Shown here: piece by piece, positions 1-64,000 of the stretch
Numbering within the stretch: position 1 is the stretch's first letter
Layout: each line of letters opens with the position of its first letter
Source of the DNA: Pseudidiomarina terrestris
GTDB taxonomy: Bacteria; Pseudomonadota; Gammaproteobacteria; Enterobacterales; Alteromonadaceae
Reading direction: 5' to 3'
DNA length: 64,000 bases
Assembly: GCF_030466405.1 (NCBI RefSeq)
Contig: NZ_JAGGJF010000005.1
Location: 62,001 to 126,000 of the forward strand
Notes under the pieces: model-generated
What the model saw: the letters and a program-made list of their open reading frames with translations, nothing else
Told to the model about the DNA's origin: nothing
The model's database searches: none
Made by a program: the position numbers and the translations under genes

Positions 1-2
1 CT

Positions 3-245
3 GGTTTATTGTCTGCAGTTCTGGCTCCGGCAGGTGGCAATACTGCTAGCTGGCGCTGGTTCGGATTGTTTTTGATTGTTTTAGGCGTCTACTTTTTGCT
101 GGGGCAGAAAGCTTCGCCGGAGCAACGCACAGCTGAGGCACAAAAACGCAAGGACAATCCACCACTGCGCTGGTATCAATCGCCCATTTTATGGGTTCCT
201 GTGGTTGCTGCAATTCTGGCAATTTTGTCGATGTTGGTAGTTTAG
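3..245 (+). CDS. C-terminal fragment of an integral membrane protein
   Basis: The reading frame is open to the left edge of the window, so only the last 80 or so codons of a longer gene are visible. The fragment holds a hydrophobic segment (about residues 17-33 of what is seen), a charged loop rich in Lys, Arg, Glu and Gln, and a final membrane segment running to the C-terminus. A TTG at position 9 could be read as a start, but it has no ribosome binding site and the frame continues upstream. The next gene begins 10 bp after its stop, and pxpABC follows. Transporter genes are often linked to pxp genes (for example NRAMP-like or DUF969/DUF979 types), so a permease tail is plausible. The visible part does not identify the family. 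Confidence 0.55.
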   Translation, partial: GLLSAVLAPAGGNTASWRWFGLFLIVLGVYFLLGQKASPEQRTAEAQKRKDNPPLRWYQSPILWVPVVAAILAILSMLVV

Positions 246-254
246 GAAGCAGGC

Positions 255-662
255 ATGTCGCTCACCAAACGGTTAATTATATTGGCTGGCTTAGTCGGTC
301 TGATGTTTTATAATGCGAGCGCCGAACAGCTTTGGGCTGCTGTGGTTGATTATCAGCTTAGCTGGTATAAGCTCGGCGTGCCCCTTGCGTGGGGCTTGAT
401 TCTGGGGGCATTGGTTAACTTGATCGGCCTGCAGCAGTTGCAGAAATGGCTCGAACCTCTTACTTTTATTGCTGCTTCGCTGATCACTTTGGGGCTAACG
501 GGTGCTGCTGCTGTGTATGCAGCCCATCAACAGGGCGGCCTGCTATTGCCACCGCTGATGATCACCGCCGTAGGCCTTGGACTGTATTTATTTGTTTATA
601 GCTATGCCCGGTTTGCTGCGCATAAGCAAAGTGAACCTGGCGACGAGAAAAAAGAACCCTGA
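255..662 (+). CDS. small integral membrane protein of unknown family, linked to pxpABC
   Basis: This 135-residue protein has about four hydrophobic stretches (near residues 6-22, 40-58, 68-90 and 97-118) and a short, strongly charged cytoplasmic-type tail rich in Glu and Lys. I do not recognise the family. The start at 255 has a good ribosome binding site (AGGAAG, about 8 nt upstream). It lies 10 bp after the preceding membrane-protein gene and its stop is 2 bp before pxpA, so it is probably co-transcribed with both. It may be a partner or accessory subunit of a transporter feeding the 5-oxoprolinase. That role is inferred only from position. Confidence 0.6.
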   Translation: MSLTKRLIILAGLVGLMFYNASAEQLWAAVVDYQLSWYKLGVPLAWGLILGALVNLIGLQQLQKWLEPLTFIAASLITLGLTGAAAVYAAHQQGGLLLPPLMITAVGLGLYLFVYSYARFAAHKQSEPGDEKKEP

Positions 663-664
663 GT

Positions 665-1402
665 ATGGATCTCAATTGTGATTTAGGTGAAGGCTACGGC
701 GTCTGGCGCATGGGTGATGACGCCGCGGTAATGCCTTTCATTGATCGGGCCAATATTGCCTGTGGTTTTCATGCGGGCGACTACGCCATTATGCAAAATA
801 CCGTGCGGCTGGCGAAGCAACATCAGGTGTTGATTGGCGCGCATCCGAGCTACCCGGACAGACATGGTTTCGGTCGTCGTGCGATGAGTTTCAGTGACGA
901 TGAGCTGCAGGCCATGCTGTTGTATCAGCTGGGCTCACTCGACGCTATCTGTCGTGCGGAGCAGGTTCCGCTAAGTTACGTGAAACCTCATGGCGCGCTT
1001 TATAATGCCATGCAGGTGGACAGCAAGTTATTCGAAGCTGTGGTGTGCACGCTGCAGGCGTTCAATCGCGGACGTGCTGAGCCATTGGCGCTCATGACGC
1101 TGGCGAAAATCCATCGTGAGACGGAAACAGATATTGCTGCCAAATACGAAGTTCCGCTGTTATTTGAAGCCTTCGCTGATCGGCGTTATGAGGCTAACGG
1201 TGAGTTGCGGGCGCGTAATTTTGAAGGCGCAGTGTTGCTTGATCATGAGTCGATTGTCAGCCAGGCACTGGCGTTTGCCACCGGCCAATCCATTCAATCT
1301 CATGACGGCACTGAACTGTGGTTAGCGGCGGATACGCTATGCGTACACGGCGATAATCCGCAAGCTTTAGCCGCAGTAAAAGCTATCCGCGAAAACCTAT
1401 GA
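665..1402 (+). CDS. pxpA: 5-oxoprolinase subunit A (LamB/YcsF family)
   Basis: PxpA is one of three subunits that hydrolyse 5-oxo-L-proline (pyroglutamate) to L-glutamate with ATP in the cytoplasm. The 245-residue product has the family hallmarks: the N-terminal DLNCDLGEGYG, the NIACGFHAGD motif near residue 30, the AHPSYPDRHGFGRR block near residue 60 and VKPHGALYN near residue 106. Its length is typical. The start follows the previous stop by 2 bp with only a weak ribosome binding site, which suggests translational coupling. Its stop overlaps the pxpB start in an ATGA. Together the three genes act in pyroglutamate detoxification or use as a carbon and nitrogen source. Confidence 0.93.
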   Translation: MDLNCDLGEGYGVWRMGDDAAVMPFIDRANIACGFHAGDYAIMQNTVRLAKQHQVLIGAHPSYPDRHGFGRRAMSFSDDELQAMLLYQLGSLDAICRAEQVPLSYVKPHGALYNAMQVDSKLFEAVVCTLQAFNRGRAEPLALMTLAKIHRETETDIAAKYEVPLLFEAFADRRYEANGELRARNFEGAVLLDHESIVSQALAFATGQSIQSHDGTELWLAADTLCVHGDNPQALAAVKAIRENL

Positions 1403-2085
1403 CGATGAACTGGCAATTTCAAACCGCTGCTGTGGATGCGCTGATGATTCAGTTTGCCCCGCACATCGATCTACAGATCAACGCGAAGGTGCATCAACTT
1501 GCCACGCGTTTGCGCCAGCAGCAGCCTGACTGGCTCAGAGAAGTGGTGCCAAGTTACCGTAGTTTGCTGCTCTATTACGATGTGCTGGAGTGCAATGAAG
1601 CGCAGGTCAAGCGGGCGTTGAAGCCGGTGATTGACGAGCTCATGAAAACCGATGAAACAACGCAGCTGGATGCTCAGCATCATGTTATCGAGGTGTGCTA
1701 CGACCCTGAGCTTGCTGCTGATTTAGAGACCGTAGCAGAGCATCTGAAGGGTTCGGTCGACGACGTTGTGCGCTTGCATACAGCGCCCACCTACCACGTC
1801 TATACACTTGGTTTTGCGCCGGGCTTTGCTTACCTTGGCGATGTTGATGAGCGGCTGCGGCTGCCGCGCCATGCGACTCCCCGACAGAAGGTGCCGCGTG
1901 GCAGCGTGGCTATTGCCGAACAGCAAACTGCGATTTACCCGCGTACCTCACCAGGTGGTTGGCAACTGATAGGCCGTGCGGCAGCCTGGCCCGAGCTGCA
2001 AGCAGGAGATACCGTCCGCTTTAAGGCTATCACCCGGCAAGACTATGAGCGTTTATGCGCCGATGCGGAGCAGCAGTATGACTGA
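1399..2085 (+). CDS. pxpB: 5-oxoprolinase subunit B (KipI family)
   Basis: This is the cyclophilin-like PxpB/KipI subunit, 228 residues, which forms a complex with PxpC. Recognisable blocks are the APTYHVYTLGFAPGFAYLG stretch near residue 130, the LPRHATPRQKVPRGSVAIA block and the ATP-site-like YPRTSPGGWQLIGR stretch near residue 180. The start overlaps the pxpA stop (ATGA), and the gene itself overlaps pxpC by 8 bp, so all three are one translation-coupled unit. In Bacillus, KipI also inhibits sporulation kinase A, but that role does not apply here. The N-terminal 50 residues are less conserved than the C-terminal two thirds. Confidence 0.92.
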   Translation: MTMNWQFQTAAVDALMIQFAPHIDLQINAKVHQLATRLRQQQPDWLREVVPSYRSLLLYYDVLECNEAQVKRALKPVIDELMKTDETTQLDAQHHVIEVCYDPELAADLETVAEHLKGSVDDVVRLHTAPTYHVYTLGFAPGFAYLGDVDERLRLPRHATPRQKVPRGSVAIAEQQTAIYPRTSPGGWQLIGRAAAWPELQAGDTVRFKAITRQDYERLCADAEQQYD

Positions 2086-3019
2086 GGTACTGGAAATTAC
2101 CCAACCTGGTTTATTGGCGACGCTACAGGACTTCGGTCGGTTTGGCCATCAGGCGCAGGGTGTCACTGAGGGAGGACCCATGGATGAGCGCGCATTTTTG
2201 TGGGCCAACCGCTTATTAGGTAACTCTTATAATGCCGCGCAGATCGAAATTACTCTGGGTCAGTTCAAAGCGAAATTTCGTCATGCGACACTGTTTGTGG
2301 TCACGGGTGCTGAATTTCCGCTTAGCCTGAACGGGAATTCCATTAAAAGCTGGCGTGTGTATCAGGCGCAAGCGGGGGATACACTGAGTGTTGGTCACAA
2401 TGATTCCGGTCTGCGCAGTTATCTGGCGGTAAGTGGCGGCTTCCGTGCTGAGCCAGTGCTGGGGAGTGTGGCGACTGTAGTGCGCGATGGCCTCGGCGGG
2501 TTACAGCAGCAGGGCAAGCCGCTGGCAAAAGGTGATGTGCTGGCGGCTGAGGCGGGGCTTGCGAAAACGCTGGAAAGCCGACGGCCCAGCAGCTCTGTGG
2601 TGACGGCCATTCCCAGTCGTCCAGTGCTTGACCTGATCCCAGCCGGGCAAATCCAGCAATTTAGCTCTGCGGCCCGGGAGTTGCTGGTTGGACAAACCTA
2701 TCAGGTCACAAACAAGCAGGACCGCATGGGGGTGCGCCTGCAAGGGCAACAACCGTTGCCGCAGGTTCCTGCCAGTATGATCTCCGAACCATTGCCTATG
2801 GGCAGCGTGCAGGTGCCCGCTGACGGGCAGCCGATTGTGATGATGAATGATCATCAGACCTTGGGCGGCTATCCGAAAATCGGAGTGTTAAGCTGGACCG
2901 CCAGAAGCATTCTGGCGCAGTTACCGGCCGGTCGAAAATTCCAGTTCCGCTGGTTGGAACTTGCCGAAGCGCAACGTGAACTCAGGCAAGTTTGGCGATT
3001 TTTTAACGTGATGCGCTAA
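2078..3019 (+). CDS. pxpC: 5-oxoprolinase subunit C (KipA family)
   Basis: PxpC is the biotin-dependent-carboxylase-like subunit of 5-oxoprolinase. The protein begins [21 protein letters not shown], a typical KipA start, followed by the [22 protein letters not shown] block. It ends with a conserved [13 protein letters not shown] stretch near residue 265. An in-frame ATG lies about 100 bp upstream (1976), but it would extend deep into pxpB and add residues absent from the family. The ATG at 2078 overlaps the pxpB end and gives 313 residues, the usual size. It is the last gene of the pxp unit, and glnS starts about 90 bp further on from its own ribosome binding site. Confidence 0.93.
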
Positions 3020-3111
3020 ATGCTTTGCCGCGGCAGCGTGCAAGCCTTGCCAGCTGCATCATAAACTGCGATCATAGCGCTCATTTTTTGATGTTTGGAG
3101 AAGTAAATTCC

Positions 3112-4773
3112 ATGGCAGCCGACGCGCCTCGTAGTAACTTTATTCGTCAGATCATCGATAAAGATCTGGCCAGTGGTAAGCACAGCCAGGTTCACACGCG
3201 GTTCCCGCCTGAACCCAATGGCTTTTTGCACATTGGCCACGCCAAATCCATCGTCTTGAACTTTGGTATTGCCGAAGACTATCAGGGTACCTGTAACCTA
3301 CGTTTTGACGATACCAATCCGCTTAAAGAGAAAGTGGATTTCGTAAATTCTATCCAGGAGGATGTGCGTTGGTTAGGTTACGACTGGGAAGGTAAGCCAC
3401 GTTATTCATCAAATTATTTTGATCAGTTACATGGCTTTGCCGTTGAGCTGATTGAAAAAGGCCTGGCTTATGTGGATTTCTCCACTCAGGAAGCGATGCG
3501 CGAGATGCGCGGTACCCTGAAAGAGCCTGGCGTGAACAGCCCTTATCGCGATACCTCAGTTGAAGAAAATCTGAAGCATTTCGCAGATATGACGGCCGGT
3601 AAATACGAAGAGGGCACTGCCGCTCTGCGCGCCAAAATCGACATGAGCTCACCCTTTATGGTGTTGCGGGATCCTGTTATTTATCGGGTCCGCTTTGCCC
3701 ACCATCATCAGACGGGTGATAAGTGGTGTGTGTACCCGATGTACGACTTTACGCACTGTATTTCAGATGCGTTAGAAGGCATTACCCACTCACTTTGCAC
3801 CCTTGAATTCCAGGACAACCGTCGTCTTTACGACTGGGTTCTGGATAATATCAGTATTGACTGCCACCCTCAGCAGATCGAATTTTCGCGACTGAATCTT
3901 CAGTACACTGTGATGAGCAAACGCAAACTGCATTTACTGGTTGAAGAAGGTAAAGTCAGTGGTTGGGATGATCCACGTATGCCGACCATTGCTGGTATGC
4001 GCCGCCGCGGTTACACGCCCAGCTCAGTGCGCGAGTTCTGCCACCGTATTGGCGTGACGAAAATGGATAATCAGGTGGAAATGAGCATGCTCGAAGCCTG
4101 TATCCGTGATGAACTCAACCATGGCGCACCGCGGGCGATGGCGGTCATTGATCCGGTCCGGCTGGTGATTGAAAACTACCCGGAAGGTGAGGTAGAACAA
4201 CTCCAGGCACCGAATCATCCGAACGATGACAGCATGGGTACGCGTGAATTACCCTTTGCTCGTGAGATTTATATCGAACGTGAAGATTTCCGTGAGTCTG
4301 CGAACAAAAAATACAAACGCCTGGTGCTCGATAAAGAAGTGCGCTTACGCAACGCCTATGTTGTCAAAGCAGAGCGGGTTGAAAAAGATGCAGACGGTAA
4401 CATCACTACCATCTTCTGCACCTACGATCCGGACACCTTAGGCAAGGATCCAGCAGATGGTCGTAAAGTGAAAGGCGTTATCCACTGGGTGGCGGCAGAG
4501 CATGCAAAACCTGCTGAGTTTCGTCTCTATGACCGTTTATTCCAGGTGCCAAATCCAGCCGCTGAGGAAGATTTCTTCAGTACCTTGAATCCAGACAGCC
4601 TGGTGGTCAAACAGGGGTATGTGGAGCCGGGGATGGCGACTGCTAAAGCTGAGCAGCCGTTCCAGTTTGAACGAATTGGTTACTTCTGTGCAGATAATCA
4701 GGACAGTTCTGCAAAACAGCTGGTTTTTAACCAGACCGTTGGTTTACGGGATACATGGAACGACGAGGCCTAA
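3112..4773 (+). CDS. glnS: glutaminyl-tRNA synthetase
   Basis: GlnRS charges tRNA(Gln) with glutamine in the cytoplasm. The class I signature HIGH is at residues 40-43, after a typical [11 protein letters not shown] lead-in, and the KMSKS equivalent is MSKRK at 268-272. The catalytic domain is followed by the two anticodon-binding beta-barrels. With the start at 3112 the protein has 553 residues, one fewer than I recall for the E. coli enzyme. An in-frame ATG at 3025 would add 29 unconserved residues. The chosen start has a TGGAGAAG ribosome binding site about 9 nt upstream. The gene stands alone, and its stop sits in a short inverted repeat facing the convergent gene. Confidence 0.97.
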
Positions 4774-4779
4774 GCCTCG
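4764..4779. terminator. inverted repeat across the glnS stop, possible terminator
   Basis: CGAGGC, a 4-nt loop CTAA and GCCTCG form a perfect 6-bp stem that includes the end of glnS. A second small GC-rich hairpin (GCCG-GTTGG-CGGC) follows, then an AT-rich stretch. There is no clear T-run, so this is a weak terminator candidate between two convergent genes. Confidence 0.35.
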
Positions 4780-4795
4780 CCGGTTGGCGGCCTTA

Positions 4796-5593
4796 TTAAT
4801 TTAAGGTCGCCAGTTCAATCCGTGCCGCAGCACCATACAAAGGTCCTGAATCGCCTTCGACTTCACCGGTAGGCGTGATCGTTGGCCATAACTCAGGCAG
4901 TTTGGCTAAAATCTTGTTTACTTCTTCAATTGCCGCAGTATTGCCGGCCCGCTGGGTAGCCGTAAGCTCGTTGATACGTGCCTTGGCCATTTGGGTAAAG
5001 CCATAGGCATCCTGAAACTCATGTACGTTTACGACAGTGCCTTGTTTGACGCCGATATCATACTCTGCAGCGGCGGTTAACAGCATGGTACTTAAACTCA
5101 TCAAGACACTTTTCACGGACTTCTGCGGGATCTGTTCAGCTGCGGTAATGGCGGCCACCAGGCCATCGTAGGCGTTATTGACAGCGGCATCGCCTTGCTC
5201 GTCATTAACGGCATTCGCTAACGCGGTCAGTTCAGCTTCGAAACCGGCCACATTACGCGCCTGAAATGCAGGAACAAGAGCGGTATACAGCTCATCTTCA
5301 GGATGCTTCATATGCGTTTTTGCCATGGCCAGGTGGCCCTGGTCATAGAGTTTTTTGCCTACGTACAGATGACCACGGATCAAGCCAAGTTGTGCCAGAT
5401 AAGCACTGTCGTTGATACGTAAATCCACCGCACCTGAGCCTTCACCTTCGCCTTCACCACCGCCTTCAAACGGCGCGATGATGCTCATGCTATGATGCTC
5501 ATGTGCGGTAACTTTTAATTCGTCAGCCTGCAACGTGGAGCTGCCCACCAGGGCGGCTCCAACAGCAAGCCAGACTTTGCGCTTTTCGTTCAT
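4796..5593 (-). CDS. exported protein of unknown function, probably iron-regulated
   Basis: The 265-residue product has an N-terminal signal sequence (basic start, hydrophobic core, cleavage likely near STLQA-DE), then His-rich and Gly/Glu-rich segments (about residues 30-55). A mainly alpha-helical body with short motifs such as RGHLYVGKKLY and KTHMKHPEDELYTALVPAF follows. I recall similar unnamed proteins near iron-uptake genes, but I cannot name a family. Two ATGs are possible: 5599, where the AGAAGG sequence lies too close, and 5593, where it is spaced 7 nt. I chose 5593. The gene diverges from piuC across a Fur-box-like site, so iron repression is likely. A periplasmic metal-related role is inferred from this and from the His clusters. 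Confidence 0.7.
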   Translation of the reverse strand: MNEKRKVWLAVGAALVGSSTLQADELKVTAHEHHSMSIIAPFEGGGEGEGEGSGAVDLRINDSAYLAQLGLIRGHLYVGKKLYDQGHLAMAKTHMKHPEDELYTALVPAFQARNVAGFEAELTALANAVNDEQGDAAVNNAYDGLVAAITAAEQIPQKSVKSVLMSLSTMLLTAAAEYDIGVKQGTVVNVHEFQDAYGFTQMAKARINELTATQRAGNTAAIEEVNKILAKLPELWPTITPTGEVEGDSGPLYGAAARIELATLN

Positions 5594-5654
5594 ACTCATA
5601 CCTTCTTCATTGCGTAGGTCGGCCTAGATTCGTTATACTGCCCATAATTCCACA

Positions 5655-5673
5655 AATGAGATTCATTCTCAAT
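5655..5673. promoter_or_regulatory. Fur-box-like operator between divergent genes
   Basis: The core TGAGATT-C-ATTCTCA (5657-5671) matches the Fur 7-1-7 motif TGATAAT-N-ATTATCA at 11 of 14 arm positions. It sits between the divergent starts of the exported protein (5593) and piuC (5684). The centre is about 20 bp before the piuC ATG, and a TATACT hexamer at 5634-5639 could serve as the piuC -10. The fur gene lies 0.9 kb downstream. Confidence 0.6.
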
Positions 5674-5683
5674 AGCGCTGATC

Positions 5684-6358
5684 ATGATCTTACATATTCA
5701 AAACCTAATAGACACAGCAACCTTATCGGTTATTCGTGACAAGCTTGCTGCTGAAACCTTTGCCGACGGTCGCGAGAGTGCGGGCTGGGCGGCAAAAGAA
5801 GTCAAGCAAAATCAACAGTTACGGGCTCCGCATCCGCTCATTGACTTTGTTTTGGGGCGGCTGCAAAAACATGAAGTATTGCAACAGGCGGCTCGACCCG
5901 CGGAGTTCGTCAATACCATGATTAATCGCTATCAGCCGGGGCAGAGTTATGGCACTCATATGGACGATGCGTTAATGATGAAACGCAGCGGTGACAGCGC
6001 CAGGCCCATTCGCACCGACATTTCCTTTACGCTGGGTCTGACGCCTCTGGCTGACTATGAGGGCGGCGAACTGGTGATTGAAGATAGCTCAGGCGAGCGC
6101 TCCTGGCGGCTTGATGAGGGCGAATTATTACTTTACCCAAGTCATTTTTTACATCGGGTGAATGCCGTTACTTCAGGTACCCGTCATGCTATGGTCGGTT
6201 GGATAGAGAGTATGTTGCCGGACGTGCAGGAACGGGAGATTTGTTTTGACCTCTTTCAGGCATTACAACATGAATTCCAAACCCACGGTAAGTCGGTACA
6301 GTTTGACCGCTTAAGTAAAAGCTACAACAACCTGTTAAGGCGCTGGGCCAAGCGTTGA
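5684..6358 (+). CDS. piuC: PKHD-type Fe(II)/2-oxoglutarate hydroxylase PiuC/YbiX
   Basis: The 224-residue protein is a cytoplasmic Fe(II)- and 2-oxoglutarate-dependent dioxygenase of the PiuC/YbiX family. The double-stranded beta-helix has the expected iron ligands, H and D of YGTHMDD near residue 88 and H of FLHRV near residue 150. The Arg that would bind 2-oxoglutarate lies close behind (RHAMVGWIES). Family members are usually Fur-controlled and sit next to TonB-dependent siderophore receptors. The substrate is unsettled. No receptor is present here, but a Fur-like box lies just upstream. The following DUF2007 gene starts 10 bp after the stop. Confidence 0.9.
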   Translation: MILHIQNLIDTATLSVIRDKLAAETFADGRESAGWAAKEVKQNQQLRAPHPLIDFVLGRLQKHEVLQQAARPAEFVNTMINRYQPGQSYGTHMDDALMMKRSGDSARPIRTDISFTLGLTPLADYEGGELVIEDSSGERSWRLDEGELLLYPSHFLHRVNAVTSGTRHAMVGWIESMLPDVQEREICFDLFQALQHEFQTHGKSVQFDRLSKSYNNLLRRWAKR

Positions 6359-6367
6359 GGAATTGCG

Positions 6368-6601
6368 ATGCAATGCATCTATCAAGCTGAGAATGTCGTT
6401 GAAGCCGAGTTGGTGAAAGGATTACTGGAAAGTCAGGGGATCAGCTGCCATAGCGGAGGTTTTTACCTGCAAGGCGCAGTGGGCGATCTTGCCGCATCGG
6501 GATTTGCTAAACTCTGGGTTGCCGACGATGACAGCGGCCAGGCGCTAGCTCTGGTTGAGCGTTACGAACGCGGTGAGTTCGCTATCACAGACGCTGATTA
6601 G
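6368..6601 (+). CDS. DUF2007 domain protein
   Basis: This 77-residue cytoplasmic protein consists of one DUF2007 domain. The start (YQAENVVEAELVKGLLESQGI) reads like the family pattern of a short ACT/PII-like fold that compares left and right halves of a peptide. The family is labelled putative signal-transducing, and no reaction is known. The start at 6368 has GAGGAATTG just upstream. The gene follows piuC by 10 bp and overlaps the end of the convergent fur gene by 4 bp, so it probably shares the piuC transcript. Confidence 0.75.
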   Translation: MQCIYQAENVVEAELVKGLLESQGISCHSGGFYLQGAVGDLAASGFAKLWVADDDSGQALALVERYERGEFAITDAD

Positions 6602-7044
6602 TCAGCGTCTGCAATATTATGCTCACAATTATCCGGAGTTTTACACTCACCGTATAAGTAGAGACTATGGTTGGTGAGGGTAATGTTGTTCGCTTTGGCC
6701 ACCTTTAGCTGACGATCTTCAATCACGTCATCTTCAAACTCAAATACATGGCCGCAGGTCAGGCAAACAAGATGGTCATGGTGATCTTTCGCACTCAGCT
6801 CAAATACTGAGCGGCCACCTTCAAAATGATGACGGGTCACGATACCGGCGTCGTCGAACTGGTTCAGTACGCGGTAGACGGTAGCTAAACCAATTTCTTC
6901 ATTTTTCTCCAGCAGGATTTTGTACACATCTTCTGCACTGATGTGCTGGTTGTCTGGATTCTTTAAAATCTCAAGGATTTTGACGCGCGGAGAGGTGACC
7001 TTCAGCCCTGCTTTTTTAAGTTGTTGTTCGCCGTTGCTGCTCAT
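6598..7044 (-). CDS. fur: ferric uptake regulator
   Basis: Fur is a homodimeric metal-responsive repressor that binds operators with Fe(II) bound. The 148-residue sequence shows the winged helix N-terminal half (KAGLKVTSPRVKILEIL, then the recognition-helix region IGLATVYRVLNQFDDAGIV). The dimer and metal half follows: the HHFEGG motif, HHDHLVC with CxxC near residues 93-96, and a second Cys pair near the C-terminus (GECKTPDNCEH). Length and motifs match gammaproteobacterial Fur. It lies downstream of fldA, as in many relatives. A TATAAT hexamer at 7079-7084 offers it a private promoter. Confidence 0.97.
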   Translation of the reverse strand: MSSNGEQQLKKAGLKVTSPRVKILEILKNPDNQHISAEDVYKILLEKNEEIGLATVYRVLNQFDDAGIVTRHHFEGGRSVFELSAKDHHDHLVCLTCGHVFEFEDDVIEDRQLKVAKANNITLTNHSLYLYGECKTPDNCEHNIADAD

Positions 7045-7078
7045 TAGAATTCACTTTCTCGTTGTTGTGCTTGCCGCC

Positions 7079-7084
7079 ATTATA
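7079..7084 (-). promoter_or_regulatory. -10 element of a fur promoter
   Basis: On the minus strand this is a perfect TATAAT, 35 bp before the fur start codon. No good -35 is visible at 16-18 bp, and a C-run occupies that region. No clear Fur box is present, so autoregulation is not supported by the sequence here. Confidence 0.45.
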
Positions 7085-7109
7085 GGCAAAATTCGGGGGG
7101 AAAGGGAAC

Positions 7110-7130
7110 GACCAATTAAGCTAATTGGTC
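7110..7130 (-). terminator. perfect inverted repeat at the fldA stop codon
   Basis: GACCAATTA and TAATTGGTC form a 9-bp perfect stem with a 3-nt loop that contains the fldA stop codon. Read in the fldA direction it is followed by CGTTCCCTTTCC, pyrimidine-rich but not a true T-run. It may attenuate fldA read-through into fur. Confidence 0.4.
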
Positions 7131-7640
7131 GAGTGCCATCTCATCGCGTAATTGTGCACACCACTGTTGCACACGTTCTTTGGTTAGTTCGGGCTGACGA
7201 TCTTCGTCAATGCCCAAGCCGATGAAGTGTTCATCGTCGACCAGCGCCCGTGACGCTTCAAACTGATAGCCGGCCGTAGGCCAATGGCCGATAATAATAC
7301 CGCCGCGCGCTTCAACGATATCACGCACAGTGCCCATAGCATCAAGAAAGTATTCGGCATAGTCTTCCTGATCACCACAGCCAAAGATAGCGATAAGCTT
7401 GTTATTGAAGTCGATTTCTTCAAGCTCAGGGAAAAAGTCATCCCAATCGCACTGGGCCTCACCGTAATACCATGTCGGAATACCGAATAACAGCAAGTCG
7501 TAACTGGCGATATCTTCCTTGCTTGATTTAGCAATATCAAAGACATCGATCAGATTTTTACCCAAATCTTTTTGAATCATTTGTGCAACAGCTTCGGTAT
7601 TACCTGTATCGCTACCGAAGAAAATTCCAACACTAGCCAT
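7116..7640 (-). CDS. fldA: flavodoxin 1
   Basis: FldA is a long-chain FMN flavodoxin that carries low-potential electrons in the cytoplasm and can replace ferredoxin under iron limitation. The 174-residue protein starts with the beta-strand and phosphate loop IFFGSDTGNTEAVAQMI. The second FMN loop contains PTWYYGEAQCDWDDF near residue 60, and the third is FGCGDQEDYAEYFLDAMG near residue 90. Length is close to the 176 I recall for E. coli FldA. It lies upstream of fur in the same direction with a 71-bp gap, an arrangement conserved in gammaproteobacteria. Confidence 0.96.
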   Translation of the reverse strand: MASVGIFFGSDTGNTEAVAQMIQKDLGKNLIDVFDIAKSSKEDIASYDLLLFGIPTWYYGEAQCDWDDFFPELEEIDFNNKLIAIFGCGDQEDYAEYFLDAMGTVRDIVEARGGIIIGHWPTAGYQFEASRALVDDEHFIGLGIDEDRQPELTKERVQQWCAQLRDEMALDQLA

Positions 7641-7680
7641 AGTTGTACTACTACCTTAATTGAAATGAACCGAGGGCTGG

Positions 7681-7896
7681 TTAAATTCCAGCTTCCCAAA
7701 TTACCTGAATGATACCTTTAGCGATAAAGCCGGCGCAGCCAAGGAACAACACCAACCATACAAACCAGCGACCAAACTTAGGAACCTTACTTTTATTCAG
7801 TACGTCCTGTATGGCGAGACCAATGAGAATAAAGAGTATTGCTATGGCAATGTTCGTGCCAAGAATCTCAATGGTTTCATAATGCTCTGACAACAT
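7681..7896 (-). CDS. DUF2788 small membrane protein
   Basis: This 71-residue protein has two predicted membrane helices (about residues 13-31 and 45-65) joined by a basic loop containing NKSKVPKFGRW. Its size, topology and position between fldA and ybfF match the DUF2788 family, whose function is not known. The start at 7896 has a GGTGG sequence about 9 nt upstream. The gap to fldA is 40 bp and to ybfF 54 bp, so it may belong to one ybfF-DUF2788-fldA transcript. Confidence 0.72.
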   Translation of the reverse strand: MLSEHYETIEILGTNIAIAILFILIGLAIQDVLNKSKVPKFGRWFVWLVLFLGCAGFIAKGIIQVIWEAGI

Positions 7897-7950
7897 AACA
7901 GCACCACCAGTTCAGCCAAAATTAGGGGGCAATTATAACACGCACGGGCA

Positions 7951-8742
7951 CTAGGTGCGAGAATGTTGCTCCAGAAAGGCGCGTACCAGCCGGTTAAAAA
8001 TTCGTGGCTTTTCAGCATGCAGCCAATGTCCGGTGCCTTCAATAATCTTGATATCAACATCGCTGAACCGCGCCGTGACAGCATCGCGGTGGGCTTCAGT
8101 GAGGTAGTTGGAGTCCCCGCCCTTGATAAAAAGTACCGGGCCGGCAAACTCGCCGTCGCGCACACCGGCAGAAATTTCACTGTAACAGCGGTCAATCACC
8201 GGCAAATTCAGTCGCCACTGATACTGTTCGTTTTCGCGCTGAAGGTTTTTCAGCAAAAATTGTCGTACGCCGCGGTCATCAATGTGTTCAGCAAGTTGTG
8301 CATCTGCCTCTTTACGGTTACTGACCTGCTCCAGATCGATGGCTTCAAGGGCGTCGAGAATGTGCCGATGGCGCGCGTCGTAGGCTACCGGTGCGACGTC
8401 CGCAACGATCAGACTTTGCACCAGGTCCGGATAGGTCAGTGCGAACTCCATCGCCAGTTTGCCGCCCATAGAGTGGCCGACCAGACTGATTTTTTGCAAG
8501 CCGAGTTCATCGACCAGGCGTTTGACATCGTCGGCCATTGCCGCGTAGGTCATGGTTTCGCTGTGAAAAGAGTCACCATGATTGCGACAGTCCATGGCGA
8601 CTACGCGATAATCCGACTCAAGCTCGCGTCCCAGTCGTTTTAAATTATCCAGATCACCGAATAAACCGTGAATAAGCAGTACCGTGGGGCCTTTGCTGCC
8701 CATGATTTCGTAGTTTACCAAGTTCTGTTGTGCATCTGACAT
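7951..8742 (-). CDS. ybfF: alpha/beta-fold esterase YbfF
   Basis: The 263-residue product is a cytoplasmic alpha/beta hydrolase of the YbfF family, acyl esterases that act on short-chain or acyl-CoA-like esters in vitro. It shows the oxyanion HGLFGD motif near residue 26, the nucleophile elbow GHSMGG near residue 92, an acid in the C-terminal third and the catalytic His in GTGHWLHAEKP near residue 240. A clear AGGAAA ribosome binding site precedes the start. The gene is divergent from seqA, as in many relatives. The natural substrate is not predictable from sequence. Confidence 0.88.
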   Translation of the reverse strand: MSDAQQNLVNYEIMGSKGPTVLLIHGLFGDLDNLKRLGRELESDYRVVAMDCRNHGDSFHSETMTYAAMADDVKRLVDELGLQKISLVGHSMGGKLAMEFALTYPDLVQSLIVADVAPVAYDARHRHILDALEAIDLEQVSNRKEADAQLAEHIDDRGVRQFLLKNLQRENEQYQWRLNLPVIDRCYSEISAGVRDGEFAGPVLFIKGGDSNYLTEAHRDAVTARFSDVDIKIIEGTGHWLHAEKPRIFNRLVRAFLEQHSRT

Positions 8743-8774
8743 ATTGATTTCCTGTACCCCTGTGAGCCGTTGGG

Positions 8775-8780
8775 TATAAT
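8775..8780 (+). promoter_or_regulatory. -10 element of the seqA-pgm promoter
   Basis: A perfect TATAAT lies 46 bp before the seqA start, in the gap between the divergent ybfF and seqA genes. The hexamer 17 bp upstream (CTGTAC) is a poor -35. Confidence 0.5.
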
Positions 8781-8826
8781 AGCGTGCATAACGTGAGCTA
8801 TAAACCTAAAAAGAAGTGAACAGCGC

Positions 8827-9336
8827 ATGACCAAACGGATTGAAATCGACGACGACATCTACCGCCATATCGCGAGCCACACCCAACACATTGGTGAAAG
8901 TGCCTCGTCTATCCTACGCCGCTTACTGGGCCTGGATCAAAGTGGCGCATTGCCAACCGGTGCAGAAGCTGAGCCGCCGGTGGCTGAAAAAGCCCATGGA
9001 CGCACCATTTTTGATTCCATGACCAGTGCTGATCTTGCCGGCCAGCGCAGCGTGGTGGCACGTTTCCTGTATATTCTGGGGATGTTGCATAAATGCCACC
9101 CGGAAATGTTTCCAAAGGTACTGCAAATCAGCGGTCGGGACCGCCAGTACTTCTCACGCAGCGCCGCTGAGTTAGAAGCGAGCGGTACCAGTACCAATCC
9201 TAAGCAGATCCCAAACTCGGACTTTTACGTGGTGACCAACAACAATACCACCCGTAAAAAATCGATGCTAAATCAGGTCGCGCTGGAATTGGGCTATGAT
9301 CAAAAGCAAGCGGAAAAAATAAGGGACTTTTTGTAA
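8827..9336 (+). CDS. seqA: negative modulator of replication initiation SeqA
   Basis: SeqA binds hemimethylated GATC sites, sequesters newly replicated oriC and helps organise replicated DNA. The 169-residue protein has the N-terminal oligomerisation segment (KRIEIDDDIYRHIASHTQHIGESASSI), a flexible linker near residues 40-60, and the C-terminal DNA-binding domain with GRTIFDSM, the RFLYILGMLHK helix and the VTNNNTTRKK loop near residue 140. Length is slightly below E. coli SeqA. The stop shares a base with the pgm start (TAATG). Its presence implies Dam methylation in this organism. Confidence 0.96.
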   Translation: MTKRIEIDDDIYRHIASHTQHIGESASSILRRLLGLDQSGALPTGAEAEPPVAEKAHGRTIFDSMTSADLAGQRSVVARFLYILGMLHKCHPEMFPKVLQISGRDRQYFSRSAAELEASGTSTNPKQIPNSDFYVVTNNNTTRKKSMLNQVALELGYDQKQAEKIRDFL

Positions 9337-10973
9337 TGGCTTTGCATCCACGTGCCGGACAACCGGCTCTTCCTGAAGATCTGACCAATATCGCGCAGCT
9401 GGTAAGTGCCTATTTCGTCAATGAGGTCGATCCACGCCAGCGCGCACAACAAGTCCAGTTTGGTACTTCTGGTCATCGCGGCTGCTCGTTGCAGAATTCG
9501 TTTAACGAGGCGCATATCCTGGCCATTAGCCAAGCGCTGGTTGCCTATCGTGAAGAGCAGGGGATTACCGGCCCCTTGTTGCTGGGGCGCGATACCCACG
9601 CACTGTCCGAAGCTGCCTATATGACAGCTCTTGAGGTGTTTATCGGTAATGGCATTGAAGTGCACATTCAAACCGATGATGGTTACACACCAACGCCTGT
9701 GATAAGTCATGCCATACTGGCTTACAACAAGGACCGCAGTGAAGGCCTGGCTGACGGTGTGGTGATCACACCTTCGCATAATCCACCCACCGATGGTGGT
9801 TTTAAATACAACCCACCCCATGGTGGCCCGGCAGGCAGTGATGCGACCAAAGTTATTGAAAAATATGCCAACGCCTTACTGTCGTCAGATCTGTTAGGAG
9901 TGAATGCGGTCAGTTATGCTGAGGCCCGTGCCAGTCAGTTGTTGCGACAAGTTGACTGGCGTGCCCAGTACATTGCTGAACTTGAGCAGGTGATCGATAT
10001 TGAGGCCATCCGTAAGGCCAACTTACGGATCGGGGTGGATGCAATGGGCGGTGCCGGCGCCAGTTACTGGCAGTTGATTGCCGAGCATTACAACCTCGAG
10101 ATAGATGTTTATCACGCCGAGGTCGACCCTAGTTTTCGGTTTATGAGTCTTGATAAGGATGGCAAGATCCGCATGGATTGCTCTTCACCTTATGCGATGG
10201 CGACGCTACTGGAATTAAAAGACAATTACGCCGTCGCTGTCGGGAATGATCCTGACTACGACCGGCACGGCATTGTCTGCCCCAAACAGGGCTTGCTGAA
10301 TCCTAATCACTACCTGGCGATTGCGATTGACTACCTGTGCCGCCATCGTGGCTGGTCGCCCCAGCTGGCGTTTGGCAAAACGCTGGTCTCCAGTGCTTTA
10401 ATCGATAGGGTTGCGGCACAGCATGAACGTCCGTTGCTGGAAATGCCGGTCGGTTTTAAATGGTTTGCCCCTGGTTTGCGCGATGGCACCATCGCCTTTG
10501 CCGGTGAAGAGAGCGCCGGAGCAACCTTTGTCGATCGCCAGGGACACCCCTGGAGTACCGACAAAGACGGTATTATTCTGGCACTTTTGGCGGCGGAGAT
10601 TGTCGCTGTGACAGGCGTAAACCTGAGCGATTACTATCAGCAACTTTGCGCTGAACATGGCACCAGTTATTACCGTCGTCTGGATGTGGCGTCGACGCCT
10701 GAATTGAATGCAGCTTTCGCTGGTATTCGGGGCTACAAACTGAAATTAAATGAGCTGGCAGGCGATGCCGTCGTCGAGGTAATGACCAAAGCGCCGGGTA
10801 ATAGTGCGTTAATTGGTGGGGTAAAAGTCACGACCAGTAATGGCTGGTTTGCAGCGCGGCCCTCAGGCACTGAACCCATTTATAAGATTTACTGCGAAAG
10901 CTTCGTCAGTGATGAACACCTGACGCAACTTGCCGAAGAAGCGCAGACGCTGGTTCAGCAATGGCTCACCTAA
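9336..10973 (+). CDS. pgm: phosphoglucomutase (alpha-D-glucose phosphate-specific)
   Basis: Pgm interconverts glucose-1-phosphate and glucose-6-phosphate in the cytoplasm, linking glycogen and UDP-glucose synthesis to glycolysis. The 545-residue protein shows the early QFGTSGHRG motif (near residue 43), the active phosphoserine loop TPSHNPPTDGG near residue 147, the metal-binding GNDPDYDRHG near residue 305, the sugar-binding GEESAGAT near residue 390 and the phosphate-binding RPSGTEPIYKIY near residue 508. Length is nearly that of E. coli Pgm. Translation is coupled to seqA. The 3' end overlaps the convergent MFS gene by 4 bp inside a perfect inverted repeat. Confidence 0.96.
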   Translation: MALHPRAGQPALPEDLTNIAQLVSAYFVNEVDPRQRAQQVQFGTSGHRGCSLQNSFNEAHILAISQALVAYREEQGITGPLLLGRDTHALSEAAYMTALEVFIGNGIEVHIQTDDGYTPTPVISHAILAYNKDRSEGLADGVVITPSHNPPTDGGFKYNPPHGGPAGSDATKVIEKYANALLSSDLLGVNAVSYAEARASQLLRQVDWRAQYIAELEQVIDIEAIRKANLRIGVDAMGGAGASYWQLIAEHYNLEIDVYHAEVDPSFRFMSLDKDGKIRMDCSSPYAMATLLELKDNYAVAVGNDPDYDRHGIVCPKQGLLNPNHYLAIAIDYLCRHRGWSPQLAFGKTLVSSALIDRVAAQHERPLLEMPVGFKWFAPGLRDGTIAFAGEESAGATFVDRQGHPWSTDKDGIILALLAAEIVAVTGVNLSDYYQQLCAEHGTSYYRRLDVASTPELNAAFAGIRGYKLKLNELAGDAVVEVMTKAPGNSALIGGVKVTTSNGWFAARPSGTEPIYKIYCESFVSDEHLTQLAEEAQTLVQQWLT

Positions 10974-10984
10974 ACAGGTGAGCC
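10963..10984. terminator. perfect inverted repeat spanning both convergent stop codons
   Basis: GGCTCACCT, loop AAAC, AGGTGAGCC form a 9-bp perfect stem that contains the stop codons of pgm and of the MFS gene. It has no flanking T-run on either strand. As a shared hairpin it could end or protect both transcripts. Confidence 0.45.
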
Positions 10985-12280
10985 TGGCTTCTGTGCCGCA
11001 TCATCCTGGCTTTCCTGTTCCGCCTCAGCCAATTGTTCTGCCTGATACTCATGCTCGTCAACCAATGTGGTAAGGAGCTCGTCCGAAGTTTGTGACGGGC
11101 CAAGCATCGCATAACTGCTGCTCAACTGATCCTCGGCACGGGCGCGGCGGGTGATGCGGTAGAGCGAGTAGAAGCAGACCATCAGGCTGAGCGCCATAAT
11201 CAGCAGGAAGAAGTAATCTACGGCACCAAACTGCATTAAGGCTGCGACCGCAGGAGCGCCGATGATGGAGCCAATACCGCCTACTTTAATGATGGCGCCG
11301 GTGGCACCAATCATTTGATCTTTCTCCAGATAGTCGTTGGTATGCGCCATGCCCAGTGAGTAAAGTGGCAGTACACAAGCACCAAACAAGCCCACACAGA
11401 GATAAATCAACCAGACCAGCGAAGCTCCGAGTTGCGAGAGTACCAGCGCCATGACCGCACCAAGACCCGCGCAGGCGGCCATGATGACACGGCGGTCGAA
11501 TCGATCTGATAACAAGCCTATAGGCGCCTGAGCGAGCATGCCCCCGAGGATGAAGGACGCCATAAAGAGCGTGACCTGGGTGATGCTCAAGCCGATGTAA
11601 ATGGCGTACATTGGACCAATACCGTAAAACATCGAGTAGCAGGCCTGCATAATAAAGGCATTAAAGATGCCCAGCGGTACCAGTTTAATCAGGCTGCGGA
11701 TCGGCACTTTCTTCGGTTCATGGGTGGTGGGCTCAACGGTTACGCTGATGAGGATTGGAATCAGCGCCAGGTTGATGAGCAACGCCACCAGAGCAAAGGC
11801 CATGAATCCGGCCGGGTCGGCTACCCCAAGCAGCAATTGACCGGCCACCAGACCGCCGTATATCAAAACTAAGTAAACAGAGAGTAAAGTGCCTCGGTTT
11901 TTGTTGTCTGCCATGGTATTTAACCAACTCTCAACAATGACAAAAATTGCTGAGATGGCAAACCCGGTAATGAAGCGCATGATGAACCAGACCGTGGGGT
12001 CAATCCAGATGGCCTGAATCAAAATCGATGCCGCAGCGAGCGCGGCCAGACCGCCAAAGGCGCGAATATAGCCTACCCGACGAATATCTTTCGGGGCGCG
12101 GGTGGTGCCGAATAAAAATCCGATAAAGTACGCCGACATCACAATACCGGTGGTCAGCGTGCCGAAATTCTCGATGGTTGCGCGTAAACTCAGCAAGGTA
12201 CTGGTCATGCCTACGCAAATGCCGATGAGCGTGATACTGGTGAGTAGGGAGCTAATCGCGCGTAGCTGTTGTTTGAGCAT
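10970..12280 (-). CDS. MFS transporter, YcaD-like
   Basis: The 436-residue inner-membrane protein has about twelve transmembrane helices and the pattern of the YcaD-like branch of the major facilitator superfamily. Its N-terminus reads LTSITLIGICVGMTSTLLSLRA. A conserved loop follows helix 2 (GTTRAPKDIRRVGYIRAFG), and a second GLLSDRFDRRV loop lies between helices 8 and 9. The C-terminal 60 residues are hydrophilic and rich in Glu and Gln. The substrate is unknown, and sugar or drug efflux cannot be told apart. The start at 12280 has a weak GGATTTAGGTC binding site. It faces away from the DUF2066-hda operon. Confidence 0.85.
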   Translation of the reverse strand: MLKQQLRAISSLLTSITLIGICVGMTSTLLSLRATIENFGTLTTGIVMSAYFIGFLFGTTRAPKDIRRVGYIRAFGGLAALAAASILIQAIWIDPTVWFIMRFITGFAISAIFVIVESWLNTMADNKNRGTLLSVYLVLIYGGLVAGQLLLGVADPAGFMAFALVALLINLALIPILISVTVEPTTHEPKKVPIRSLIKLVPLGIFNAFIMQACYSMFYGIGPMYAIYIGLSITQVTLFMASFILGGMLAQAPIGLLSDRFDRRVIMAACAGLGAVMALVLSQLGASLVWLIYLCVGLFGACVLPLYSLGMAHTNDYLEKDQMIGATGAIIKVGGIGSIIGAPAVAALMQFGAVDYFFLLIMALSLMVCFYSLYRITRRARAEDQLSSSYAMLGPSQTSDELLTTLVDEHEYQAEQLAEAEQESQDDAAQKPGSPV

Positions 12281-12375
12281 GACCTAAATCCTTGCGATCC
12301 CAAGCATGGGGTAAAATGGGCTAAAAATCCGCTGAAAGTGTAGCACGGATGATTATTTTCTGAAACGCCAAGTGG

Positions 12376-12384
12376 TTATCCACA
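12376..12384 (+). promoter_or_regulatory. perfect DnaA box upstream of the DUF2066-hda operon
   Basis: TTATCCACA is an exact match to the strong DnaA box. It lies 67 bp before the DUF2066 start in the 170-bp gap between the divergent MFS gene and the operon that encodes Hda. It could let DnaA affect expression of its own inactivator. Confidence 0.55.
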
Positions 12385-12450
12385 GCTTGTTACTTGCCCG
12401 GACCTGCCGGGCTGTTTATGATGTGCAAAGAATGAGAAATTGAGGCAGTT

Positions 12451-13500
12451 ATGCAGCGACTTATTATCATTGTGTGGTTCGTAATTTGGGGAAGTTCGCT
12501 GCCACTTCAGGCTGCGGTAGAGGTCACCGATCTTTATCAACACCGCGTCCAGGTCAGCAGCCAGTCAGCGAGTGAGCGCACTGCTGCATTGCAGGAAGCT
12601 CTGCAGGCCACCTTGTTAAAATTAACCGGAGACACCTCAGTCATGGACCATCCCGCGGTGCAGCAAGCCCTGCGTGATGTGCGTAACTTACTGGTGCAGT
12701 ACGGCTATCAGCAAGATGAACAGCTGTGGTTATGGGCACAATTCGACCGTCCGCAAGTGGATCGACTGATCCAGGACGCCGGCTCGGGAATTTGGAGTAA
12801 TGTCCGGCCGCGTTTGCTGATGTGGCTGGTGGTTGAGGATCAGGATCTCTCACGCAAAGTCATGGCATCGGATAGCGAAGCTATTATTGTGCAGCAAATG
12901 CAAAAAGCAGCGCGTTTACGCGGTTTACCAGTGCAACTGCCGTTGCTTGATCTGAACGATACCATGACGGTTTCGGTCATTGATGTCTGGGCCCGATTCA
13001 TGGATACCATTGATTTTGTCAGTACGCGTTATAGCCCTGATGGTGTAATTATTGCGCGCGTCTACCAAACCGATCCCAGTGCCGGTATCGAAGACAAGTG
13101 GATGGCGGACTGGACCCTGACGTTAGGTGAGTTGCGCTGGAGTGGTGAAGTGACCGCAATGGACCATAGTGTCCTGGGAGCGGAAGTGGTCAGTGCCGTC
13201 ACTGAGCAACTTGCACAACGCTATCGTATTGGCAGCCAATCAGACGTTATCAATCGCTGGCAGGTGACCATTGAGAACCTTACCGATCTGGAGACAACGA
13301 TTGCAGCCGAGCAACTGTTGCAAAGTCTGCCAGCTATTATCAATGTTCAGCTATTGGGGTACGGCGATCATGCAGCGCGGTTTGAGCTAACCATGCAAAC
13401 CGATCCCGCCCGAATTCGTCAGGCCATTGACCTGAGTAAGCAATTGCAGCCGCTGGCGACGCAAACCAATGCCGAATACAGGTGGATTAACCAGCAATGA
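12451..13500 (+). CDS. DUF2066 exported protein
   Basis: The 349-residue protein starts with a signal peptide (hydrophobic residues 3-20, cleavage probably after LQAA), followed by VEVTDLYQHRVQVSSQSASERTAALQEAL, a typical DUF2066 opening. The rest is a soluble envelope domain with no visible catalytic motif. DUF2066 genes commonly sit directly before hda in gammaproteobacteria, but their function is unknown. The start has a GAGGCAG binding site. The stop overlaps the hda start (ATGA), so translation is coupled. The link to replication control may be only transcriptional. Confidence 0.85.
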   Translation: MQRLIIIVWFVIWGSSLPLQAAVEVTDLYQHRVQVSSQSASERTAALQEALQATLLKLTGDTSVMDHPAVQQALRDVRNLLVQYGYQQDEQLWLWAQFDRPQVDRLIQDAGSGIWSNVRPRLLMWLVVEDQDLSRKVMASDSEAIIVQQMQKAARLRGLPVQLPLLDLNDTMTVSVIDVWARFMDTIDFVSTRYSPDGVIIARVYQTDPSAGIEDKWMADWTLTLGELRWSGEVTAMDHSVLGAEVVSAVTEQLAQRYRIGSQSDVINRWQVTIENLTDLETTIAAEQLLQSLPAIINVQLLGYGDHAARFELTMQTDPARIRQAIDLSKQLQPLATQTNAEYRWINQQ

Positions 13501-14189
13501 CGTTGCAGCAGTTACCACTAAATGTGCAGCTACCAGCCAATGAAACCTTTGCCACGCTGGTGGCCGGGCCCAATGAGGAAGCCATTAAGCTGGCCCGCGG
13601 CGAGCATAGCTCCGACGCGTCACTGGTTTATCTTTGGGGACGGCAGGGGGTCGGTAAAAGCCATCTGTTGCATGCAACCTGCGCCGCCGCTCAGGAGCAA
13701 GTCATGTACCTGCCGCTGGCCGAGCTGCGCGACACTGTCGCTGCGCAGGTACTGCGTGGGTTGGAAGTCTACCCATGGCTTTGTCTGGATGATATTGATG
13801 CGGTTATCGCGGATGAAAACTGGTGTTTTGAGCTGTTTGCCCTGCTCAATCGCGTCAGAGACCAGCACCGCCCGAGTCGGGTGCTGGTGACCGCTTGCAG
13901 TTCGCCAGCGCAACTTGCTGCAGCTTATCCCGATGTACAGTCGCGGCTAAGTTGGGGCGTTGTGGTGCAATTGCACAGTTTGACCGATGATGACAAAGTT
14001 AAAGCGCTGCAGGTCAGGGCGCATGCGATGGGACTTGAGTTACGTGATGATGCTGCGCAATTTATGGTGCAGCGTCTGGGACGGGATCTGGTCAGCCTGA
14101 TCCATTGCCTTGAACGTTTAGATCATGCATCGATCGCAGCACAACGCAAACTGACCATCCCTTTCGTAAAAGCTGTTCTGGCTATTTAG
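13497..14189 (+). CDS. hda: DnaA regulatory inactivator Hda
   Basis: Hda, with the DNA-loaded beta clamp, stimulates ATP hydrolysis by DnaA and so prevents over-initiation. The 230-residue AAA+ protein opens with QQLPLNVQLPANETFATLVAG, which contains the clamp-binding Q-L-P-L type motif near residues 4-7. Next come the Walker A-like WGRQGVGKSHLLHA near residue 47, the Walker B CLDDIDAV near residue 95 and sensor regions toward the end. Length matches the family. It overlaps the preceding DUF2066 gene by 4 bp and the end of the convergent DUF2069 gene by 8 bp. Confidence 0.95.
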   Translation: MTLQQLPLNVQLPANETFATLVAGPNEEAIKLARGEHSSDASLVYLWGRQGVGKSHLLHATCAAAQEQVMYLPLAELRDTVAAQVLRGLEVYPWLCLDDIDAVIADENWCFELFALLNRVRDQHRPSRVLVTACSSPAQLAAAYPDVQSRLSWGVVVQLHSLTDDDKVKALQVRAHAMGLELRDDAAQFMVQRLGRDLVSLIHCLERLDHASIAAQRKLTIPFVKAVLAI

Positions 14190-14571
14190 TCTTCTCGTCT
14201 TTTAGCTTTTTTAGTCCCAGTCCCAGAGCGCGCCCCTGATGACGGGCATAAAGGGTGCAACCAGCAAAGGCCAGGGTTGTCAGAATAAGTTCGGTACCGG
14301 CCCAGAAACGTTGCTCGGGTGCGACATAAAGCATCGTCAGGCTGTGCAGGAAATACCACATCAGAATAAAGTTTGCCCAGGCGTGAGTGTAAGGCTTGCC
14401 CTTCACCATTCCGTACATAGGAAAAAGTAGCGGCACGACCCAGAACAGGGTGCGGAAAAGGACTGACTGCTCGCTGTAACCAGTGGCAAACTGCCACAGC
14501 AGAACACAAGCAAACAAGGCAAAGTAACTGCTTAGTGCAAGCCAGCGGTAGGTGCGGATCTCTTTCGTCAT
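14182..14571 (-). CDS. DUF2069 membrane protein
   Basis: The 129-residue protein has four predicted transmembrane helices (about residues 10-28, 40-56, 66-83 and 92-108) and a Lys-rich tail. The pattern, with FPMYGMVKGKPYTHAWANFILMWYF in the middle, fits DUF2069, a family of unknown function usually found next to wrbA, as here. The start has an AGAGGAATTT binding site, 8 bp after the wrbA stop. It is the last gene of an arsC-wrbA-DUF2069 unit running toward hda. Confidence 0.82.
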   Translation of the reverse strand: MTKEIRTYRWLALSSYFALFACVLLWQFATGYSEQSVLFRTLFWVVPLLFPMYGMVKGKPYTHAWANFILMWYFLHSLTMLYVAPEQRFWAGTELILTTLAFAGCTLYARHQGRALGLGLKKLKDEKTK

Positions 14572-14579
14572 AAATTCCT

Positions 14580-15167
14580 CTAGTGCTGGTTGGTGCGCAG
14601 ACCAAAAGCGGCTTTGGCGACCCGGGCGCCAAGTTCTTCTGCCAGGGCTAATTCGTGCTGACTAAGGCGTGAGCCGGCTGCATGCTCAACATGAGAGGCT
14701 CCATAAGGGGTACCGCCTGAGGTGGTTTGCTGCAGGCCCGGCTCAGTATAGGGAATGCCAAGGACCATCATCCCGTGATGGAGCAGCGGAACCAGCATTG
14801 AAAGCAAAGTGCTTTCCTGGCCACCATGCATCGAACTACTCGAGGTAAAGACGGCCGCTGGCTTGTCCACCAAAGCGCCACGCAGCCACTCTCGTGAGGT
14901 TTGCTCCCAGAACTTCTGTAAACCGCTATGCATATGACCGAAGCGTGTTGGACTGCCCATGATCAGAGCGTCGCAGTCCTGCAGCTCTGCAGTGGAAAGC
15001 GCCAGATCCCGGGCACTGGCAGCATCGTCATCGCTGGCTATAGTGCGCAGCAAGGGCTCAGCGCCGGCTTTGCGCACGCCATTGGCGATGGCATCAGCGA
15101 GTTGCTGTGTGTTGCCATTGCGGCTGTAGTACAAAATCATGATGGTTGGCTGTTCGCTGCTGCGCAC
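14580..15167 (-). CDS. wrbA: NAD(P)H:quinone oxidoreductase, WrbA type
   Basis: WrbA-type flavodoxin-like proteins bind FMN and reduce quinones by two electrons, protecting against redox cycling. The 195-residue sequence has the phosphate loop LYYSRNGNTQQLADAI, the GSPTRFGHMHSGLQKFWEQT block near residue 73, the SSSMHGGQESTLLSMLVPL block near residue 105 and the GIPYTEPG loop. The start is GTG, one base after the arsC stop (TAAGTG). An ATG at 15140 would cut off the first residues before strand 1, so the GTG is favoured. It is co-transcribed with arsC. Confidence 0.9.
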   Translation of the reverse strand: MRSSEQPTIMILYYSRNGNTQQLADAIANGVRKAGAEPLLRTIASDDDAASARDLALSTAELQDCDALIMGSPTRFGHMHSGLQKFWEQTSREWLRGALVDKPAAVFTSSSSMHGGQESTLLSMLVPLLHHGMMVLGIPYTEPGLQQTTSGGTPYGASHVEHAAGSRLSQHELALAEELGARVAKAAFGLRTNQH

Positions 15168-15518
15168 TTAAAGGATCTCCTCAACGGCTTCTGGTGGGCG
15201 GCCTAAACGTGCTTTCGAACCTTTGCTTACAATCGGTCGTTCGATGAGTTTTGGATGGCTTAACATGGCTTCAATCAGTTTGCTTTCATCCTCCTCGTCT
15301 TTGAGGTTTAGCTCTTTGTAGGCCTCTTCTTTGGAGCGCATGAGCTCGCGAGCCGAGACGAATCCCAGTTTACGTAACAGGCCTTGAATATCCTCCGCAG
15401 TGAGCGGCTCTTTCAAATATTCGATCACCTGCGGCTTGATGCCTTTATCTTCAAGTAACGCCAGAGTTTGACGGCTTTTAGAACAACGAGGGTTGTGATA
15501 AATGCTAACTTCAGACAT
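15168..15518 (-). CDS. arsC: arsenate reductase (glutaredoxin type)
   Basis: This 116-residue thioredoxin-fold protein is of the ArsC family, which reduces arsenate to arsenite using glutathione and glutaredoxin. It starts VSIYHNPRCSKSRQTLALLED with the catalytic Cys in NPRCSKSR, and ends with the RPIVSKGSKARLGRPPE block that holds a conserved Arg. A longer reading would start from a TTG at 15533. The ATG at 15518 is preferred because AAGGAAG lies 6 nt upstream and the protein then begins at the fold. No ars operon partners are nearby, so it may have a more general redox role. Confidence 0.88.
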   Translation of the reverse strand: MSEVSIYHNPRCSKSRQTLALLEDKGIKPQVIEYLKEPLTAEDIQGLLRKLGFVSARELMRSKEEAYKELNLKDEEDESKLIEAMLSHPKLIERPIVSKGSKARLGRPPEAVEEIL

Positions 15519-15568
15519 GCTAACTTCCTTCAAAATACTCGATTAAGAGATAGCATAAGGGAATCAGT

Positions 15569-16039
15569 ATGTGTTGTCGATTTTTGTCAGTTGTTCGTAT
15601 CTCGCTGGTGGCGCTGGTTTTGGCGGCATGTAGTCCAGCGCCAGATTTTCATACTAATCAGGGACAGCAACATCGCTGGCAGGATTTACAGGGTGACTAT
15701 GTGATTGTGAACTACTTCGCCGAGTGGTGTGCACCTTGTTTGCGTGAGTTACCTGAACTGAATGCTTTTTATGCTGACTATGGTCAGCAAGTGAAGCTCT
15801 TTGGGGTAAGTTTTGATGGTCTGGATAATGCTCAGTTGGCGCAACTGCGCGACGACTATGCAATTGAGTTTCCATTAATTCTGAACGAGCCGCCGGCGAA
15901 TTTGCCGTTTCCGGCACCGACCATGTTACCTGCCACCTATGTGATCACCCCGGAGGGTGAGGTCAAAGGTCCGCTACTGGGCGAACAAACTGAAGCCAGC
16001 TTGTTACGGGCCATAGGTGCTGACGAAGCTGACGGTTAG
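15569..16039 (+). CDS. TlpA-like thioredoxin lipoprotein
   Basis: The 156-residue protein is a predicted lipoprotein with a signal peptide ending in LVLAAC (Cys21). A thioredoxin fold of the TlpA/ResA type follows, with the redox pair in FAEWCAPCLRELPEL. The cis-Pro loop appears as PAPTMLPATYVI near residue 122. It probably exchanges disulphides or reduces haem-related thiols in the periplasm, anchored to a membrane. The partner is not evident. The ATG at 15569 has AAGGGA 6 nt upstream. It is divergent from arsC, and its end overlaps the convergent bepA gene by 4 bp. Confidence 0.85.
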   Translation: MCCRFLSVVRISLVALVLAACSPAPDFHTNQGQQHRWQDLQGDYVIVNYFAEWCAPCLRELPELNAFYADYGQQVKLFGVSFDGLDNAQLAQLRDDYAIEFPLILNEPPANLPFPAPTMLPATYVITPEGEVKGPLLGEQTEASLLRAIGADEADG

Positions 16040-17490
16040 CCCAGCTTTTCCAATTGCCGTTGCATTGCCATCAGCTGTTCGATGCGCGCTTGAAGGCGGC
16101 GCTGCTCCAGGGTGGTCGAGCTTTGCGCATGGGCATTGTGCAGGCTGTTAATGGCCTGATCAAACTGACCATGCAGTGCCAGCAACTCGGCCCGGGCTTC
16201 ATGCATATTACTGGTGTCACCGCGGCGCCGGTATGCGTCGACCAATAGTGACATGGCAACGGTATTGGTGGACTCCCGTATCAGGAAGTCACGGAGCAAT
16301 TTAATCGCCAGATCCAGTTGCCCGGCTTGCATGGCAGCATTGGCAAAGTTGATGGTGACGGTGCGTTCGTTAGGCATGCGCTGATAGGCCTGTTCCAGCA
16401 TTGCCAGAGCTTCATCAAAGCGTTGTTGCGCTAGCAATATGTCGGTCTGCACATCCAGATAAAACGTATTATAAGGTGCTTTTTCCAGCAGCGGCGCAAG
16501 TGCCTCAGCGGCCTCTTGCGGTTGGTCAGAGTCAAGCAACAGGATGGCAAGACCATATTGCGCGGCGGTGGCGATGTCTGGGTTTGAACTTTGCATGTCG
16601 TTGCGCGCAGCAGTTTCGTTGTAGCGGCCAATATGCCGCGTCAGCACCCGATATTTTGCCAGCCAGTAACTGAGCTCGTTGCGGCGCACTTCCATGTTTT
16701 GCTTTAAGCGCTCAGCTCGTATACGGGTGTCAGCGATCCTTGACTCGCTCAGCGGGTGCGTAAGCAGCATTTCTGGCGGCTTACTCGCATAACGGTATTT
16801 TTCTGCGAGGCGACCGAAAAAATCCGGGGCGCCCATGGGGTCGAAGCCTGATTGCGCGAGGATGTCAATCCCGATACGGTCAGCCTCTTGTTCAAATAAT
16901 CGGGTGTAATTAATACTGCGTTGTTGCATCCCGGCCATGCTTGCTGAAATTGCAGCCATGCCCAACTCCGGATTGACAATGCCTAACAGGATAGAGCCCA
17001 ACATAGTGGCAATAGCGGCGGGGCCGCTGCGCTCCATGGCATCCATGTTACGCACAATGTGTCGTTGTGAGACGTGCGCGATTTCATGGGCAAGAACCGA
17101 GGCAAACTCTGACTCATTGCGGGTTTCCGCAATTAACCCGGTATTCATACCGATATGACCGCCAAAGAATGCGAAGGCATTAATCTGATCTTGATTGACC
17201 CAAAAAAACTTGAAGGGAAAATTGACATCGCTGGTATTGCGGACCAGTCGGGTCCCGACATCGTGTAGATAGGCATTGAGCACTGGATCGCCGACCACAG
17301 GCGCAGACGCTCGGATCTGCCGCATGTACATATCACCGATGGCAAGCTCGCGGTCGATAGACATCACCGCGCCGCCGGCGGTACCGATATCAGGTAAACG
17401 GGTTTGTTGGGCAGCGGCAGTTGACACTGACAACGCAAACAGCAAACCGATGGTCAAGGCCGCACAACGCGACAACAACGAATACAACAT
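16036..17490 (-). CDS. bepA: periplasmic M48 metalloprotease and chaperone BepA
   Basis: BepA (YfgC) assists LptD and BAM-dependent outer-membrane assembly and degrades misfolded outer-membrane proteins. The 484-residue protein has a signal peptide (cleavage near TAAA-QQ), the zinc motif HEIAH at residues 135-139 and the third ligand in FEQEADRIG near residue 200. A C-terminal half of TPR-like helices follows. A TTG at 17505 would add 5 residues. ATG 17490 is chosen because AGGGAAG lies 5-6 nt upstream. The same window encodes BamC, another BAM component. The gene is divergent from perM across about 150 bp. Confidence 0.93.
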   Translation of the reverse strand: MLYSLLSRCAALTIGLLFALSVSTAAAQQTRLPDIGTAGGAVMSIDRELAIGDMYMRQIRASAPVVGDPVLNAYLHDVGTRLVRNTSDVNFPFKFFWVNQDQINAFAFFGGHIGMNTGLIAETRNESEFASVLAHEIAHVSQRHIVRNMDAMERSGPAAIATMLGSILLGIVNPELGMAAISASMAGMQQRSINYTRLFEQEADRIGIDILAQSGFDPMGAPDFFGRLAEKYRYASKPPEMLLTHPLSESRIADTRIRAERLKQNMEVRRNELSYWLAKYRVLTRHIGRYNETAARNDMQSSNPDIATAAQYGLAILLLDSDQPQEAAEALAPLLEKAPYNTFYLDVQTDILLAQQRFDEALAMLEQAYQRMPNERTVTINFANAAMQAGQLDLAIKLLRDFLIRESTNTVAMSLLVDAYRRRGDTSNMHEARAELLALHGQFDQAINSLHNAHAQSSTTLEQRRLQARIEQLMAMQRQLEKLG

Positions 17491-17641
17491 AAACTTCCCT
17501 AGCAACTACGGCTTCTTGATAGAGTTTACTATAGGTAAAAGGTTCCCGCTTTTGAATAGTTTAAATTGTATAAAGCGTTGGAACACAGCTATCATGTGGT
17601 TCAGCAACTTATTTGAGTAAATCTACGGAGATTTCAGCGCA

Positions 17642-18739
17642 ATGTGGGACTATTTGAAAGCCTGGTACCAACGCAAGTTCTCTGATCCAGATGCAATTAC
17701 GTTATTTTTGCTTATTGCAGCGCTGTTCTTACTGATTTTATTTTTTGGTAACTTGTTGGCGCCGATTTTAGTCGCGGTCGCACTTGCGTACCTGCTGGAC
17801 TGGCCGGTGCAGCGACTGCAAAATATGGGGTTTGGCCATACCCTGGCAGCGGTTATCGTCTTCACCCTGTTTATCGCATTAAACGTTCTGCTCATTTTGT
17901 TTTTAGTGCCCGTGATCTGGCAGCAGAGTGTCGCCTTAGTGAGCGAATTGCCGGAGATGTTCAGTGAAGTCAGAAAATTACTGAATCAGCTGCCGGAATT
18001 GTTTCCCGGTTACATTAGCGAAACCAATATTCATCAGATGATGGATACCATTAACCAGCGCGCCATCGCCTTTGGGGAAACCCTTATCAGTCAGTCGTTG
18101 AGCCGCTTGATTGGTATCATGGCACTGCTGATTTACCTCATCGTGGTGCCACTGCTGGTGTTTTTTATGCTCAAGGATAAACGCGAGTTACTGGGGCATT
18201 TAAGCCGGTCATTACCAGCAAACCGGCGCCTCATTTCGCAAGTCAGTGATGAAATGAATCTGCAGATCATGAATTACATCCGCGGCAAGGCGATTGAAGT
18301 CGTGATTGTAGGCGGTATTACTTACATCGGTTTTGCCTTATTCGATTTACGTTACGCCGCGCTGTTGGCAGTCCTTGTTGGCTTCTCGGTACTCATCCCC
18401 TATATCGGTGCCGCAGTGGTGACCTTACCGGTGGCGTTGGTCGGATTGTTTCAATTCGGCTGGAGCGCAATGTTTGCCTATGTCATGATCACTTATCTGA
18501 TTATTCAGGCGCTTGATGGTAATTTATTAGTGCCACTGCTGTTTTCGGAGGCGGTGAGTCTCAATCCCGTATACATCATTGCTGCGGTGCTGATTTTTGG
18601 TGGGTTATGGGGCTTCTGGGGAGTCTTCTTTGCAATTCCACTGGCGAGTCTGGTGAAGGCGGTAATTACGGCACTGTCGACGCCTACGCCGGTTTCACCT
18701 GCTGCAGAGGATCCACCGGCGCCACTCAGTAAGAATTAA
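17642..18739 (+). CDS. perM: AI-2E family transporter PerM
   Basis: The 365-residue inner-membrane protein has about eight transmembrane helices arranged as in the AI-2E exporter/PerM superfamily. Conserved features are the early LFFGNLLAPILVAVALAYLLDWPV block, a soluble segment near residues 95-150, and the C-terminal IPYIGAAVVTLP and FSEAVSLNPVYIIAAVLIFGGLWGFWG blocks. The substrate is not settled. Relatives export autoinducer-2 or act as Na+/H+ antiporters. The gene starts about 40 bp after a T-rich stretch and overlaps the convergent bcp gene by 4 bp. Confidence 0.88.
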   Translation: MWDYLKAWYQRKFSDPDAITLFLLIAALFLLILFFGNLLAPILVAVALAYLLDWPVQRLQNMGFGHTLAAVIVFTLFIALNVLLILFLVPVIWQQSVALVSELPEMFSEVRKLLNQLPELFPGYISETNIHQMMDTINQRAIAFGETLISQSLSRLIGIMALLIYLIVVPLLVFFMLKDKRELLGHLSRSLPANRRLISQVSDEMNLQIMNYIRGKAIEVVIVGGITYIGFALFDLRYAALLAVLVGFSVLIPYIGAAVVTLPVALVGLFQFGWSAMFAYVMITYLIIQALDGNLLVPLLFSEAVSLNPVYIIAAVLIFGGLWGFWGVFFAIPLASLVKAVITALSTPTPVSPAAEDPPAPLSKN

Positions 18740-19206
18740 CTTTCGGCGAGCTTATCGAGGACCACCTGATGGTGGTCTTTGGTTTTAAACTTATCAAACA
18801 CTTCTGCTACCGTACCGTCCTGATTAATCAAGAAACTGGTACGGTGGATGCCGTCATATTCACGACCCATAAATTTCTTCGGCCCCCAGACACCAAACGC
18901 ATCCGCTACTGCATGGTCTTCGTCGCTTAACAGGGTAAAGTTGAGCTCATCCCGTTCGGTGAATTTGGCCAGGCGCTTGGGGGCATCGGGACTAATCCCA
19001 ACCGTCACCACGTCATGTTTTTCCAGCTCTTGCTGATGATCCCGTAACTGTTGTGCCTGCACAGTGCAGCCAGGCGTCATGGCTTTTGGATAGAAGTAGA
19101 TAAGAACTTTGCCTTTTTTTAATAAATCCGTAAGTGCGACCTGCTGTTCATTGGCATCACGTAGGGTAAACTGTGGTGCTTTATCTCCAACTTTTAACAT
19201 GTTCAT
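18736..19206 (-). CDS. bcp: thiol peroxidase Bcp/PrxQ, apparent 1-Cys form
   Basis: Bcp reduces hydrogen peroxide and organic hydroperoxides in the cytoplasm, using thioredoxin or similar donors. The 156-residue protein has the peroxidatic Cys47 in YPKAMTPGCTVQ, and a Gln occupies the place of the resolving Cys five residues on that E. coli Bcp has. No other Cys occurs in the protein, so it must work as a 1-Cys peroxiredoxin. An ATG at 19263 would add 19 unconserved residues. The ATG at 19206 has ACGAGGA 6-7 nt upstream. The next gene, dapA, is divergent. Confidence 0.92.
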   Translation of the reverse strand: MNMLKVGDKAPQFTLRDANEQQVALTDLLKKGKVLIYFYPKAMTPGCTVQAQQLRDHQQELEKHDVVTVGISPDAPKRLAKFTERDELNFTLLSDEDHAVADAFGVWGPKKFMGREYDGIHRTSFLINQDGTVAEVFDKFKTKDHHQVVLDKLAES

Positions 19207-19351
19207 AATTATCCTCGTACGATTGCAGGTAGAATAGTGAATGCTGGCGCTTATCTTAAGCAAACAAAATGCTTAACGCAAAGGCCGCACCCCTTGTCTT
19301 TGTAACCGTACAAAAGTACCATTGTCGCCTTAAAAAAGATCAGGAGCTGGA

Positions 19352-20242
19352 ATGTTAACAGGTAGCATTGTCGCATTGGTGACGCCTTTTACTGAGCAGG
19401 GTAACGTGGATTACACAGCTCTGGAGGAGCTTGTCAACTGGCATGTGGAGCAGGGAACTGACGCAATTGTTGCTATGGGGACTACCGGCGAGTCACCCAC
19501 CATGAGCCACGACGAGCATATTTTGGTGGTCAGTGCGGTCTGTGAACTGGCAGCCGGTCGTATTCAGGTGATTGCTGGCAATGGATCGAATGCTACCGCA
19601 GAAGCTGTTTACCTGACCGAACGTATGGCACACTTGCCACTGGCAGGTTTCCTGAATGTTAATCCCTATTACAATAAACCCTCTATCCGCGGTTTAGTGG
19701 AGCATTATCGAGCTTGCTGCAGCGTCAGTGATTTACCCCAACTGCTTTATAACGTGCCCGGCCGTACCGGGGCGGATCTCTCTCCTGAAGATGTAGCAGA
19801 GCTTGCCGAAATTCAGAATATCGTTGGCATCAAAGAAGCGACGGGAGATGTCGACCGGGTTGCTGAATTACGCAGGCTCTGTGGCAGTAACTTCATTCTG
19901 TTAAGCGGCGATGACCCGACCAGCTGTGATTTTTTATTGGCCGGCGGCAACGGCGTGATTAGCGTAACGGCCAATGTGATGCCAGCGCAAATGAAAGAAA
20001 TGGTTACCGCAGCCTGCACCGGACAAGCCGAACGGGCCCAGCAAATCGATGCTGAGATGCAGGCAGTGCATGAGGCGATGTTTGTCCAGGCAAACCCTAT
20101 TCCTGTGAAATGGGCGTTAAGCTGCATGGGGAAACTCGAACCGAATTACCGGTTGCCGATGACGGCTCCGGAACTTCCGCAACAACAACATATCGAACAA
20201 ACATTAAAACAAGCCGGATTAATCAGCGCGGAGCACGAATGA
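19352..20242 (+). CDS. dapA: 4-hydroxy-tetrahydrodipicolinate synthase
   Basis: DapA condenses pyruvate with aspartate semialdehyde, the first committed step to diaminopimelate and lysine. The 296-residue TIM-barrel protein shows GTTGESPTMSHDEH with the conserved active-site Thr pair, the YNVPGRTGADL block with the active Tyr near residue 134, the Schiff-base Lys in VGIKEATGD near residue 162 and LLSGDDPTSCDFLLAGGNGVIS. AGGAGCTGG precedes the start. It overlaps bamC by an ATGA, as in other gammaproteobacteria. dapE in the same window acts later in the pathway. Confidence 0.96.
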   Translation: MLTGSIVALVTPFTEQGNVDYTALEELVNWHVEQGTDAIVAMGTTGESPTMSHDEHILVVSAVCELAAGRIQVIAGNGSNATAEAVYLTERMAHLPLAGFLNVNPYYNKPSIRGLVEHYRACCSVSDLPQLLYNVPGRTGADLSPEDVAELAEIQNIVGIKEATGDVDRVAELRRLCGSNFILLSGDDPTSCDFLLAGGNGVISVTANVMPAQMKEMVTAACTGQAERAQQIDAEMQAVHEAMFVQANPIPVKWALSCMGKLEPNYRLPMTAPELPQQQHIEQTLKQAGLISAEHE

Positions 20243-21300
20243 AATTTTCTCATATTGGAATCTTAAGTATCACCTCACTGGCATTAGCGGCCTGTAGTTT
20301 TACCCCTCGTGAACAAGCTGAAGGTAGCTTCGACTACACGAAGAAGGAACTCGTTGAGCCGCTCCAGCCAGCGCCAGGTAAACAGGTTCCGCAATCGACC
20401 AATCGCTATAATGTGCCTGAGACTGAGGTGGATGGCGCCGTTGGCAAGAATATTAATATTATTGCTCCGGTTTTGGTTCGCGCCACGGCCGCTGGCAGTC
20501 GTCCAAGCCAGGCAGTTGGCATTACCGCCGTCGATTTTTCTGAACTCGAAGGGATGGATGACTTGCCTAGCTTTACCTGGCAGGAAGTCAAAGATACCTT
20601 GCAGCGGAAAAATATTGCGATTGAAGAAGAAGTCGACGAGCAACGACTCAAGACCGGCTGGGATGCTGAGCGTCTGGAAGTCGGCGAAGATGAACTTGAA
20701 GTTGTGATTGAACGCCGTTACGAAGTTTTACTCGACGTTCCTGATCACCGCCGTCTGGTGACGCTTGAAGTGAATATGATCGACAAACGCGAATCCGGTC
20801 CTGGTCGGGGCGTGTTACCGTCAGGTGTTGCCGATACCAACGCGGAAGCCCGTCTGCTAAACAGCATGATTAATGAAATTGCCGTACGCCAGCAGGGTAT
20901 TTTCAAAGCGGCGGAAGAAGCCGCGGTGGTCAATGTCGAGCCAACCTTTAATGATAAAGGCTACCCAGCGTATAAGATCGATATTGGCTTTGATGCGGCC
21001 TGGCCTCTCATGGCTGATGTGATTGAAAACCTTGGCTTTGAAATTGAGGACCTGGATCAGTCGCAAGGCATGTACTACACCAATTACTTACGCGACACAG
21101 GCTTGAGCCTGTTCTTCTGGAACTCGCGTAATGAGGGCAAGCTGGACCTGCCTGATGGTGACTATCAGATTAACGTAAAAGGTGATGGTGACGAAACTGT
21201 CATTACAATTTTGCGTGATGAACAACCTTTGACTGCAGCTGATATCGATCGTTTATACGGTCCGGTTGCTGCTGAAATTCGTCAGCGTAGCGCGCTGTAA
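20239..21300 (+). CDS. bamC: outer-membrane assembly lipoprotein BamC
   Basis: BamC is a lipoprotein of the BAM complex that inserts outer-membrane beta-barrels. The 353-residue protein has a short signal peptide ending LALAAC (lipidated Cys19). A long mostly unstructured N-terminal segment follows, then two helix-grip domains, the second ending near residue 345. A larger in-frame ORF runs back to 20110 inside dapA. The ATG at 20239 is chosen because it starts exactly at the signal peptide and overlaps the dapA stop. The gene is followed by purC after 30 bp, a dapA-bamC-purC order seen in many relatives. Confidence 0.93.
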   Translation: MKFSHIGILSITSLALAACSFTPREQAEGSFDYTKKELVEPLQPAPGKQVPQSTNRYNVPETEVDGAVGKNINIIAPVLVRATAAGSRPSQAVGITAVDFSELEGMDDLPSFTWQEVKDTLQRKNIAIEEEVDEQRLKTGWDAERLEVGEDELEVVIERRYEVLLDVPDHRRLVTLEVNMIDKRESGPGRGVLPSGVADTNAEARLLNSMINEIAVRQQGIFKAAEEAAVVNVEPTFNDKGYPAYKIDIGFDAAWPLMADVIENLGFEIEDLDQSQGMYYTNYLRDTGLSLFFWNSRNEGKLDLPDGDYQINVKGDGDETVITILRDEQPLTAADIDRLYGPVAAEIRQRSAL

Positions 21301-21330
21301 CTTGTGATTTAGCTGGAGAACCTGCTGCTC

Positions 21331-22044
21331 ATGGAAAAACGTACTGAACTTTATCGTGGCAAGGCTAAAACGGTCTACACAACCGATGATCCGGAGCGTT
21401 TGATTTTGCACTTCCGTAACGACACGTCCGCGTTTGATGGTGAAAAGGTCGAGCAGCTGGATCGTAAAGGCATGATCAATAATAAGTTTAATAACTTTAT
21501 TATGGACAAGCTAGAGGCTGCCGGCGTGGCCACGCAAATTGATAAAGTGCTCAGTGATACGGAAACCCTGGTCAAGCGACTGGATATGATTCCGGTGGAG
21601 TGCGTGGTACGCAATTATGCGGCAGGCAGTCTGGTGCGCCGCTTGGGCGTCGAAGAAGGGCAGGAGCTTAGCCCGGCAACCTTCGAACTGTTTCTGAAAA
21701 ACGATGCTTTGCACGATCCGATGATCAACGAAACGCACGCCGTAGCATTTGGTTGGGCGACTGCTGAGCAACTGGCGCAAATGAAGTCACTGACCTTCAA
21801 AGTGAACGATGTATTGAAGCAGCTGTTTGATGACGCCGGTATGCTGCTGGTCGACTTCAAACTGGAATTTGGCGTGGCTGCGGATGGCAGTATCGTGCTG
21901 GGTGATGAGTTTAGTCCTGACGGCTGCCGGTTGTGGGATAAAGAAACCCGTAAAAAGCTCGATAAAGATCGTTTCCGCCAAGGTTTAGGTGGTGTCGTCG
22001 AAGCCTACGAAGAAGTCGCGAACCGTCTAGGGGTTGCGCTTTAA
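21331..22044 (+). CDS. purC: phosphoribosylaminoimidazole-succinocarboxamide synthase
   Basis: PurC (SAICAR synthase) joins aspartate to CAIR with ATP in purine synthesis. The 237-residue protein begins [21 protein letters not shown] and has the nucleotide and substrate blocks [31 protein letters not shown] near residue 90 and VDFKLEFG near residue 174. The [11 protein letters not shown] motif near residue 195 completes the active site. Length matches E. coli PurC. CTGGAGAACC provides a ribosome binding site. The gene overlaps the convergent DUF2897 gene by 4 bp. Confidence 0.97.
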
Positions 22045-22214
22045 TCGTCCTTCGCGGAGGGTTTGGAGGAGTCTTGCTCGTCTTTCGTCTTCGCATCTGA
22101 CTCTGAATGCCGTTGCTTGAGCGACGGCATTTTCATGTTTGCGGTATGCTTAAGCAGCATCAGGTTGCCAATCACAACCCCAAACACCAGCGCTAGAATT
22201 AACCAAAAAGCCAT
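22041..22214 (-). CDS. DUF2897 family small membrane protein
   Basis: This 57-residue ORF runs from the ATG at 22214 to a TAA at 22041. It has one N-terminal membrane helix (about residues 3-21) leading into a conserved-looking [16 protein letters not shown] stretch, and a hydrophilic tail rich in Ser, Asp, Glu and Lys. I recognise this as the DUF2897 pattern, a family of unknown function. The start overlaps the end of the M15 peptidase gene by 16 bp, so it is the last gene of the yffB-dapE-M15-DUF2897 unit. Its end overlaps purC by 4 bp. Confidence 0.75.
22107..22134 (+). terminator. intrinsic terminator of purC, inside an antisense gene
   Basis: ATGCCGTTGC, loop TTGA, GCGACGGCAT form a 10-bp stem with one G-U pair, followed by TTTTC. 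It lies 63 bp after the purC stop and within the coding sequence of the oppositely oriented DUF2897 gene. Confidence 0.55.
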
Positions 22215-22921
22215 CCGCTGTCCTCCCGTTGTCCATTAACATCACAAATAGTGTCGATATAGCGCTCTTTGAGTTCCGCCAAGCGCGACAGAACGTACTC
22301 TTTACCGCCGATATCGGCGTTACTCAACACCTCAGTTAACACCTCGAGCGAGAGCTGCTGCTGAGCTTGCACGGCCAGGGCGCGGTAGCTTAAATGCCAG
22401 GGCTCAGCGGCAACACCGCCAATATAGCGCCGGTAAGGAAAGAAAAAGCCGAAGTCGTGGGCATGCGCTTGCAACCACAGTGCAAGTTCATGACAAGGGC
22501 CGCCTTCGTCATACTCTTCAGGTATAAGTTGCAACTGCCGCTCGCCTGCAGCGAAGGGGCGGGGGTCGTAGACATCAAGATCCGTTCCCCAGTGATGGCG
22601 GCTGGCGCCGGGCAATGCTGACCAGGTCATGATAGCGTCGACAATTTCGCCCGGGCTCAGACTCTGGTAATCAAGCTGCGCACCGTCAGTATTGTAGAGC
22701 GGAGTCTCACCATAATATTTGCGGTTCCAGATGGCTTGCTGGCGCTGAAAATCACGAAAGCCCGAAGCGATGTCAAGCGCCAGGCCGGCCTCTGCTGCGG
22801 CCTTGTGCATAGCCGCGTAGGCTGCGAAAACCGGAGCTTGTAACTGCACAGTCGGACGACAGAGTTTATCGGCGACCAGATGTGTGGTGCTTTGTCCGGT
22901 AAGCTCAGCGACCGTTAGCAT
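22199..22921 (-). CDS. M15 family peptidase, D-alanyl-D-alanine carboxypeptidase-like
   Basis: The 240-residue protein has the zinc-site motifs of the M15 (VanY) family: [11 protein letters not shown] near residue 107 (the SxHxxGxxxD pattern) and EPWHLSY near residue 172. The [10 protein letters not shown] block near residue 53 also fits. These enzymes cut the terminal D-alanine of peptidoglycan peptides or trim murein tripeptides. No signal peptide is visible, so a role in recycling cytoplasmic peptides or an unusual export route is possible. The start overlaps the dapE stop by 7 bp with GGAG 9-10 nt upstream. Its link to dapE suits cell-wall peptide metabolism. Confidence 0.85.
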
Positions 22922-24060
22922 AACAATTGCTCCAGAATCTCTTCGTAAATATCAGTCAACTGCACCAAGTGCTCCATTTCAACACACTCATTCACTTTAT
23001 GGATGGTGGCATTGACCGGCCCCAGTTCCACCACCTGGGCCCCGGTGGGAGCAATGAAGCGGCCATCAGAAGTGCCGCCTGCAGTGGATAACAGAGTTTC
23101 ATGGCCAGTCACCTTGTGAATCGCGGCGCTCGTCGCTTTGATTAATTCACCTTCAGCAGTCAGAAACGGCTCACCATTCAGCTTCCAGTCTAGCGCATAA
23201 TCAAGCTGATGAGCGTCCAGAATTGCGATGACTCGCTGCTTGAGTTGTGCGGCAGTGCTTTCGGTACTAAAGCGAAAGTTGAAACTGACATGAAACTCGC
23301 CTGGAATTACATTGCCTGCGCCGGTGCCGGCATGAACATTGGAAATCTGAAAACTGGTAGGGGGAAAAGACGCATTGCCCTGGTCCCATTCTGTAGCCGC
23401 CAGCACGGCCAGCGCAGGCGCTGCCTTATGTACCGGGTTTTCCGCCAGGTGCGGGTAAGCAACATGCCCCTGAATACCAAAGACTCTGAGCTCTGCGGAC
23501 AACGAGCCACGCCGGCCGTTTTTGACAACATCGCCGAGTCTTGTGGTGCTGGAAGGTTCACCTACCAGACACCAGGTGATTTTCTCGTTGCGCGCCTCGA
23601 GTGTCTCGACAACTTTTGGCGTACCATTGATAAACGGACCTTCTTCATCACTGGTGATAAGAAACGCAATACTACCGCGGTGATTAGGGTGGCGGCGGAT
23701 GAAACGTTCCGCGGCAATGAGCATGGCCGCCAGACTGCCTTTCATGTCCGCTGCGCCGCGGCCAAACAAAAAGCCATTGTCCCGGGTCGGCGTAAAAGGC
23801 GGAAAGCGCCAAGCATGCTCGGCTCCAGCAGGGACAACATCGGTATGACCGGCAAAACAAAATACTGGGCCTTCGTTACCACGGCGAGCCCATAAATTTG
23901 TAGTATCAGCGAACACCATGGACTCCAGCTCGAAGCCAGCACTTTGCAGCCGTTCTCCGAGCAGCTCCTGACACCCAGCATCGACGGGCGTCACTGAGGG
24001 TCGGGCAATAAGTTGTTCTGCCAGTTGCAGGATATCCTCAGCAGCAGCATCACGGGTCAT
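22915..24060 (-). CDS. dapE: succinyl-diaminopimelate desuccinylase
   Basis: DapE removes succinate from N-succinyl-LL-diaminopimelate in the lysine and peptidoglycan pathway. The 381-residue M20 metallopeptidase shows the first metal His in [11 protein letters not shown] near residue 70 and the catalytic Glu in [12 protein letters not shown] near residue 137. The metal ligand near residue 166 is in [21 protein letters not shown], and the C-terminal His-containing block is near residue 350. It starts within the yffB stop (ATGA). The conserved yffB-dapE pairing supports the call. Confidence 0.95.
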
Positions 24061-24407
24061 AGTTCAAGGGCCTGCTGCCATTCGGCTGATTTAAAGCCGA
24101 CTAAAAGCCGTTGCTGGTGAGCCAGCACAGGGCGTTTCATCAACGTCGGGAAGCGTTGTAATAACTGCACTGCAATAACATCATCAAGTAACTGCTTTTC
24201 TTCGTCAGAAAGCTCGCGCCAGCTGGTGCTGCGTTTATTAATCAGGGTGTCGCGACCGAGCTGTTTGACCCATTCTTGCAGAGTTTCGAGCGGCAATGGT
24301 TGCTCGCGCACATCGTGGAAGTCATAATCAACACCGTGCTCATCCAGAAAACGGCGCGCTTTGCGAACAGTGTCACAGTTGGGGATACCAAAAACGGTTA
24401 ATGTCAT
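24057..24407 (-). CDS. yffB: ArsC family reductase YffB (Spx/MgsR type)
   Basis: This 116-residue thioredoxin-fold protein has [20 protein letters not shown] with a single catalytic-type Cys11 and the [15 protein letters not shown] block near residue 91. It belongs to the ArsC-like YffB family, reported to bind glutathione as thiol reductases. The substrate is unknown. It is translationally coupled to dapE, which follows with a 4-bp overlap, an arrangement shared with E. coli. It differs from the other ArsC in this window by lacking the SKSRQ motif. Confidence 0.87.
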
Positions 24408-24468
24408 AGTGCTCTCTGTTATTCAAAAAAGGGAAGATAAACGCTATGGCTGCATTGTGACAAAAGCG

Positions 24469-24498
24469 CTGTGGATTCTCCACAGTTTGTGTGGATAA
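24469..24498. promoter_or_regulatory. cluster of DnaA-box-like sites upstream of yfbV
   Basis: A perfect DnaA box is present on the minus strand (TGTGGATAA, 24490-24498). Just before it, CTGTGGA-TTC-TCCACAG (24469-24485) is a 7-bp inverted repeat whose right half, TTCTCCACA, differs from the DnaA box by one base. The cluster sits in the 213-bp gap between the divergent yffB and yfbV genes. Confidence 0.55.
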
Positions 24499-24620
24499 CT
24501 CTGTGGGTTAGCTGCTGTGAAGTCAGTAAAGCTTTGATAATAAACGAATTAATGCTTTGGTTGAATGTTGACCAGGTTGGTTGAAAGCTGATCTGTCAAG
24601 TAAAACATGAAGGAAATTGA

Positions 24621-25034
24621 ATGTCCCACTCGATTTGGCAGGTAATGCAGGCGGGTCAAAGATACGCAGCGATCTGGCCGCACCATGCGGTGGTTGCTGC
24701 CATGACGGAAACGCGAGTGGTCCCCGCGGTGAAATTTGCGGCGCAGTGGATGCCGGCAGCGGGAGTGGTTAACTTTCTGGTGCAGTGGCAGTGGTTAGGT
24801 GAAACCTTGTTACCGCAGGCCATTGTCAGCTCACTCTTTCTTTTATCACTGCCAATCCAGGGGTGGTTCTGGTTGGGCCGACGGGCATTGAGTGAACTCG
24901 ATCCGAGACTGAAACACTGGTATCTGGAACTGGCGCAAAAACTCTCGGTGCAGCCGCGCAGCAAGCCCACGCGAATGGACCTGGCACGACTGCTGCGAAA
25001 AGCGCTGGACGAGTTACCGCCGGATCAGCATTAA
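24621..25034 (+). CDS. yfbV: UPF0208 membrane protein YfbV
   Basis: The 137-residue inner-membrane protein matches the YfbV family: it opens with [16 protein letters not shown] and has two membrane segments (about residues 40-60 and 70-90). The [19 protein letters not shown] block comes before a basic C-terminal helix. In E. coli YfbV limits the range of MatP and keeps Ter macrodomain constraint local. The start has AAGGAAATTGA upstream. It overlaps the convergent xthA by 4 bp. The DnaA-box cluster upstream is an unusual companion for a chromosome-organisation gene. Confidence 0.88.
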
Positions 25035-25840
25035 AGCTTGAATTCACTCCAGATGGGGGCATGATCAGAAGGTTTTTCAATACCCCGCAGGTCATAATCA
25101 ATACCTGAATCGACCAGCTGACTGGCAAGTGCTTCGGTGGCAAGGATAAGGTCGATGCGCAGGCCGCGATTATCATTGAAGCCCCGTGAGCGATAGTCAA
25201 ACCAGCTAAACTGATCCTGCACTTCCGGGTGCTGCAGTCGGTAGGTGTCGACCAGCCCCCAATCAAGCAGGGTATTCAGCCATTCCCGTTCTTCCGGTAA
25301 GAAGCTGCACTTGCCGGTACGCAACCAGCGTTTGGCATTGTCTGCGCCGATGCCGATATCGCAGTCCTGGTGGGAAATATTTACGTCTCCCATCACCACA
25401 ACTTTTTGCTGAGGATCTAACTCAGTGTGCAGGTAATGCATCAAGTCAGCATAAAACTTTTGTTTTGCCGGAAACTTCAGTGGGTGATCGCGGCTTTCGC
25501 CTTGCGGGAAGTAACCGTTAAGAACCCGCACGCGGCTACCGTCTGTGTGTACAAAGTCACCCATAATCATACGGCGTTGTGCATCGTCTTCATCGGTAGG
25601 AAAACCGAACTGTGGATTTTCCAGCGGCTGTTTACTTAACAGGGCCACACCATAATGCCCTTTTTGTCCGTGATAAATGACGTGGTAGCCAAGCGCTTCA
25701 ACATCTGCCAACGGAAACTGGTCATCATGGACCTTGGTTTCCTGTAACCCGATCACATCAGGCTGGTGTTTTTCAATAAGTGCTTGCAGCTGATGCAGCC
25801 GTGCACGAACGCCATTGATATTAAAAGAAATAACCTTCAT
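25031..25840 (-). CDS. xthA: exodeoxyribonuclease III
   Basis: XthA is an AP endonuclease and 3'-phosphatase/exonuclease in base-excision repair. The 269-residue protein begins [18 protein letters not shown] and has the catalytic Glu in [10 protein letters not shown] near residue 34. Other active-site motifs are [14 protein letters not shown] near residue 107, [11 protein letters not shown] near residue 149 and the C-terminal SDHAPIW with the catalytic His near residue 260. An ORF reading from 26011 adds 57 hydrophobic, unconserved residues, so the ATG at 25840 is used, giving the E. coli length. It diverges from the patatin-like gene. Confidence 0.96.
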
Positions 25841-26004
25841 AAACGTCTGTTTCCCGTCGCCGTTAAGGTACTGAATTAGAAGTACTGCCAAGCATACCAG
25901 AAGCCCATAACAGGTGCGACAGTCAGGGTGTAGTGGCGCTGCATTTTTGGGTATACTGAACGTAATAAGTGTAAAGAATAATAATCCAATGGAGAGAAAG
26001 GGCG

Positions 26005-27072
26005 ATGGCAACCAACTGGTTGCAGTTACGTGCCGGCAAACGTGCGTGGTTGCAGATAAAAGAACAAGGTCTAAGCGAAGATGCAGTGCAACTTCTGGTA
26101 GGCGCGTCCGGCGGCCCCAAATGGTTTGTGCTGCAAGGGCTTGATCGTTACTTGTTCGGCGAGTTTTTTGCCGATCGGAAAGAACACCTGGATTTGCTGG
26201 GAACTTCGGCAGGCGCGTGGCGCTTTGCGGCTCTGGGGCAAAAAGATCCCGTTGCCGCCAGTGAGTTGTTTTGTCGCTTATACAGCACCCAGACCTACAG
26301 CGCCAAGCCAGATGTGCAGGAAATTACCGATGAAGCACGTAAGCTTCTGGCCGAGTATATTCCCGATAATGCTGTGCATGACATCCTCAGTCAGGATAAA
26401 TTTCGCCACCACTGGATAGTGGCTCGCTGCCGGGGGATGACGGCGAGCGAAGGCAAACGCCAGATTCTGGGTCTACTGACTTCTGCTGCCGCGAACTCGG
26501 TCAAGCGCAAATGGCTGGGTAAGTTTTATGAGCGCGTGATTTTTCATCATCCAGCGTCTCCGGCCGCTTTTGCTGAACACTGGAACGATTTACCGACCCG
26601 CTTTGCCACCTTATCCGAAGCAAACTTTAAGCCAGCGTTGTTAGCCACGGGCTCCATTCCGATGGTACTCGAGGGCGTGCGCGATATCCCTGGTGCCCCC
26701 GCCGGGATTTATCGCGATGGTGGGGTAACTGATTACCACTTTGATCTGAATTTTGATGGCGTCGAGGGATTGGTGCTCTATCCGCATTTTCACCAGGAAG
26801 TGATTCCAGGCTGGTTTGACAAGAACTTAAAAAAGCGGCGAACAACCGGGGCGCAATGGCCAAATGTGATCCTTTTAACGCCAACGCAAGAATTCATTGA
26901 TGCATTACCATTCGGTAAAATTCCTGACCGTACAGACTTTGCCAAACTTGATGCCGAGCAACGCATCAAATATTGGCAGCAAGCGGTGGAACAGGGGAAA
27001 TGGATGGCCGACCAACTCCATGAATGGATTGCCACGGATAAGATCCGCGACACCATTGAGTTATGGACCTAA
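26005..27072 (+). CDS. patatin-like phospholipase family protein
   Basis: The 355-residue cytoplasmic-type protein carries the patatin Ser-Asp dyad: an oxyanion-like GASGGPKWF near residue 33, the nucleophile elbow GTSAG near residue 68 and the DGG of [10 protein letters not shown] near residue 237. These enzymes are lipid acyl hydrolases, but the substrate and site here are unknown. There is no signal peptide. GAGAAAGGG gives a good ribosome binding site. The stop is 16 bp before hemH, so the two are probably co-transcribed. The motif order and spacing fit a complete enzyme. Confidence 0.82.
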
Positions 27073-27088
27073 TAGTAAGAGGTAAGGC

Positions 27089-28198
27089 ATGAAGTATCGC
27101 GGATATTCAGATTTTTCGCACGGACAAACAGACCGCATTGGCGTGCTGGTCACCAATCTTGGTACGCCGGACGCGCCAGATACACCATCGCTGCGGCGTT
27201 ATTTGAAAGAATTTCTGGCCGACCCGCGCGTGGTAGAGGTCCCTCGGGCGCTCTGGTGGTTGATTCTCAACGGTGTCATTTTGCGCATTCGCCCGAAACG
27301 CTCGGCGGCAGCCTATAAAACGGTGTGGACGGAACAAGGTTCACCGTTACTCTTTCATACTCAGGAGCAAGCTAAGCAGCTGCAGAAGTCGCTGGCGGAG
27401 GAGTATGGCGATGATGTAGTGGTGCGCTTTGCCATGCGTTATGGGTCACCAGCGATGAGCGATGTCATTGATGAAATGCTCCAGTCGGGCGTCCGTAAAC
27501 TTGTGTTGTTCCCCTTGTATCCGCAGTATTCTGGCGCGACCTCTGGCTCAACCTTTGATGCTTTGGCGCAAGAGTTTATGCAGCGACGTTGGCTTCCGGA
27601 TTTTCGTTTTATCAGCCACTACCACGACGATGCTGGCTATATCGATGCCTGTGCCCAGCAAATTGAAAGTTTCTGGCAGCAGCATGGTCGTCCGCAGAAA
27701 CTTATTTTCTCTTATCACGGTGTGCCGAAAAAGTATCTTACCCAGGGCGACCCCTATCATTGTGAATGCCACAAAACATCGCGTTTGATTGCAGAGCGGC
27801 TAGACTTAGGAAAAGACGACTACCTGACTACTTTCCAGTCCCGCTTTGGTCGTGAGGAGTGGTTGCAGCCCTACACCGATGAAACGCTTAAGGCGCTTCC
27901 TGATGCCGGAGTGAAAAACGTGCAGGTGTTTTGTCCTGGCTTTAGTGCTGATTGCCTTGAAACGATCGAAGAAATTGGTGAAGAAAATCGCGAGTACTTT
28001 GCGGAGGCGGGCGGCGAACACTACGCTTATATTCCAGCGCTTAACTCGACTGTTGAGCACATCAATGCCCTCACTGCGATCGTTAAACGGGAACTGAAGG
28101 GTTGGAGCCTGGACCACGATGAAACTGCCCGTCAGCGTCGTGCGGCAGCCCGTCAACAACACTATGGTGAACTGAACAATCCGGATGAGAGCACTTAA
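27089..28198 (+). CDS. hemH: ferrochelatase
   Basis: HemH inserts Fe(II) into protoporphyrin IX, the last step of haem synthesis, at the cytoplasmic membrane face. The 369-residue protein shows IGVLVTNLGTPDAPDTPSLRRYLKEFL at the start, RYGSPAMSDV near residue 115, the FPLYPQYSGATSGST block, the metal-site His in SYHGVPKKYL near residue 208, and CPGFSADCLETIEEIGEENRE with the conserved Glu near residue 290. The C-terminal 30 residues are basic and not conserved. GAGGTAAGG precedes the start. The gene lies between the patatin-like and PLD genes in one direction. Confidence 0.95.
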   Translation: MKYRGYSDFSHGQTDRIGVLVTNLGTPDAPDTPSLRRYLKEFLADPRVVEVPRALWWLILNGVILRIRPKRSAAAYKTVWTEQGSPLLFHTQEQAKQLQKSLAEEYGDDVVVRFAMRYGSPAMSDVIDEMLQSGVRKLVLFPLYPQYSGATSGSTFDALAQEFMQRRWLPDFRFISHYHDDAGYIDACAQQIESFWQQHGRPQKLIFSYHGVPKKYLTQGDPYHCECHKTSRLIAERLDLGKDDYLTTFQSRFGREEWLQPYTDETLKALPDAGVKNVQVFCPGFSADCLETIEEIGEENREYFAEAGGEHYAYIPALNSTVEHINALTAIVKRELKGWSLDHDETARQRRAAARQQHYGELNNPDEST

Positions 28199-28219
28199 AC
28201 CAGAGGAGCTGTCAGTAAA

Positions 28220-29686
28220 ATGACAGAGGAAACAGCACAAGGACGATTAGCGACCGCCATTGATCCACTTGTTGCCGAGCATGACGGGGACAGTGGCGTG
28301 ATTCCTTTGGTGGATTCGCTGGAGGCCTTTGCTGCGCGAGTTCTGCTGGCCCGGCAGGCAGAGTACCGCCTGGATATCCAATATTACATCTGGCGTCAGG
28401 ATATTACCGGCACCTTGCTTTTCGAGGCTCTGCATGAAGCGGCCGAGCGCGGGGTAAAGGTGCGCCTGCTGCTTGACGATCACAATACCGCGGGGCTCGA
28501 CGCCACTTTAATTGGTTTGCATCAGCACCAGAATATAGAAGTCCGTTTATTTAATCCGTTGAAGTTACGGCGTCCACGGTTCCTGAACTATATTTTCGAT
28601 TTCCGCCGGGTTAACCGGCGTATGCACAATAAGTCCTTTGTGGTGGATGGGCGCGTGGTAATAAGTGGCGGCCGTAATATTGGTGATGAATACTTTGGCG
28701 CCACCAGCGACGTGCTCTTTACGGATCTTGATGCGTTGCTCATCGGCCCGGTGGTTGCCGATGTGGAAAATGATTTTCAACGTTACTGGGATTGTGAGTC
28801 ATCCGTGCCGCTTGAGCGTCTCTTTACGCTAACTAAGCCGCGGGATTTGTCGGCGCTGCGCGCTATCGCCGAGCGTTACGAGCAGGATCCGCGCGCGCAA
28901 GCGTTCATGAAAGCCATAGAAGAGCTGCCGTTTATGCAGGAACTGCAGCGCCAGCAATTAGATATTTACTGGACGCCAACGCAACTTGTGAGTGACTCTC
29001 CAGCCAAAGCTCTCGGCCGCGCGAAGCCCCAACAAATGGTTGCGCATCAGCTGCAACAAGCAATAGGCACCCCCCAGTCCCATGTGACCCTGGTTTCGCC
29101 TTACTTTGTGCCCACCCAGGCTGGGGTTAACGAGCTCATCGCAATGGCCGACCGCGGTGTCGATATTGTTATTCTGACGAACTCATTGGCGGCCACCGAC
29201 GTCGCCATCGTACACGCCGGTTACGCCAAATGGCGGCGACAGCTGCTGCAGCACGGGATTCAGTTATTCGAATTGCAACGGTTATCCCCTCTGGCCAGAC
29301 GCGAACAACGGAAAGAACGTCGTCAGCGGTTAAAAGGGAAAGAACGTTTTGGTAGCTCTGCTTCGAGTTTACATGCGAAAACCTTGATGGTGGATCTGGA
29401 TCGGGTGTTTGTTGGCTCATTGAACTTCGATCCCCGTTCTGCGGCGATAAATACTGAGCTGGGATTTGTCATGCACAGTACTGAACTTGCTGAACGCATC
29501 GACGATGCTATCACTGAAACTTTGCCGCATTATGCCTATCAATTGAAATTGTTTAAGAATAAAGTGGTTTGGGTGGAGCGTTTGGGGAAACAACGGACCT
29601 GTTACAGTTCCGAACCCGGAGCTTCTATCTGGCGCCGCTTGGCGGTTCGAATTCTCGAACGTCTGCCGATTGAGCGCCTGCTATAA
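28220..29686 (+). CDS. phospholipase D family protein, cardiolipin synthase C-like
   Basis: The 488-residue protein has two HKD motifs typical of PLD-type phosphatidyltransferases: HNKSFVVDGRVVISGG near residue 137 and HAKTLMVDLDRVFVGSLNFDPRS near residue 387. It resembles ClsC (YmdC), which makes cardiolipin from phosphatidylglycerol and phosphatidylethanolamine and needs a partner protein in E. coli. No partner is adjacent here. No clear N-terminal membrane helix is present, so it is probably peripheral. AGAGGAG gives the start. It follows hemH by 21 bp and precedes a beta-CASP hydrolase. Confidence 0.85.
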   Translation: MTEETAQGRLATAIDPLVAEHDGDSGVIPLVDSLEAFAARVLLARQAEYRLDIQYYIWRQDITGTLLFEALHEAAERGVKVRLLLDDHNTAGLDATLIGLHQHQNIEVRLFNPLKLRRPRFLNYIFDFRRVNRRMHNKSFVVDGRVVISGGRNIGDEYFGATSDVLFTDLDALLIGPVVADVENDFQRYWDCESSVPLERLFTLTKPRDLSALRAIAERYEQDPRAQAFMKAIEELPFMQELQRQQLDIYWTPTQLVSDSPAKALGRAKPQQMVAHQLQQAIGTPQSHVTLVSPYFVPTQAGVNELIAMADRGVDIVILTNSLAATDVAIVHAGYAKWRRQLLQHGIQLFELQRLSPLARREQRKERRQRLKGKERFGSSASSLHAKTLMVDLDRVFVGSLNFDPRSAAINTELGFVMHSTELAERIDDAITETLPHYAYQLKLFKNKVVWVERLGKQRTCYSSEPGASIWRRLAVRILERLPIERLL

Positions 29687-29714
29687 AGCTTTCCTTAGAT
29701 CGGGAGTGGACGTG

Positions 29715-31082
29715 ATGCGATTAACCTTTTTGGGCGGCAGTGAAACCGTCACCGGTTCAAAATACCTGTTAGAGACCGAGAGTACCCGGGTACTGGTAGA
29801 TTGTGGTTTGTTCCAAGGCTATAAGTGGTTGCGGGAGCGCAACCGTCAGCCGCTTCCATTAGGCATCAATGAAGTCGATGCCATAGTTCTTACCCACGCC
29901 CATCTGGATCATTCAGGCTTCGTTCCCGTGCTTTATAAAAACGGTTTTCGCGGGCCGGTTTACGCGCACTACGGGACCGTGGGACTGTGCCAGATCCTCT
30001 GGCCTGATAGTGGCCGCATTCAGGAGGAGGATGCAAAGTTTTATCAAAAACATGGTCTCAGCCGCCACGCAAAGCCGGAGCCGCTTTATGACGAGGAGAC
30101 CGCCGAACAGGCATTACGGCTGATGCACGGTATTGAATTTGAGAAAAGCTTCAGCGTTGGCGATATCACCTTTACCATGCAACCGGTCGGACATATCCTC
30201 GGCGCAGCCAGCGTCATCGCTGAGCACAAAGGCGTGCGTATCGGCTTCAGTGGTGATGTCGGAAGGCCGGACGATATCCTCATGTGTCCGCCTAAACCAT
30301 TGCCTGATGTAGATTACCTGCTACTTGAGTCGACCTATGGCGATCGGCGCCATAGCACTACAGACCCCTGGCAGCAGTTCGCAGATATCGTGAATGAAAC
30401 CGCAGCTGCCGGCGGCGTGTTGATGATTCCAAGCTTTGCTGTGGGGCGGGCACAATTGCTGCAGCATATGTTGGTCACTCTGATGGCAGAGGGGCGCATC
30501 CCGCGCTTACCAATATTTCTGGATAGTCCCATGGCGATTAGCGTGTCTGATATTTATGCTGAACACCATGATTATCATCGCCTGAGTGCAGGGCAATGTG
30601 CTGCACTTGAGCAATCGATCCTCTACACCCACAGTGTCGATGAGTCCAAAGCTATTGCCTCACAAGGCGCACCACACATTATCATCGCCGGCAGTGGTAT
30701 GGCGACCGGCGGCCGCATTTTACATCACTTCAAACATTGGCTCGGTGATCATCGCAGCACCGTGCTGTTCAGTGGCCACCAGGCAGGCGGCACACGTGGT
30801 GCGAAAATGGCGCAAGGGGTAGAACGTATCAAAATCCACGGTCAGTGGATTCCAGTGAAAGCCAGAATCCGTCAGCTCGACGGGCTTTCCGGTCATGCGG
30901 ACTATGTTGAGCTAGAGCAGTGGCTGGCACAGTCAGCGCTGAGTAAGGATACCAAGATCTATCTGGTGCATGGTGAGCCGGATGCGTTAGAAGCTTTATC
31001 GGATCACTTGAAGCAAACTACCAGTTACGATATGCACATTGCGGCCTATCGTCAGGTCCTGCATTTTAAAACCGACGCTTAG
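29715..31082 (+). CDS. beta-CASP metallo-beta-lactamase fold hydrolase (RNA-processing type)
   Basis: The 455-residue protein has the metallo-beta-lactamase zinc motif THAHLDHSG near residue 60, further ligands in QPVGHILGA and SGDVGRPDD, and a beta-CASP insert with IPSFAVGRAQLLQHML near residue 245. The AGSGMATGGRILHH and GLSGHADYVEL blocks close the site. The RMMBL tail is present. Bacterial members resemble CPSF/Int11 ribonucleases, but targets are mostly unknown. A larger ORF begins at 29670 within the PLD gene. ATG 29715, with GGGAGTGG upstream, is chosen. It overlaps the convergent transporter gene by 4 bp. Confidence 0.9.
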   Translation: MRLTFLGGSETVTGSKYLLETESTRVLVDCGLFQGYKWLRERNRQPLPLGINEVDAIVLTHAHLDHSGFVPVLYKNGFRGPVYAHYGTVGLCQILWPDSGRIQEEDAKFYQKHGLSRHAKPEPLYDEETAEQALRLMHGIEFEKSFSVGDITFTMQPVGHILGAASVIAEHKGVRIGFSGDVGRPDDILMCPPKPLPDVDYLLLESTYGDRRHSTTDPWQQFADIVNETAAAGGVLMIPSFAVGRAQLLQHMLVTLMAEGRIPRLPIFLDSPMAISVSDIYAEHHDYHRLSAGQCAALEQSILYTHSVDESKAIASQGAPHIIIAGSGMATGGRILHHFKHWLGDHRSTVLFSGHQAGGTRGAKMAQGVERIKIHGQWIPVKARIRQLDGLSGHADYVELEQWLAQSALSKDTKIYLVHGEPDALEALSDHLKQTTSYDMHIAAYRQVLHFKTDA

Positions 31083-32467
31083 GCCACAAATACCATCACC
31101 ACTGCGGTGGTGATGACTGCCAGCATGACATTGAGGACTAAGCCCTCGCGTGCCATTGCTTTTACTGTGAGCCGCTCCGATGAAAACACAATAGAATTGG
31201 GCGGCGTCGCCACCGGCATGCAAAAGGCAGTGCTACAGGCAATGGTGGCTGGGATCATTAATAATTCCGGTGGCAGCTCCAGGGCAACAGCGGCCGCAGC
31301 CATGATCGGCATGAGCAGAGTTGCGGTGGCGGTGTTAGAGGTCACCTCAGTAAGAAAGGAGACGCTCAGGGTCAGACAGAAGATAAGTAACCAGATGGGC
31401 AATCCGCCGAGACCGGTCAATGCTTCCCCGATACGCACACTCAAACCACTACTAATAAACCCTTGCGCCAGCGCGATACCGCCGGCAAACAGCAGTAAGA
31501 TTCCCCATGGAATGCTGACCGCGGCTGACCAAGTAAGTAAGGGCTGCCCTTTTTTGTCGCGCACTAAAAACATCATTATCACGCCAGCAATAGCTACAGT
31601 CGCGTCGCCGAGATAGGTCAAGCCGCTCCAGGCTGTCCAGCCGCCAAAAGGAGTGGTGCGGGTGATCCACAAGAGCACGACCACACCGAAAATAACCAGC
31701 ACACGCTTTTCTGCGCTTTGCATTTGACCGGGACGGGGAATGTTCAGCTCGACATCGTTACGGACATGGCGTGCCAGCCACCAGGCCATCAGCGGGATGC
31801 TAACAATCACCAGTGGCAAACCGATGGCGAACCATTCGGTGAATGCAAAGGGTACTCCCGTAGAGGCCTCATACACCGATGCGAAAATCAGGTTAGGCGG
31901 TGTGCCGACTAAAGTGGCAATACCGCCCACTGATGCAGAATAGGCCAAACCGAGCAATAACGCGCGTTGAAACGGCGCATCATCACAGGCATCAGCGAGT
32001 GCCAACGCAACAGGAAGTAACGCCAGTACGGCAGCGGTATTCGAGATCCACATCGATAGCAAGGCGGTGGCGAGCATGAAGGCAAAAATCATGCGTTTAC
32101 CATGGCCGTTGCCGACGTAATGGACAAGTGTGAGCCCAAGTCTTCGATGCACACCGCTCATCTCGACCGCTTTAGCGAGCATAAATGCCGCCATAAACAG
32201 CCAGATAATGGGGTTTCCCAGCGCGCCGGAGACCTCATTCAGGGGGGTAATTGCACCCAGTGGCAGCAGCACAAAAGGCAACAAGGAGGTCACTGGCAAC
32301 GGCAGCGCTTCAGTTATCCACCACCAGGCGATCCAGAGTGTCGCAGCAAGGGTCCAGGCTGCGGGATGCGCAAAGCCAGCTTCCGACTGCACGACAAAAT
32401 AAAGAATCACCGCGGCGAGCGGTGCTAAAACCAGGTGCCATTTTTGCGTACTGTGCATCGTTTGCAT
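31079..32467 (-). CDS. DASS (SLC13) family sodium-coupled anion transporter
   Basis: The roughly 462-residue inner-membrane protein has eleven or more helices and the two signature SNT repeats of divalent anion:Na+ symporters, ISNTAAVLALLPVALAL near residue 140 and TSNTATATLLMPIMAAAA near residue 380. The C-terminal block ACSTAFCMPVATPPNSIVFSS fits the family. Likely substrates are C4-dicarboxylates, citrate, sulfate or phosphate, and sequence alone cannot choose. A GTG at 32479 and ATGs at 32467 and 32458 are possible, none with a clear ribosome binding site. I use 32467. The last codons form a 9-bp hairpin (31094-31115) just after the end of the convergent gene. Confidence 0.87.
   Translation of the reverse strand: MQTMHSTQKWHLVLAPLAAVILYFVVQSEAGFAHPAAWTLAATLWIAWWWITEALPLPVTSLLPFVLLPLGAITPLNEVSGALGNPIIWLFMAAFMLAKAVEMSGVHRRLGLTLVHYVGNGHGKRMIFAFMLATALLSMWISNTAAVLALLPVALALADACDDAPFQRALLLGLAYSASVGGIATLVGTPPNLIFASVYEASTGVPFAFTEWFAIGLPLVIVSIPLMAWWLARHVRNDVELNIPRPGQMQSAEKRVLVIFGVVVLLWITRTTPFGGWTAWSGLTYLGDATVAIAGVIMMFLVRDKKGQPLLTWSAAVSIPWGILLLFAGGIALAQGFISSGLSVRIGEALTGLGGLPIWLLIFCLTLSVSFLTEVTSNTATATLLMPIMAAAAVALELPPELLMIPATIACSTAFCMPVATPPNSIVFSSERLTVKAMAREGLVLNVMLAVITTAVVMVFVA
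31094..31115 (+). terminator. strong hairpin downstream of the beta-CASP gene
   Basis: CATCACCAC, loop TGCG, GTGGTGATG form a perfect 9-bp stem 11 bp after the stop of the beta-CASP hydrolase and inside the end of the antisense transporter gene. No T-run follows, so termination is possible but not certain. Confidence 0.35.
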
Positions 32468-32553
32468 GTAATGAACCACTAAAAATCGAATCGCTAGAGA
32501 CTAGCAAACAACTGTGCTATATGAAATTTTCTGCGCAACGTAGCTAAAGTAAC

Positions 32554-35500
32554 TTAAGCTAGAAATTCCATAAACTCAGCTAACGGCATGGGTTTAGCAA
32601 AATAAAAGCCTTGCCCATAGTTGCAACCCATTTCCGCCAGGCGAACGGCCTGTTCTTTGGTTTCGATGCCCTCTGCAACCACTGCAATATTAAGTTGGCG
32701 GGCAACCGCCAGGATGCCGCGTACAATTGCTTCATCGCTGGGTTTGCTGATGATGTCCTGAATGAAGGCGCGGTCGATTTTAAGCTTGTCGAGGGGCAGT
32801 TTCTTCAAGTAACTCATACTGGAGAAGCCCGTGCCAAAATCATCAATCGCCATGGACAGCCCTGCTTGGCGAAAGCGATTTATCAACGCGATGGCGTGCT
32901 CACTGTCATCCATCAGCACACTCTCGGTGAGTTCGAGTTCAACTTGAGTATTGGTCAGGTCGTGGGCTTTAATGGTGGCGATAATTTGCTCAAAAAAGTC
33001 AGCGCGGCTAAATTGCACTGCAGATAAATTTACGCAAACCTGTAAGTCAGGTTGCTTAGCCAGCATGGTTTGCAAATCTTTACAGGCACGGGCAAAGCCC
33101 CATTGACTGGCAGGAATAATTTGTCCGGTGGTTTCAGCCATAGGTATAAACTTAGCCGGAGGCACGAATTCGCCTTCGTGAATTTGCCAGCGCATCAGTG
33201 CTTCTGCTGCAACGACCTTGCCGGATTGTAAATCGACGATAGGCTGGTAGAAGAGCTCCAGACGTTCCTGATCGATCGCTTGCTGGAACTGATTGCGTAA
33301 GTTGACATCGAGCCTTTGCTTCTGCGCAACCTGGGCCTGATAGAAAGACAGATGGTTGCGGCCTTGTCGTTTGGCCATGCTCATTGCCGTGTCCGCCTGC
33401 TGAATCAGATCGACTGCTTGCTGCGATGGACCGCAATGCACGGCAACGCCAATACTGGCAGTCAGATAAACCTTTTGTTGTCGAACAGGGTAGGGCTCAG
33501 AGATAACTTCCAGTAAATAGTGTCCTAAAGCATCAGCGGCTGACAAATCGTCTACTTTGGTAGCAATGACGAATTCATCACCACCAAAGCGGGCAGCGAA
33601 CGCCACCTCAGTCAAATTGGCCGCTAAGCGGTCAGCGACCTGTTTCAGTACCTGATCGCCTGCGGCAAGTCCCATAGCTTCATTGATGGGCTTAAACCCA
33701 TCCAAATCGATAAACAAGACAACCCAATGTGGACCTCGCTGAAAGTCATGCTGTTGCTGCTCAACAATTTCACTAAGATGGCGTTCAAAGGCATAGCGGT
33801 TTAACAGTTCAGTTAAGGCATCATGTTCGGCCTGGAATGCCAGTTGGTGCTCACCGCTTACACGTTCGGTTACGTCCTGATGAACACCGACGAAATGGGT
33901 AATGGTACCTGCTGCGTCAGCCACTGGCGCAAGTTGTAATTCGTCCCAGAAACTGCTGCCATCTTTATGGTAATGCAGTACCCGAACCTTGCATTCGGTA
34001 CGCTCGACCAGTGCTTTACGAACAGTTGCGACGACTTCGGGGTCGGTATCTTCGCCAATGAGGAAGTCACACGAAGAGCCGACAATTTCGTTGGTATTGT
34101 AGCCAGTCATTTTGGTAAAGGCGTCGTTCACGTAAATCACCGGATTGCTGGGGTCAGTGGCATCAGATATCACGATACCATTGGTACTGACATTCACACT
34201 GCGTTCTAACACATGAAGTTGCTCGTCTTGTTCTTTTTGCGCAGTAATATCCCTGGCGATACCAAACACGCCGGTGATTTCGCCGTTAATTTTAATAGGC
34301 AGGTTGGTCACATGAATATGCAATACCTCACCGTTGCTGGCGAACCCACGCAAGTCATAGCGACAGGTTTCACCTCGCAGAGTGCGTTGAAAGTTGGCCT
34401 CTGCATCAGCGCGATCGGCAGGCAATATGAAAGCGCTGTAGTGTGCATTGAGCACTTGATTTTCATCGGTGTGGAGTATGTCCAATACCGCCTGATTGGC
34501 ACTGGTCACCATGCCGTCCCGATCGAGAGAAAAGACTGCGTCAGGATGAAAGAAAAACAACGAACTGTATTGTTGCTCATTAAGCAGTAGCTGGTTTTGC
34601 TGGTGTTGTAATTGCGCTCTTACACCGTTCAGCCGCCGGCTATGGTTGGTCAGCATTTTGTTTTGCTGCGCCAGGGCCAGAAAGGCAATACAGAAAAGAA
34701 AACCGAAGGTCGCAACCAGCATGCGTAAATTTGATGCGCTGGAGAGTTCGTCGAAGGAGTACAAACTGACCGAAAGCTGTAAAGGTTCACCATAAGGAAT
34801 GTGCAGCTGTGCTTCGGCAATTGAAAGCTCATTCAGATGCGGCGGTTTTGCATCAGAAAAGCTGATGACCCGGTCATCATCTAACGCAACATAGACTTTC
34901 AGGTAGTTCGGCAGTAAGCGGGTTTCGGGATTCACCAGCTGCATCAGGTCAAATACTACGAGCAGGTAATAGCCCCGATCGGCTTCATAGCCCACCGGCA
35001 ACAACATCAGGCCTAGTGGCCGTTTGCCCAAACGAAACTCATCTCTTGGCACGAGCATGCTGATACTATCGGGCGCTGAAGCAAGCCAATTCTGCACTTG
35101 TGGATGGTTCAGGTGTTCATTGTATTCGTCGTTGCCACTACGGTGTTGCTCCCAAACTGAGATTCCGCGGTTATCCAGCAAATGAATCCCCAAATAATGG
35201 GGAATGTCGCGGAGATAGGTGGCCACGTCAAACTTAGCAAAAACCGATGTCGGCGTGACCCCCAGGTGTTGCCAGCGCTCTCGTAAGCGACTTAAGACTT
35301 GAATGTTTACCTGAATGGCTTGTTGGCGCACCTTGGCAACTTTTTCAATGGTGGCAAAGGCCTCGGCGCGAATCTCCTTAATGTGATTAAGGCTTAAGCT
35401 AAACCAAACGCAGCAGATAATGGTTACAAAGGCAAAAGTTATCCAGGCAGCCGGGTTATTGTTTAAACGAAACAGTAAGACCCGACTTGAGCTGCTTAAT

Positions 35501-36060
35501 AAAAGCGAAACCCCAATCAGTAGCAAGCTCAGCGAGGCCAACGAGGTCACCGGTGGGTGTGGACCAAGATAGGCAAAGCCGTTATCGACAAAATGCAGAC
35601 CCATAGCTGTCACAGCAAGCACCACCAGGAAACTGGCAAAAGTGCGCATCCAGCGCCGCTGAATTCTCTCTCTCGGATTGAGCATCAGAGTGATGCCAAG
35701 CAGCAGAAAAGCCAGCGCAACGGGAGGATAAAAGTAGGCGTCGATGGCTTTTAAGAAATCCAGATAAAAAATGGAGGCGATGGACAGATTGATGATGAGA
35801 CTGTGCAAGGCTGCGAGTACGACTACGGACGCAAAGACGATCTGAATCAACCGCCGTTTCGCTGCGAGCCCAAAGAGCGCAAAAGCCACAGCGATAGCAA
35901 CCACGCCTGATGTCGTCGAAATAACGCGCTCGAACGCGCTTCCTGGCTGCTCATAAAGGTTGACCGCAAGCCCGAGCAGACCGAAAAGAAAGGTCGCGCT
36001 GATGGTCACGTAAAGCGTTACGTTGACAAGAGACAGGGCAAGGCTACGACGATAGATCAT
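32554..36060 (-). CDS. membrane-bound sensor with PAS, LOV-like PAS, GGDEF and EAL domains
   Basis: The 1168-residue protein has about seven N-terminal membrane helices (to residue 224), a periplasmic segment (225-445), another helix (446-466), then PAS (about 498-605), a LOV-like PAS (about 618-733), GGDEF and EAL domains. GGDEF is intact (826-830, metal Asp785 in IDLDGFK) but the RxxD inhibitory site is absent. EAL is intact (EALMRW from 953, ELTES near 1043, DDFGTGFS near 1073). It could make and degrade cyclic di-GMP. The LOV-like domain keeps a Cys (664) in GSSCDFL, but positions that hold flavin-binding Asn and Gln in true LOV domains are Ser663, His696, Asp706 and His727. No ribosome binding site stands out. 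Confidence 0.9.
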   Translation of the reverse strand: MIYRRSLALSLVNVTLYVTISATFLFGLLGLAVNLYEQPGSAFERVISTTSGVVAIAVAFALFGLAAKRRLIQIVFASVVVLAALHSLIINLSIASIFYLDFLKAIDAYFYPPVALAFLLLGITLMLNPRERIQRRWMRTFASFLVVLAVTAMGLHFVDNGFAYLGPHPPVTSLASLSLLLIGVSLLLSSSSRVLLFRLNNNPAAWITFAFVTIICCVWFSLSLNHIKEIRAEAFATIEKVAKVRQQAIQVNIQVLSRLRERWQHLGVTPTSVFAKFDVATYLRDIPHYLGIHLLDNRGISVWEQHRSGNDEYNEHLNHPQVQNWLASAPDSISMLVPRDEFRLGKRPLGLMLLPVGYEADRGYYLLVVFDLMQLVNPETRLLPNYLKVYVALDDDRVISFSDAKPPHLNELSIAEAQLHIPYGEPLQLSVSLYSFDELSSASNLRMLVATFGFLFCIAFLALAQQNKMLTNHSRRLNGVRAQLQHQQNQLLLNEQQYSSLFFFHPDAVFSLDRDGMVTSANQAVLDILHTDENQVLNAHYSAFILPADRADAEANFQRTLRGETCRYDLRGFASNGEVLHIHVTNLPIKINGEITGVFGIARDITAQKEQDEQLHVLERSVNVSTNGIVISDATDPSNPVIYVNDAFTKMTGYNTNEIVGSSCDFLIGEDTDPEVVATVRKALVERTECKVRVLHYHKDGSSFWDELQLAPVADAAGTITHFVGVHQDVTERVSGEHQLAFQAEHDALTELLNRYAFERHLSEIVEQQQHDFQRGPHWVVLFIDLDGFKPINEAMGLAAGDQVLKQVADRLAANLTEVAFAARFGGDEFVIATKVDDLSAADALGHYLLEVISEPYPVRQQKVYLTASIGVAVHCGPSQQAVDLIQQADTAMSMAKRQGRNHLSFYQAQVAQKQRLDVNLRNQFQQAIDQERLELFYQPIVDLQSGKVVAAEALMRWQIHEGEFVPPAKFIPMAETTGQIIPASQWGFARACKDLQTMLAKQPDLQVCVNLSAVQFSRADFFEQIIATIKAHDLTNTQVELELTESVLMDDSEHAIALINRFRQAGLSMAIDDFGTGFSSMSYLKKLPLDKLKIDRAFIQDIISKPSDEAIVRGILAVARQLNIAVVAEGIETKEQAVRLAEMGCNYGQGFYFAKPMPLAEFMEFLA

Positions 36061-36106
36061 GTTTGTTGTTATACTTATTTAGACACAGGCTTACTATGTG
36101 ACAAAG

Positions 36107-36631
36107 TCAGCAGCAGGTCAACGCCTGCCGTGTCATTAACAACCGATGCTGGCCGGCACCTAAATAATCCTGTTGCAGACCCTGTTCGACGAAACCGTTT
36201 TGTCGGTAGAGCTCAATGGCGGCATGGTTCTCTGGCGCGACGCTTAACTGGATAGTTTGATAACCCAGCTGCTCCGCAATGGCCAGCCAGTGTTTGAGCA
36301 ACTTTACTCCAATACCTTTGCCACGCTGTTTCGCGCTTACGAGCAGCGACATTAACCACAGTGAGTGCGGTTCACCGCCCGGGGCACCCAGACAGTAGCC
36401 AACGACCTCTTGCTCGCTGACCGCCACCTGTAGCAGCTGTGGCCACTGATGTAAGGCTTGGAAAAAAAGCGCCTCAGGATACCCCTCGGCCTCATAATAA
36501 GCCGCTTCAAGAGCCGCCAGTGCTGCGATGTCAGCAGTACTGGCGCTGCGCAGGCTGAGCTGTTGAGCTTTACTCGCGGTAAGGGACAAGGTCAAACTGC
36601 ACTGTGAAGGTGACGGGTACGACGTAGTCAA
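36107..36631 (-). CDS. GNAT family N-acetyltransferase
   Basis: The product, up to 174 residues, is a GCN5-related acetyltransferase. The acetyl-CoA loop is in VSAKQRGKGIGVKLLKHW near residue 100 (the Q/RxxGxG/A pattern), followed by LSVAPENHAAIELYRQNGF near residue 130, the usual C-terminal half of the fold. The substrate is unknown. The only ATG (36631) makes it overlap the upstream yceI gene by 62 bp. A TTG start near residue 15 would shorten the overlap, so the true start is uncertain. Read-through translation from yceI is likely. Confidence 0.8.
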   Translation of the reverse strand: MTTSYPSPSQCSLTLSLTASKAQQLSLRSASTADIAALAALEAAYYEAEGYPEALFFQALHQWPQLLQVAVSEQEVVGYCLGAPGGEPHSLWLMSLLVSAKQRGKGIGVKLLKHWLAIAEQLGYQTIQLSVAPENHAAIELYRQNGFVEQGLQQDYLGAGQHRLLMTRQALTCC

Positions 36632-37172
36632 TACGATCTAAGCCAGCAATTTCTCGCAATTGATTAACGCCCTCGACCAAACCGAACTCACGGGTGCTGA
36701 TAAGCACCGGTTGCGACGTGGTCGCGACGATCCGATCCGAGCTTAGCTTGTTGACCTGGACAACTGCGTCAACATCAACAGCTTCACCAGCAATAAATAC
36801 AGTTAAGGGTACCACTGCCGGTAAGGTGCCGAGCGTCGTGGAGGTATCGTAAAGCTCATCTGGAATTTGCGCAGTCGCAGTCACTAATGGGTACTCAGCC
36901 TCGTCAAACAGATGCTTATGCATGCGTTCGTTGCGAATGGCAATGTCGGTATCCAGACTACTTACAGGAATATTAATGGTCAGCTTACCGTCGGTCAGGT
37001 CACCATTGATTTCAGTAAACCGATGGACTTCTGCAACATGATCATTTTTGACTGAAACAAAGTGCAGACTGGAGTTTTCTGAATCCAGCTGCCAGTTTTG
37101 GGCGAGCACGGGGGCGCTGGCCAACGTGAAAGCAAGCCCCATAATTGACGAACTAAACAATGTCTTCAACAT
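36570..37172 (-). CDS. YceI family periplasmic protein
   Basis: The 200-residue protein has a signal peptide (hydrophobic to about residue 20, cleavage near VLA-QN), then a YceI-like lipocalin barrel. It shows WQLDSENSSLHFVSVKN at the mature start and IRNERMHKHLFDEAEYP near residue 82, both typical. Family members bind long isoprenoid or other hydrophobic chains, and the ligand here is unknown. An alternative start at 37187 would add 5 residues. The ATG at 37172 has GCGAGGTG 6 nt upstream. It is divergent from the fasciclin gene and overlaps the GNAT gene downstream. Confidence 0.88.
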   Translation of the reverse strand: MLKTLFSSSIMGLAFTLASAPVLAQNWQLDSENSSLHFVSVKNDHVAEVHRFTEINGDLTDGKLTINIPVSSLDTDIAIRNERMHKHLFDEAEYPLVTATAQIPDELYDTSTTLGTLPAVVPLTVFIAGEAVDVDAVVQVNKLSSDRIVATTSQPVLISTREFGLVEGVNQLREIAGLDRIDYVVPVTFTVQFDLVPYRE

Positions 37173-37274
37173 AAACACACCTCGCATTTGCTAGGAAATT
37201 TTAACCTCGTTGACTAATAATAGTAGCATATCGTGTTGATTGATCACTTGGTTTGCCAGAGCGATAACAGGAAG

Positions 37275-37335
37275 TGAACTTTTTTTAACCTCTTTGACGT
37301 ACAACACCACGACTTTAGCAAAAAACTAAAGCGTG
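37275..37335 (+). promoter_or_regulatory. candidate ECF-type promoter and leader hairpin of the fasciclin gene
   Basis: TGAAC (37275-37279), an 18-nt spacer and CGTA (37298-37301) resemble an ECF sigma promoter of the RpoE/ChrR kind (TGATC-N18-CGTA). Just downstream, CACG-A-CTTTAG, loop CAAAAAA, CTAAAG-CGTG (37308-37335) gives a 10-bp stem with one bulged base. It would be at the 5' end of the mRNA. The promoter call is inference. Confidence 0.3.
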
Positions 37336-37357
37336 AAACTTCAACGAGGAGATTATC

Positions 37358-37870
37358 ATGTTAAACGTAATGGCAATGACAAAGTGGTTAGCGGGTGCTT
37401 TGCTGGTGGCGGCAGTATCAACAACAGCAGTTGCCCATAATCATGGCAAGAAAAAAGATATCGTCGACATCGCTGCCGGTGATGATCAATTTTCCACACT
37501 GGTGACTGCAGTGCAGGCAGCTGGCCTGGTAGATACCCTGAAAAGTGATGGTCCGTTCACAGTATTTGCGCCCACCAATGAAGCTTTTGCGGCTTTACCT
37601 GATGGCGTGCTGGCGAGTCTGATGATGCCAGAGAACAAATCGAAGCTGCAGGCTGTACTCACTTACCATGTGTTAGGCAGTAAAGTGATGAGCTCAGACA
37701 TCGCTGGCAAGCAATTGTCGACAGCGACCGTGCAGGGTGAAGAAGTCGCTATCGACGCGACTGACGGCGTAAAAGTCGGTGGCGCAAACGTAGTGGCCGC
37801 GGATATCAAGGCCTCTAACGGCGTCATCCACGTCATTGACGCGGTGATTCTGCCGCCATCAATGCAATAA
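37358..37870 (+). CDS. fasciclin (FAS1) domain exported protein
   Basis: The 170-residue protein has a signal peptide (cleavage near TTAVA-HN), a short His/Lys-rich mature start, and one complete FAS1 domain. The H1 block [19 protein letters not shown] is near residue 67, and the H2 region ends in [14 protein letters not shown]. Single-domain secreted FAS1 proteins are common in bacteria and may help adhesion or envelope stress survival, but no activity is established. CGAGGAG gives a strong ribosome binding site. The gene stands alone, with a clear terminator after it. Confidence 0.9.
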
Positions 37871-37896
37871 CATCAGTGTTTTCCCCCTGGATATAG

Positions 37897-37922
37897 AGCC
37901 CCGTTTCGACGGGGCTTTTCTT
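37897..37922 (+). terminator. intrinsic terminator of the fasciclin gene
   Basis: AGCCCCG, loop TTTCGA, CGGGGCT form a 7-bp stem followed by TTTTCTTTTTG. It lies 27 bp after the stop codon, a standard Rho-independent terminator. Confidence 0.85.
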
Positions 37923-37923
37923 T

Positions 37924-38013
37924 TTGTCGACAATTTTGGCACCGATCATTGAAAACCCCCTTCAGAATCCGTAAAATAGCCAGCAATCTTCAAATCTGTC
38001 GACACCTGTCGAT
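37924..38013. promoter_or_regulatory. TGTCGACA palindromes before the prp regulator
   Basis: A perfect 10-bp palindrome TTGTCGACAA lies at 37924-37933. A second TGTCGACA is at 37997-38004, and a third half-matching TGTCGAT follows at 38007-38013, one helical turn from the second. They sit just before the GntR regulator gene of the 2-methylcitrate operon, so they are likely operators for its product. A further TGTCGACA occurs within the regulator gene (38397-38404). Confidence 0.5.
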
Positions 38014-38032
38014 CCAGCGCAAGGCGAGCATA

Positions 38033-38716
38033 GTGACTGAACATCCAAATCTAATGCGCCAGGCGATTACCGCCTCTGATCGCGTCTTATTTGAAATTCA
38101 GCGTGCCATCGTGGAAGGAAGCATTCCTGCAGGTAGTAAAATCAGCGAACCAGAATTTGCCCGCCGCTTTAACGTCAGCCGGGCGCCTTTGCGTGAGGCT
38201 TTAGCGCGTTTGGAGCGCTGCCACTTGATTGAGCGTACCCCGAATGCCGGCGTGCGGGTGGTGACCTTAACGCCAGAAGGTTTGATTTCGTTGTATCAGA
38301 TCCGCGAAGAACTGGAAGGTCTGGCGTGTCGCCTGGCCGCGACGCAAATGCCACAGGCTGAAATTGCCGAGCTGGCGGCCTTGCTTGATCAACATCTGTC
38401 GACACAACGCGTGCGCGAAGGTGAAAGTTACTATCAGGAAGCTGGTGATCTCGACTTTCATTACCGTGTCATCCTCGGCAGTAAAAATCCTTATTTAATT
38501 AATATGCTTTGTGATGAACTTTATTATCTTGTCCGCATGTACCGGGTGCAGATGGGGATGAATGGGCCGCGTGTATCACGGGCCTTTGACGAACACAAAG
38601 CGATTCTCAATGCCATTGCTAATCGTGATGGTGAACTTGCTGACTTATTGATGCGCCGGCATATCAGTGCATCTCGTCACAATATCGAACAACAACTGCA
38701 AGCAGAAAGGACGTAA
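38033..38716 (+). CDS. GntR family regulator (FadR/FCD type) of the 2-methylcitrate operon
   Basis: The protein has an N-terminal winged helix-turn-helix ([20 protein letters not shown], then [20 protein letters not shown]) and a C-terminal FCD ligand-binding domain (about residues 80-220). A GTG at 38033 (227 residues) has AAGGCGAG 5-6 nt upstream and is chosen. An ATG at 38054 is also possible. An ORF reading from 37949 would run over the palindromic sites. It stands 2 bp before prpB in the same direction and probably responds to a propionate or 2-methylcitrate cycle metabolite. Repression of its own operon is inferred. Confidence 0.85.
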
Positions 38717-38718
38717 AC

Positions 38719-39597
38719 ATGACTCATTTAGTTAGTGCAGGCGCAAAACTGCGTCAAGCCATTCAGGATGAAAACCCATTACAAATCGTCGGTACTATTA
38801 ATGCCTACACCGCGATGATGGCAGAAAAAGTGGGCCACAAAGCCTTGTACCTTTCCGGTGCAGGTGTGGCAAACGCATCATTTGGATTACCGGATCTGGG
38901 CATGACCTCATTGAACGATGTGTGTGAAGATATTCGCCGCATCACAGGCGCTTCTGAGCTACCGTTACTGGTCGATGCCGACACCGGCTGGGGTGGCGCA
39001 TTCAATATCGCCCGGACCGTAAAAGAGATGACCCGTGCTGGTGCAGCTGGCTTTCATATTGAAGATCAGGTTGCACAGAAACGTTGTGGTCACCGTCCTA
39101 ACAAGGAAATCGTGACCCAGGCAGAAATGGTCGATCGTGTGAAAGCAGCGGTGGATGCGCGGATTGATGATCAGTTTTTGATCATGGCGCGCACGGATGC
39201 CCTGCAACAGGAAGGTCTGGAAGCGGCCATTGAACGGGCGCAAGCCTGTGTTGATGCCGGTGCTGATGCAATTTTTGCAGAAGCGGTGCATACACTTGAG
39301 CAATACGATGCGTTCACTAAGGCGCTAAATGTACCTGTTCTTGCTAACATTACTGAATTCGGTGCAACGCCGCTGTTTAATAAAGATGAGCTGGCGGATG
39401 TCGGTGTCGAAATGGTGTTGTATCCATTAAGCGCGTTCCGCGCCATGAACAAAGCAGCACTGAATGTATACGAGAGTATTCTGACCAATGGCGATCAAAA
39501 GGCTGTGGTCGATAGCATGCAGACGCGTGCTGAGCTGTATGACTTTTTAAATTACCACGCATTCGAGCAAAAGCTCGATGATCTGTTTAAGAAATAA
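38719..39597 (+). CDS. prpB: 2-methylisocitrate lyase
   Basis: PrpB cleaves 2-methylisocitrate to pyruvate and succinate, the last step of the 2-methylcitrate cycle. The 292-residue TIM-barrel protein has the isocitrate-lyase-family active-site block [12 protein letters not shown] near residue 117 with its catalytic Cys. [22 protein letters not shown] is near residue 44, and the metal-binding DADTGWGG lies near residue 83. Length matches PrpB of other gammaproteobacteria. AAAGGACG gives the ribosome binding site. It is the first enzyme gene after the regulator, and prpC follows after 49 bp. Confidence 0.95.
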
Positions 39598-39646
39598 TAC
39601 GCGCCGTAGTTGGCGAACGTAGTTGAATTTCGATAAGGAGCTAAAA

Positions 39647-40771
39647 ATGGTAGACAAGAAATTAAGTGGCGCAGGTCTGCGCGGACAAGTAGCGGGTGAA
39701 ACGAAACTTTGTACCGTTGGTAAAAGCGGTTCAGGCCTGACCTATGCGGGCTATGACATTAAAGAATTAGCGGAAAAAGTCAGCTTTGAAGAAGTTGCCT
39801 ATTTATTGGCACATGGCGAATTGCCAAAAGCTGATGCGTTGGCGGCGTACAAAGGTCGTCTGGCAAAACTTCGCGGTTTACCGCAGTCGCTGAAAGATGT
39901 GCTTGAGCGAATTCCTGCCGATGCTCATCCGATGGATGTGATGCGTACGGGCTGTTCGTTCCTGGGTAACATTGAACCTGAGGAAGATTTTGAGCAGGCA
40001 GACGATAAGATCGAGCGCCTGTTGGCGGCATTCCCGAGCATGCTGTTGTACTGGTACCACTTCAGTCACAACAACAAGCGCATTGAGACAGCAACTGATG
40101 CTGATTCCATTGGTGCACACTTTCTGGAACTGTTGCACGGTGAGAAGCCATCCCAGTTGCACACTGATGTCATGAATACCTCACTGATCCTTTATGCAGA
40201 GCATGAATTCAACGCGTCGACCTTTACCGCTCGTGTTTGTGCGTCAACGCTGTCAGACATCTTCTCGTGCGTAACTGGCGCTATCGGCTCACTGCGCGGT
40301 CCATTGCATGGCGGTGCGAACGAAGCGGCCATGGAACTGATTGAAGACATGGAAGATGCTGATGACGCAGAGAAAACGCTGATGGGCATGCTTGAACGTA
40401 AAGAAAAAATTATGGGCTTCGGTCACGCGGTTTATCGTGAATTCGACCCGCGTAATGACATTATTAAAGCCTGGTCTGAAAAGCTGGCGAAAGAAAACGG
40501 CGACACCCGCTTGTACGATGTGTCCGTGCGTTGTGAAGAAGTGATGTGGCGCGAGAAGAAATTGTTCCCGAATGCGGATTTCTTCCATGCCTCTGCTTAT
40601 CACTTCATGGGCATTCCAACCAAATTATTCACCCCGATCTTCGTCATGTCACGGGTCACAGGTTGGACAGCACATGTGAAAGAGCAGCGTGCGAATAACC
40701 GTATTATTCGTCCAAGTGCCGATTACATCGGCCCTGAGCCGCGTCCAGTGCCAGCACTTGATGAGCGCTAA
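39647..40771 (+). CDS. prpC: 2-methylcitrate synthase
   Basis: PrpC condenses propionyl-CoA with oxaloacetate to 2-methylcitrate. The 374-residue citrate-synthase-fold protein has GSLRGPLHGGANEAAMELI near residue 218 with the active His, GFGHAVYREFDPR near residue 259 with the second His, and an Asp in the SADFF-like FPNADFFHAS region. The N-terminus (KLSGAGLRGQVAGETKL) is characteristic of PrpC rather than GltA. An upstream in-frame ATG at 39623 is rejected in favour of 39647, which has AAGGAG 6 nt before it. Confidence 0.95.
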   Translation: MVDKKLSGAGLRGQVAGETKLCTVGKSGSGLTYAGYDIKELAEKVSFEEVAYLLAHGELPKADALAAYKGRLAKLRGLPQSLKDVLERIPADAHPMDVMRTGCSFLGNIEPEEDFEQADDKIERLLAAFPSMLLYWYHFSHNNKRIETATDADSIGAHFLELLHGEKPSQLHTDVMNTSLILYAEHEFNASTFTARVCASTLSDIFSCVTGAIGSLRGPLHGGANEAAMELIEDMEDADDAEKTLMGMLERKEKIMGFGHAVYREFDPRNDIIKAWSEKLAKENGDTRLYDVSVRCEEVMWREKKLFPNADFFHASAYHFMGIPTKLFTPIFVMSRVTGWTAHVKEQRANNRIIRPSADYIGPEPRPVPALDER

Positions 40772-40797
40772 GACGTTGCCAGCGAAGGAGTTTATTG

Positions 40798-43395
40798 ATG
40801 TTTAACGAAGCGTATCGCAAGCAGTTGCCGGGTACCTCGCTGATGTACTATGACACGCGTCAGGCGGTCGAGGACATTGAGCCAGGCGCTTATGACAAAC
40901 TGCCGTATACTTCTCGAATCTTAGCGGAAAATTTAGTGCGCCGGTGTGAGCCGGCGCAACTGACCGACGCTTTGGGTCAGTTGATTTACCGCAAGAACGA
41001 TCTCGATTTTCCCTGGTACCCAGCGCGTGTCGTTTGTCACGATATCCTCGGTCAGACGGCCTTGGTTGACCTCGCGGGTCTGCGGGATGCGATTGCCGCA
41101 AAAGGCGGCGATCCGGCCAAAGTGAATCCAGTGGTGCCGACCCAGTTGATTGTCGATCATTCATTGGCAGTCGAGCATGCTGGTTTTGAAAAAGACGCGT
41201 TTGAAAAAAATCGTGTTATCGAAGACCGTCGCAACGACGACCGTTTCCACTTTATTAACTGGACCAAAACGGCGTTTAAAAACGTCGATGTGATTCCACC
41301 TGGTAACGGTATCATGCACCAGATTAATCTGGAGAAGATGTCGCCAGTGGTGCAGGTCCGCGACGGTGTTGCTTTTGCTGATACCTGTGTGGGTACCGAC
41401 AGCCACACGCCGATGGTTGATGCCCTTGGTGTTATCTCCGTAGGTGTAGGCGGTCTGGAAGCGGAAAGTGTGATGCTTGGACGTGCTTCCTATATGCGCT
41501 TGCCTAATATCGTTGGGGTTGAGCTGACCGGCAAACTGCAGCCGGGCATTACCAGTACCGATATGGTGCTGGCGCTGACCGAATTCCTGCGTAAAGAACG
41601 TGTCGTCGGTGCTTATCTGGAGTTTTACGGTGAGGGCGCTGATGCACTGACGGTTGGTGATCGCGCGACCATCTCCAATATGACGCCTGAATACGGTGCG
41701 ACCGCTGCGATGTTTTATATTGATGGCCAGACCATCGATTACCTGAAGCTTACTGGTCGCGAAGACGATCAGGTGCAGCTGGTTGAGCAATTCGCAAAAG
41801 AAACAGGACTGTGGGCGGATAGCCTGAAAAGCGCTGAATACGAACGCGTACTGACCTTTGATTTGAGTAAAGTGCAACGTAGTCTGGCAGGGCCATCGAA
41901 TCCGCATGCGTTGTTGCCATCCTCAGAGCTCGCGAAACGTGGCATCTCTGGTAAGGTCGAAAACGAAGAAGGCTTGATGCCTGATGGGGCCTGTATTATT
42001 GCCGCCATTACCAGTTGTACCAACACCAGTAACCCACGCAATATGATTGCTGCGGGGCTGATTGCGCGCAATGCGAACAAACTGGGACTGACGCGCAAAC
42101 CCTGGGTGAAGTCCTCGTTAGCGCCAGGTTCCAAAACGGTCAAAATGTACCTGGAAGAAGCTGAGTTGTTGCCAGAGCTGGAAGAGCTTGGCTTTGGGGT
42201 GGTGGCGTTTGCCTGCACCACCTGTAATGGTATGAGTGGCGCTTTGGATCCTAAGATCCAGGAAGAAATTATCGAACGTGATTTGTACTCCACCGCGGTA
42301 CTTTCCGGGAATCGTAATTTTGACGGGCGCATCCATCCGTATGCCAAGCAGGCTTTCCTGGCGTCACCGCCACTGGTTGTTGCTTATGCTATCGCCGGTA
42401 CGATCCGCTTTGATATTGAAAAAGATCCACTGGGTTATGACGAGCAGGGCAATGCGATTACTCTGAAAGACATCTGGCCAAGTGATGAAGAGATCGATGC
42501 GATCGTAAAAACTGCGGTTAAACCTGAACAGTTCCGCAAGGTTTACGACCCAATGTTCAGCCTGTCGGTGGATTATGGTGAGAAAACCAACCCACTGTAT
42601 GATTGGCGGGAAATGAGTACCTATATCCGCCGTCCACCTTACTGGGAAGGCTCTTTCGCCTCTGAAAATCAGCTTAAGGGCATGCGTCCGCTGGCTATTC
42701 TGGGCGATAACATCACCACTGACCATTTATCGCCATCGAATGCCATCATGGCGGAGAGTGCAGCGGGTGAATACCTGACCAAAATGGGCGTACCGGAAGA
42801 AGACTTTAATTCCTACGCGACCCATCGTGGCGATCACCTGACGGCACAACGGGCGACTTTTGCCAATCCGAAACTCTTCAATGAGATGGTTCGTGATGAA
42901 AATGGTGCGGTTATTCAAGGATCCTGGGCGCGGGTCGAGCCGGAAGGCAAGGTGCTGCGCATGTGGGAAGCTATCGAGACCTATATGGAGCGCAAACAAC
43001 CGTTGATTATCGTTGCCGGTGCTGACTACGGTCAGGGCTCATCGCGCGACTGGGCGGCTAAGGGCGTACGTCTGGCGGGTGTCGAATGTATCGTCGCCGA
43101 GGGCTTTGAGCGCATTCACCGCACTAACCTCATCGGTATGGGCGTGTTGCCGCTGGAATTCGAAGCGGGAACCACTCGTGACACGCTGGAGCTGAACGGT
43201 ACCGAAACCTACGATGTCAAAGGTGATATCGCGCCGGGTGCAACCATGACTCTGGTCATCCACCGCAATGCAACTGAAACGGTGGAAGTGCCGGTGAAAT
43301 GTCGCCTGGATACTGCGGAAGAGTTATCGATTTACTCGGCCGGTGGTGTACTGCAGCGCTTTGCTCAGGACTTCCTGGAAGCTGAGGCGAGCTAA
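40798..43395 (+). CDS. acnD: Fe/S-dependent 2-methylcitrate dehydratase AcnD
   Basis: AcnD dehydrates 2-methylcitrate to a methylaconitate isomer and needs PrpF for the full reaction, replacing PrpD of enteric bacteria. The 865-residue aconitase-type protein shows cluster ligands in ITSCTNTSNP near residue 403 and FACTTCNGMSG near residue 470, an early CVGTDSHTPMVDALG block near residue 198, and the swivel-domain GADYGQGSSRDWAAKG near residue 740. Start 40798 has GAAGGAG 7 nt upstream. prpF follows after 2 bp. Confidence 0.95.
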   Translation: MFNEAYRKQLPGTSLMYYDTRQAVEDIEPGAYDKLPYTSRILAENLVRRCEPAQLTDALGQLIYRKNDLDFPWYPARVVCHDILGQTALVDLAGLRDAIAAKGGDPAKVNPVVPTQLIVDHSLAVEHAGFEKDAFEKNRVIEDRRNDDRFHFINWTKTAFKNVDVIPPGNGIMHQINLEKMSPVVQVRDGVAFADTCVGTDSHTPMVDALGVISVGVGGLEAESVMLGRASYMRLPNIVGVELTGKLQPGITSTDMVLALTEFLRKERVVGAYLEFYGEGADALTVGDRATISNMTPEYGATAAMFYIDGQTIDYLKLTGREDDQVQLVEQFAKETGLWADSLKSAEYERVLTFDLSKVQRSLAGPSNPHALLPSSELAKRGISGKVENEEGLMPDGACIIAAITSCTNTSNPRNMIAAGLIARNANKLGLTRKPWVKSSLAPGSKTVKMYLEEAELLPELEELGFGVVAFACTTCNGMSGALDPKIQEEIIERDLYSTAVLSGNRNFDGRIHPYAKQAFLASPPLVVAYAIAGTIRFDIEKDPLGYDEQGNAITLKDIWPSDEEIDAIVKTAVKPEQFRKVYDPMFSLSVDYGEKTNPLYDWREMSTYIRRPPYWEGSFASENQLKGMRPLAILGDNITTDHLSPSNAIMAESAAGEYLTKMGVPEEDFNSYATHRGDHLTAQRATFANPKLFNEMVRDENGAVIQGSWARVEPEGKVLRMWEAIETYMERKQPLIIVAGADYGQGSSRDWAAKGVRLAGVECIVAEGFERIHRTNLIGMGVLPLEFEAGTTRDTLELNGTETYDVKGDIAPGATMTLVIHRNATETVEVPVKCRLDTAEELSIYSAGGVLQRFAQDFLEAEAS

Positions 43396-43397
43396 TT

Positions 43398-44600
43398 ATG
43401 GCAGACACGATGACTTTTGCTCCGCAAATCAAAATTCCCGCCACCTATATGCGTGGCGGGACCTCAAAAGGGGTATTTTTCCGCCTGGACGATTTGCCAG
43501 AGGCCGCCCGGCAACCCGGGAAGGCTCGGGACAGTCTGTTGCTGCGGGTGATTGGCAGTCCGGATCCGTATGGCAAGCATACCGATGGTATGGGGGGCGC
43601 CACATCCAGCACTAGTAAAACGGTGATCTTGTCGCGTAGTACCAAACCTGATCACGATGTGGATTATCTGTTCGGGCAGGTTGCCATCGATAAGCCGTTT
43701 ATCGATTGGAGCGGTAACTGCGGTAACTTAACAGCGGCGGTGGGCTCGTTTGCAATCTCGAACGGGCTGGTGGATGCCTCTCAGATCCCTGACAACGGAA
43801 TCTGCACGGTGCGCATCTGGCAGGCCAATATCGAGAAAACCATTGTTGCGCGGGTTCCCATGAGCAATGGCGAAGTGCAGGAAACTGGTGACTTTGAGCT
43901 CGATGGTGTGACCTTTCCCGCGGCGGAAGTGCAGGTTGAGTTTATGGACCCAGCCGCGGATGACGGTGAAGGTAGCGGCGCCATGTTCCCGACCGGCAAT
44001 GTCGTGGATAACTTCGAAGTCCCCGGGCTTGGAGAGTTACAGGCAACCTTTATCAATGCCGGTATCCCGACGATTTTCGTCAATGCCGAAGCGATAGGTT
44101 ACACAGGTACCGAACTGCAAGGTGCTATTAATGAAGATCCACAAGCCTTGCAGATGTTCGAAAGCCTGCGTGCCCATGGTGCAGTGAAGATGGGCTTAAT
44201 TGACGATGTCGCAGAGGCGGGTAACCGTCAGCACACGCCGAAAATTGCCTTTGTTGCGCCGCCCCAGGATTACCTGGCCTCCAGTGGCAAACAGATCCAC
44301 CTCACGGATATCGACGTGCTGGTGCGGGCGATGTCCATGGGCAAGCTGCACCATGCCATGATGGGCACAGCGGCAGTTGCGATTGCTGCTGCGGCTGCGG
44401 TACCCGGTACTTTGGTGAATCTTGCTGCCGGTGGTGGCGATCGGACCTCAATTCGTTTCGGACATCCGTCGGGAACCTTGCAGGTTGGCGCTGAAGCCAA
44501 GCAGGCGAATGGCGAATGGACCGTTACTAAAGCCATTATGAGCCGCAGTGCGCGGGTACTGATGGAAGGTTGGGTGCGGGTTCCTGGCGACTGTTTCTGA
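43398..44600 (+). CDS. prpF: methylaconitate cis-trans isomerase PrpF
   Basis: PrpF isomerises the methylaconitate made by AcnD so that aconitase can hydrate it. The 400-residue protein has a diaminopimelate-epimerase-like double fold. It shows IPATYMRGGTSKGVFFRLDDLP at the N-terminus with the conserved Lys/Ser region, DPYGKHTDGMGGATSSTSK near residue 56, and SGNCGNLTAAVG near residue 107 with a conserved Cys. The C-terminal MMGTAAVAIAAA and HPSGTLQVG blocks fit. It follows acnD by 2 bp and ends in a TGATG overlap with ychJ, so five genes from the regulator to prpF read as one unit. Confidence 0.95.
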   Translation: MADTMTFAPQIKIPATYMRGGTSKGVFFRLDDLPEAARQPGKARDSLLLRVIGSPDPYGKHTDGMGGATSSTSKTVILSRSTKPDHDVDYLFGQVAIDKPFIDWSGNCGNLTAAVGSFAISNGLVDASQIPDNGICTVRIWQANIEKTIVARVPMSNGEVQETGDFELDGVTFPAAEVQVEFMDPAADDGEGSGAMFPTGNVVDNFEVPGLGELQATFINAGIPTIFVNAEAIGYTGTELQGAINEDPQALQMFESLRAHGAVKMGLIDDVAEAGNRQHTPKIAFVAPPQDYLASSGKQIHLTDIDVLVRAMSMGKLHHAMMGTAAVAIAAAAAVPGTLVNLAAGGGDRTSIRFGHPSGTLQVGAEAKQANGEWTVTKAIMSRSARVLMEGWVRVPGDCF

Positions 44601-44995
44601 TGCTCGGCAAAGCCCCTAAGAAATGCCCATGTGGTGGCGGGTTATACCGTAAATGTTGTGGCCGTTTTCACCCGCAAGCTGCGGGTGAAGCGGCTTTACC
44701 TTCCTCGCCGGAACAATTAATGCGTTCGCGTTACAGTGCGTTTGCGCTGGGACTAAGCGATTATCTGCTGAGCACCTGGCATCCTGATACGCGTCCGGAG
44801 CAGTTGGATCTTGCCGATAATCCCAAATGGGTGCAGCTGCAAATCGTCAGTTCAGATCAGCAAGGCGCGCAGGGACTGGTCCACTTCCGCGCCTACTTTC
44901 AGGTTGGCCAGGAGCTATCTGTTCACGATGAGCTTTCCAGCTTCGTCAAAGAACAGGGCCGCTGGTATTACTTAAAGGCAAATAACTTACCGTAA
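44600..44995 (+). CDS. ychJ: YchJ family SEC-C protein (UPF0225)
   Basis: The 131-residue protein starts with a zinc-binding SEC-C-like motif, KKCPCGGGLYRKCCGRFH. LMRSRYSAFALGLSDYLLSTWH follows, the YchJ core, with FRAYFQVG and DELSSFVKEQGRWYYL at the end. The family has unknown function and may bind nucleic acid or protein through the zinc knuckle. The ATG overlaps the prpF stop by one base. Its end overlaps the convergent DUF418 gene by 28 bp. The link to the prp operon is probably positional only. Confidence 0.85.
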   Translation: MLGKAPKKCPCGGGLYRKCCGRFHPQAAGEAALPSSPEQLMRSRYSAFALGLSDYLLSTWHPDTRPEQLDLADNPKWVQLQIVSSDQQGAQGLVHFRAYFQVGQELSVHDELSSFVKEQGRWYYLKANNLP

Positions 44996-46218
44996 GTTGC
45001 GCAGCGCCAGAGCCACTCGCACGGCCCGTATTTAAAGCGACTTAGCCACCATTTACTGAATGGAATTTGTGCCAGCCAGACGACGACCGCCAGCGCAGTC
45101 GTCGTTGCCCGCCCGTACTCACCATATAAACCCACCGCGTAGCCGTAGAATAAGCTGGTAAAGAACAGCGAATGGAATAAGTAATTGGTTAGCGCCATAC
45201 GTCCCGCCGGAGCAAGGTTTTGTAACCAGTGCTGACGCTTGTTGCGCTGCGCCTGACGTAATGCCAGCGCGATGATGGCCATATAGGCAAAGCATAAACC
45301 AAAGTTTGCGACCTGCATCAGGGTGAACGCCAGGGCGGAGTCCAGACTCGGCATCATCATTTCAATGTCGGTGCCGTAAAATCCCACGTAAAGCGCAGAC
45401 GGTAAGCCAAAAATGAGACCCCAGCGCAGCAGGTTTTTGTAGGCGGTTGGGCGTTTCTCGAACGAAGTGAAAACGCCGCTGCGGGCAAAGGACGCACCAA
45501 TCAGAAAGATCCCTAGCACGGTGGGGAAGAAGAAAATAGCACCGCCGCCGCCGTAGAGCATATTCACCTCAGCCAGGCGAGCAGCGAGAACCTCACTGTA
45601 GGAGCCGGTCGCGTAGGCTTGTTCAGCATTGCTTATCAGTGCCATGGCGGTATCCTGCATTTGCTGCTGGTCAGCAAGAGTTTGCTGAGCAAATTCTGGA
45701 GATTGCATAGCGAAGTGCATGCTGACTGCGCCAAGCCAGAACATGGCCACGGGCAACAGAAATAATGCCAGCCCCCATTTCCAGAGCCGTCCCGCTGAGC
45801 TATTGATAAAGAGTAAAAGTAGCAGTCCAACAATGGCATAGGTCAGCAAAATATCACCGCCCCAAATAAAGACCATATGGACCAGACCGAATAGCGCTAA
45901 CACCAGCAAACGGCGGAAAAACAGCCAGCGTGGATGGTCATGATTCTGCTTGGCACGATCGTAAAAGATGACAAAACCGATGCCGAATAGCAGTGAGAAC
46001 ATCGTATAGAACTTGCCCTGCACAAAGGTGAAAACCGTCCAGCCGACGCTGTGATCGAGTCCGGTAAGGCTAGTATCAAAGCCGAACATCATGGCGGTTA
46101 AGGGCCGCTGAAAAAACTCGATGTTCATTAGCAGGATACCAAGCAGGGCAAAGCCGCGAATCACATCAAGCATGTGGATCCGTTCTTTCACCCCTATGGG
46201 TTGGGTCATGTTAGTCAT
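44968..46218 (-). CDS. DUF418 family membrane protein
   Basis: The 416-residue inner-membrane protein has about ten hydrophobic helices. It opens with KERIHMLDVIRGFALLGILLMNIEFF, the typical DUF418 N-terminus that resembles acyltransferase-3 and heparan-alpha-glucosaminide acetyltransferase folds. The C-terminal block GRMALTNYLFHSL and the final PFSKWWLSRFKYGPCEWLWR stretch are also family signatures. The function is not known. Two ATGs (46218, 46209) are possible, and 46218 is kept. It overlaps the end of ychJ by 28 bp on the opposite strand. Confidence 0.88.
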   Translation of the reverse strand: MTNMTQPIGVKERIHMLDVIRGFALLGILLMNIEFFQRPLTAMMFGFDTSLTGLDHSVGWTVFTFVQGKFYTMFSLLFGIGFVIFYDRAKQNHDHPRWLFFRRLLVLALFGLVHMVFIWGGDILLTYAIVGLLLLLFINSSAGRLWKWGLALFLLPVAMFWLGAVSMHFAMQSPEFAQQTLADQQQMQDTAMALISNAEQAYATGSYSEVLAARLAEVNMLYGGGGAIFFFPTVLGIFLIGASFARSGVFTSFEKRPTAYKNLLRWGLIFGLPSALYVGFYGTDIEMMMPSLDSALAFTLMQVANFGLCFAYMAIIALALRQAQRNKRQHWLQNLAPAGRMALTNYLFHSLFFTSLFYGYAVGLYGEYGRATTTALAVVVWLAQIPFSKWWLSRFKYGPCEWLWRCATYGKLFAFK

Positions 46219-46317
46219 CTGTGAACTCTTTGTAATTGTTATTGTAGAAGCTTTTATCCTAGTCAGATTTCGGTAAAAAACAACTTAAACAGACCTTAGA
46301 TGAGTCAGTGATGAGCG

Positions 46318-48156
46318 TCAGAGTCGCAGTTTACCCGAGTGAATCAACCCATAAATTTGTTCATCGAGGGGCTGATAGCCCTGGTTGGGGTCGACCAGCA
46401 CGTACAGGCGATCGCTGATATCGCTGAGCGAAAAGCTTTCTTTTTTTAACTGACTCTTCTTCACCTTAAAGGTGGTGGTGACGTCATGGCTGTCGCGCAA
46501 ACGCACAAACCTTGGCAAAGCGTAGTCAGGCAGTTTCGACTTCAGGTGCTGATAAAAAGCGCTGGGATTAAACTCGCGGCCTTGCTGGAGAATGACTGAC
46601 ACCATCCCGGCACGGCCTTCGGTGTGCGGAACTTTAACGCCATAAACCACAGCTTCAATGACATCAGCAAAAGTGGTGATCTGTGCTTCGACCTCGGTGG
46701 TGGCGACATTTTCGGACTTCCAGCGAAAGGTATCGCCCACCCGATCGACAAAAGCAATATGACGGTAGCCCTGGTGGCGCACCAGGTCACCCGTATTGAA
46801 CCAGCAGTCACCGGCAGCGAAGACATCATTACAAAGTTTGGCACGGTTCGCTGCTTCGTTATGGGTGTAGCCATCAAAAGGCGCCCGGTCGGAGACTTCG
46901 GTAAGCAACAAGCCCACTTCACCTTTTGCTACGCGTCCTAGGCGCCCGTTGGCATCCCGTAATGGGGTTTCATTTTCAAAATCGAATTGTACGACGGCAT
47001 AGGTCATCGGCGAGAAGCCAACAGTTCGTTTTAGATTAAAGGCATTCACAAAGGCAACATTGCCTTCGCTGGCCCCGTAAAGCTCACATATGCGCGGAAT
47101 CGCAAAGCGCTCTTGAAACTCGTCCCAAAGCTCGGCGCGTAAGCCGTTGCCGATGACCCCGCGAACCGGGTTACTGGCATCCTCGGCGTGGGCAGGCTGC
47201 TGCAATAGGTAGCGGCAGAGCTCGCCCACGTATACAAAACAGGTTGCGTTAAAACGTTTGATTTCGCCCCAGAACTGGCTTGCGCTAAACCTGTCCGACA
47301 GTGCCAGGCTGCTACCGTTTAAGATCACTGAGCTCAAGGCGATGGAGAGCGCCGTGTTGTGATACAGAGGTAAGCTGTTGTAAAGGGTGTCATCGGTTTT
47401 CAGTCCCATCGCCATGCTGCCAAAGCCGATGCCTGCTTTGTACCAACGTAAGTGGGTCATAGCCGCAGCTTTGGGCAGCCCGGCGGTGCCTGAGGTCAAC
47501 ACATAAAAGCAGTTATCGCCAAGCGGCAAGGACGCGGTTTGTTCAGGGTTTTCATCGCGCCTGGGATCGATCAAAGAGTTGATGGCAATGTAACGTGCTG
47601 TGGTAGCAGTTAGGTCGGCGTCAGGCGTTAGGCTTAACTGACAGCTGGTGGGGAGCTCGACTTCAATTTCACCGAGCTGCGGAGCAAATTCAGCAGCGGC
47701 GATGAGCAACCGCGGTTGGATGACGTTAATGCTATGTAGCAGTTGCTCACCACGCTGCTTATGATTGAGCATGCCCGCAACAGCACCTAACTTATTGAGG
47801 GCAAAAGCCCAGGCGAGTTGCTCCGGCGAATTGCGAAATAGTAGTCCCACACAATCGCCACGTTCAATGCCATAGGCATGGAGCGCATGGGCAAGCTGAT
47901 TCACCCAGCGATTAAATTCAAAATAGGTATAGGTTTTAATAGCAATCTCTGACGCAGGGTCAGCGACCTTTAAGAACACTCGCTCGGGATGACGAGCTGC
48001 AGCTCGTTGAAGAAAGTAGCCAGTCGAACCGCGCTGATGCTTCTTGGCCCGCGCAATCTGGAGCAGCGTCACAAAAAAGCGTGGTAAGCGCGGCACGAAG
48101 CGAATAAAGGCTCCACCGAGGTCAAAGAATGAAAATGTTGGTTTAGTTTTTGCCAT
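46318..48156 (-). CDS. long-chain acyl-CoA synthetase (FATP-like AMP-binding protein)
   Basis: The 612-residue adenylate-forming enzyme activates fatty acids to acyl-CoA. The AMP-binding P-loop is TSGTAGLPKAAAMTHLRW near residue 220, with Ala in place of the usual second Thr. The conserved Glu block is CELYGASEGNVAFVN near residue 365, and NTGDLVRHQGYRHIAFVDRVGDTFRWKSENVATTEVE near residue 450 is the adenylate-binding and hinge region. Start, spacing and length suit the FATP/long-chain synthetase branch rather than FadD. The N-terminal hydrophobic stretch suggests membrane association. It diverges from tspO. Confidence 0.87.
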   Translation of the reverse strand: MAKTKPTFSFFDLGGAFIRFVPRLPRFFVTLLQIARAKKHQRGSTGYFLQRAAARHPERVFLKVADPASEIAIKTYTYFEFNRWVNQLAHALHAYGIERGDCVGLLFRNSPEQLAWAFALNKLGAVAGMLNHKQRGEQLLHSINVIQPRLLIAAAEFAPQLGEIEVELPTSCQLSLTPDADLTATTARYIAINSLIDPRRDENPEQTASLPLGDNCFYVLTSGTAGLPKAAAMTHLRWYKAGIGFGSMAMGLKTDDTLYNSLPLYHNTALSIALSSVILNGSSLALSDRFSASQFWGEIKRFNATCFVYVGELCRYLLQQPAHAEDASNPVRGVIGNGLRAELWDEFQERFAIPRICELYGASEGNVAFVNAFNLKRTVGFSPMTYAVVQFDFENETPLRDANGRLGRVAKGEVGLLLTEVSDRAPFDGYTHNEAANRAKLCNDVFAAGDCWFNTGDLVRHQGYRHIAFVDRVGDTFRWKSENVATTEVEAQITTFADVIEAVVYGVKVPHTEGRAGMVSVILQQGREFNPSAFYQHLKSKLPDYALPRFVRLRDSHDVTTTFKVKKSQLKKESFSLSDISDRLYVLVDPNQGYQPLDEQIYGLIHSGKLRL

Positions 48157-48261
48157 TGGGGTAAAAAACCATCCAAATTGTCCGTTAATTCGTATTCTGT
48201 CTGAAATTCACTAAGATAGAAATGCTATGTTGAAAAATAGTCATAAACTAGAGGGCGTTTT

Positions 48262-48750
48262 ATGTCATTAATGAAACAGATTGGCGGTTTACTTGGCTGG
48301 CTGGCATTGTCATTTATTGTGGCTGCAATCGGCGGTTGGGGCTCGGCCAATGCGCCGGTTTTCTATCGTGAGCTGACCTTACCGGACTGGGCACCGGCAG
48401 CTTGGTTATTTGGTCCCGTATGGACCGCACTGTACACCATGATGGCCATTGCCGCCTGGTTGGTCTGGCGGGAATACGGCTTTACGGGGTTGGCTAAGCG
48501 CGCATTACAGGTGAATCTGGTACAACTGGCCCTGAATATGCTCTGGAGCTGGTTATTTTTTGCCTGGTACCTGGGTGCGGTAAGCTTCGTAGAAATCATT
48601 CTGCTCTGGTGTGCCATCCTGGCCACTATCGTACTTTACTGGCGTCTAAACAAGGCTGCAGCGATTCTGATGCTTCCTTATCTGGCCTGGGTAAGCTTCG
48701 CGATGGCCTTAAATTACAGCATCTGGCAGCTGAATCCTTACGTTTTGTAA
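48262..48750 (+). CDS. TspO/MBR family protein
   Basis: The 162-residue membrane protein has five predicted helices and the TspO family pattern: ANAPVFYRELTLPDWAPAAWLFGPVWTALYTMMAIAAWLVWRE in the first half, then NMLWSWLFFAWYLGAVSFVEIILLW. Members bind porphyrins and cholesterol-like molecules and act in stress or tetrapyrrole control, and the ligand here is not known. AGAGGG lies 7 nt before the start. It stands alone, followed by a BON-domain gene after 81 bp. hemH and haem-related genes are far away in the window. Confidence 0.88.
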   Translation: MSLMKQIGGLLGWLALSFIVAAIGGWGSANAPVFYRELTLPDWAPAAWLFGPVWTALYTMMAIAAWLVWREYGFTGLAKRALQVNLVQLALNMLWSWLFFAWYLGAVSFVEIILLWCAILATIVLYWRLNKAAAILMLPYLAWVSFAMALNYSIWQLNPYVL

Positions 48751-48792
48751 GCACTGCAAAGTATCCGTAAAGCACCGACAAAGCTAAAAGGG

Positions 48793-48808
48793 CTTCACTA
48801 TAGTGAAG
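48793..48808. promoter_or_regulatory. 16-bp perfect palindrome with a -10-like core before a BON gene
   Basis: CTTCACTATAGTGAAG is a perfect palindrome whose centre provides TATAGT (48799-48804) as a possible -10. CCGACA at 48775-48780 could act as a poor -35 with an 18-bp spacer. It lies 24 bp before the BON gene start. A related TATAGT doublet precedes the second BON gene at 59739-59750. Confidence 0.4.
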
Positions 48809-48831
48809 ATGAACCTAACAGGAGGTGTTTT

Positions 48832-49206
48832 ATGAAAAACCTACGTATCGCAAGTTTAATTGCCGGTGTATTCACCGCAACACTGGGGTCTGCCGCTGTT
48901 GCAGCCACTGTTGAATATGCGCAGCAACATGCTGAAAATGCAGCAAGCTCTACTGAGACCGCAGTGGAAGAGACCAAAGGTTACCTAAGTGACGCCGCGC
49001 TCACCACTAAAGTTAAATCTACAATTCTGGCGAGTGACGCGTTAAATGTTATTGAGGTTAACGTGGAAACCAGTAACGGCATTGTGCAGTTGAGTGGTTT
49101 TGTTAAGCAAGAAGAGGATATCGATACCGCTGAGCGGATTTCGCGCGGTATTGAAGGAGTAAAAGATGTCAAAAATGACATCAAGGTAAAGACCGAAGCT
49201 TCTTAG
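48832..49206 (+). CDS. BON domain periplasmic protein (first copy)
   Basis: The 124-residue protein has a signal peptide (cleavage near AVAA-TV) and one BON domain, from SDAALTTKVKSTILASDAL near residue 52 to GVKDVKNDIKVK at the end. BON proteins are thought to bind membranes or phospholipids under stress, as OsmY does in E. coli. GGAGGTG gives a strong ribosome binding site. It is a paralogue of the BON gene at 59790-60140, with a similar domain order and single BON. A terminator follows directly. Confidence 0.88.
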   Translation: MKNLRIASLIAGVFTATLGSAAVAATVEYAQQHAENAASSTETAVEETKGYLSDAALTTKVKSTILASDALNVIEVNVETSNGIVQLSGFVKQEEDIDTAERISRGIEGVKDVKNDIKVKTEAS

Positions 49207-49244
49207 TTTAAAGTAAAAGCAAGTTCGATCTCTCCCGAGAGGAG

Positions 49245-49276
49245 CCCCGTACAGAGGGACTTGTACGGGGTTTTTT
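49245..49276 (+). terminator. intrinsic terminator of the first BON gene
   Basis: CCCCGTACA and TGTACGGGG form a perfect 9-bp stem around an 8-nt loop, followed by TTTTTT. It lies 38 bp after the BON gene stop and 17 bp before the end of the convergent selO gene. Confidence 0.88.
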
Positions 49277-49293
49277 ATGTCGATAAACGCGTA

Positions 49294-50763
49294 TCAGGTG
49301 CCGCAGAAGGTGCGTGGGACCGCTTGTTCGGGCGTTGCCGGCTGAAAGAAATCTCCGGCATTGTCCTGTTCGACAAAAGGTGTGCGCAAAACCTCATTCA
49401 GTTGATTAAACAACGCCAGCGAACCCTCTTGTACCGCTTCCTCAATCGCCGCTTCAACCAGGTGATTACGAGGAATGTAAGCCGGGTTTATGCGATTGAG
49501 TTTAGTTTGTGCACTGCTCATTGAAGCATGCTCAGCCATAATGGCCTGCTGCCATCGCTGATGCCAGTCTTGCCAGGCCTGGCTGTTCTCGAACAAGTCT
49601 GCGAGCCGTTTGGGGTCAGAATCACCAAGCAAGCGAAACGCCAGCGTAAAGTCGACCTGCTGTTGTTGCATGAGCTCAAGATAATCCTGAGTGAGTACTT
49701 TAGCGTCAGCGTCAGCGCCGGGCAGACCAATTTTTGCTGTCATACGTTGCCAGTAATAGCCCTCATAGATCTGCTGAAACTGCTCTATGGCAGCAGTTGC
49801 CTGCTTGATAGCACCCTTAGCATCATCCGTATCATCCGCTCCCACCTTGATAAGCGGCAATAGTGTTTCGGCAAAGCGGGCGAGATTCCAGACGCCGATA
49901 CCCGGCTGATTCTGATACGCATAACGACCCCGCCGGTCGATAAAGCTAAAGACCGTGGCCGGATCGTAGGCTTCCATAAACGCACAGGGACCGTAATCAA
50001 TGGTTTCCCCTGAGAGGGTCATGTTGTCAGTGTTCATTACGCCATGAATAAAGCCCAGACTCATCCACTGCGCGATCAGTTGCGCCTGGCGATCGATCAC
50101 GGCCTCAAGCAACGCTAAATAGGGATCCTCAGCATTGGCACAGTGGGGGTAGTGACGGTCGATGACGTAATCGGCGAACTTCTTCAGTAAATCACGTTCT
50201 TTAAACGCCAGCACGTATTGTGCCGTTCCTACTCTTAAGTGACTGGCAGCGACGCGCGTCAATATGGCGCCGGGCAGAGCTTCTTCACGCTGTACCAGCT
50301 CACCCGTGGCAACAGCCGCCAGTGCCCGGGTGGTGGGCACTCCCAGCCGGTGCATGGCTTCACTAAGAAGATACTCACGTAGGACCGGTCCGATGGGAGA
50401 GCGACCATCACCACCGCGTGAATAAGGGGTACGCCCGGAACCTTTGAGCTGGATATCGTAACGCCGTCCATCGTTACCGATGACTTCAGTTAGCAAGACT
50501 GCGCGGCCATCGCCTAACTGAGGCACATAGTTGGCAAACTGATGGCCCGCGTAGGCGAGGGCGTGGGGTTGCGCCCAGTCGGGCACCTGGTTGCCGGAAA
50601 AGATCTGTAAGCCATCGTCGCTAGCACGCTGGGCCGCTGGGATAGCCAGTTGCTCAGCGAGCTCATCATTAAAGGCGATCCACTGCGGATTCATCACCGG
50701 GGTCGGCTCCACAGCCGCCGTCAGGCGCGGGTCTAAACGCGGGTAGCTTTGCTCGGCTTTCAT
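49294..50763 (-). CDS. selO: protein adenylyltransferase SelO (YdiU)
   Basis: SelO is a pseudokinase-fold enzyme that attaches AMP to protein Ser, Thr and Tyr residues and supports oxidative stress resistance. The 489-residue protein carries QLKGSGRTPYSRGGDGRSP near residue 105, LREYLLSEAMHRLGVPTTRALA near residue 128, FIHGVMNTDNMTLSGETIDYGPC near residue 238 and FNDELAEQLAIP near residue 30. The C-terminal Cys (FCGT) occupies the place of the CxS-like redox end of the family. GCAAGGAGATG gives the ribosome binding site. The gene is convergent with the BON gene and stands before a LysR gene in the same direction. Confidence 0.92.
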   Translation of the reverse strand: MKAEQSYPRLDPRLTAAVEPTPVMNPQWIAFNDELAEQLAIPAAQRASDDGLQIFSGNQVPDWAQPHALAYAGHQFANYVPQLGDGRAVLLTEVIGNDGRRYDIQLKGSGRTPYSRGGDGRSPIGPVLREYLLSEAMHRLGVPTTRALAAVATGELVQREEALPGAILTRVAASHLRVGTAQYVLAFKERDLLKKFADYVIDRHYPHCANAEDPYLALLEAVIDRQAQLIAQWMSLGFIHGVMNTDNMTLSGETIDYGPCAFMEAYDPATVFSFIDRRGRYAYQNQPGIGVWNLARFAETLLPLIKVGADDTDDAKGAIKQATAAIEQFQQIYEGYYWQRMTAKIGLPGADADAKVLTQDYLELMQQQQVDFTLAFRLLGDSDPKRLADLFENSQAWQDWHQRWQQAIMAEHASMSSAQTKLNRINPAYIPRNHLVEAAIEEAVQEGSLALFNQLNEVLRTPFVEQDNAGDFFQPATPEQAVPRTFCGT

Positions 50764-50859
50764 TACATCTCCTTGCTAAAACGGGCAGTTCGAATCTACC
50801 ATCTGGGCAGTGGTTATTATCCTAACATTGTTTGCCCAAAAAACGTTGCTGTCTGCTAT

Positions 50860-51744
50860 TCAGGATAGATGCTGTGTTGCCTGGAGCAAGCTGGGAAGCA
50901 GTGGATGTTGATATTTGCGGCTCAGGGTAACTGCGTAAAAGTTTTCAAATGAATTGGGTAATTCAAAGCGCTTGCTAAGCAAGCCGGACAGAAGTTCATC
51001 GCGCACCACCACGGCTGGCATCACCGCCAAAGCACCACTATCGCGGGCCAGCAGGCGCAGCATGGCCATGTCATCGGCCTCGGCGATAATATCGGGTGCC
51101 AGCTCGTGCTGGGTACAGAAGGATTCAAAGGTTGCCCTTAACGGCGAAGCGTAGGAGGGCACCACCCAACGTTGCTCACGGTAACTGGCATCGATCTGAG
51201 TGGGTAAGTGGGCCAGCGGCTGCGGTGCGATCACGCTGACCGGCTGGCGGGCCAATAGCTGCGATTGCCAGGCAATTTCATCGTTACTGGGTAACTCATG
51301 ATTGGTCAGAATGATATCCAGCTGATGCTGCGCTAACAGCTCCTGCAATTCCGGTTGCGGCCGTGCGATCAGTTGAAAGTGCACATCGTTCTGCTGCATC
51401 AAGGGTTGAATGAAGGTATCAATAAAATTACGGGACATACTTGATAGCACCCCGATTTTCAGACTCGGCAGAGCAAGCGTGCCTTGTTTCAATAATTGTT
51501 GCAGCTCCTCGCCACGCTGAAAAATATCTTCCGCATAATTGAGTACGGTTTGTCCTAGTTCGGTGAGCACCAAAGTGCGACCTTCCCGGGTAAACAGCGG
51601 CTGCCCTATGCTATGTTCGAGCTGATTGATCTGTGCCGATAATGCCGACTGAGAAATCGCCAGCTGCTGTGCGGTTGCGGTTAGATTGCCATGCTTTGCA
51701 ACCCGCCAGAAATAGTAAAGGTGGTGGTAATTCAAACGTGACAC
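50860..51744 (-). CDS. LysR family regulator, NhaR-like
   Basis: The 294-residue protein starts from a GTG and has an N-terminal winged helix (LNYHHLYYFWRVAKHGNLTATAQQLAISQSALSAQINQLE). The substrate domain of the NhaR-like group follows, and such proteins are activators that sense small ions or metabolites. It is divergent from dabB-dabA across a 122-bp AT-rich gap that carries an inverted repeat (51765-51783). LysR regulators are often divergent from dab genes, so control of inorganic carbon uptake is likely. The effector is not known. GGGGGC lies about 7 nt before the GTG. Confidence 0.88.
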   Translation of the reverse strand: MSRLNYHHLYYFWRVAKHGNLTATAQQLAISQSALSAQINQLEHSIGQPLFTREGRTLVLTELGQTVLNYAEDIFQRGEELQQLLKQGTLALPSLKIGVLSSMSRNFIDTFIQPLMQQNDVHFQLIARPQPELQELLAQHQLDIILTNHELPSNDEIAWQSQLLARQPVSVIAPQPLAHLPTQIDASYREQRWVVPSYASPLRATFESFCTQHELAPDIIAEADDMAMLRLLARDSGALAVMPAVVVRDELLSGLLSKRFELPNSFENFYAVTLSRKYQHPLLPSLLQATQHLS

Positions 51745-51764
51745 AACAAGCCCCCTGCATTAAT

Positions 51765-51783
51765 CGTTCGTTAAAATAGAACG
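51765..51783. promoter_or_regulatory. candidate LysR-type operator between the regulator and dabB
   Basis: CGTTC-N9-GAACG is an inverted repeat in the divergent gap. It is followed by an AT-rich stretch with a second IR (AATATAT-N11-ATATATT, starting near 51792). The arrangement suits LysR binding and promoter DNA, but no binding evidence exists. Confidence 0.4.
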
Positions 51784-51866
51784 TAACTATAGAATATATG
51801 TATTTTATAAATATATTTCAATAGCGCACAATGCCGCCATAACAAAATATGGAAGTTGGAGGCATT

Positions 51867-53294
51867 ATGCGCTGGCGTATTACCGCAAGCATCTTGGCAG
51901 TCTTCGCACTGGCTTTTCTAAGTGTCAGTCTGATAACAGGTATGGGGGGCGCAACCGCGTTGTATGGCTGGGGATTTGGATTGACCCCACTGAGCGCAGG
52001 TTTTGCCGCGATGATCAGCTTCATTGGTTTTGTGGTGGTGCGCTTTGCTGCCGTACAAATGCGAGACGAGCATGAAGGGGCCCGGTTCCATCGCTGGCTG
52101 ATGGCGGTACTTATCGCCATCCTGTTCACTGCCGTCAGCGACCACTTTTTGCTGTTCTGGTTGGGGTGGGTCGGTGTCAGTCTGAGTTTGCACCGCTTGC
52201 TGGTGTTTTATCCTGAGCGCCCACGCGCGCAACTGGCCGCGCACAAAAAGTTTATTTTTGCCCGCCTGGCTGAAACCTCTCTGGGGGCAGCCCTAGTTGG
52301 TTTATGGTGGCAGTTTGACGTGCTCTACATTTCCGAGTTATCCGCTCTGGCGCTGCTGGATAGCCCAGCAACTCAATGGATAGCGATACTGTTGGTCATT
52401 GTTGCCTTATTAAAGTGCGCGCAATTGCCGATGCACGGCTGGTTGTTGCAAGTGGTCGAGGCTCCTACCGCGGTCTCAGCACTGCTGCATGCTGGCATTA
52501 TTAATCTCGGTGGTTTTTTACTCCTGCAATTTTCCTCGTTGCTTACCGATGCACCCGTAGCCCGCTGGCTGTTAGCGATTGTTGCGGGCATCAGTATGCT
52601 GGTGGCCGCGACGGTGACCATGACCCGCATCAGTGTGAAAGTGCGCCTGGCCTGGTCCACGGTAGCGCAAATGGCGTTAATGCTGGTGGAGATCAGCCTT
52701 GGTTACTACACCCTGGCGGCACTGCATTTACTGGCGCACTCGTGCTACAAGGCCTATGCCTTTTTGACCTCAGGTTCCGCAGTTGAACAACGCGAGCGAC
52801 AACGCTTCGTGCAACTTGGCCTGCCGCCTTTTGCTGCAGTCATTGGCGGTGTGTTAGCGGTGCTGGGTTTAGTCACAGGCTTGGTCATCAGTACCTTTGA
52901 ATTTGATTATATTGCGCCCTGGCTAGCGGTGAGTCTGGCGCTTGGGCTGTGGTTGTCGACCATGTTTGAGCGGTTCAGGTTCAGTGAGTTACTGCGGGCA
53001 CTATGTGCCGCAGTGGTGTGGTTTGGCGTTTATCTCATCGCGACCTGGGCCCTTAGCCAGCAATTAAAATTCGCTCAGGCTCCGTATTTGTGGCAGCTGG
53101 ATGTCTGGATCTGCACGGTCTTGCTTGGTATCACGGCGGTCTACCTGTGGTTGCTGTATCGGCCTCAGTCGGCGCACAGCAGCCGCTTGTTCGTGGCACT
53201 GAACGCCGGGCTCTACCTCGACGAATGGGCGACACGGCTAACCTTGACCATTTGGCCCTTACGCACAACGAACTCAAAAGGAGTCTCATCATGA
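51867..53294 (+). CDS. dabB: proton-conducting membrane subunit DabB
   Basis: DabB is an NADH-dehydrogenase subunit L/antiporter-like membrane protein that couples ion flow to CO2 hydration by DabA. The 475-residue protein has about thirteen helices and typical proton-channel stretches, including LLKCAQLPMHGWLLQVVEAPTAVSALLHAGIINLGGFLLLQFS near residue 190. The HLLAHSCYKAYAFLTSGSAVEQ block near residue 295 includes the conserved His and Lys. Start 51867 has GGAGG 4-5 nt upstream and is favoured over 51849. Its stop overlaps the dabA start (ATGA). Confidence 0.9.
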   Translation: MRWRITASILAVFALAFLSVSLITGMGGATALYGWGFGLTPLSAGFAAMISFIGFVVVRFAAVQMRDEHEGARFHRWLMAVLIAILFTAVSDHFLLFWLGWVGVSLSLHRLLVFYPERPRAQLAAHKKFIFARLAETSLGAALVGLWWQFDVLYISELSALALLDSPATQWIAILLVIVALLKCAQLPMHGWLLQVVEAPTAVSALLHAGIINLGGFLLLQFSSLLTDAPVARWLLAIVAGISMLVAATVTMTRISVKVRLAWSTVAQMALMLVEISLGYYTLAALHLLAHSCYKAYAFLTSGSAVEQRERQRFVQLGLPPFAAVIGGVLAVLGLVTGLVISTFEFDYIAPWLAVSLALGLWLSTMFERFRFSELLRALCAAVVWFGVYLIATWALSQQLKFAQAPYLWQLDVWICTVLLGITAVYLWLLYRPQSAHSSRLFVALNAGLYLDEWATRLTLTIWPLRTTNSKGVSS

Positions 53295-55636
53295 CAGCAA
53301 TGCCCGCTGAGTGTTTGCAACAGCCTGATCTTGAGGCTTTAGTGGCTGCCGCGACCGCGGAGGTGGCGCCCAGCTGGCCATTGGATCGCAGCATCGCGGT
53401 CAACCCGTGGTGGCAGCAACGCGACCGCTCTGTGCAGGACGTCGCCGCGGAACAACAGGCCTGGTTTGGGATCCCGATGCTGATGCCGGCGACGCCAGCT
53501 GGCGAAGCAGTGCCCGAATGGGCTGGCTCAGTGGCGGCAGTACAGGATGTGAACCTGCGGCAGAAGGGTGCGCGCGCCTTGCCCTGGCTGACCGAGATTA
53601 AACAGCAGATGAGCCAGTTCTGTGCCCTGTGGGCAAGTTATCCAGAACAAGTTGCACAGGATCAGAATATCAACGAGCGGATGTACAAGCAGTGGTTGAC
53701 GATTACCCGGCAGGATCGCGGTATTCAGTTGTTGCTGAATAATAAGAATGTGAAACGCCAGTTGCAGGCCTTGCCGACCGACTATCAGGCGTTGTATCAG
53801 CAGGCGTTGCAGCTGCCACTGGACGAAGCTCAATGGTCCGTTTATCTGCAAGTGCTGCTGCATGATATTTATGGTTGGGCGAGCGTCTTTGCGCAGCGTC
53901 GCTGGCAACGCGAACTGGAACAGCAGCCACGGTTCAATGATGAGCTTACGCAGTTATTGACCATCCGCCTGGCCTGGGACCTGGTCTGTTGGCACAGCGT
54001 CAGTACTGAAACACGGCAACAATTTGAACGGCAATGGGCCGCTTACGAACAGGTCAAAGCAGAGGTGAAGCAGCAGCAGGCCCCACTTTGGCAGCGTCAG
54101 CAGCACTGCGAGTGGCGCTACCAGCAGCAGTTAGCTGCGCAATTGCAGCGCCCTTGTGACACCCGATCGGAGCGCCCGGAAATGCAAGCGGTGTTGTGCA
54201 TTGACGTACGCTCTGAGCCGATGCGACGGGCACTGGAAGCGCAATCTGAGAGTATCCAGACGCTGGGTTTCGCCGGCTTTTTCGGCCTGCCCGTCGAGTA
54301 CCAGATCAGCCCCGGCTACAGCAAACCCCAATTACCAGGCCTTCTTGCTCCACAATGGCAGGTGTGCCAACCGGATGATGCGGAGAGTCAGCGTAAACAC
54401 ATCGAAACCTGGCGTTCAGCGAGCTGGCACCGGGCCCATGAAAGTCCCGCAGGGGCCTATGGCTGGGTTGAAATGAGCGGCCTGACCAAGGCCTGGAAAT
54501 TATTAAAACGTAGCCTTACCTATAAGCCACAGCGTCGGGTGGCCAGCCCGGGTATGAACCAACAGGCGTGGCAAATCAGCCGCGCCGGTCAACCTGAGAG
54601 CGCGGCGGAGTTGGCTCAGCTTGCCGCGAATGCGTTAAAGGGTATGGGGCTTACGGCTAACTTTGCGCCGCATGTTTTGCTGGTGGGGCACAGCGCCTCA
54701 ACGCGTAACAATCCCCATGCTGCCAGCCTTGAATGTGGTGCCTGCGGCGGGCAATCCGGTTCAGCAAATGCCCAGGTGCTGGCTCAGATCCTGAATCAAA
54801 ACGAGGTGCGCGCGGTGCTTTCAGAGCAACACGGGATCACCGTTCCGGCAAGCACTGAGTTTCTGCCAGGCTTGCACGATACCACTCAGCAGCAACTCAA
54901 TCTGTTGAGCCCCTGCAGTGACGACAAGCTGCAGGGTTGGCTCGAAAAAGCCAATACGCAAGCTCAGCGCGAACAACTGCAGCGGTTGTCGCCCGGATCA
55001 CATAAAGACGATCAACAGACCTGTTCCGTGCAGTTGCAAAAGCGTGCGGGCAGCTGGGCAGAGGTACGTCCCGAGTGGGGGCTGGCGCGCAATGCGGCAA
55101 TTATCTTTGCACCACGCGCCGCCACCCGGAACTGTCATTTCGATGCGCGTGCCTTTCTCCATGATTATCACGCAGAGCAAGACCCGGAACAGCAGATCCT
55201 GACCCAGCTGATGACAGCGCCAATGGTAGTCGCCCACTGGATTAATATGCAGTACTACGCCTCAACGGTAGCGCCACAGCAGTTCGGTAGCGGTAATAAA
55301 TTATTGCATAACGTGGTGGCAGATGGACTAGGAGTCTTTGAGGGCAATGGTGGCGATATCCGTATCGGCTTATCCCGACAATCTCTACATGATGGCGAAA
55401 ACTGGTACCACGAACCACTGCGGCTGACAGTTGTTATCGCTGCCAGCCAAACAGCGATTGACCGGGTGATCAGTGAACAGCCAGTGGTGCGGCAGCTGAT
55501 CGACAACGAATGGCTGTATCTGTGGCAGTGGCAACCCGAACAGCAACTCCAGCCGCAGCAACGTAGTGCCACTGGTTGGAAACCTGTAGAGGATTCGCAA
55601 CAGGCAATGAATTCAAAAAGAGAGGAAAGAGCATGA
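53291..55636 (+). CDS. dabA: inorganic carbon accumulation subunit DabA (DUF2309)
   Basis: DabA is a zinc-dependent, beta-carbonic-anhydrase-like subunit that converts CO2 to bicarbonate one way, driven by the ion gradient through DabB. The 781-residue protein has the expected zinc and active-site residues: Cys303 and Asp305 in VLCIDVRSEPMRR, His467 in VLLVGHSAST and Cys482 in LECGACGG. The spacing of His to Cys is the 15 residues I recall for Halothiobacillus DabA. The start overlaps the dabB stop. A second overlap joins it to the threonylcarbamoyl-AMP synthase gene. An upstream in-frame ORF at 53090 lies inside dabB and is ignored. Confidence 0.93.
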   Translation: MTAMPAECLQQPDLEALVAAATAEVAPSWPLDRSIAVNPWWQQRDRSVQDVAAEQQAWFGIPMLMPATPAGEAVPEWAGSVAAVQDVNLRQKGARALPWLTEIKQQMSQFCALWASYPEQVAQDQNINERMYKQWLTITRQDRGIQLLLNNKNVKRQLQALPTDYQALYQQALQLPLDEAQWSVYLQVLLHDIYGWASVFAQRRWQRELEQQPRFNDELTQLLTIRLAWDLVCWHSVSTETRQQFERQWAAYEQVKAEVKQQQAPLWQRQQHCEWRYQQQLAAQLQRPCDTRSERPEMQAVLCIDVRSEPMRRALEAQSESIQTLGFAGFFGLPVEYQISPGYSKPQLPGLLAPQWQVCQPDDAESQRKHIETWRSASWHRAHESPAGAYGWVEMSGLTKAWKLLKRSLTYKPQRRVASPGMNQQAWQISRAGQPESAAELAQLAANALKGMGLTANFAPHVLLVGHSASTRNNPHAASLECGACGGQSGSANAQVLAQILNQNEVRAVLSEQHGITVPASTEFLPGLHDTTQQQLNLLSPCSDDKLQGWLEKANTQAQREQLQRLSPGSHKDDQQTCSVQLQKRAGSWAEVRPEWGLARNAAIIFAPRAATRNCHFDARAFLHDYHAEQDPEQQILTQLMTAPMVVAHWINMQYYASTVAPQQFGSGNKLLHNVVADGLGVFEGNGGDIRIGLSRQSLHDGENWYHEPLRLTVVIAASQTAIDRVISEQPVVRQLIDNEWLYLWQWQPEQQLQPQQRSATGWKPVEDSQQAMNSKREERA

Positions 55637-56577
55637 CGCTGGTACTCCAGGCTGACAACGATACACATCTTCAGCACGCCGGACGGCTGCTGACCCTTGG
55701 TGGCATCGTCGCAGTTCCGACTGAAACCGTTTACGGTTTGGCGGCAGATGCGACCAATACTGACGCTATTCGTAAAGTTTACGAAGCGAAACAACGCCCG
55801 CAGCAGCATCCGGCGATCGTGCACATCGGCAGCATCGAGCAATTGCCGGACTGGGCGAGTGAACTCCCGGATGTTGCTTATCAGCTGGCCGAGCAGTTTT
55901 GGCCGGGCCCATTAACCTTGCTACTAAAGCGGCATCCGCGGGTATCACCCTTGATTACTGGTGGTAGCCACAGTATTGCCGTGCGGCTGCCAGCGCAGGT
56001 GCAGTTACAACAGTTGCTCAAGCAACATCGGTTGGGGGTGATTGCGCCCTCGGCGAATATGCACCAGCAGCTGAGCCCCACCACCAGCGCGCATGTACTG
56101 GAGCAACTGGAAGGTAAAATTGACGCGGTGCTCGATGGCGGGCGCTGTCAGGTGGGTATTGAATCGACCATTGTCGATTTGCGCGATATTGACAATGGTA
56201 TACAGATACTACGACCGGGTCCTGTTACCGCCAGGCAAATCGGTGGCGTGCTGAAGCAGAAGGTGCATGCGCCTGCGGAACACGATGTTGCCGTGGCCGG
56301 CAATATGGCCAGACATTATCAGCCAAAGGCGCAATTGCGGTGGTTGCACAATCCTGAAGAGGCCAAAGGTGGCGTCATTTTAGTGCGCAAAGTACGTCAG
56401 GACTGGCCTGCCGGACAGCAAGAACTGGGGGCCACACCAGCGCAGTACGCGCATGCGCTGTACTACGCTTTACATCAGTTGGATCAGCAGCAGCAGACCA
56501 TCATCTGGCTGGAACCCTTACCTGAAGGTGAAGAGTGGCAAGCCCTACGCAACCGGCTTGACCGCGCTACCCAGTAG
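55633..56577 (+). CDS. L-threonylcarbamoyladenylate synthase, Sua5 type
   Basis: The protein makes threonylcarbamoyl-AMP from threonine, bicarbonate and ATP for the t6A tRNA modification. The YrdC-like half spans residues 1-200, with GGIVAVPTETVYGLAADAT near residue 26, the KVYEAKQRPQQHP motif near residue 50 (the usual Ser after RP is Gln), and APSAN near residue 139. The extra C-terminal Sua5 domain (about 225-310) distinguishes it from TsaC. The 314-residue size suits Sua5. Its ATG overlaps the dabA stop, placing a bicarbonate-using enzyme in the DAB operon. Confidence 0.88.
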   Translation: MTLVLQADNDTHLQHAGRLLTLGGIVAVPTETVYGLAADATNTDAIRKVYEAKQRPQQHPAIVHIGSIEQLPDWASELPDVAYQLAEQFWPGPLTLLLKRHPRVSPLITGGSHSIAVRLPAQVQLQQLLKQHRLGVIAPSANMHQQLSPTTSAHVLEQLEGKIDAVLDGGRCQVGIESTIVDLRDIDNGIQILRPGPVTARQIGGVLKQKVHAPAEHDVAVAGNMARHYQPKAQLRWLHNPEEAKGGVILVRKVRQDWPAGQQELGATPAQYAHALYYALHQLDQQQQTIIWLEPLPEGEEWQALRNRLDRATQ

Positions 56578-57615
56578 GCTCAGCGTGGCAGCATCGGCGT
56601 CCAGTTCGACCACATGACCCACCGGCAAAATATGATTGTCGCGAATGTGGCCAAACTGAGCGCCGGTGTAGGTCGGTACGCCGAGTGGCTTAAAGTAGTG
56701 TTCAAACACCTCGTGCAAGGTGAAACTGCCGAAGCCGCCACCTGGGTCGCACTCGGTACAATGGCCGAATACAATTCCGGCCACATCATCAAGATGACCG
56801 GCAAGTTGCAGCTGCGATAAGAAGCGGTCGATGCGATAAATATTCTCGCCGACATCTTCAAGCATCAGAATCTTGCCGCTTAAGTCCGGGAAATAAGGCG
56901 TGCCACACAAGCTGGTGAGCACCGTCAAATTACCACCAACCAGCACACCTTGCGCTTTACCACTGTTCACTGTAGTGGTGCGGTTGGTCATCATGGTCAG
57001 GGTCTCTTCTTTTTCTTTGTAATTGCGCATGGTTGTGGCTTTGCCTGCCATGATCACATCTTTGAATTGCTCGGACTGAAAGTCGGCCCAATAGGAATAG
57101 CCGTTCGGACCATGAAAAGAGACCATGCCGGTTTTTACATAAAGCGCATTCATCAGTGAAGTGATATCGCTGTAGCCCAGCAGTACCTTGTTATTTTGCT
57201 TAATCATATCGTAATCAAGCAACGGCAGAATACGGTTACAACCCCAGCCACCGCGAACGGCGATAACCGCATCGACGCTATCATCGGCAAAGGCCTTATT
57301 CACGTCCTCCGCGCGCTCTTGGTCCGTACCTGAAAGGTAACCATGGCGGCCGAACACGTAGTCACCAAGTTGCACCTTGAAGCCGAGTTTTTCGAAGGTT
57401 TCTTTGGCAATGATGACATGATGGCGGTCTTGCACGGCACTGGCTGGTGCAACCATGCGCACAGTATCGCCGGCTTTCAAAGCTTTGGGCAAGCGACCGG
57501 CATTCAAGGCCGACGAGCCGGCGGCAAAAGGCGACGCAGCAAGCTGTGCAGGAGACATAAATTGTGTTGCAACCGCTCCAGCGGCCAGAGTTTTCATGAA
57601 AGATCTGCGATCCAT
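56545..57615 (-). CDS. LD-carboxypeptidase, S66 family, Tat-exported
   Basis: The 356-residue protein begins with a twin-arginine signal (DRRSFMKTLAAGAVATQF), followed by an S66 serine peptidase domain. The nucleophile Ser is in LLGYSDITSLMNAL near residue 146. A Glu lies in LMLEDVGENIYRIDRFL near residue 250, and a His in GIVFGHCTECDPG near residue 285. S66 enzymes cut the L-Lys/mDAP-D-Ala bond of murein tetrapeptides or similar. The Tat signal places it in the periplasm, unlike cytoplasmic LdcA. It overlaps the convergent Sua5-type gene by 33 bp and is divergent from the M14 peptidase. Confidence 0.86.
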   Translation of the reverse strand: MDRRSFMKTLAAGAVATQFMSPAQLAASPFAAGSSALNAGRLPKALKAGDTVRMVAPASAVQDRHHVIIAKETFEKLGFKVQLGDYVFGRHGYLSGTDQERAEDVNKAFADDSVDAVIAVRGGWGCNRILPLLDYDMIKQNNKVLLGYSDITSLMNALYVKTGMVSFHGPNGYSYWADFQSEQFKDVIMAGKATTMRNYKEKEETLTMMTNRTTTVNSGKAQGVLVGGNLTVLTSLCGTPYFPDLSGKILMLEDVGENIYRIDRFLSQLQLAGHLDDVAGIVFGHCTECDPGGGFGSFTLHEVFEHYFKPLGVPTYTGAQFGHIRDNHILPVGHVVELDADAATLSLLGSAVKPVA

Positions 57616-57748
57616 GACAAGGTTACCTTTTATTAGTCTTAGATTTGGGTCTGTTGAACTTGTGATGGTTGACGCAGTTTGGCGTCAACGGCTACTCTCA
57701 ATCCTAGTAATAATTTATTAGTAATTGAACCCTGAGAAGCAATAAAAA

Positions 57749-59164
57749 ATGAAAAAACTTAGTTTACCCCTTATTTTCAGCGGCTTTATTGCGGCTTCCG
57801 TCATGTCCGCAACTACGCTGGCGCATGATCCAAAAGCTCACAACGAGCACAATCATAGCCATCATCATGATGTTAAGCTCGTCGCCGGATTAGACAAACA
57901 GCAAATTCGTTTTGCTGATATCGAGCCCTTTATTGAGCAGATCAAGCAAAACGATCTGTTTCGCACTGAGCAGGTCGGCAGCTCTTATCAGGGTCGGCCG
58001 ATTTACCGGATCAGTGTCGGCGAAGGCGATACCGTCGTGTTCATGTGGTCACAAATGCACGGTGATGAGTCGACAGCGACGCCAGCTTTGTTCGATTTGA
58101 TGGAAAAAATTGAGAAAGACGAACAGTGGCGCGAAAGCTGGGCCGATGATATCACCCTGCATATGATTCCTATGGTCAATCCGGACGGTGCAGAACTTGC
58201 GCAACGGTACAACGTTCAGGGCATTGATGTGAATCGCGACGCCATGGCATTGCAAACGCCAGAGGGACAGGTATTAATGGCACAGGGCAAAGCCCTGCAA
58301 CCCGATTTCGGCTTTAACTTGCACGACCAAAGCCGTTATTACGAAGTTGGCAACACCGGTAAAACGGCAACCATTTCAGTACTGGCACCAGCCTATAACC
58401 ATGCCAAGGATATTAATGATAGTCGTGGCCGCGCGATGAAACTCATCGGCGATCTGGGTGCGGTAACAGAGGCGATGATCCCGGGCCACGTCGGTCGCTA
58501 TAACGACACGTTCGCGCCGCGAGCTTTCGGTGATAACTTCTCCGCGATGGGGATTAGCACGATTTTAATCGAATCCGGTGCCTACCCGCAGGATCCGAAT
58601 CGCCAGAAGGCCCGTGCGGTTAATGTGACGATGTTGATTCGCGCACTCGACAGTATTGCCAATGAGGCCTACGCGGACGTCACGCTGGAGCCTTACCACA
58701 AGATTCCGATGAATAATTCGAATAGCTTTAAAGATGTGATTTTCGACGACGTGCAGGTGGTGGACGGTGAACACACTTACCGTATCGATATCGGCATCAA
58801 CCGCAGCGCAGATGCGCGTCGCAATGGTTCGATTCGAGAGGTTGGTGATTTATCAGTGTTTCCAGCGTTTGTGCGCCATGACGCGCAGAATCTAACCTAC
58901 AAAGCGGGCAAGGCGTATAGCGTTCCGGCGAAGGGCCTGACGTTGTCACATCATGAATATTTGCAGTTGCTGAAAGAGGGTTTTACCCACTTTAATGGTG
59001 ACGCCGATAAGCTGAATATCAGCACCCACCTACCGGTTTTGGTCAATCCGCGGTCGATCCCTGGATCACGCCCCCAACAAAGGCAGAATGCCACCTTCCT
59101 GTTACAGCAACAGGATGAGGTGGTCGTTGCCGTGTTGGCGGGGGTGGTCATCCAGTTTAATTAA
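57749..59164 (+). CDS. secreted M14 zinc carboxypeptidase
   Basis: The 471-residue protein has a signal peptide (cleavage near TLA-HD), then a His-rich segment (HNEHNHSHHHDVK). The M14 domain contains zinc ligands in WSQMHGDESTATP near residue 111 and a third in FGFNLHDQSRYYE near residue 190. MVNPDGAEL and GIDVNRDA near residue 150 supply substrate-binding Asn and Arg, and IESGAYP near residue 274 holds a Glu of the catalytic site. The specificity is unknown. The N-terminal His cluster may bind metal. It overlaps the convergent low-complexity gene by 8 bp. Confidence 0.88.
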   Translation: MKKLSLPLIFSGFIAASVMSATTLAHDPKAHNEHNHSHHHDVKLVAGLDKQQIRFADIEPFIEQIKQNDLFRTEQVGSSYQGRPIYRISVGEGDTVVFMWSQMHGDESTATPALFDLMEKIEKDEQWRESWADDITLHMIPMVNPDGAELAQRYNVQGIDVNRDAMALQTPEGQVLMAQGKALQPDFGFNLHDQSRYYEVGNTGKTATISVLAPAYNHAKDINDSRGRAMKLIGDLGAVTEAMIPGHVGRYNDTFAPRAFGDNFSAMGISTILIESGAYPQDPNRQKARAVNVTMLIRALDSIANEAYADVTLEPYHKIPMNNSNSFKDVIFDDVQVVDGEHTYRIDIGINRSADARRNGSIREVGDLSVFPAFVRHDAQNLTYKAGKAYSVPAKGLTLSHHEYLQLLKEGFTHFNGDADKLNISTHLPVLVNPRSIPGSRPQQRQNATFLLQQQDEVVVAVLAGVVIQFN

Positions 59165-59621
59165 TGCTTCCAGGCGGTGACTCACGGTTGCCGCCTTTTT
59201 TCTTCTTAGACGTTTTCTTTTCAGTACTCTCTTCAGTACTTGCTTCAGTACTTGCTTCAGTACTGTCTTCAGTACTTTCTTCAGTACTTTCTTCGGTCCG
59301 TTCGGCACGCTGCTGGACGACGTGGGCCGCTTCATGAGCAGCAGCTGCTGGCTTAGCGTCATCGTCTGCGGTGGTATCGAGCACGCTGTCATCGTCTGAA
59401 TCCGCATCGATAAAGTCAGGGTTATCATCGTTTTGACCAGCAGAGAGGTTAAGCTTGGGCGTGGTTTTATCCATTCTCTTCATTTTTTTCTTCGGGGGGT
59501 CTTCGCTTGCTTTGGTCTCAGTTGACTCTTTTGATTGAGTTGCGTCCTGTGTTTGTGCAAGGACGGTTGTCGCGCTTAATGCAAACGCAGCGGTAATAAA
59601 AATAGATAGAATTCGGTTCAT
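59157..59621 (-). CDS. secreted low-complexity protein with an HEAAHVVQQRA motif
   Basis: The 154-residue protein has a signal peptide (cleavage near VLA-QT). Charged low-complexity segments rich in Asp, Glu, Lys and Thr follow, with an HExxH-type sequence HEAAHVVQQRA at 96-106, and then STE[E/D/A] repeats (112-134) and a Lys-rich tail. The motif equals the core of DUF4157 (eCIS-core zincin-like) domains, but no other part of that domain is visible. The repeats are encoded by a 12-bp tandem array. AGGAGG lies 7 nt before the start. Function is unknown, and the sequence looks fast-evolving. Confidence 0.65.
   Translation of the reverse strand: MNRILSIFITAAFALSATTVLAQTQDATQSKESTETKASEDPPKKKMKRMDKTTPKLNLSAGQNDDNPDFIDADSDDDSVLDTTADDDAKPAAAAHEAAHVVQQRAERTEESTEESTEDSTEASTEASTEESTEKKTSKKKKGGNRESPPGSIN
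59221..59298. repeat. 12-bp tandem repeat, six copies plus a degenerate one
   Basis: TCAGTACTNNCT recurs at 12-bp steps from 59221 to 59292, with a seventh copy (TCGGTCCG) degraded. It encodes the STE[E/D/A] repeats of the secreted protein on the minus strand and contains AGTACT palindromes. Copy number changes would add or remove four residues without shifting frame. Confidence 0.85.
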
Positions 59622-59738
59622 TTGCTTGCCTCCTTTGGCATGGTGTCACCTTATAGGTTTAGCTCATGTACAAAAATTAACCTAGTCCTGATGGAGTTAA
59701 GACTGTGCAAAGCGGCTTTATATTCTTACTCAGCCAAC

Positions 59739-59750
59739 TATAGTTATAGT
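59739..59750 (+). promoter_or_regulatory. tandem TATAGT hexamers before the second BON gene
   Basis: TATAGT occurs twice in a row, 40 bp before the BON start, and AACTATAGTT is a 10-bp palindrome over the first copy. A convincing -35 is not visible. It resembles the palindromic core before the first BON gene. Confidence 0.35.
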
Positions 59751-59789
59751 GGAACAGCAATTTTTTTACTCGAAATGAGGAGGAATCTC

Positions 59790-60140
59790 ATGAAGATAAG
59801 AAACGTATTTGCATCGTTAGCCTCAGTGTTCGCGCTAGCTTTCGGTACTGCTGCCGTAGCGACAACGCCAATCGAGCCAGCCGCACAGGCGACGGAAGTT
59901 GCGACCCAGGACGGTGGTGACCATGTCAGTGATGCGGCGATTAATGCCAAGGTTCAAAGCAAACTGATGGCGCTCGAAAGTGCTGCGCAGGTCACTGTCG
60001 AAACGACTGGTGGTGTGGTTACCTTAACCGGCGAAGTCCCCACTCACGACGCTTATATTGAACTTGAACGGCTCGCTCGCGATACTGAAGGTGTAGTAGG
60101 TGTGCGTAATCAGTTGAGCGTAAAGGAAGAAGCTAACTGA
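59790..60140 (+). CDS. BON domain periplasmic protein (second copy)
   Basis: The 116-residue protein has a signal peptide (cleavage near AVA-TT) and one BON domain, from HVSDAAINAKVQSKLMALESAAQVTVETTGGVVTLTGEV near residue 46 to GVVGVRNQLSV. It is a paralogue of the protein at 48832-49206. An ORF reading back to a TTG at 59622 is rejected because the ATG at 59790 has a strong GAGGAGGA binding site and starts the signal peptide. A terminator follows. It probably acts in envelope stress tolerance, by analogy with OsmY. Confidence 0.87.
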   Translation: MKIRNVFASLASVFALAFGTAAVATTPIEPAAQATEVATQDGGDHVSDAAINAKVQSKLMALESAAQVTVETTGGVVTLTGEVPTHDAYIELERLARDTEGVVGVRNQLSVKEEAN

Positions 60141-60183
60141 TAGAGCTGGCTGATGAAATTAGCCAACGTAGATTGTGTCCATA

Positions 60184-60217
60184 AGCCCCATGCTTCTCAT
60201 GTTGCATGGGGCTTTTT
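60184..60217 (+). terminator. intrinsic terminator of the second BON gene
   Basis: AGCCCCATGC and GCATGGGGCT form a perfect 10-bp stem around a 10-nt loop, followed by TTTTT. It ends 15 bp before the next gene, so that gene likely needs its own promoter or partial read-through. Confidence 0.88.
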
Positions 60218-60232
60218 GACAGGGAGATGATG

Positions 60233-60772
60233 ATGAATGCAACTACTGTTTTGGACTTTTGGTTCAGCGAACTGTCCGCGAAAGACTGGTTCAGCAAAAA
60301 TGACCAGTTAGACAAGCGTATTGCCAATCGCTTTGGCGAGGTGCTTGCAGCTGCAAAGGAAGGGGAATGCTGGCAATGGCGTGAAAGCGCGCGTGGACGG
60401 CTGGCGGAGATCATCGTACTCGACCAATTCTCCCGTAATATTTATCGTGACTCCCCAGGCGCCTTTGCGCAGGACCCCATGGCCTTAATACTCGCCCAGG
60501 AAGCCGTTGCACTGGGAGTCGACAGGGAGTTAAAAGCCGCCGAGAAAGCATTTTTGTACATGCCGTACATGCATAGTGAATCGTTGGTCATTCATGAACA
60601 AGCCCTGCGGCTTTACAAGCAACCCGGCCTTGAGAATAACTATGATTTTGAGGTGAAGCATCTGGATATTCTTAAGCGTTTTGGCCGTTATCCCCATCGG
60701 AACGCAGCTTTAGGGCGCACCTCCAGCGCTGCAGAGCAAGAATTCCTGGTGCAGCCGGACTCCAGCTTTTAA
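60233..60772 (+). CDS. DUF924 family protein
   Basis: The 179-residue cytoplasmic protein has the DUF924 pattern: TVLDFWFSELSAKDWFSKNDQLDKRIANRFGEV at the start, RGRLAEIIVLDQFSRNIYRDSPGAFAQDPMAL near residue 56, and a helical C-terminal half with YMPYMHSE and HLDILKRFGRYPHRNAALGR. The fold is helical and TPR-like, and its function is unknown. Three ATGs are in a row (60227, 60230, 60233). AGGGAG is closest to the first, so 60233, with a 6-nt spacing, is favoured. Confidence 0.83.
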   Translation: MNATTVLDFWFSELSAKDWFSKNDQLDKRIANRFGEVLAAAKEGECWQWRESARGRLAEIIVLDQFSRNIYRDSPGAFAQDPMALILAQEAVALGVDRELKAAEKAFLYMPYMHSESLVIHEQALRLYKQPGLENNYDFEVKHLDILKRFGRYPHRNAALGRTSSAAEQEFLVQPDSSF

Positions 60773-61232
60773 TCCTAAAAAAGGGGGGAGAACCGAACCG
60801 GGCAAACACCGGTCGCGGCTAAGCGCCATGATTAAATCCGCCGCAATCCATCGGATCTCAGTCTGATGCGCTCTTCTATTACTAAGTCTATCAGTGGTTC
60901 TAGCTGCGACTCTTTCAACGAAACCCCAGCCTACGTTTAAAAATCACTTAGGCACCGACTTAGCTATGAGTCTATGGTGGTATTTTAAAATTCGAAAAAT
61001 AATGCACCAGATTTGCGGCATTATTTTGCCCTTGCAGCATAGTTGGCGCAGCAGGGCGTTTTGCATCAAACTCCTAGCTCATCTTGAGAGCTTCGGTTTG
61101 GTGTCCTGTTGCTCAGTGATTGATGACTTACAGAATGTTACGTTTTTCGGATGTCGGGAATCCAGGCTTATGGGGTAAGCTTAGATTTTAACCAACTGGC
61201 ATGGGTAACAGTGAGTAACAGGGAGGTGAGTT
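60773..61232. other. 460-bp stretch without a recognisable gene
   Basis: No ORF with a convincing start and family pattern is seen. The only longer one (60894-61178, plus) has no ribosome binding site and no recognisable sequence. There are no clear tRNA, repeat or insertion-sequence ends. The stretch divides the housekeeping part of the window from an accessory-looking set of genes, so it may hold a degraded gene or a past integration boundary. Confidence 0.6.
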
Positions 61233-62132
61233 GTGACAGCGCAGGAAAGCGAAGTCGATCTAACGACTCAAGTTGCGCGTGAATGCGCGCGGCAGCTGGG
61301 CTATTTATTGCAACACGAGCGAGCTGGAAATGGATTAGACCAAACTGAACTCGCTGCCCAGGTCCGCGCAATCGTCTACGACAACAAAAATGGGAAGAAT
61401 TTTATGCATACTGGAACCCCGACTACTGAACAGCCGCTGAAGCTTTATGAAGCATTGATGCTATTGGCGCTTTGTGAAGAGAAGGGCACCATGAATGGCG
61501 CTTATATCAATTACGGTGTGGCCGCCGCCATCCTGGCTGACCTGCTGCTGATGAAGCGCATCGAAGTGGATGCCGAGAATAAAGACAAAGTGCGGGTGCT
61601 CGATGACGCACCGACGGGTGACCAGGTGTTTGACGAAGCCCTCCAGAAGATGGCCACTGCGAAACGTCGTGGCAAATTGAAAGACTGGGTGATGCGCGTA
61701 GGAGCCATTCCTAAATTGAAACATAAAGTTGCGCAGGCATTGGTGGCGGACGGTATTGTTGAGCTGGAAGAGAAGAAGGTACTCTGGTTGTTTACCAAGC
61801 GGGTGTATCCGGAAGTGAATCCAGCACCGGAACAACATCTGCGGAGCGAGATGCGGCGGTTAATTCTTGATCGACCGCTGGAGATTGATCCACGAATAGC
61901 GGTCATTGTTTCCTTAGCCAAAGGCGCTCGTTTATTGCCGCAGGTCTTTAGTAAAGACGAGTTGAAGTCGAATAAAGAGCGAATCGAACAAGTGGTCAAC
62001 GGAGAGTTATTAGGTCAAACAGCAAAAGACGTTATCGCTGCCGTTGAAGTTGCAGTGATGATGGCCGCAATTATGCCGGCAATTATGGCTGCCAGCACCA
62101 GCGCAGCCACCAGCGGCTCAAGCAGCTGCTAA
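61233..62132 (+). CDS. GPP34/GOLPH3-like protein
   Basis: The 299-residue protein has an N-terminal extension of about 65 residues, then a GPP34 domain (about 70-265). The domain shows PLKLYEALMLLALCEEKG, GVAAAILADLLLMKRIEVD near residue 95, PTGDQVFDEALQKMATAKRRGKLKDWVMRVG near residue 127, and IDPRIAVIVSLAKGARLLPQVFS near residue 218. Eukaryotic GOLPH3 binds phosphatidylinositol-4-phosphate at the Golgi. Bacterial roles are not established. An Ala/Met-rich hydrophobic tail follows. The start is GTG with GGGAGGTGAG just upstream. It leads a three-gene group with gaps of 28 and 38 bp. Confidence 0.82.
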   Translation: MTAQESEVDLTTQVARECARQLGYLLQHERAGNGLDQTELAAQVRAIVYDNKNGKNFMHTGTPTTEQPLKLYEALMLLALCEEKGTMNGAYINYGVAAAILADLLLMKRIEVDAENKDKVRVLDDAPTGDQVFDEALQKMATAKRRGKLKDWVMRVGAIPKLKHKVAQALVADGIVELEEKKVLWLFTKRVYPEVNPAPEQHLRSEMRRLILDRPLEIDPRIAVIVSLAKGARLLPQVFSKDELKSNKERIEQVVNGELLGQTAKDVIAAVEVAVMMAAIMPAIMAASTSAATSGSSSC

Positions 62133-62160
62133 CAGTTTAGTTGTGATGGAGAATAAATAA

Positions 62161-62958
62161 ATGGATGTGACCGCGGTATTGTTTGAGCACGCGAATGACT
62201 TGCTGCTTACTTATGGCGGCTATGCTGTCGCGTTGGCGGTACTGGCTGCCTTTTTCAGCTCGGCATGGTTTAAGGGAAAGCTGGGTGAATTTCTGGTTAA
62301 CATGGCGGCGTATTTCCGTCTGGACCATGATACCTATCATTTGATTAAAGATGTGACCCTTCCGACGGACACAGGAACCACGCAGATCGATCATATTATT
62401 GTCTCCGTCTATGGCGTTTTTGTGGTGGAAACCAAGTATATGAAGGGGTGGATCTTCGGCGCAGAGAAGCAGAAAACCTGGACCCAGAAAATCTATCGGC
62501 ATACGACCAAGTTTCAGAATCCTCTACATCAGAACTACAAGCACGTTAAAACGCTGCAGTCGCTGTTAGAACTCAGTGATGAGCAGATTCATTCGGTAGT
62601 AGTGTTTATCGGGAATAGTGTGTTTAAGACTGCTATGCCTGCTAATGTGGCCTATGGTGGTGCTTATATTTCCTACATCAAAAGCAAAACCAAACTGGTG
62701 TTGAGCAGCGATCAGGTGTTTCAGCTGAAGCAACAAATCGAGCAAGGACGCTTGGAGCGTTCGTTCAAGACGAACCGTGACCATGTGCGTCACGTGCGCG
62801 AAACGCTGAACACCAAAGCCAGCGTTGCAGGCAATATCACTTGCCCGAATTGCGGCGGCGCGATGGTGTTGCGGGAGAGTAAGCGTGGAGAAACGGCCGG
62901 CCAGCAATTCTGGGGCTGCGGCGCGTACCCGAAATGCCGGGGAATCGTGCAGGTTTAG
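62161..62958 (+). CDS. membrane-anchored NERD nuclease-like protein with topoisomerase C4 zinc finger
   Basis: The 265-residue protein has a membrane helix (about residues 16-34). A NERD domain follows with PD-(D/E)xK-like residues: Gly42-Glu43, Asp77 in QIDHIIV, and Glu90 and Lys92 in VVETKYMKGW. A C-terminal zinc finger of the topoisomerase I type has Cys228, Cys231, Cys253 and Cys259. This suggests a DNA-binding or DNA-cutting protein tethered to the inner membrane. NERD proteins are often found in plasmids and defence-linked loci, but no target is known. It lies 28 bp after the GPP34-like gene. Confidence 0.86.
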   Translation: MDVTAVLFEHANDLLLTYGGYAVALAVLAAFFSSAWFKGKLGEFLVNMAAYFRLDHDTYHLIKDVTLPTDTGTTQIDHIIVSVYGVFVVETKYMKGWIFGAEKQKTWTQKIYRHTTKFQNPLHQNYKHVKTLQSLLELSDEQIHSVVVFIGNSVFKTAMPANVAYGGAYISYIKSKTKLVLSSDQVFQLKQQIEQGRLERSFKTNRDHVRHVRETLNTKASVAGNITCPNCGGAMVLRESKRGETAGQQFWGCGAYPKCRGIVQV

Positions 62959-62996
62959 CATGTTTCTTCTAGACATTACCTATACCAGGAAGTCTG

Positions 62997-63593
62997 ATGA
63001 TGCGTAAAAAAGGAACTTTGATTAAATGGAAAGCAGAGCAGGGCTATGGTTTTATTCGGCCTGCGACCGGCAGTAAAGAGATTTTCGTTCACATCAATTC
63101 GTTTGTGAAGCGCAATCGCATTCCGCAAATTGGTTGCGTACTCGAGTACAAAGAGCAACGACAGCGTGATGGAAAAATGCGTGCTGTTGATGTCAGGTAT
63201 AGCAACGCCAGCAATTTTACCTTCAGTTATTCTCTCACATTCGCGATTGTCATTGCGCTCATATACTTAGCAGCAATCTTCTACTACGCGTTCATCGATA
63301 GAATCTGGTACGGCTATCCATTTATTGCTGCAGCGATGAGCGTTATAACTTACATGGCCTACGCACGCGACAAGTATGCCGCTGAAGCGAGTCATCGTCG
63401 CACTGCCGAGAGCACTCTACAATTGCTCGCCTTAATTGGCGGTTGGCCCGGCGCACTTATCGCTCAGCAGCAATTCCGCCACAAGACTCGTAAATTTTCA
63501 TTTCGTGTGGTGTTTTGGCTGGTAGTGCTGGCGAACCTTCTGTTTGTTTGGTCTGCGATTGTGGGGCTGAAGGGAATTCTTGAGTTGGTTTGA
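62997..63593 (+). CDS. cold-shock domain plus DUF1294 membrane protein
   Basis: The 198-residue protein has an N-terminal cold-shock domain (about 4-67) with GYGFI as the RNP1 core and EIFVHINSF as RNP2, which bind single-stranded nucleic acid. A DUF1294 membrane part follows, with four helices and the DKYAAEASHRRTAESTLQLLALIGGWPGA block near residue 125. The function of this fusion is unknown. It may recognise RNA or DNA at the membrane. ATGs at 62997 and 63000 are both possible after AGGAAG. It is the third gene of the GPP34-NERD group, 38 bp after the NERD gene. Confidence 0.86.
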   Translation: MMRKKGTLIKWKAEQGYGFIRPATGSKEIFVHINSFVKRNRIPQIGCVLEYKEQRQRDGKMRAVDVRYSNASNFTFSYSLTFAIVIALIYLAAIFYYAFIDRIWYGYPFIAAAMSVITYMAYARDKYAAEASHRRTAESTLQLLALIGGWPGALIAQQQFRHKTRKFSFRVVFWLVVLANLLFVWSAIVGLKGILELV

Positions 63594-63652
63594 TTGACGT
63601 TTGGCAGTGTCCGCTAAGTGCCAATTGTGGACATTCAAACAAATGTGTCTTT

Positions 63653-63681
63653 TGAGCATGGCCTGAGCAATAACGTATAAT
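63653..63681 (+). promoter_or_regulatory. near-consensus sigma-70 promoter of the final transcript
   Basis: TTGAGC (63653-63658), a 17-bp spacer and TATAAT (63676-63681) form a strong promoter. Another TATAAT follows at 63684-63689. Transcription would begin near 63688, leaving a leader of about 250 nt before the next start codon. Confidence 0.7.
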
Positions 63682-63687
63682 GATATA

Positions 63688-63941
63688 ATACTGGAAGTTT
63701 GTTGTAACCTTTCACAAATGTACATATTTCGTAAAACAAAGGTTTTAACCTAGCATTCATACCATGAATGGCTGTACATAATTTTATAACCAAATCAAAC
63801 TGGACAGACCAGTAAGGTGTTATATACTTTTATTGTCATTAAACTTGGCTCCCGTCCAGATAACTGGACGGGAAACAGGGATAAGCCCTGCGACTTGAGA
63901 ACTTTCAGGATAGCTTGTTCCTTTATATTAAGGCAATAGAT
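63688..63941 (+). ncRNA. structured leader or non-coding RNA upstream of a truncated ORF
   Basis: This AT-rich stretch has no ORF but several clear stems: AACCTTT with AAAGGTT (63705-63744 region), ATTCAT-ACC-ATGAAT within 63752-63773, ACTGG-ACAGA-CCAGT (63799-63813), CCCGTCCAG-ATAA-CTGGACGGG (63851-63872) and CAGGG-ATAAG-CCCTG (63876-63890). There is no T-run after the last stems, so it is not simply a terminator. It starts from a strong promoter and ends next to an ORF. Known possibilities include a structured 5' UTR, a riboswitch, or the RNA of a retron, DRT or similar system. The family is not identified. Confidence 0.45.
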
Positions 63942-64000
63942 ATGCTGACACATTTTTCTGGACTTCAAAATAAGTACACCCATTTGAAAGATCTAGTGTG
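63942..64000 (+). CDS. 5' end of an ORF running off the window
   Basis: The ATG at 63942 has AAGG 8-9 nt upstream and opens a frame of 19 codons that begins MLTHFSGLQNKYTHLKDLV and has no stop before the window ends. No family can be assigned from so little sequence. Its importance is that it lies directly after the structured leader and about 260 bp after a strong promoter. Confidence 0.45.
   Translation, partial: MLTHFSGLQNKYTHLKDLV

Follow-up and report, generated by a model that had tools for sequence, protein, structure and literature searches.

The right edge of the window, by which we mean the whole 64-kb stretch of DNA that was analysed (host genome, 2.6 Mb), raises the question of what kind of gene stands behind a long leader there and what the leader does for it. 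A sequence-only reading had described a gene-free AT-rich stretch next to an ORF cut by the window and had likened the arrangement to retrons, DRT/UG reverse transcriptases or RNA-guided nucleases. The description itself is largely accurate. Positions 63682–63941 are gene-free with a G+C content of 0.358, compared with 0.518 for the window, and the ORF starts with an ATG at 63942 and runs off the window edge. Its continuation was read in a 19-kb stretch that extends beyond the edge (L002; adding 61999 to an L002 position gives the window position).

The encoded protein and its surroundings

63942–64000, on to L002:2173 (64172 in window numbering), plus strand: start of a stand-alone ORF of 76 residues encoding a GntR/FadR-type winged helix (ORF reading past the edge, Pfam)

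An ordinary metabolic gene, named by the sequence-only reading as the finding that would speak against it, is not what the extended ORF turned out to be. Pfam detects a GntR winged helix (PF00392) at residues 22–69 with an E-value of 2.8e-10 and 40.2 bits (cut-off 27). Since just 7 residues follow this match, the acyl-CoA domain, i.e. the C-terminal effector-binding and oligomerisation domain, is missing. FadR proteins are the best solved-structure matches in a sequence search, and a full FadR, present in the same genome, is 50% identical to the small protein over 46 residues. The window protein thus shares the winged-helix domain with the FadR subfamily of the GntR superfamily, and its unit has a FadR-like box in the promoter. 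In contrast to FadR, it comprises 76 residues in all without a C-terminal acyl-CoA domain, its unit has a structured leader of its own, and the readable relatives reside in a phage or beside phage genes. A G+C-rich hairpin lies behind the stop codon; terminator scans behind the ORF called no post-stop hairpin a terminator.

With this ORF identified, the proposed likeness to retrons, DRT/UG reverse transcriptases or RNA-guided nucleases had to be abandoned. The leader would be the non-coding RNA of such a system, which fits the order of leader and ORF as well as a SLATT_5 gene (L002:5122–5730, minus strand, E 2.4e-41) that lies 3 kb downstream on the strand opposite to the 76-residue ORF and matches PADLOC models for RT-associated SLATT proteins. 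However, the ORF encodes a GntR winged helix, and Pfam analysis of 13 distinct ORFs of L002 (the 76-residue ORF and 12 of the 28 listed for the stretch) revealed neither a reverse transcriptase nor a Cas/TnpB/IscB-type nuclease. A retron was rejected for want of an adjacent reverse transcriptase among these 13 ORFs and of an Rfam match in the window, a DRT/UG system because SLATT_5 alone is present in them, and an RNA-guided nuclease (TnpB, IscB or Cas) because the ORF beside the leader is the GntR protein. We regard this whole group of explanations as extremely improbable.

No phage genes were recognised around the window copy among 14 ORFs scanned. Upstream of the 76-residue unit are a GPP34 (Golgi phosphoprotein 3-like) gene at 61233–62132 (E 8.6e-48) and, behind it, genes for a NERD-domain protein and a cold-shock/DUF1294 protein. 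An ORF of 572 residues without Pfam match is located one ORF away from SLATT_5. Direct repeats occur between the minus-strand accessory ORFs (L002:4822–4893 and 7741–7812, 79% identical; 4995–5043 and 6497–6545, 73%), and GTTAGGC/GCCTAAC-like ends near L002 6584–6660 led us to consider an integron. Together with the repeats, they may mark a candidate cassette array.

Relatives of the small protein

Stand-alone relatives exist. The hypothetical protein AZU97337.1 of Alteromonas phage P24 (74 residues) is 43.4% identical over all 76 residues (E 8e-14) and is the sole one among 12 matching phage records to cover at least 80% of the query; its gene lies 1.6 kb beyond a phage integrase. Viral-contig protein searches found one relative in total, and two further searches gave none. 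This relative, on the IMG/VR contig L046, is likewise stand-alone and 80% identical to the P24 protein. Its leader is unreadable because the contig ends at the ATG. The third relative, in genome G124, comprises 79 residues with 53% identity to the window protein and is encoded on the strand opposite to adjacent genes for a P22-type portal and Phage_capsid_3; terminase-, holin- and lysin-like ORFs nearby were named from reading and not confirmed by Pfam. A broken FadR gene as the origin of the window ORF is disfavoured, since the domain recurs alone (74–79 residues) in P24, L046 and G124. Through these relatives, the window gene looks like a small, self-contained, phage-linked control unit.

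Among 59 genomes (own, genus, family and order), 52 match the 76-residue protein at E 0.001, and all matches except the own gene are frames of at least 213 residues, read as full-length FadR- or PdhR-like proteins. A search of 394 order genomes at E 1e-9 gave 305 with a match, where among the matches listed nearly all frames have the length of full regulators. At E 1e-14 the own gene was the only match in 369 class genomes, G124 alone matched among its 124 relatives, and protein searches of the genome contig set found no relative. Of the plasmid records, 511 match at E 0.01, and the best 20 of these are GntR-type regulators or unannotated.

A profile search of 395 family genomes at E 3e-13 matched eight: the own genome, G124, G749 and five (G175, G226, G583, G597 and G609) with proteins of 380–387 residues, in all five of which Pfam finds PIN_8 at the N terminus and GntR at the C terminus. 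In the genus of G175, 4 of 59 genomes match, all of them already known.

L082:3732–4886 (G175), L088:604–1767, L089:598–1758, L090:604–1764 and L086:1471–2613 (minus strand): PIN_8-GntR fusion loci (Pfam)

In G749, a GntR-domain ORF of 123 residues directly follows an AbiTii gene (PF18864, E 3.9e-35; L085:520–1746). By profile, the fusions and this ORF contain the same small GntR domain as the window protein. They differ in that it is fused to PIN in five of the eight family-level matches and stands behind AbiTii in one. Moreover, the 300 nt before each of the five fusions have no match to the FadR-like box described below with fewer than 3 mismatches, while AbiTii has one with 2. The fusions of G609 and G597 have a common upstream CCCTGTGA...TTAGGG, and that of G226 has CCCTAAG...TTTAGGG. 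The AbiTii pair of G749 sits behind a transposase-like ORF (named from reading), and a palindrome, TCTGGTGAAACCAGA, is located 95 nt before the AbiTii start.

Promoter region and FadR-like box

63652–63681, plus strand: promoter-like site TTGAGC-18-TATAAT of the sequence-only reading (promoter scan)
63754–63770, no strand: dyad CATTCA-tacca-TGAATG, found in altered form in the G124 leader (alignment)
63799–63813, no strand: FadR-like box ACTGGACAGACCAGT, palindromic over 15 bp, which overlaps the -35 part of the promoter-like TGGACA-16-TATACT
63818–63828, plus strand: -10-like site TGTTATATACT, with TGTTATTAT in G124 and TGGTAGAAT in P24

The near-consensus promoter reported before exists as a sequence, matching the consensus at 10 of 12 positions, but such sites are no commoner than in shuffled DNA (4 found, shuffle mean 2.1, sd 1.7; in a second scan 3 found, mean 2.4, sd 1.4), and this one lies outside the 210 nt compared with G124. 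The promoter is more likely located around 63799–63828, a region that aligns with G124. There, the -10-like site stands 124, 127 and 136 nt before the ATG in the window, P24 and G124, respectively; the pattern is loose, with a second P24 match at 150.

Allowing one mismatch, a search of the own genome for ACTGGWCNGACCAGT found this box, ACTGGACAGACCAGT, and no other site. The G124 leader contains a box as well, ACTGGTCGAACCAGT, in the promoter and 158 nt before the ATG. The P24 counterpart, ACTGGTCGGAGTTGT, is half a site only, with 3 mismatches, and equals chance matches in the same and in other upstream regions, so that the box is present in two of the three leaders (window and G124). Compared with the FadR operator consensus TGGT-Nx-ACCA, as given in PMC7797058, the window sequence TGGACAGACCA shows one departure, G124 matches in full and P24 has a half site at chance level. 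With up to 2 mismatches allowed, the backwards control gave more matches (44 and 43) than the pattern itself (15 and 9), so weak box matches mean little. Among seven weaker palindromic matches examined in this genome, two precede FadR-linked genes and five do not (genes named from reading). The two are ACTGGTCAGACCTCT, at a distance of 23 bp from a FadE-type gene, and ACTTGTCCGACCATT, at 83 bp from fadR.

As judged by eye, of the 8 DNA-contacting residues of FadR described in PMC7797058, the window protein keeps 6, the P24 protein 7 and the G124 protein 3. G124 hence combines the best box with the fewest contacts, which makes the host FadR a good candidate for occupying the box, at least in G124, and would argue against simple self-binding there.

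These observations bear on a plain explanation: the product is a small repressor that regulates itself, the box alone matters for control, and the hairpins of the leader do no more than shield the 5' end and slow translation down, without any switching. The position of the box inside the promoter in the window and in G124 agrees with it. A precedent is Stf76 of the plasmid-virus pSSVx, which, according to PMC4027180, is a winged-helix protein of 76 residues that recognises sites in its own promoter. The two are alike in size, fold and, on the side of Stf76, in the mobile element and the own-promoter recognition; Stf76 is archaeal, and it is likened here by description only. The plain repressor fits less well with G124, whose protein has lost most contacts, yet whose box has stayed. 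Taking the leader data given below into account, we consider this explanation possible, but rather doubtful.

Leader structure

63850–63873, plus strand: hairpin H1, 10 bp with loop AUAA, occurring once in the own genome
63876–63890, plus strand: hairpin CAGGG-AUAAG-CCCUG, an alternative to P1 and incompatible with it in the window sequence (predicted fold)
63878–63921, plus strand: P1/P2 domain, in which GGGAUAAG pairs with CUUGUUCC around an inner stem (folds, alignments)
63920–63933, plus strand: hairpin CCUU-UAUAUU-AAGG with the presumed ribosome site (predicted fold)

The perfect 9-bp stem noticed earlier is present as H1, although it has 10 bp and a loop of 4 nt. Its counterparts in G124 (12 bp) and P24 (9 bp) have unrelated arms; in the G124 leader an 8-bp hairpin overlaps the 12-bp one, which leaves two candidates for H1 there. 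H1 ends 68, 70 and 98 nt before the ATG in the window, P24 and G124, respectively. The regularity between window and P24 exceeds what a generic hairpin needs and thus speaks against the plain repressor. Perfect stems of at least 9 bp were obtained in 13 (145-nt window leader), 8 (P24) and 22 (G124) of 4000 shuffled leaders, and they are not rare in themselves, with nine in the 64-kb window.

All three leaders have the same order of elements, namely the -10-like site, H1, P1 and the ribosome-site hairpin. P1 comprises 8, 7 and 8 bp in the window, P24 and G124, with 28, 31 and 28 nt between its arms, and a stem of at least this length (G-U allowed) was in place in 133, 42 and 27 of 5000 shuffles. 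The ribosome-site hairpin has 4, 6 and 5 bp; from the presumed ribosome site to the ATG the distance is 8, 8 and 10 nt. No counterpart of the alternative hairpin CAGGG-AUAAG-CCCUG was seen in P24 or G124.

The claim of a structured leader in front of its own protein gene was borne out as long as H1 is included. Window stretches containing H1 fold better than shuffles (L002:1850–1948, z -5.0; L002:1831–1948, z -4.9; 263-nt leader, z -4.45), and across the leaders such stretches reach z -3.2 to -5.0. Without H1, the 75 nt of L002:1874–1948 have a z of -1.55, and 15 of 200 shuffles are as good; the P1/ribosome-site part of the three leaders (z -1.55, -1.74 and -2.00) thus folds little better than shuffles, which favours the plain repressor. 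The strong folding with H1, z about -5, might also suit a stand-alone regulatory RNA to which the ORF is secondary. Nevertheless, scans of the plus strand found nothing like a terminator between the leader and the ORF, and the similarity of window and G124 reaches across the ribosome site to just before the ATG, so we think such an sRNA very improbable.

The 5' arm of the ribosome-site hairpin overlaps the 3' arm of P1 by 2 (window), 5 (P24) and 1 (G124) nt. For the window, the predicted pair probabilities are 0.02 for P1 and 0.90–0.96 for the ribosome-site hairpin; for P24 they are 0.62–0.78 and about 0.22. In G124 both are predicted to be high except for one shared pair. When 118 nt of the window leader are folded, the best structure contains P1 and an inner stem instead. 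From the overlap and the predicted probabilities, mutual exclusion of P1 and the ribosome-site hairpin is plausible for the window and P24 and weak for G124. A predicted switch that is clear in P24 only again agrees with the plain repressor.

P1/P2 may also be an orphan riboswitch or a protein-sensing leader, which would bind a small molecule or a protein and thereby free or hide the ribosome site. This would account for the overlap in all three leaders, the predicted bistability of P24 (about 0.78 versus 0.22), the dependence of the best window fold on the stretch folded, and the motif AGGAUA with neighbouring unpaired letters that window and G124 have in common. No Rfam family matches the leader, in line with the sequence-only reading, which had recognised no known RNA motif: the window has no match at the gathering threshold, and other Rfam matches are far below it. 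However, the overlap in G124 amounts to 1 nt, the unpaired conservation has no clear extension to P24, the comparison comprises three sequences, and there is no ligand or protein candidate. A sensing leader is therefore, in our opinion, unlikely.

Comparison of the leaders

The regulatory regions of window and G124 are homologous, judging from the local alignment of the upstream 210 nt, which scores 59 compared with 22.4 (sd 3.8) for shuffles, none of 1000 being as good. P24 is supported by global comparison alone, in which 4 (window) and 5 (G124) of 1000 shuffles do as well; its local scores were equalled by 284 (window) and 54 (G124) of 1000 shuffles and are not significant. The P24 and window units thus agree in the full-length identity of their proteins and in the matching distances of H1, P1 and the ribosome-site hairpin, and they differ in that the P24 leader has diverged beyond local alignment, has only half a box and precedes a gene annotated as hypothetical. 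BLAST of the leader DNA against 196 family genomes reported only the own genome and G211, not G124. The G211 match of 38 nt lies upstream of a thioesterase-like ORF (named from reading) and resembles a FadR-type site. No match was found among plasmids.

The alignment of homologous leaders that had been suggested as a check on covariation gave a divided result: the layout is kept and the stem arms have changed yet remain complementary, but with three leaders at most, the counts on tool alignments are no better than shuffles. With helices registered by hand, a registration chosen for pairing, 60 of 60 cells are paired and 17 of 20 pairs have changed on both sides. This comprises H1 (27 of 27 cells, 9 of 9 pairs), whose pairing was given in advance because perfect stems were picked, P1 (21 of 21, 6 of 7) and the ribosome-site hairpin (12 of 12, 2 of 4). 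That P1 still pairs in this registration while most pairs change speaks against the plain repressor. In the MAFFT alignment, P24 is one base out of register and 79% of the cells are paired, with 108 of 500 shuffles as good. Window and G124 by themselves show 100% pairing with one two-sided change; column shuffles were as good in 243 of 500 cases, and slid partners scored far lower.

A covariance model (R1) was built from window and G124 alone. In a 601-nt stretch of P24 with filters off, its best match is the leader, ending on the ATG (13.4 bits, E 0.022); with default filters in 81 kb, the P24 leader was missed. Among 395 family genomes, four have a match at E 0.05, of which the own genome and G124 are real. 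The other two (G174 and G030) were discarded, as no winged-helix gene follows the match. Scans of viral contigs for the leader pattern yielded 14 stretches in one scan; of the 26 stretches in a second scan, none is matched by R1 at E 0.5, and none encodes the protein. Taken together, the P24 leader fits with the other two by its layout and one weak covariance-model match, and an RNA structure common to all three leaders is likely, though not proven.

Proposed unit and its meaning

We propose that the locus is a monocistronic phage-type "moron", in which a FadR-like protein acts at the promoter, the leader gates translation and the product is a FadR-like protein blind to acyl-CoA. A moron is an autonomous unit with a promoter, an ORF and a terminator of its own that stands among phage genes. 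In our judgement this proposal has an even chance of being correct; our confidence is reduced because the P24 box is no better than chance and the P1 part alone folds weakly. A FadR-like protein, be it host FadR, the product itself or both, would set transcription by binding the box at 63799–63813. The transcript would start near H1 and carry the folded leader; there, P1 may compete with the ribosome-site hairpin, which would throttle or switch translation. Consisting of a FadR-type DNA-binding domain alone, the product would recognise its own box and perhaps FadR sites of the host as well, and without the acyl-CoA domain its DNA binding should be unresponsive to acyl-CoA. We infer box occupancy, autoregulation, translational gating and an effect on host fatty-acid genes from the features described above.

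In its boldest form, the unit would be a new phage-carried RNA switch that converts the fatty-acid status of the host, via host FadR at the promoter and a signal at P1/P2, into an acyl-CoA-blind FadR mimic, by which the prophage reprogrammes host lipids. We think this improbable. A literature search found, among the titles and abstracts listed, no account of phage stand-alone FadR-like domains or of such a leader, a weak negative since subscription papers were mostly outside its scope.

Stand-alone FadR-type domains in phages, a box resembling that of host FadR in two of three leaders and an apparently kept fold would link the prophage to host fatty-acid regulation. The occurrence of the same small domain in fusion with PIN_8 and behind AbiTii suggests a DNA-binding module that serves several accessory systems.
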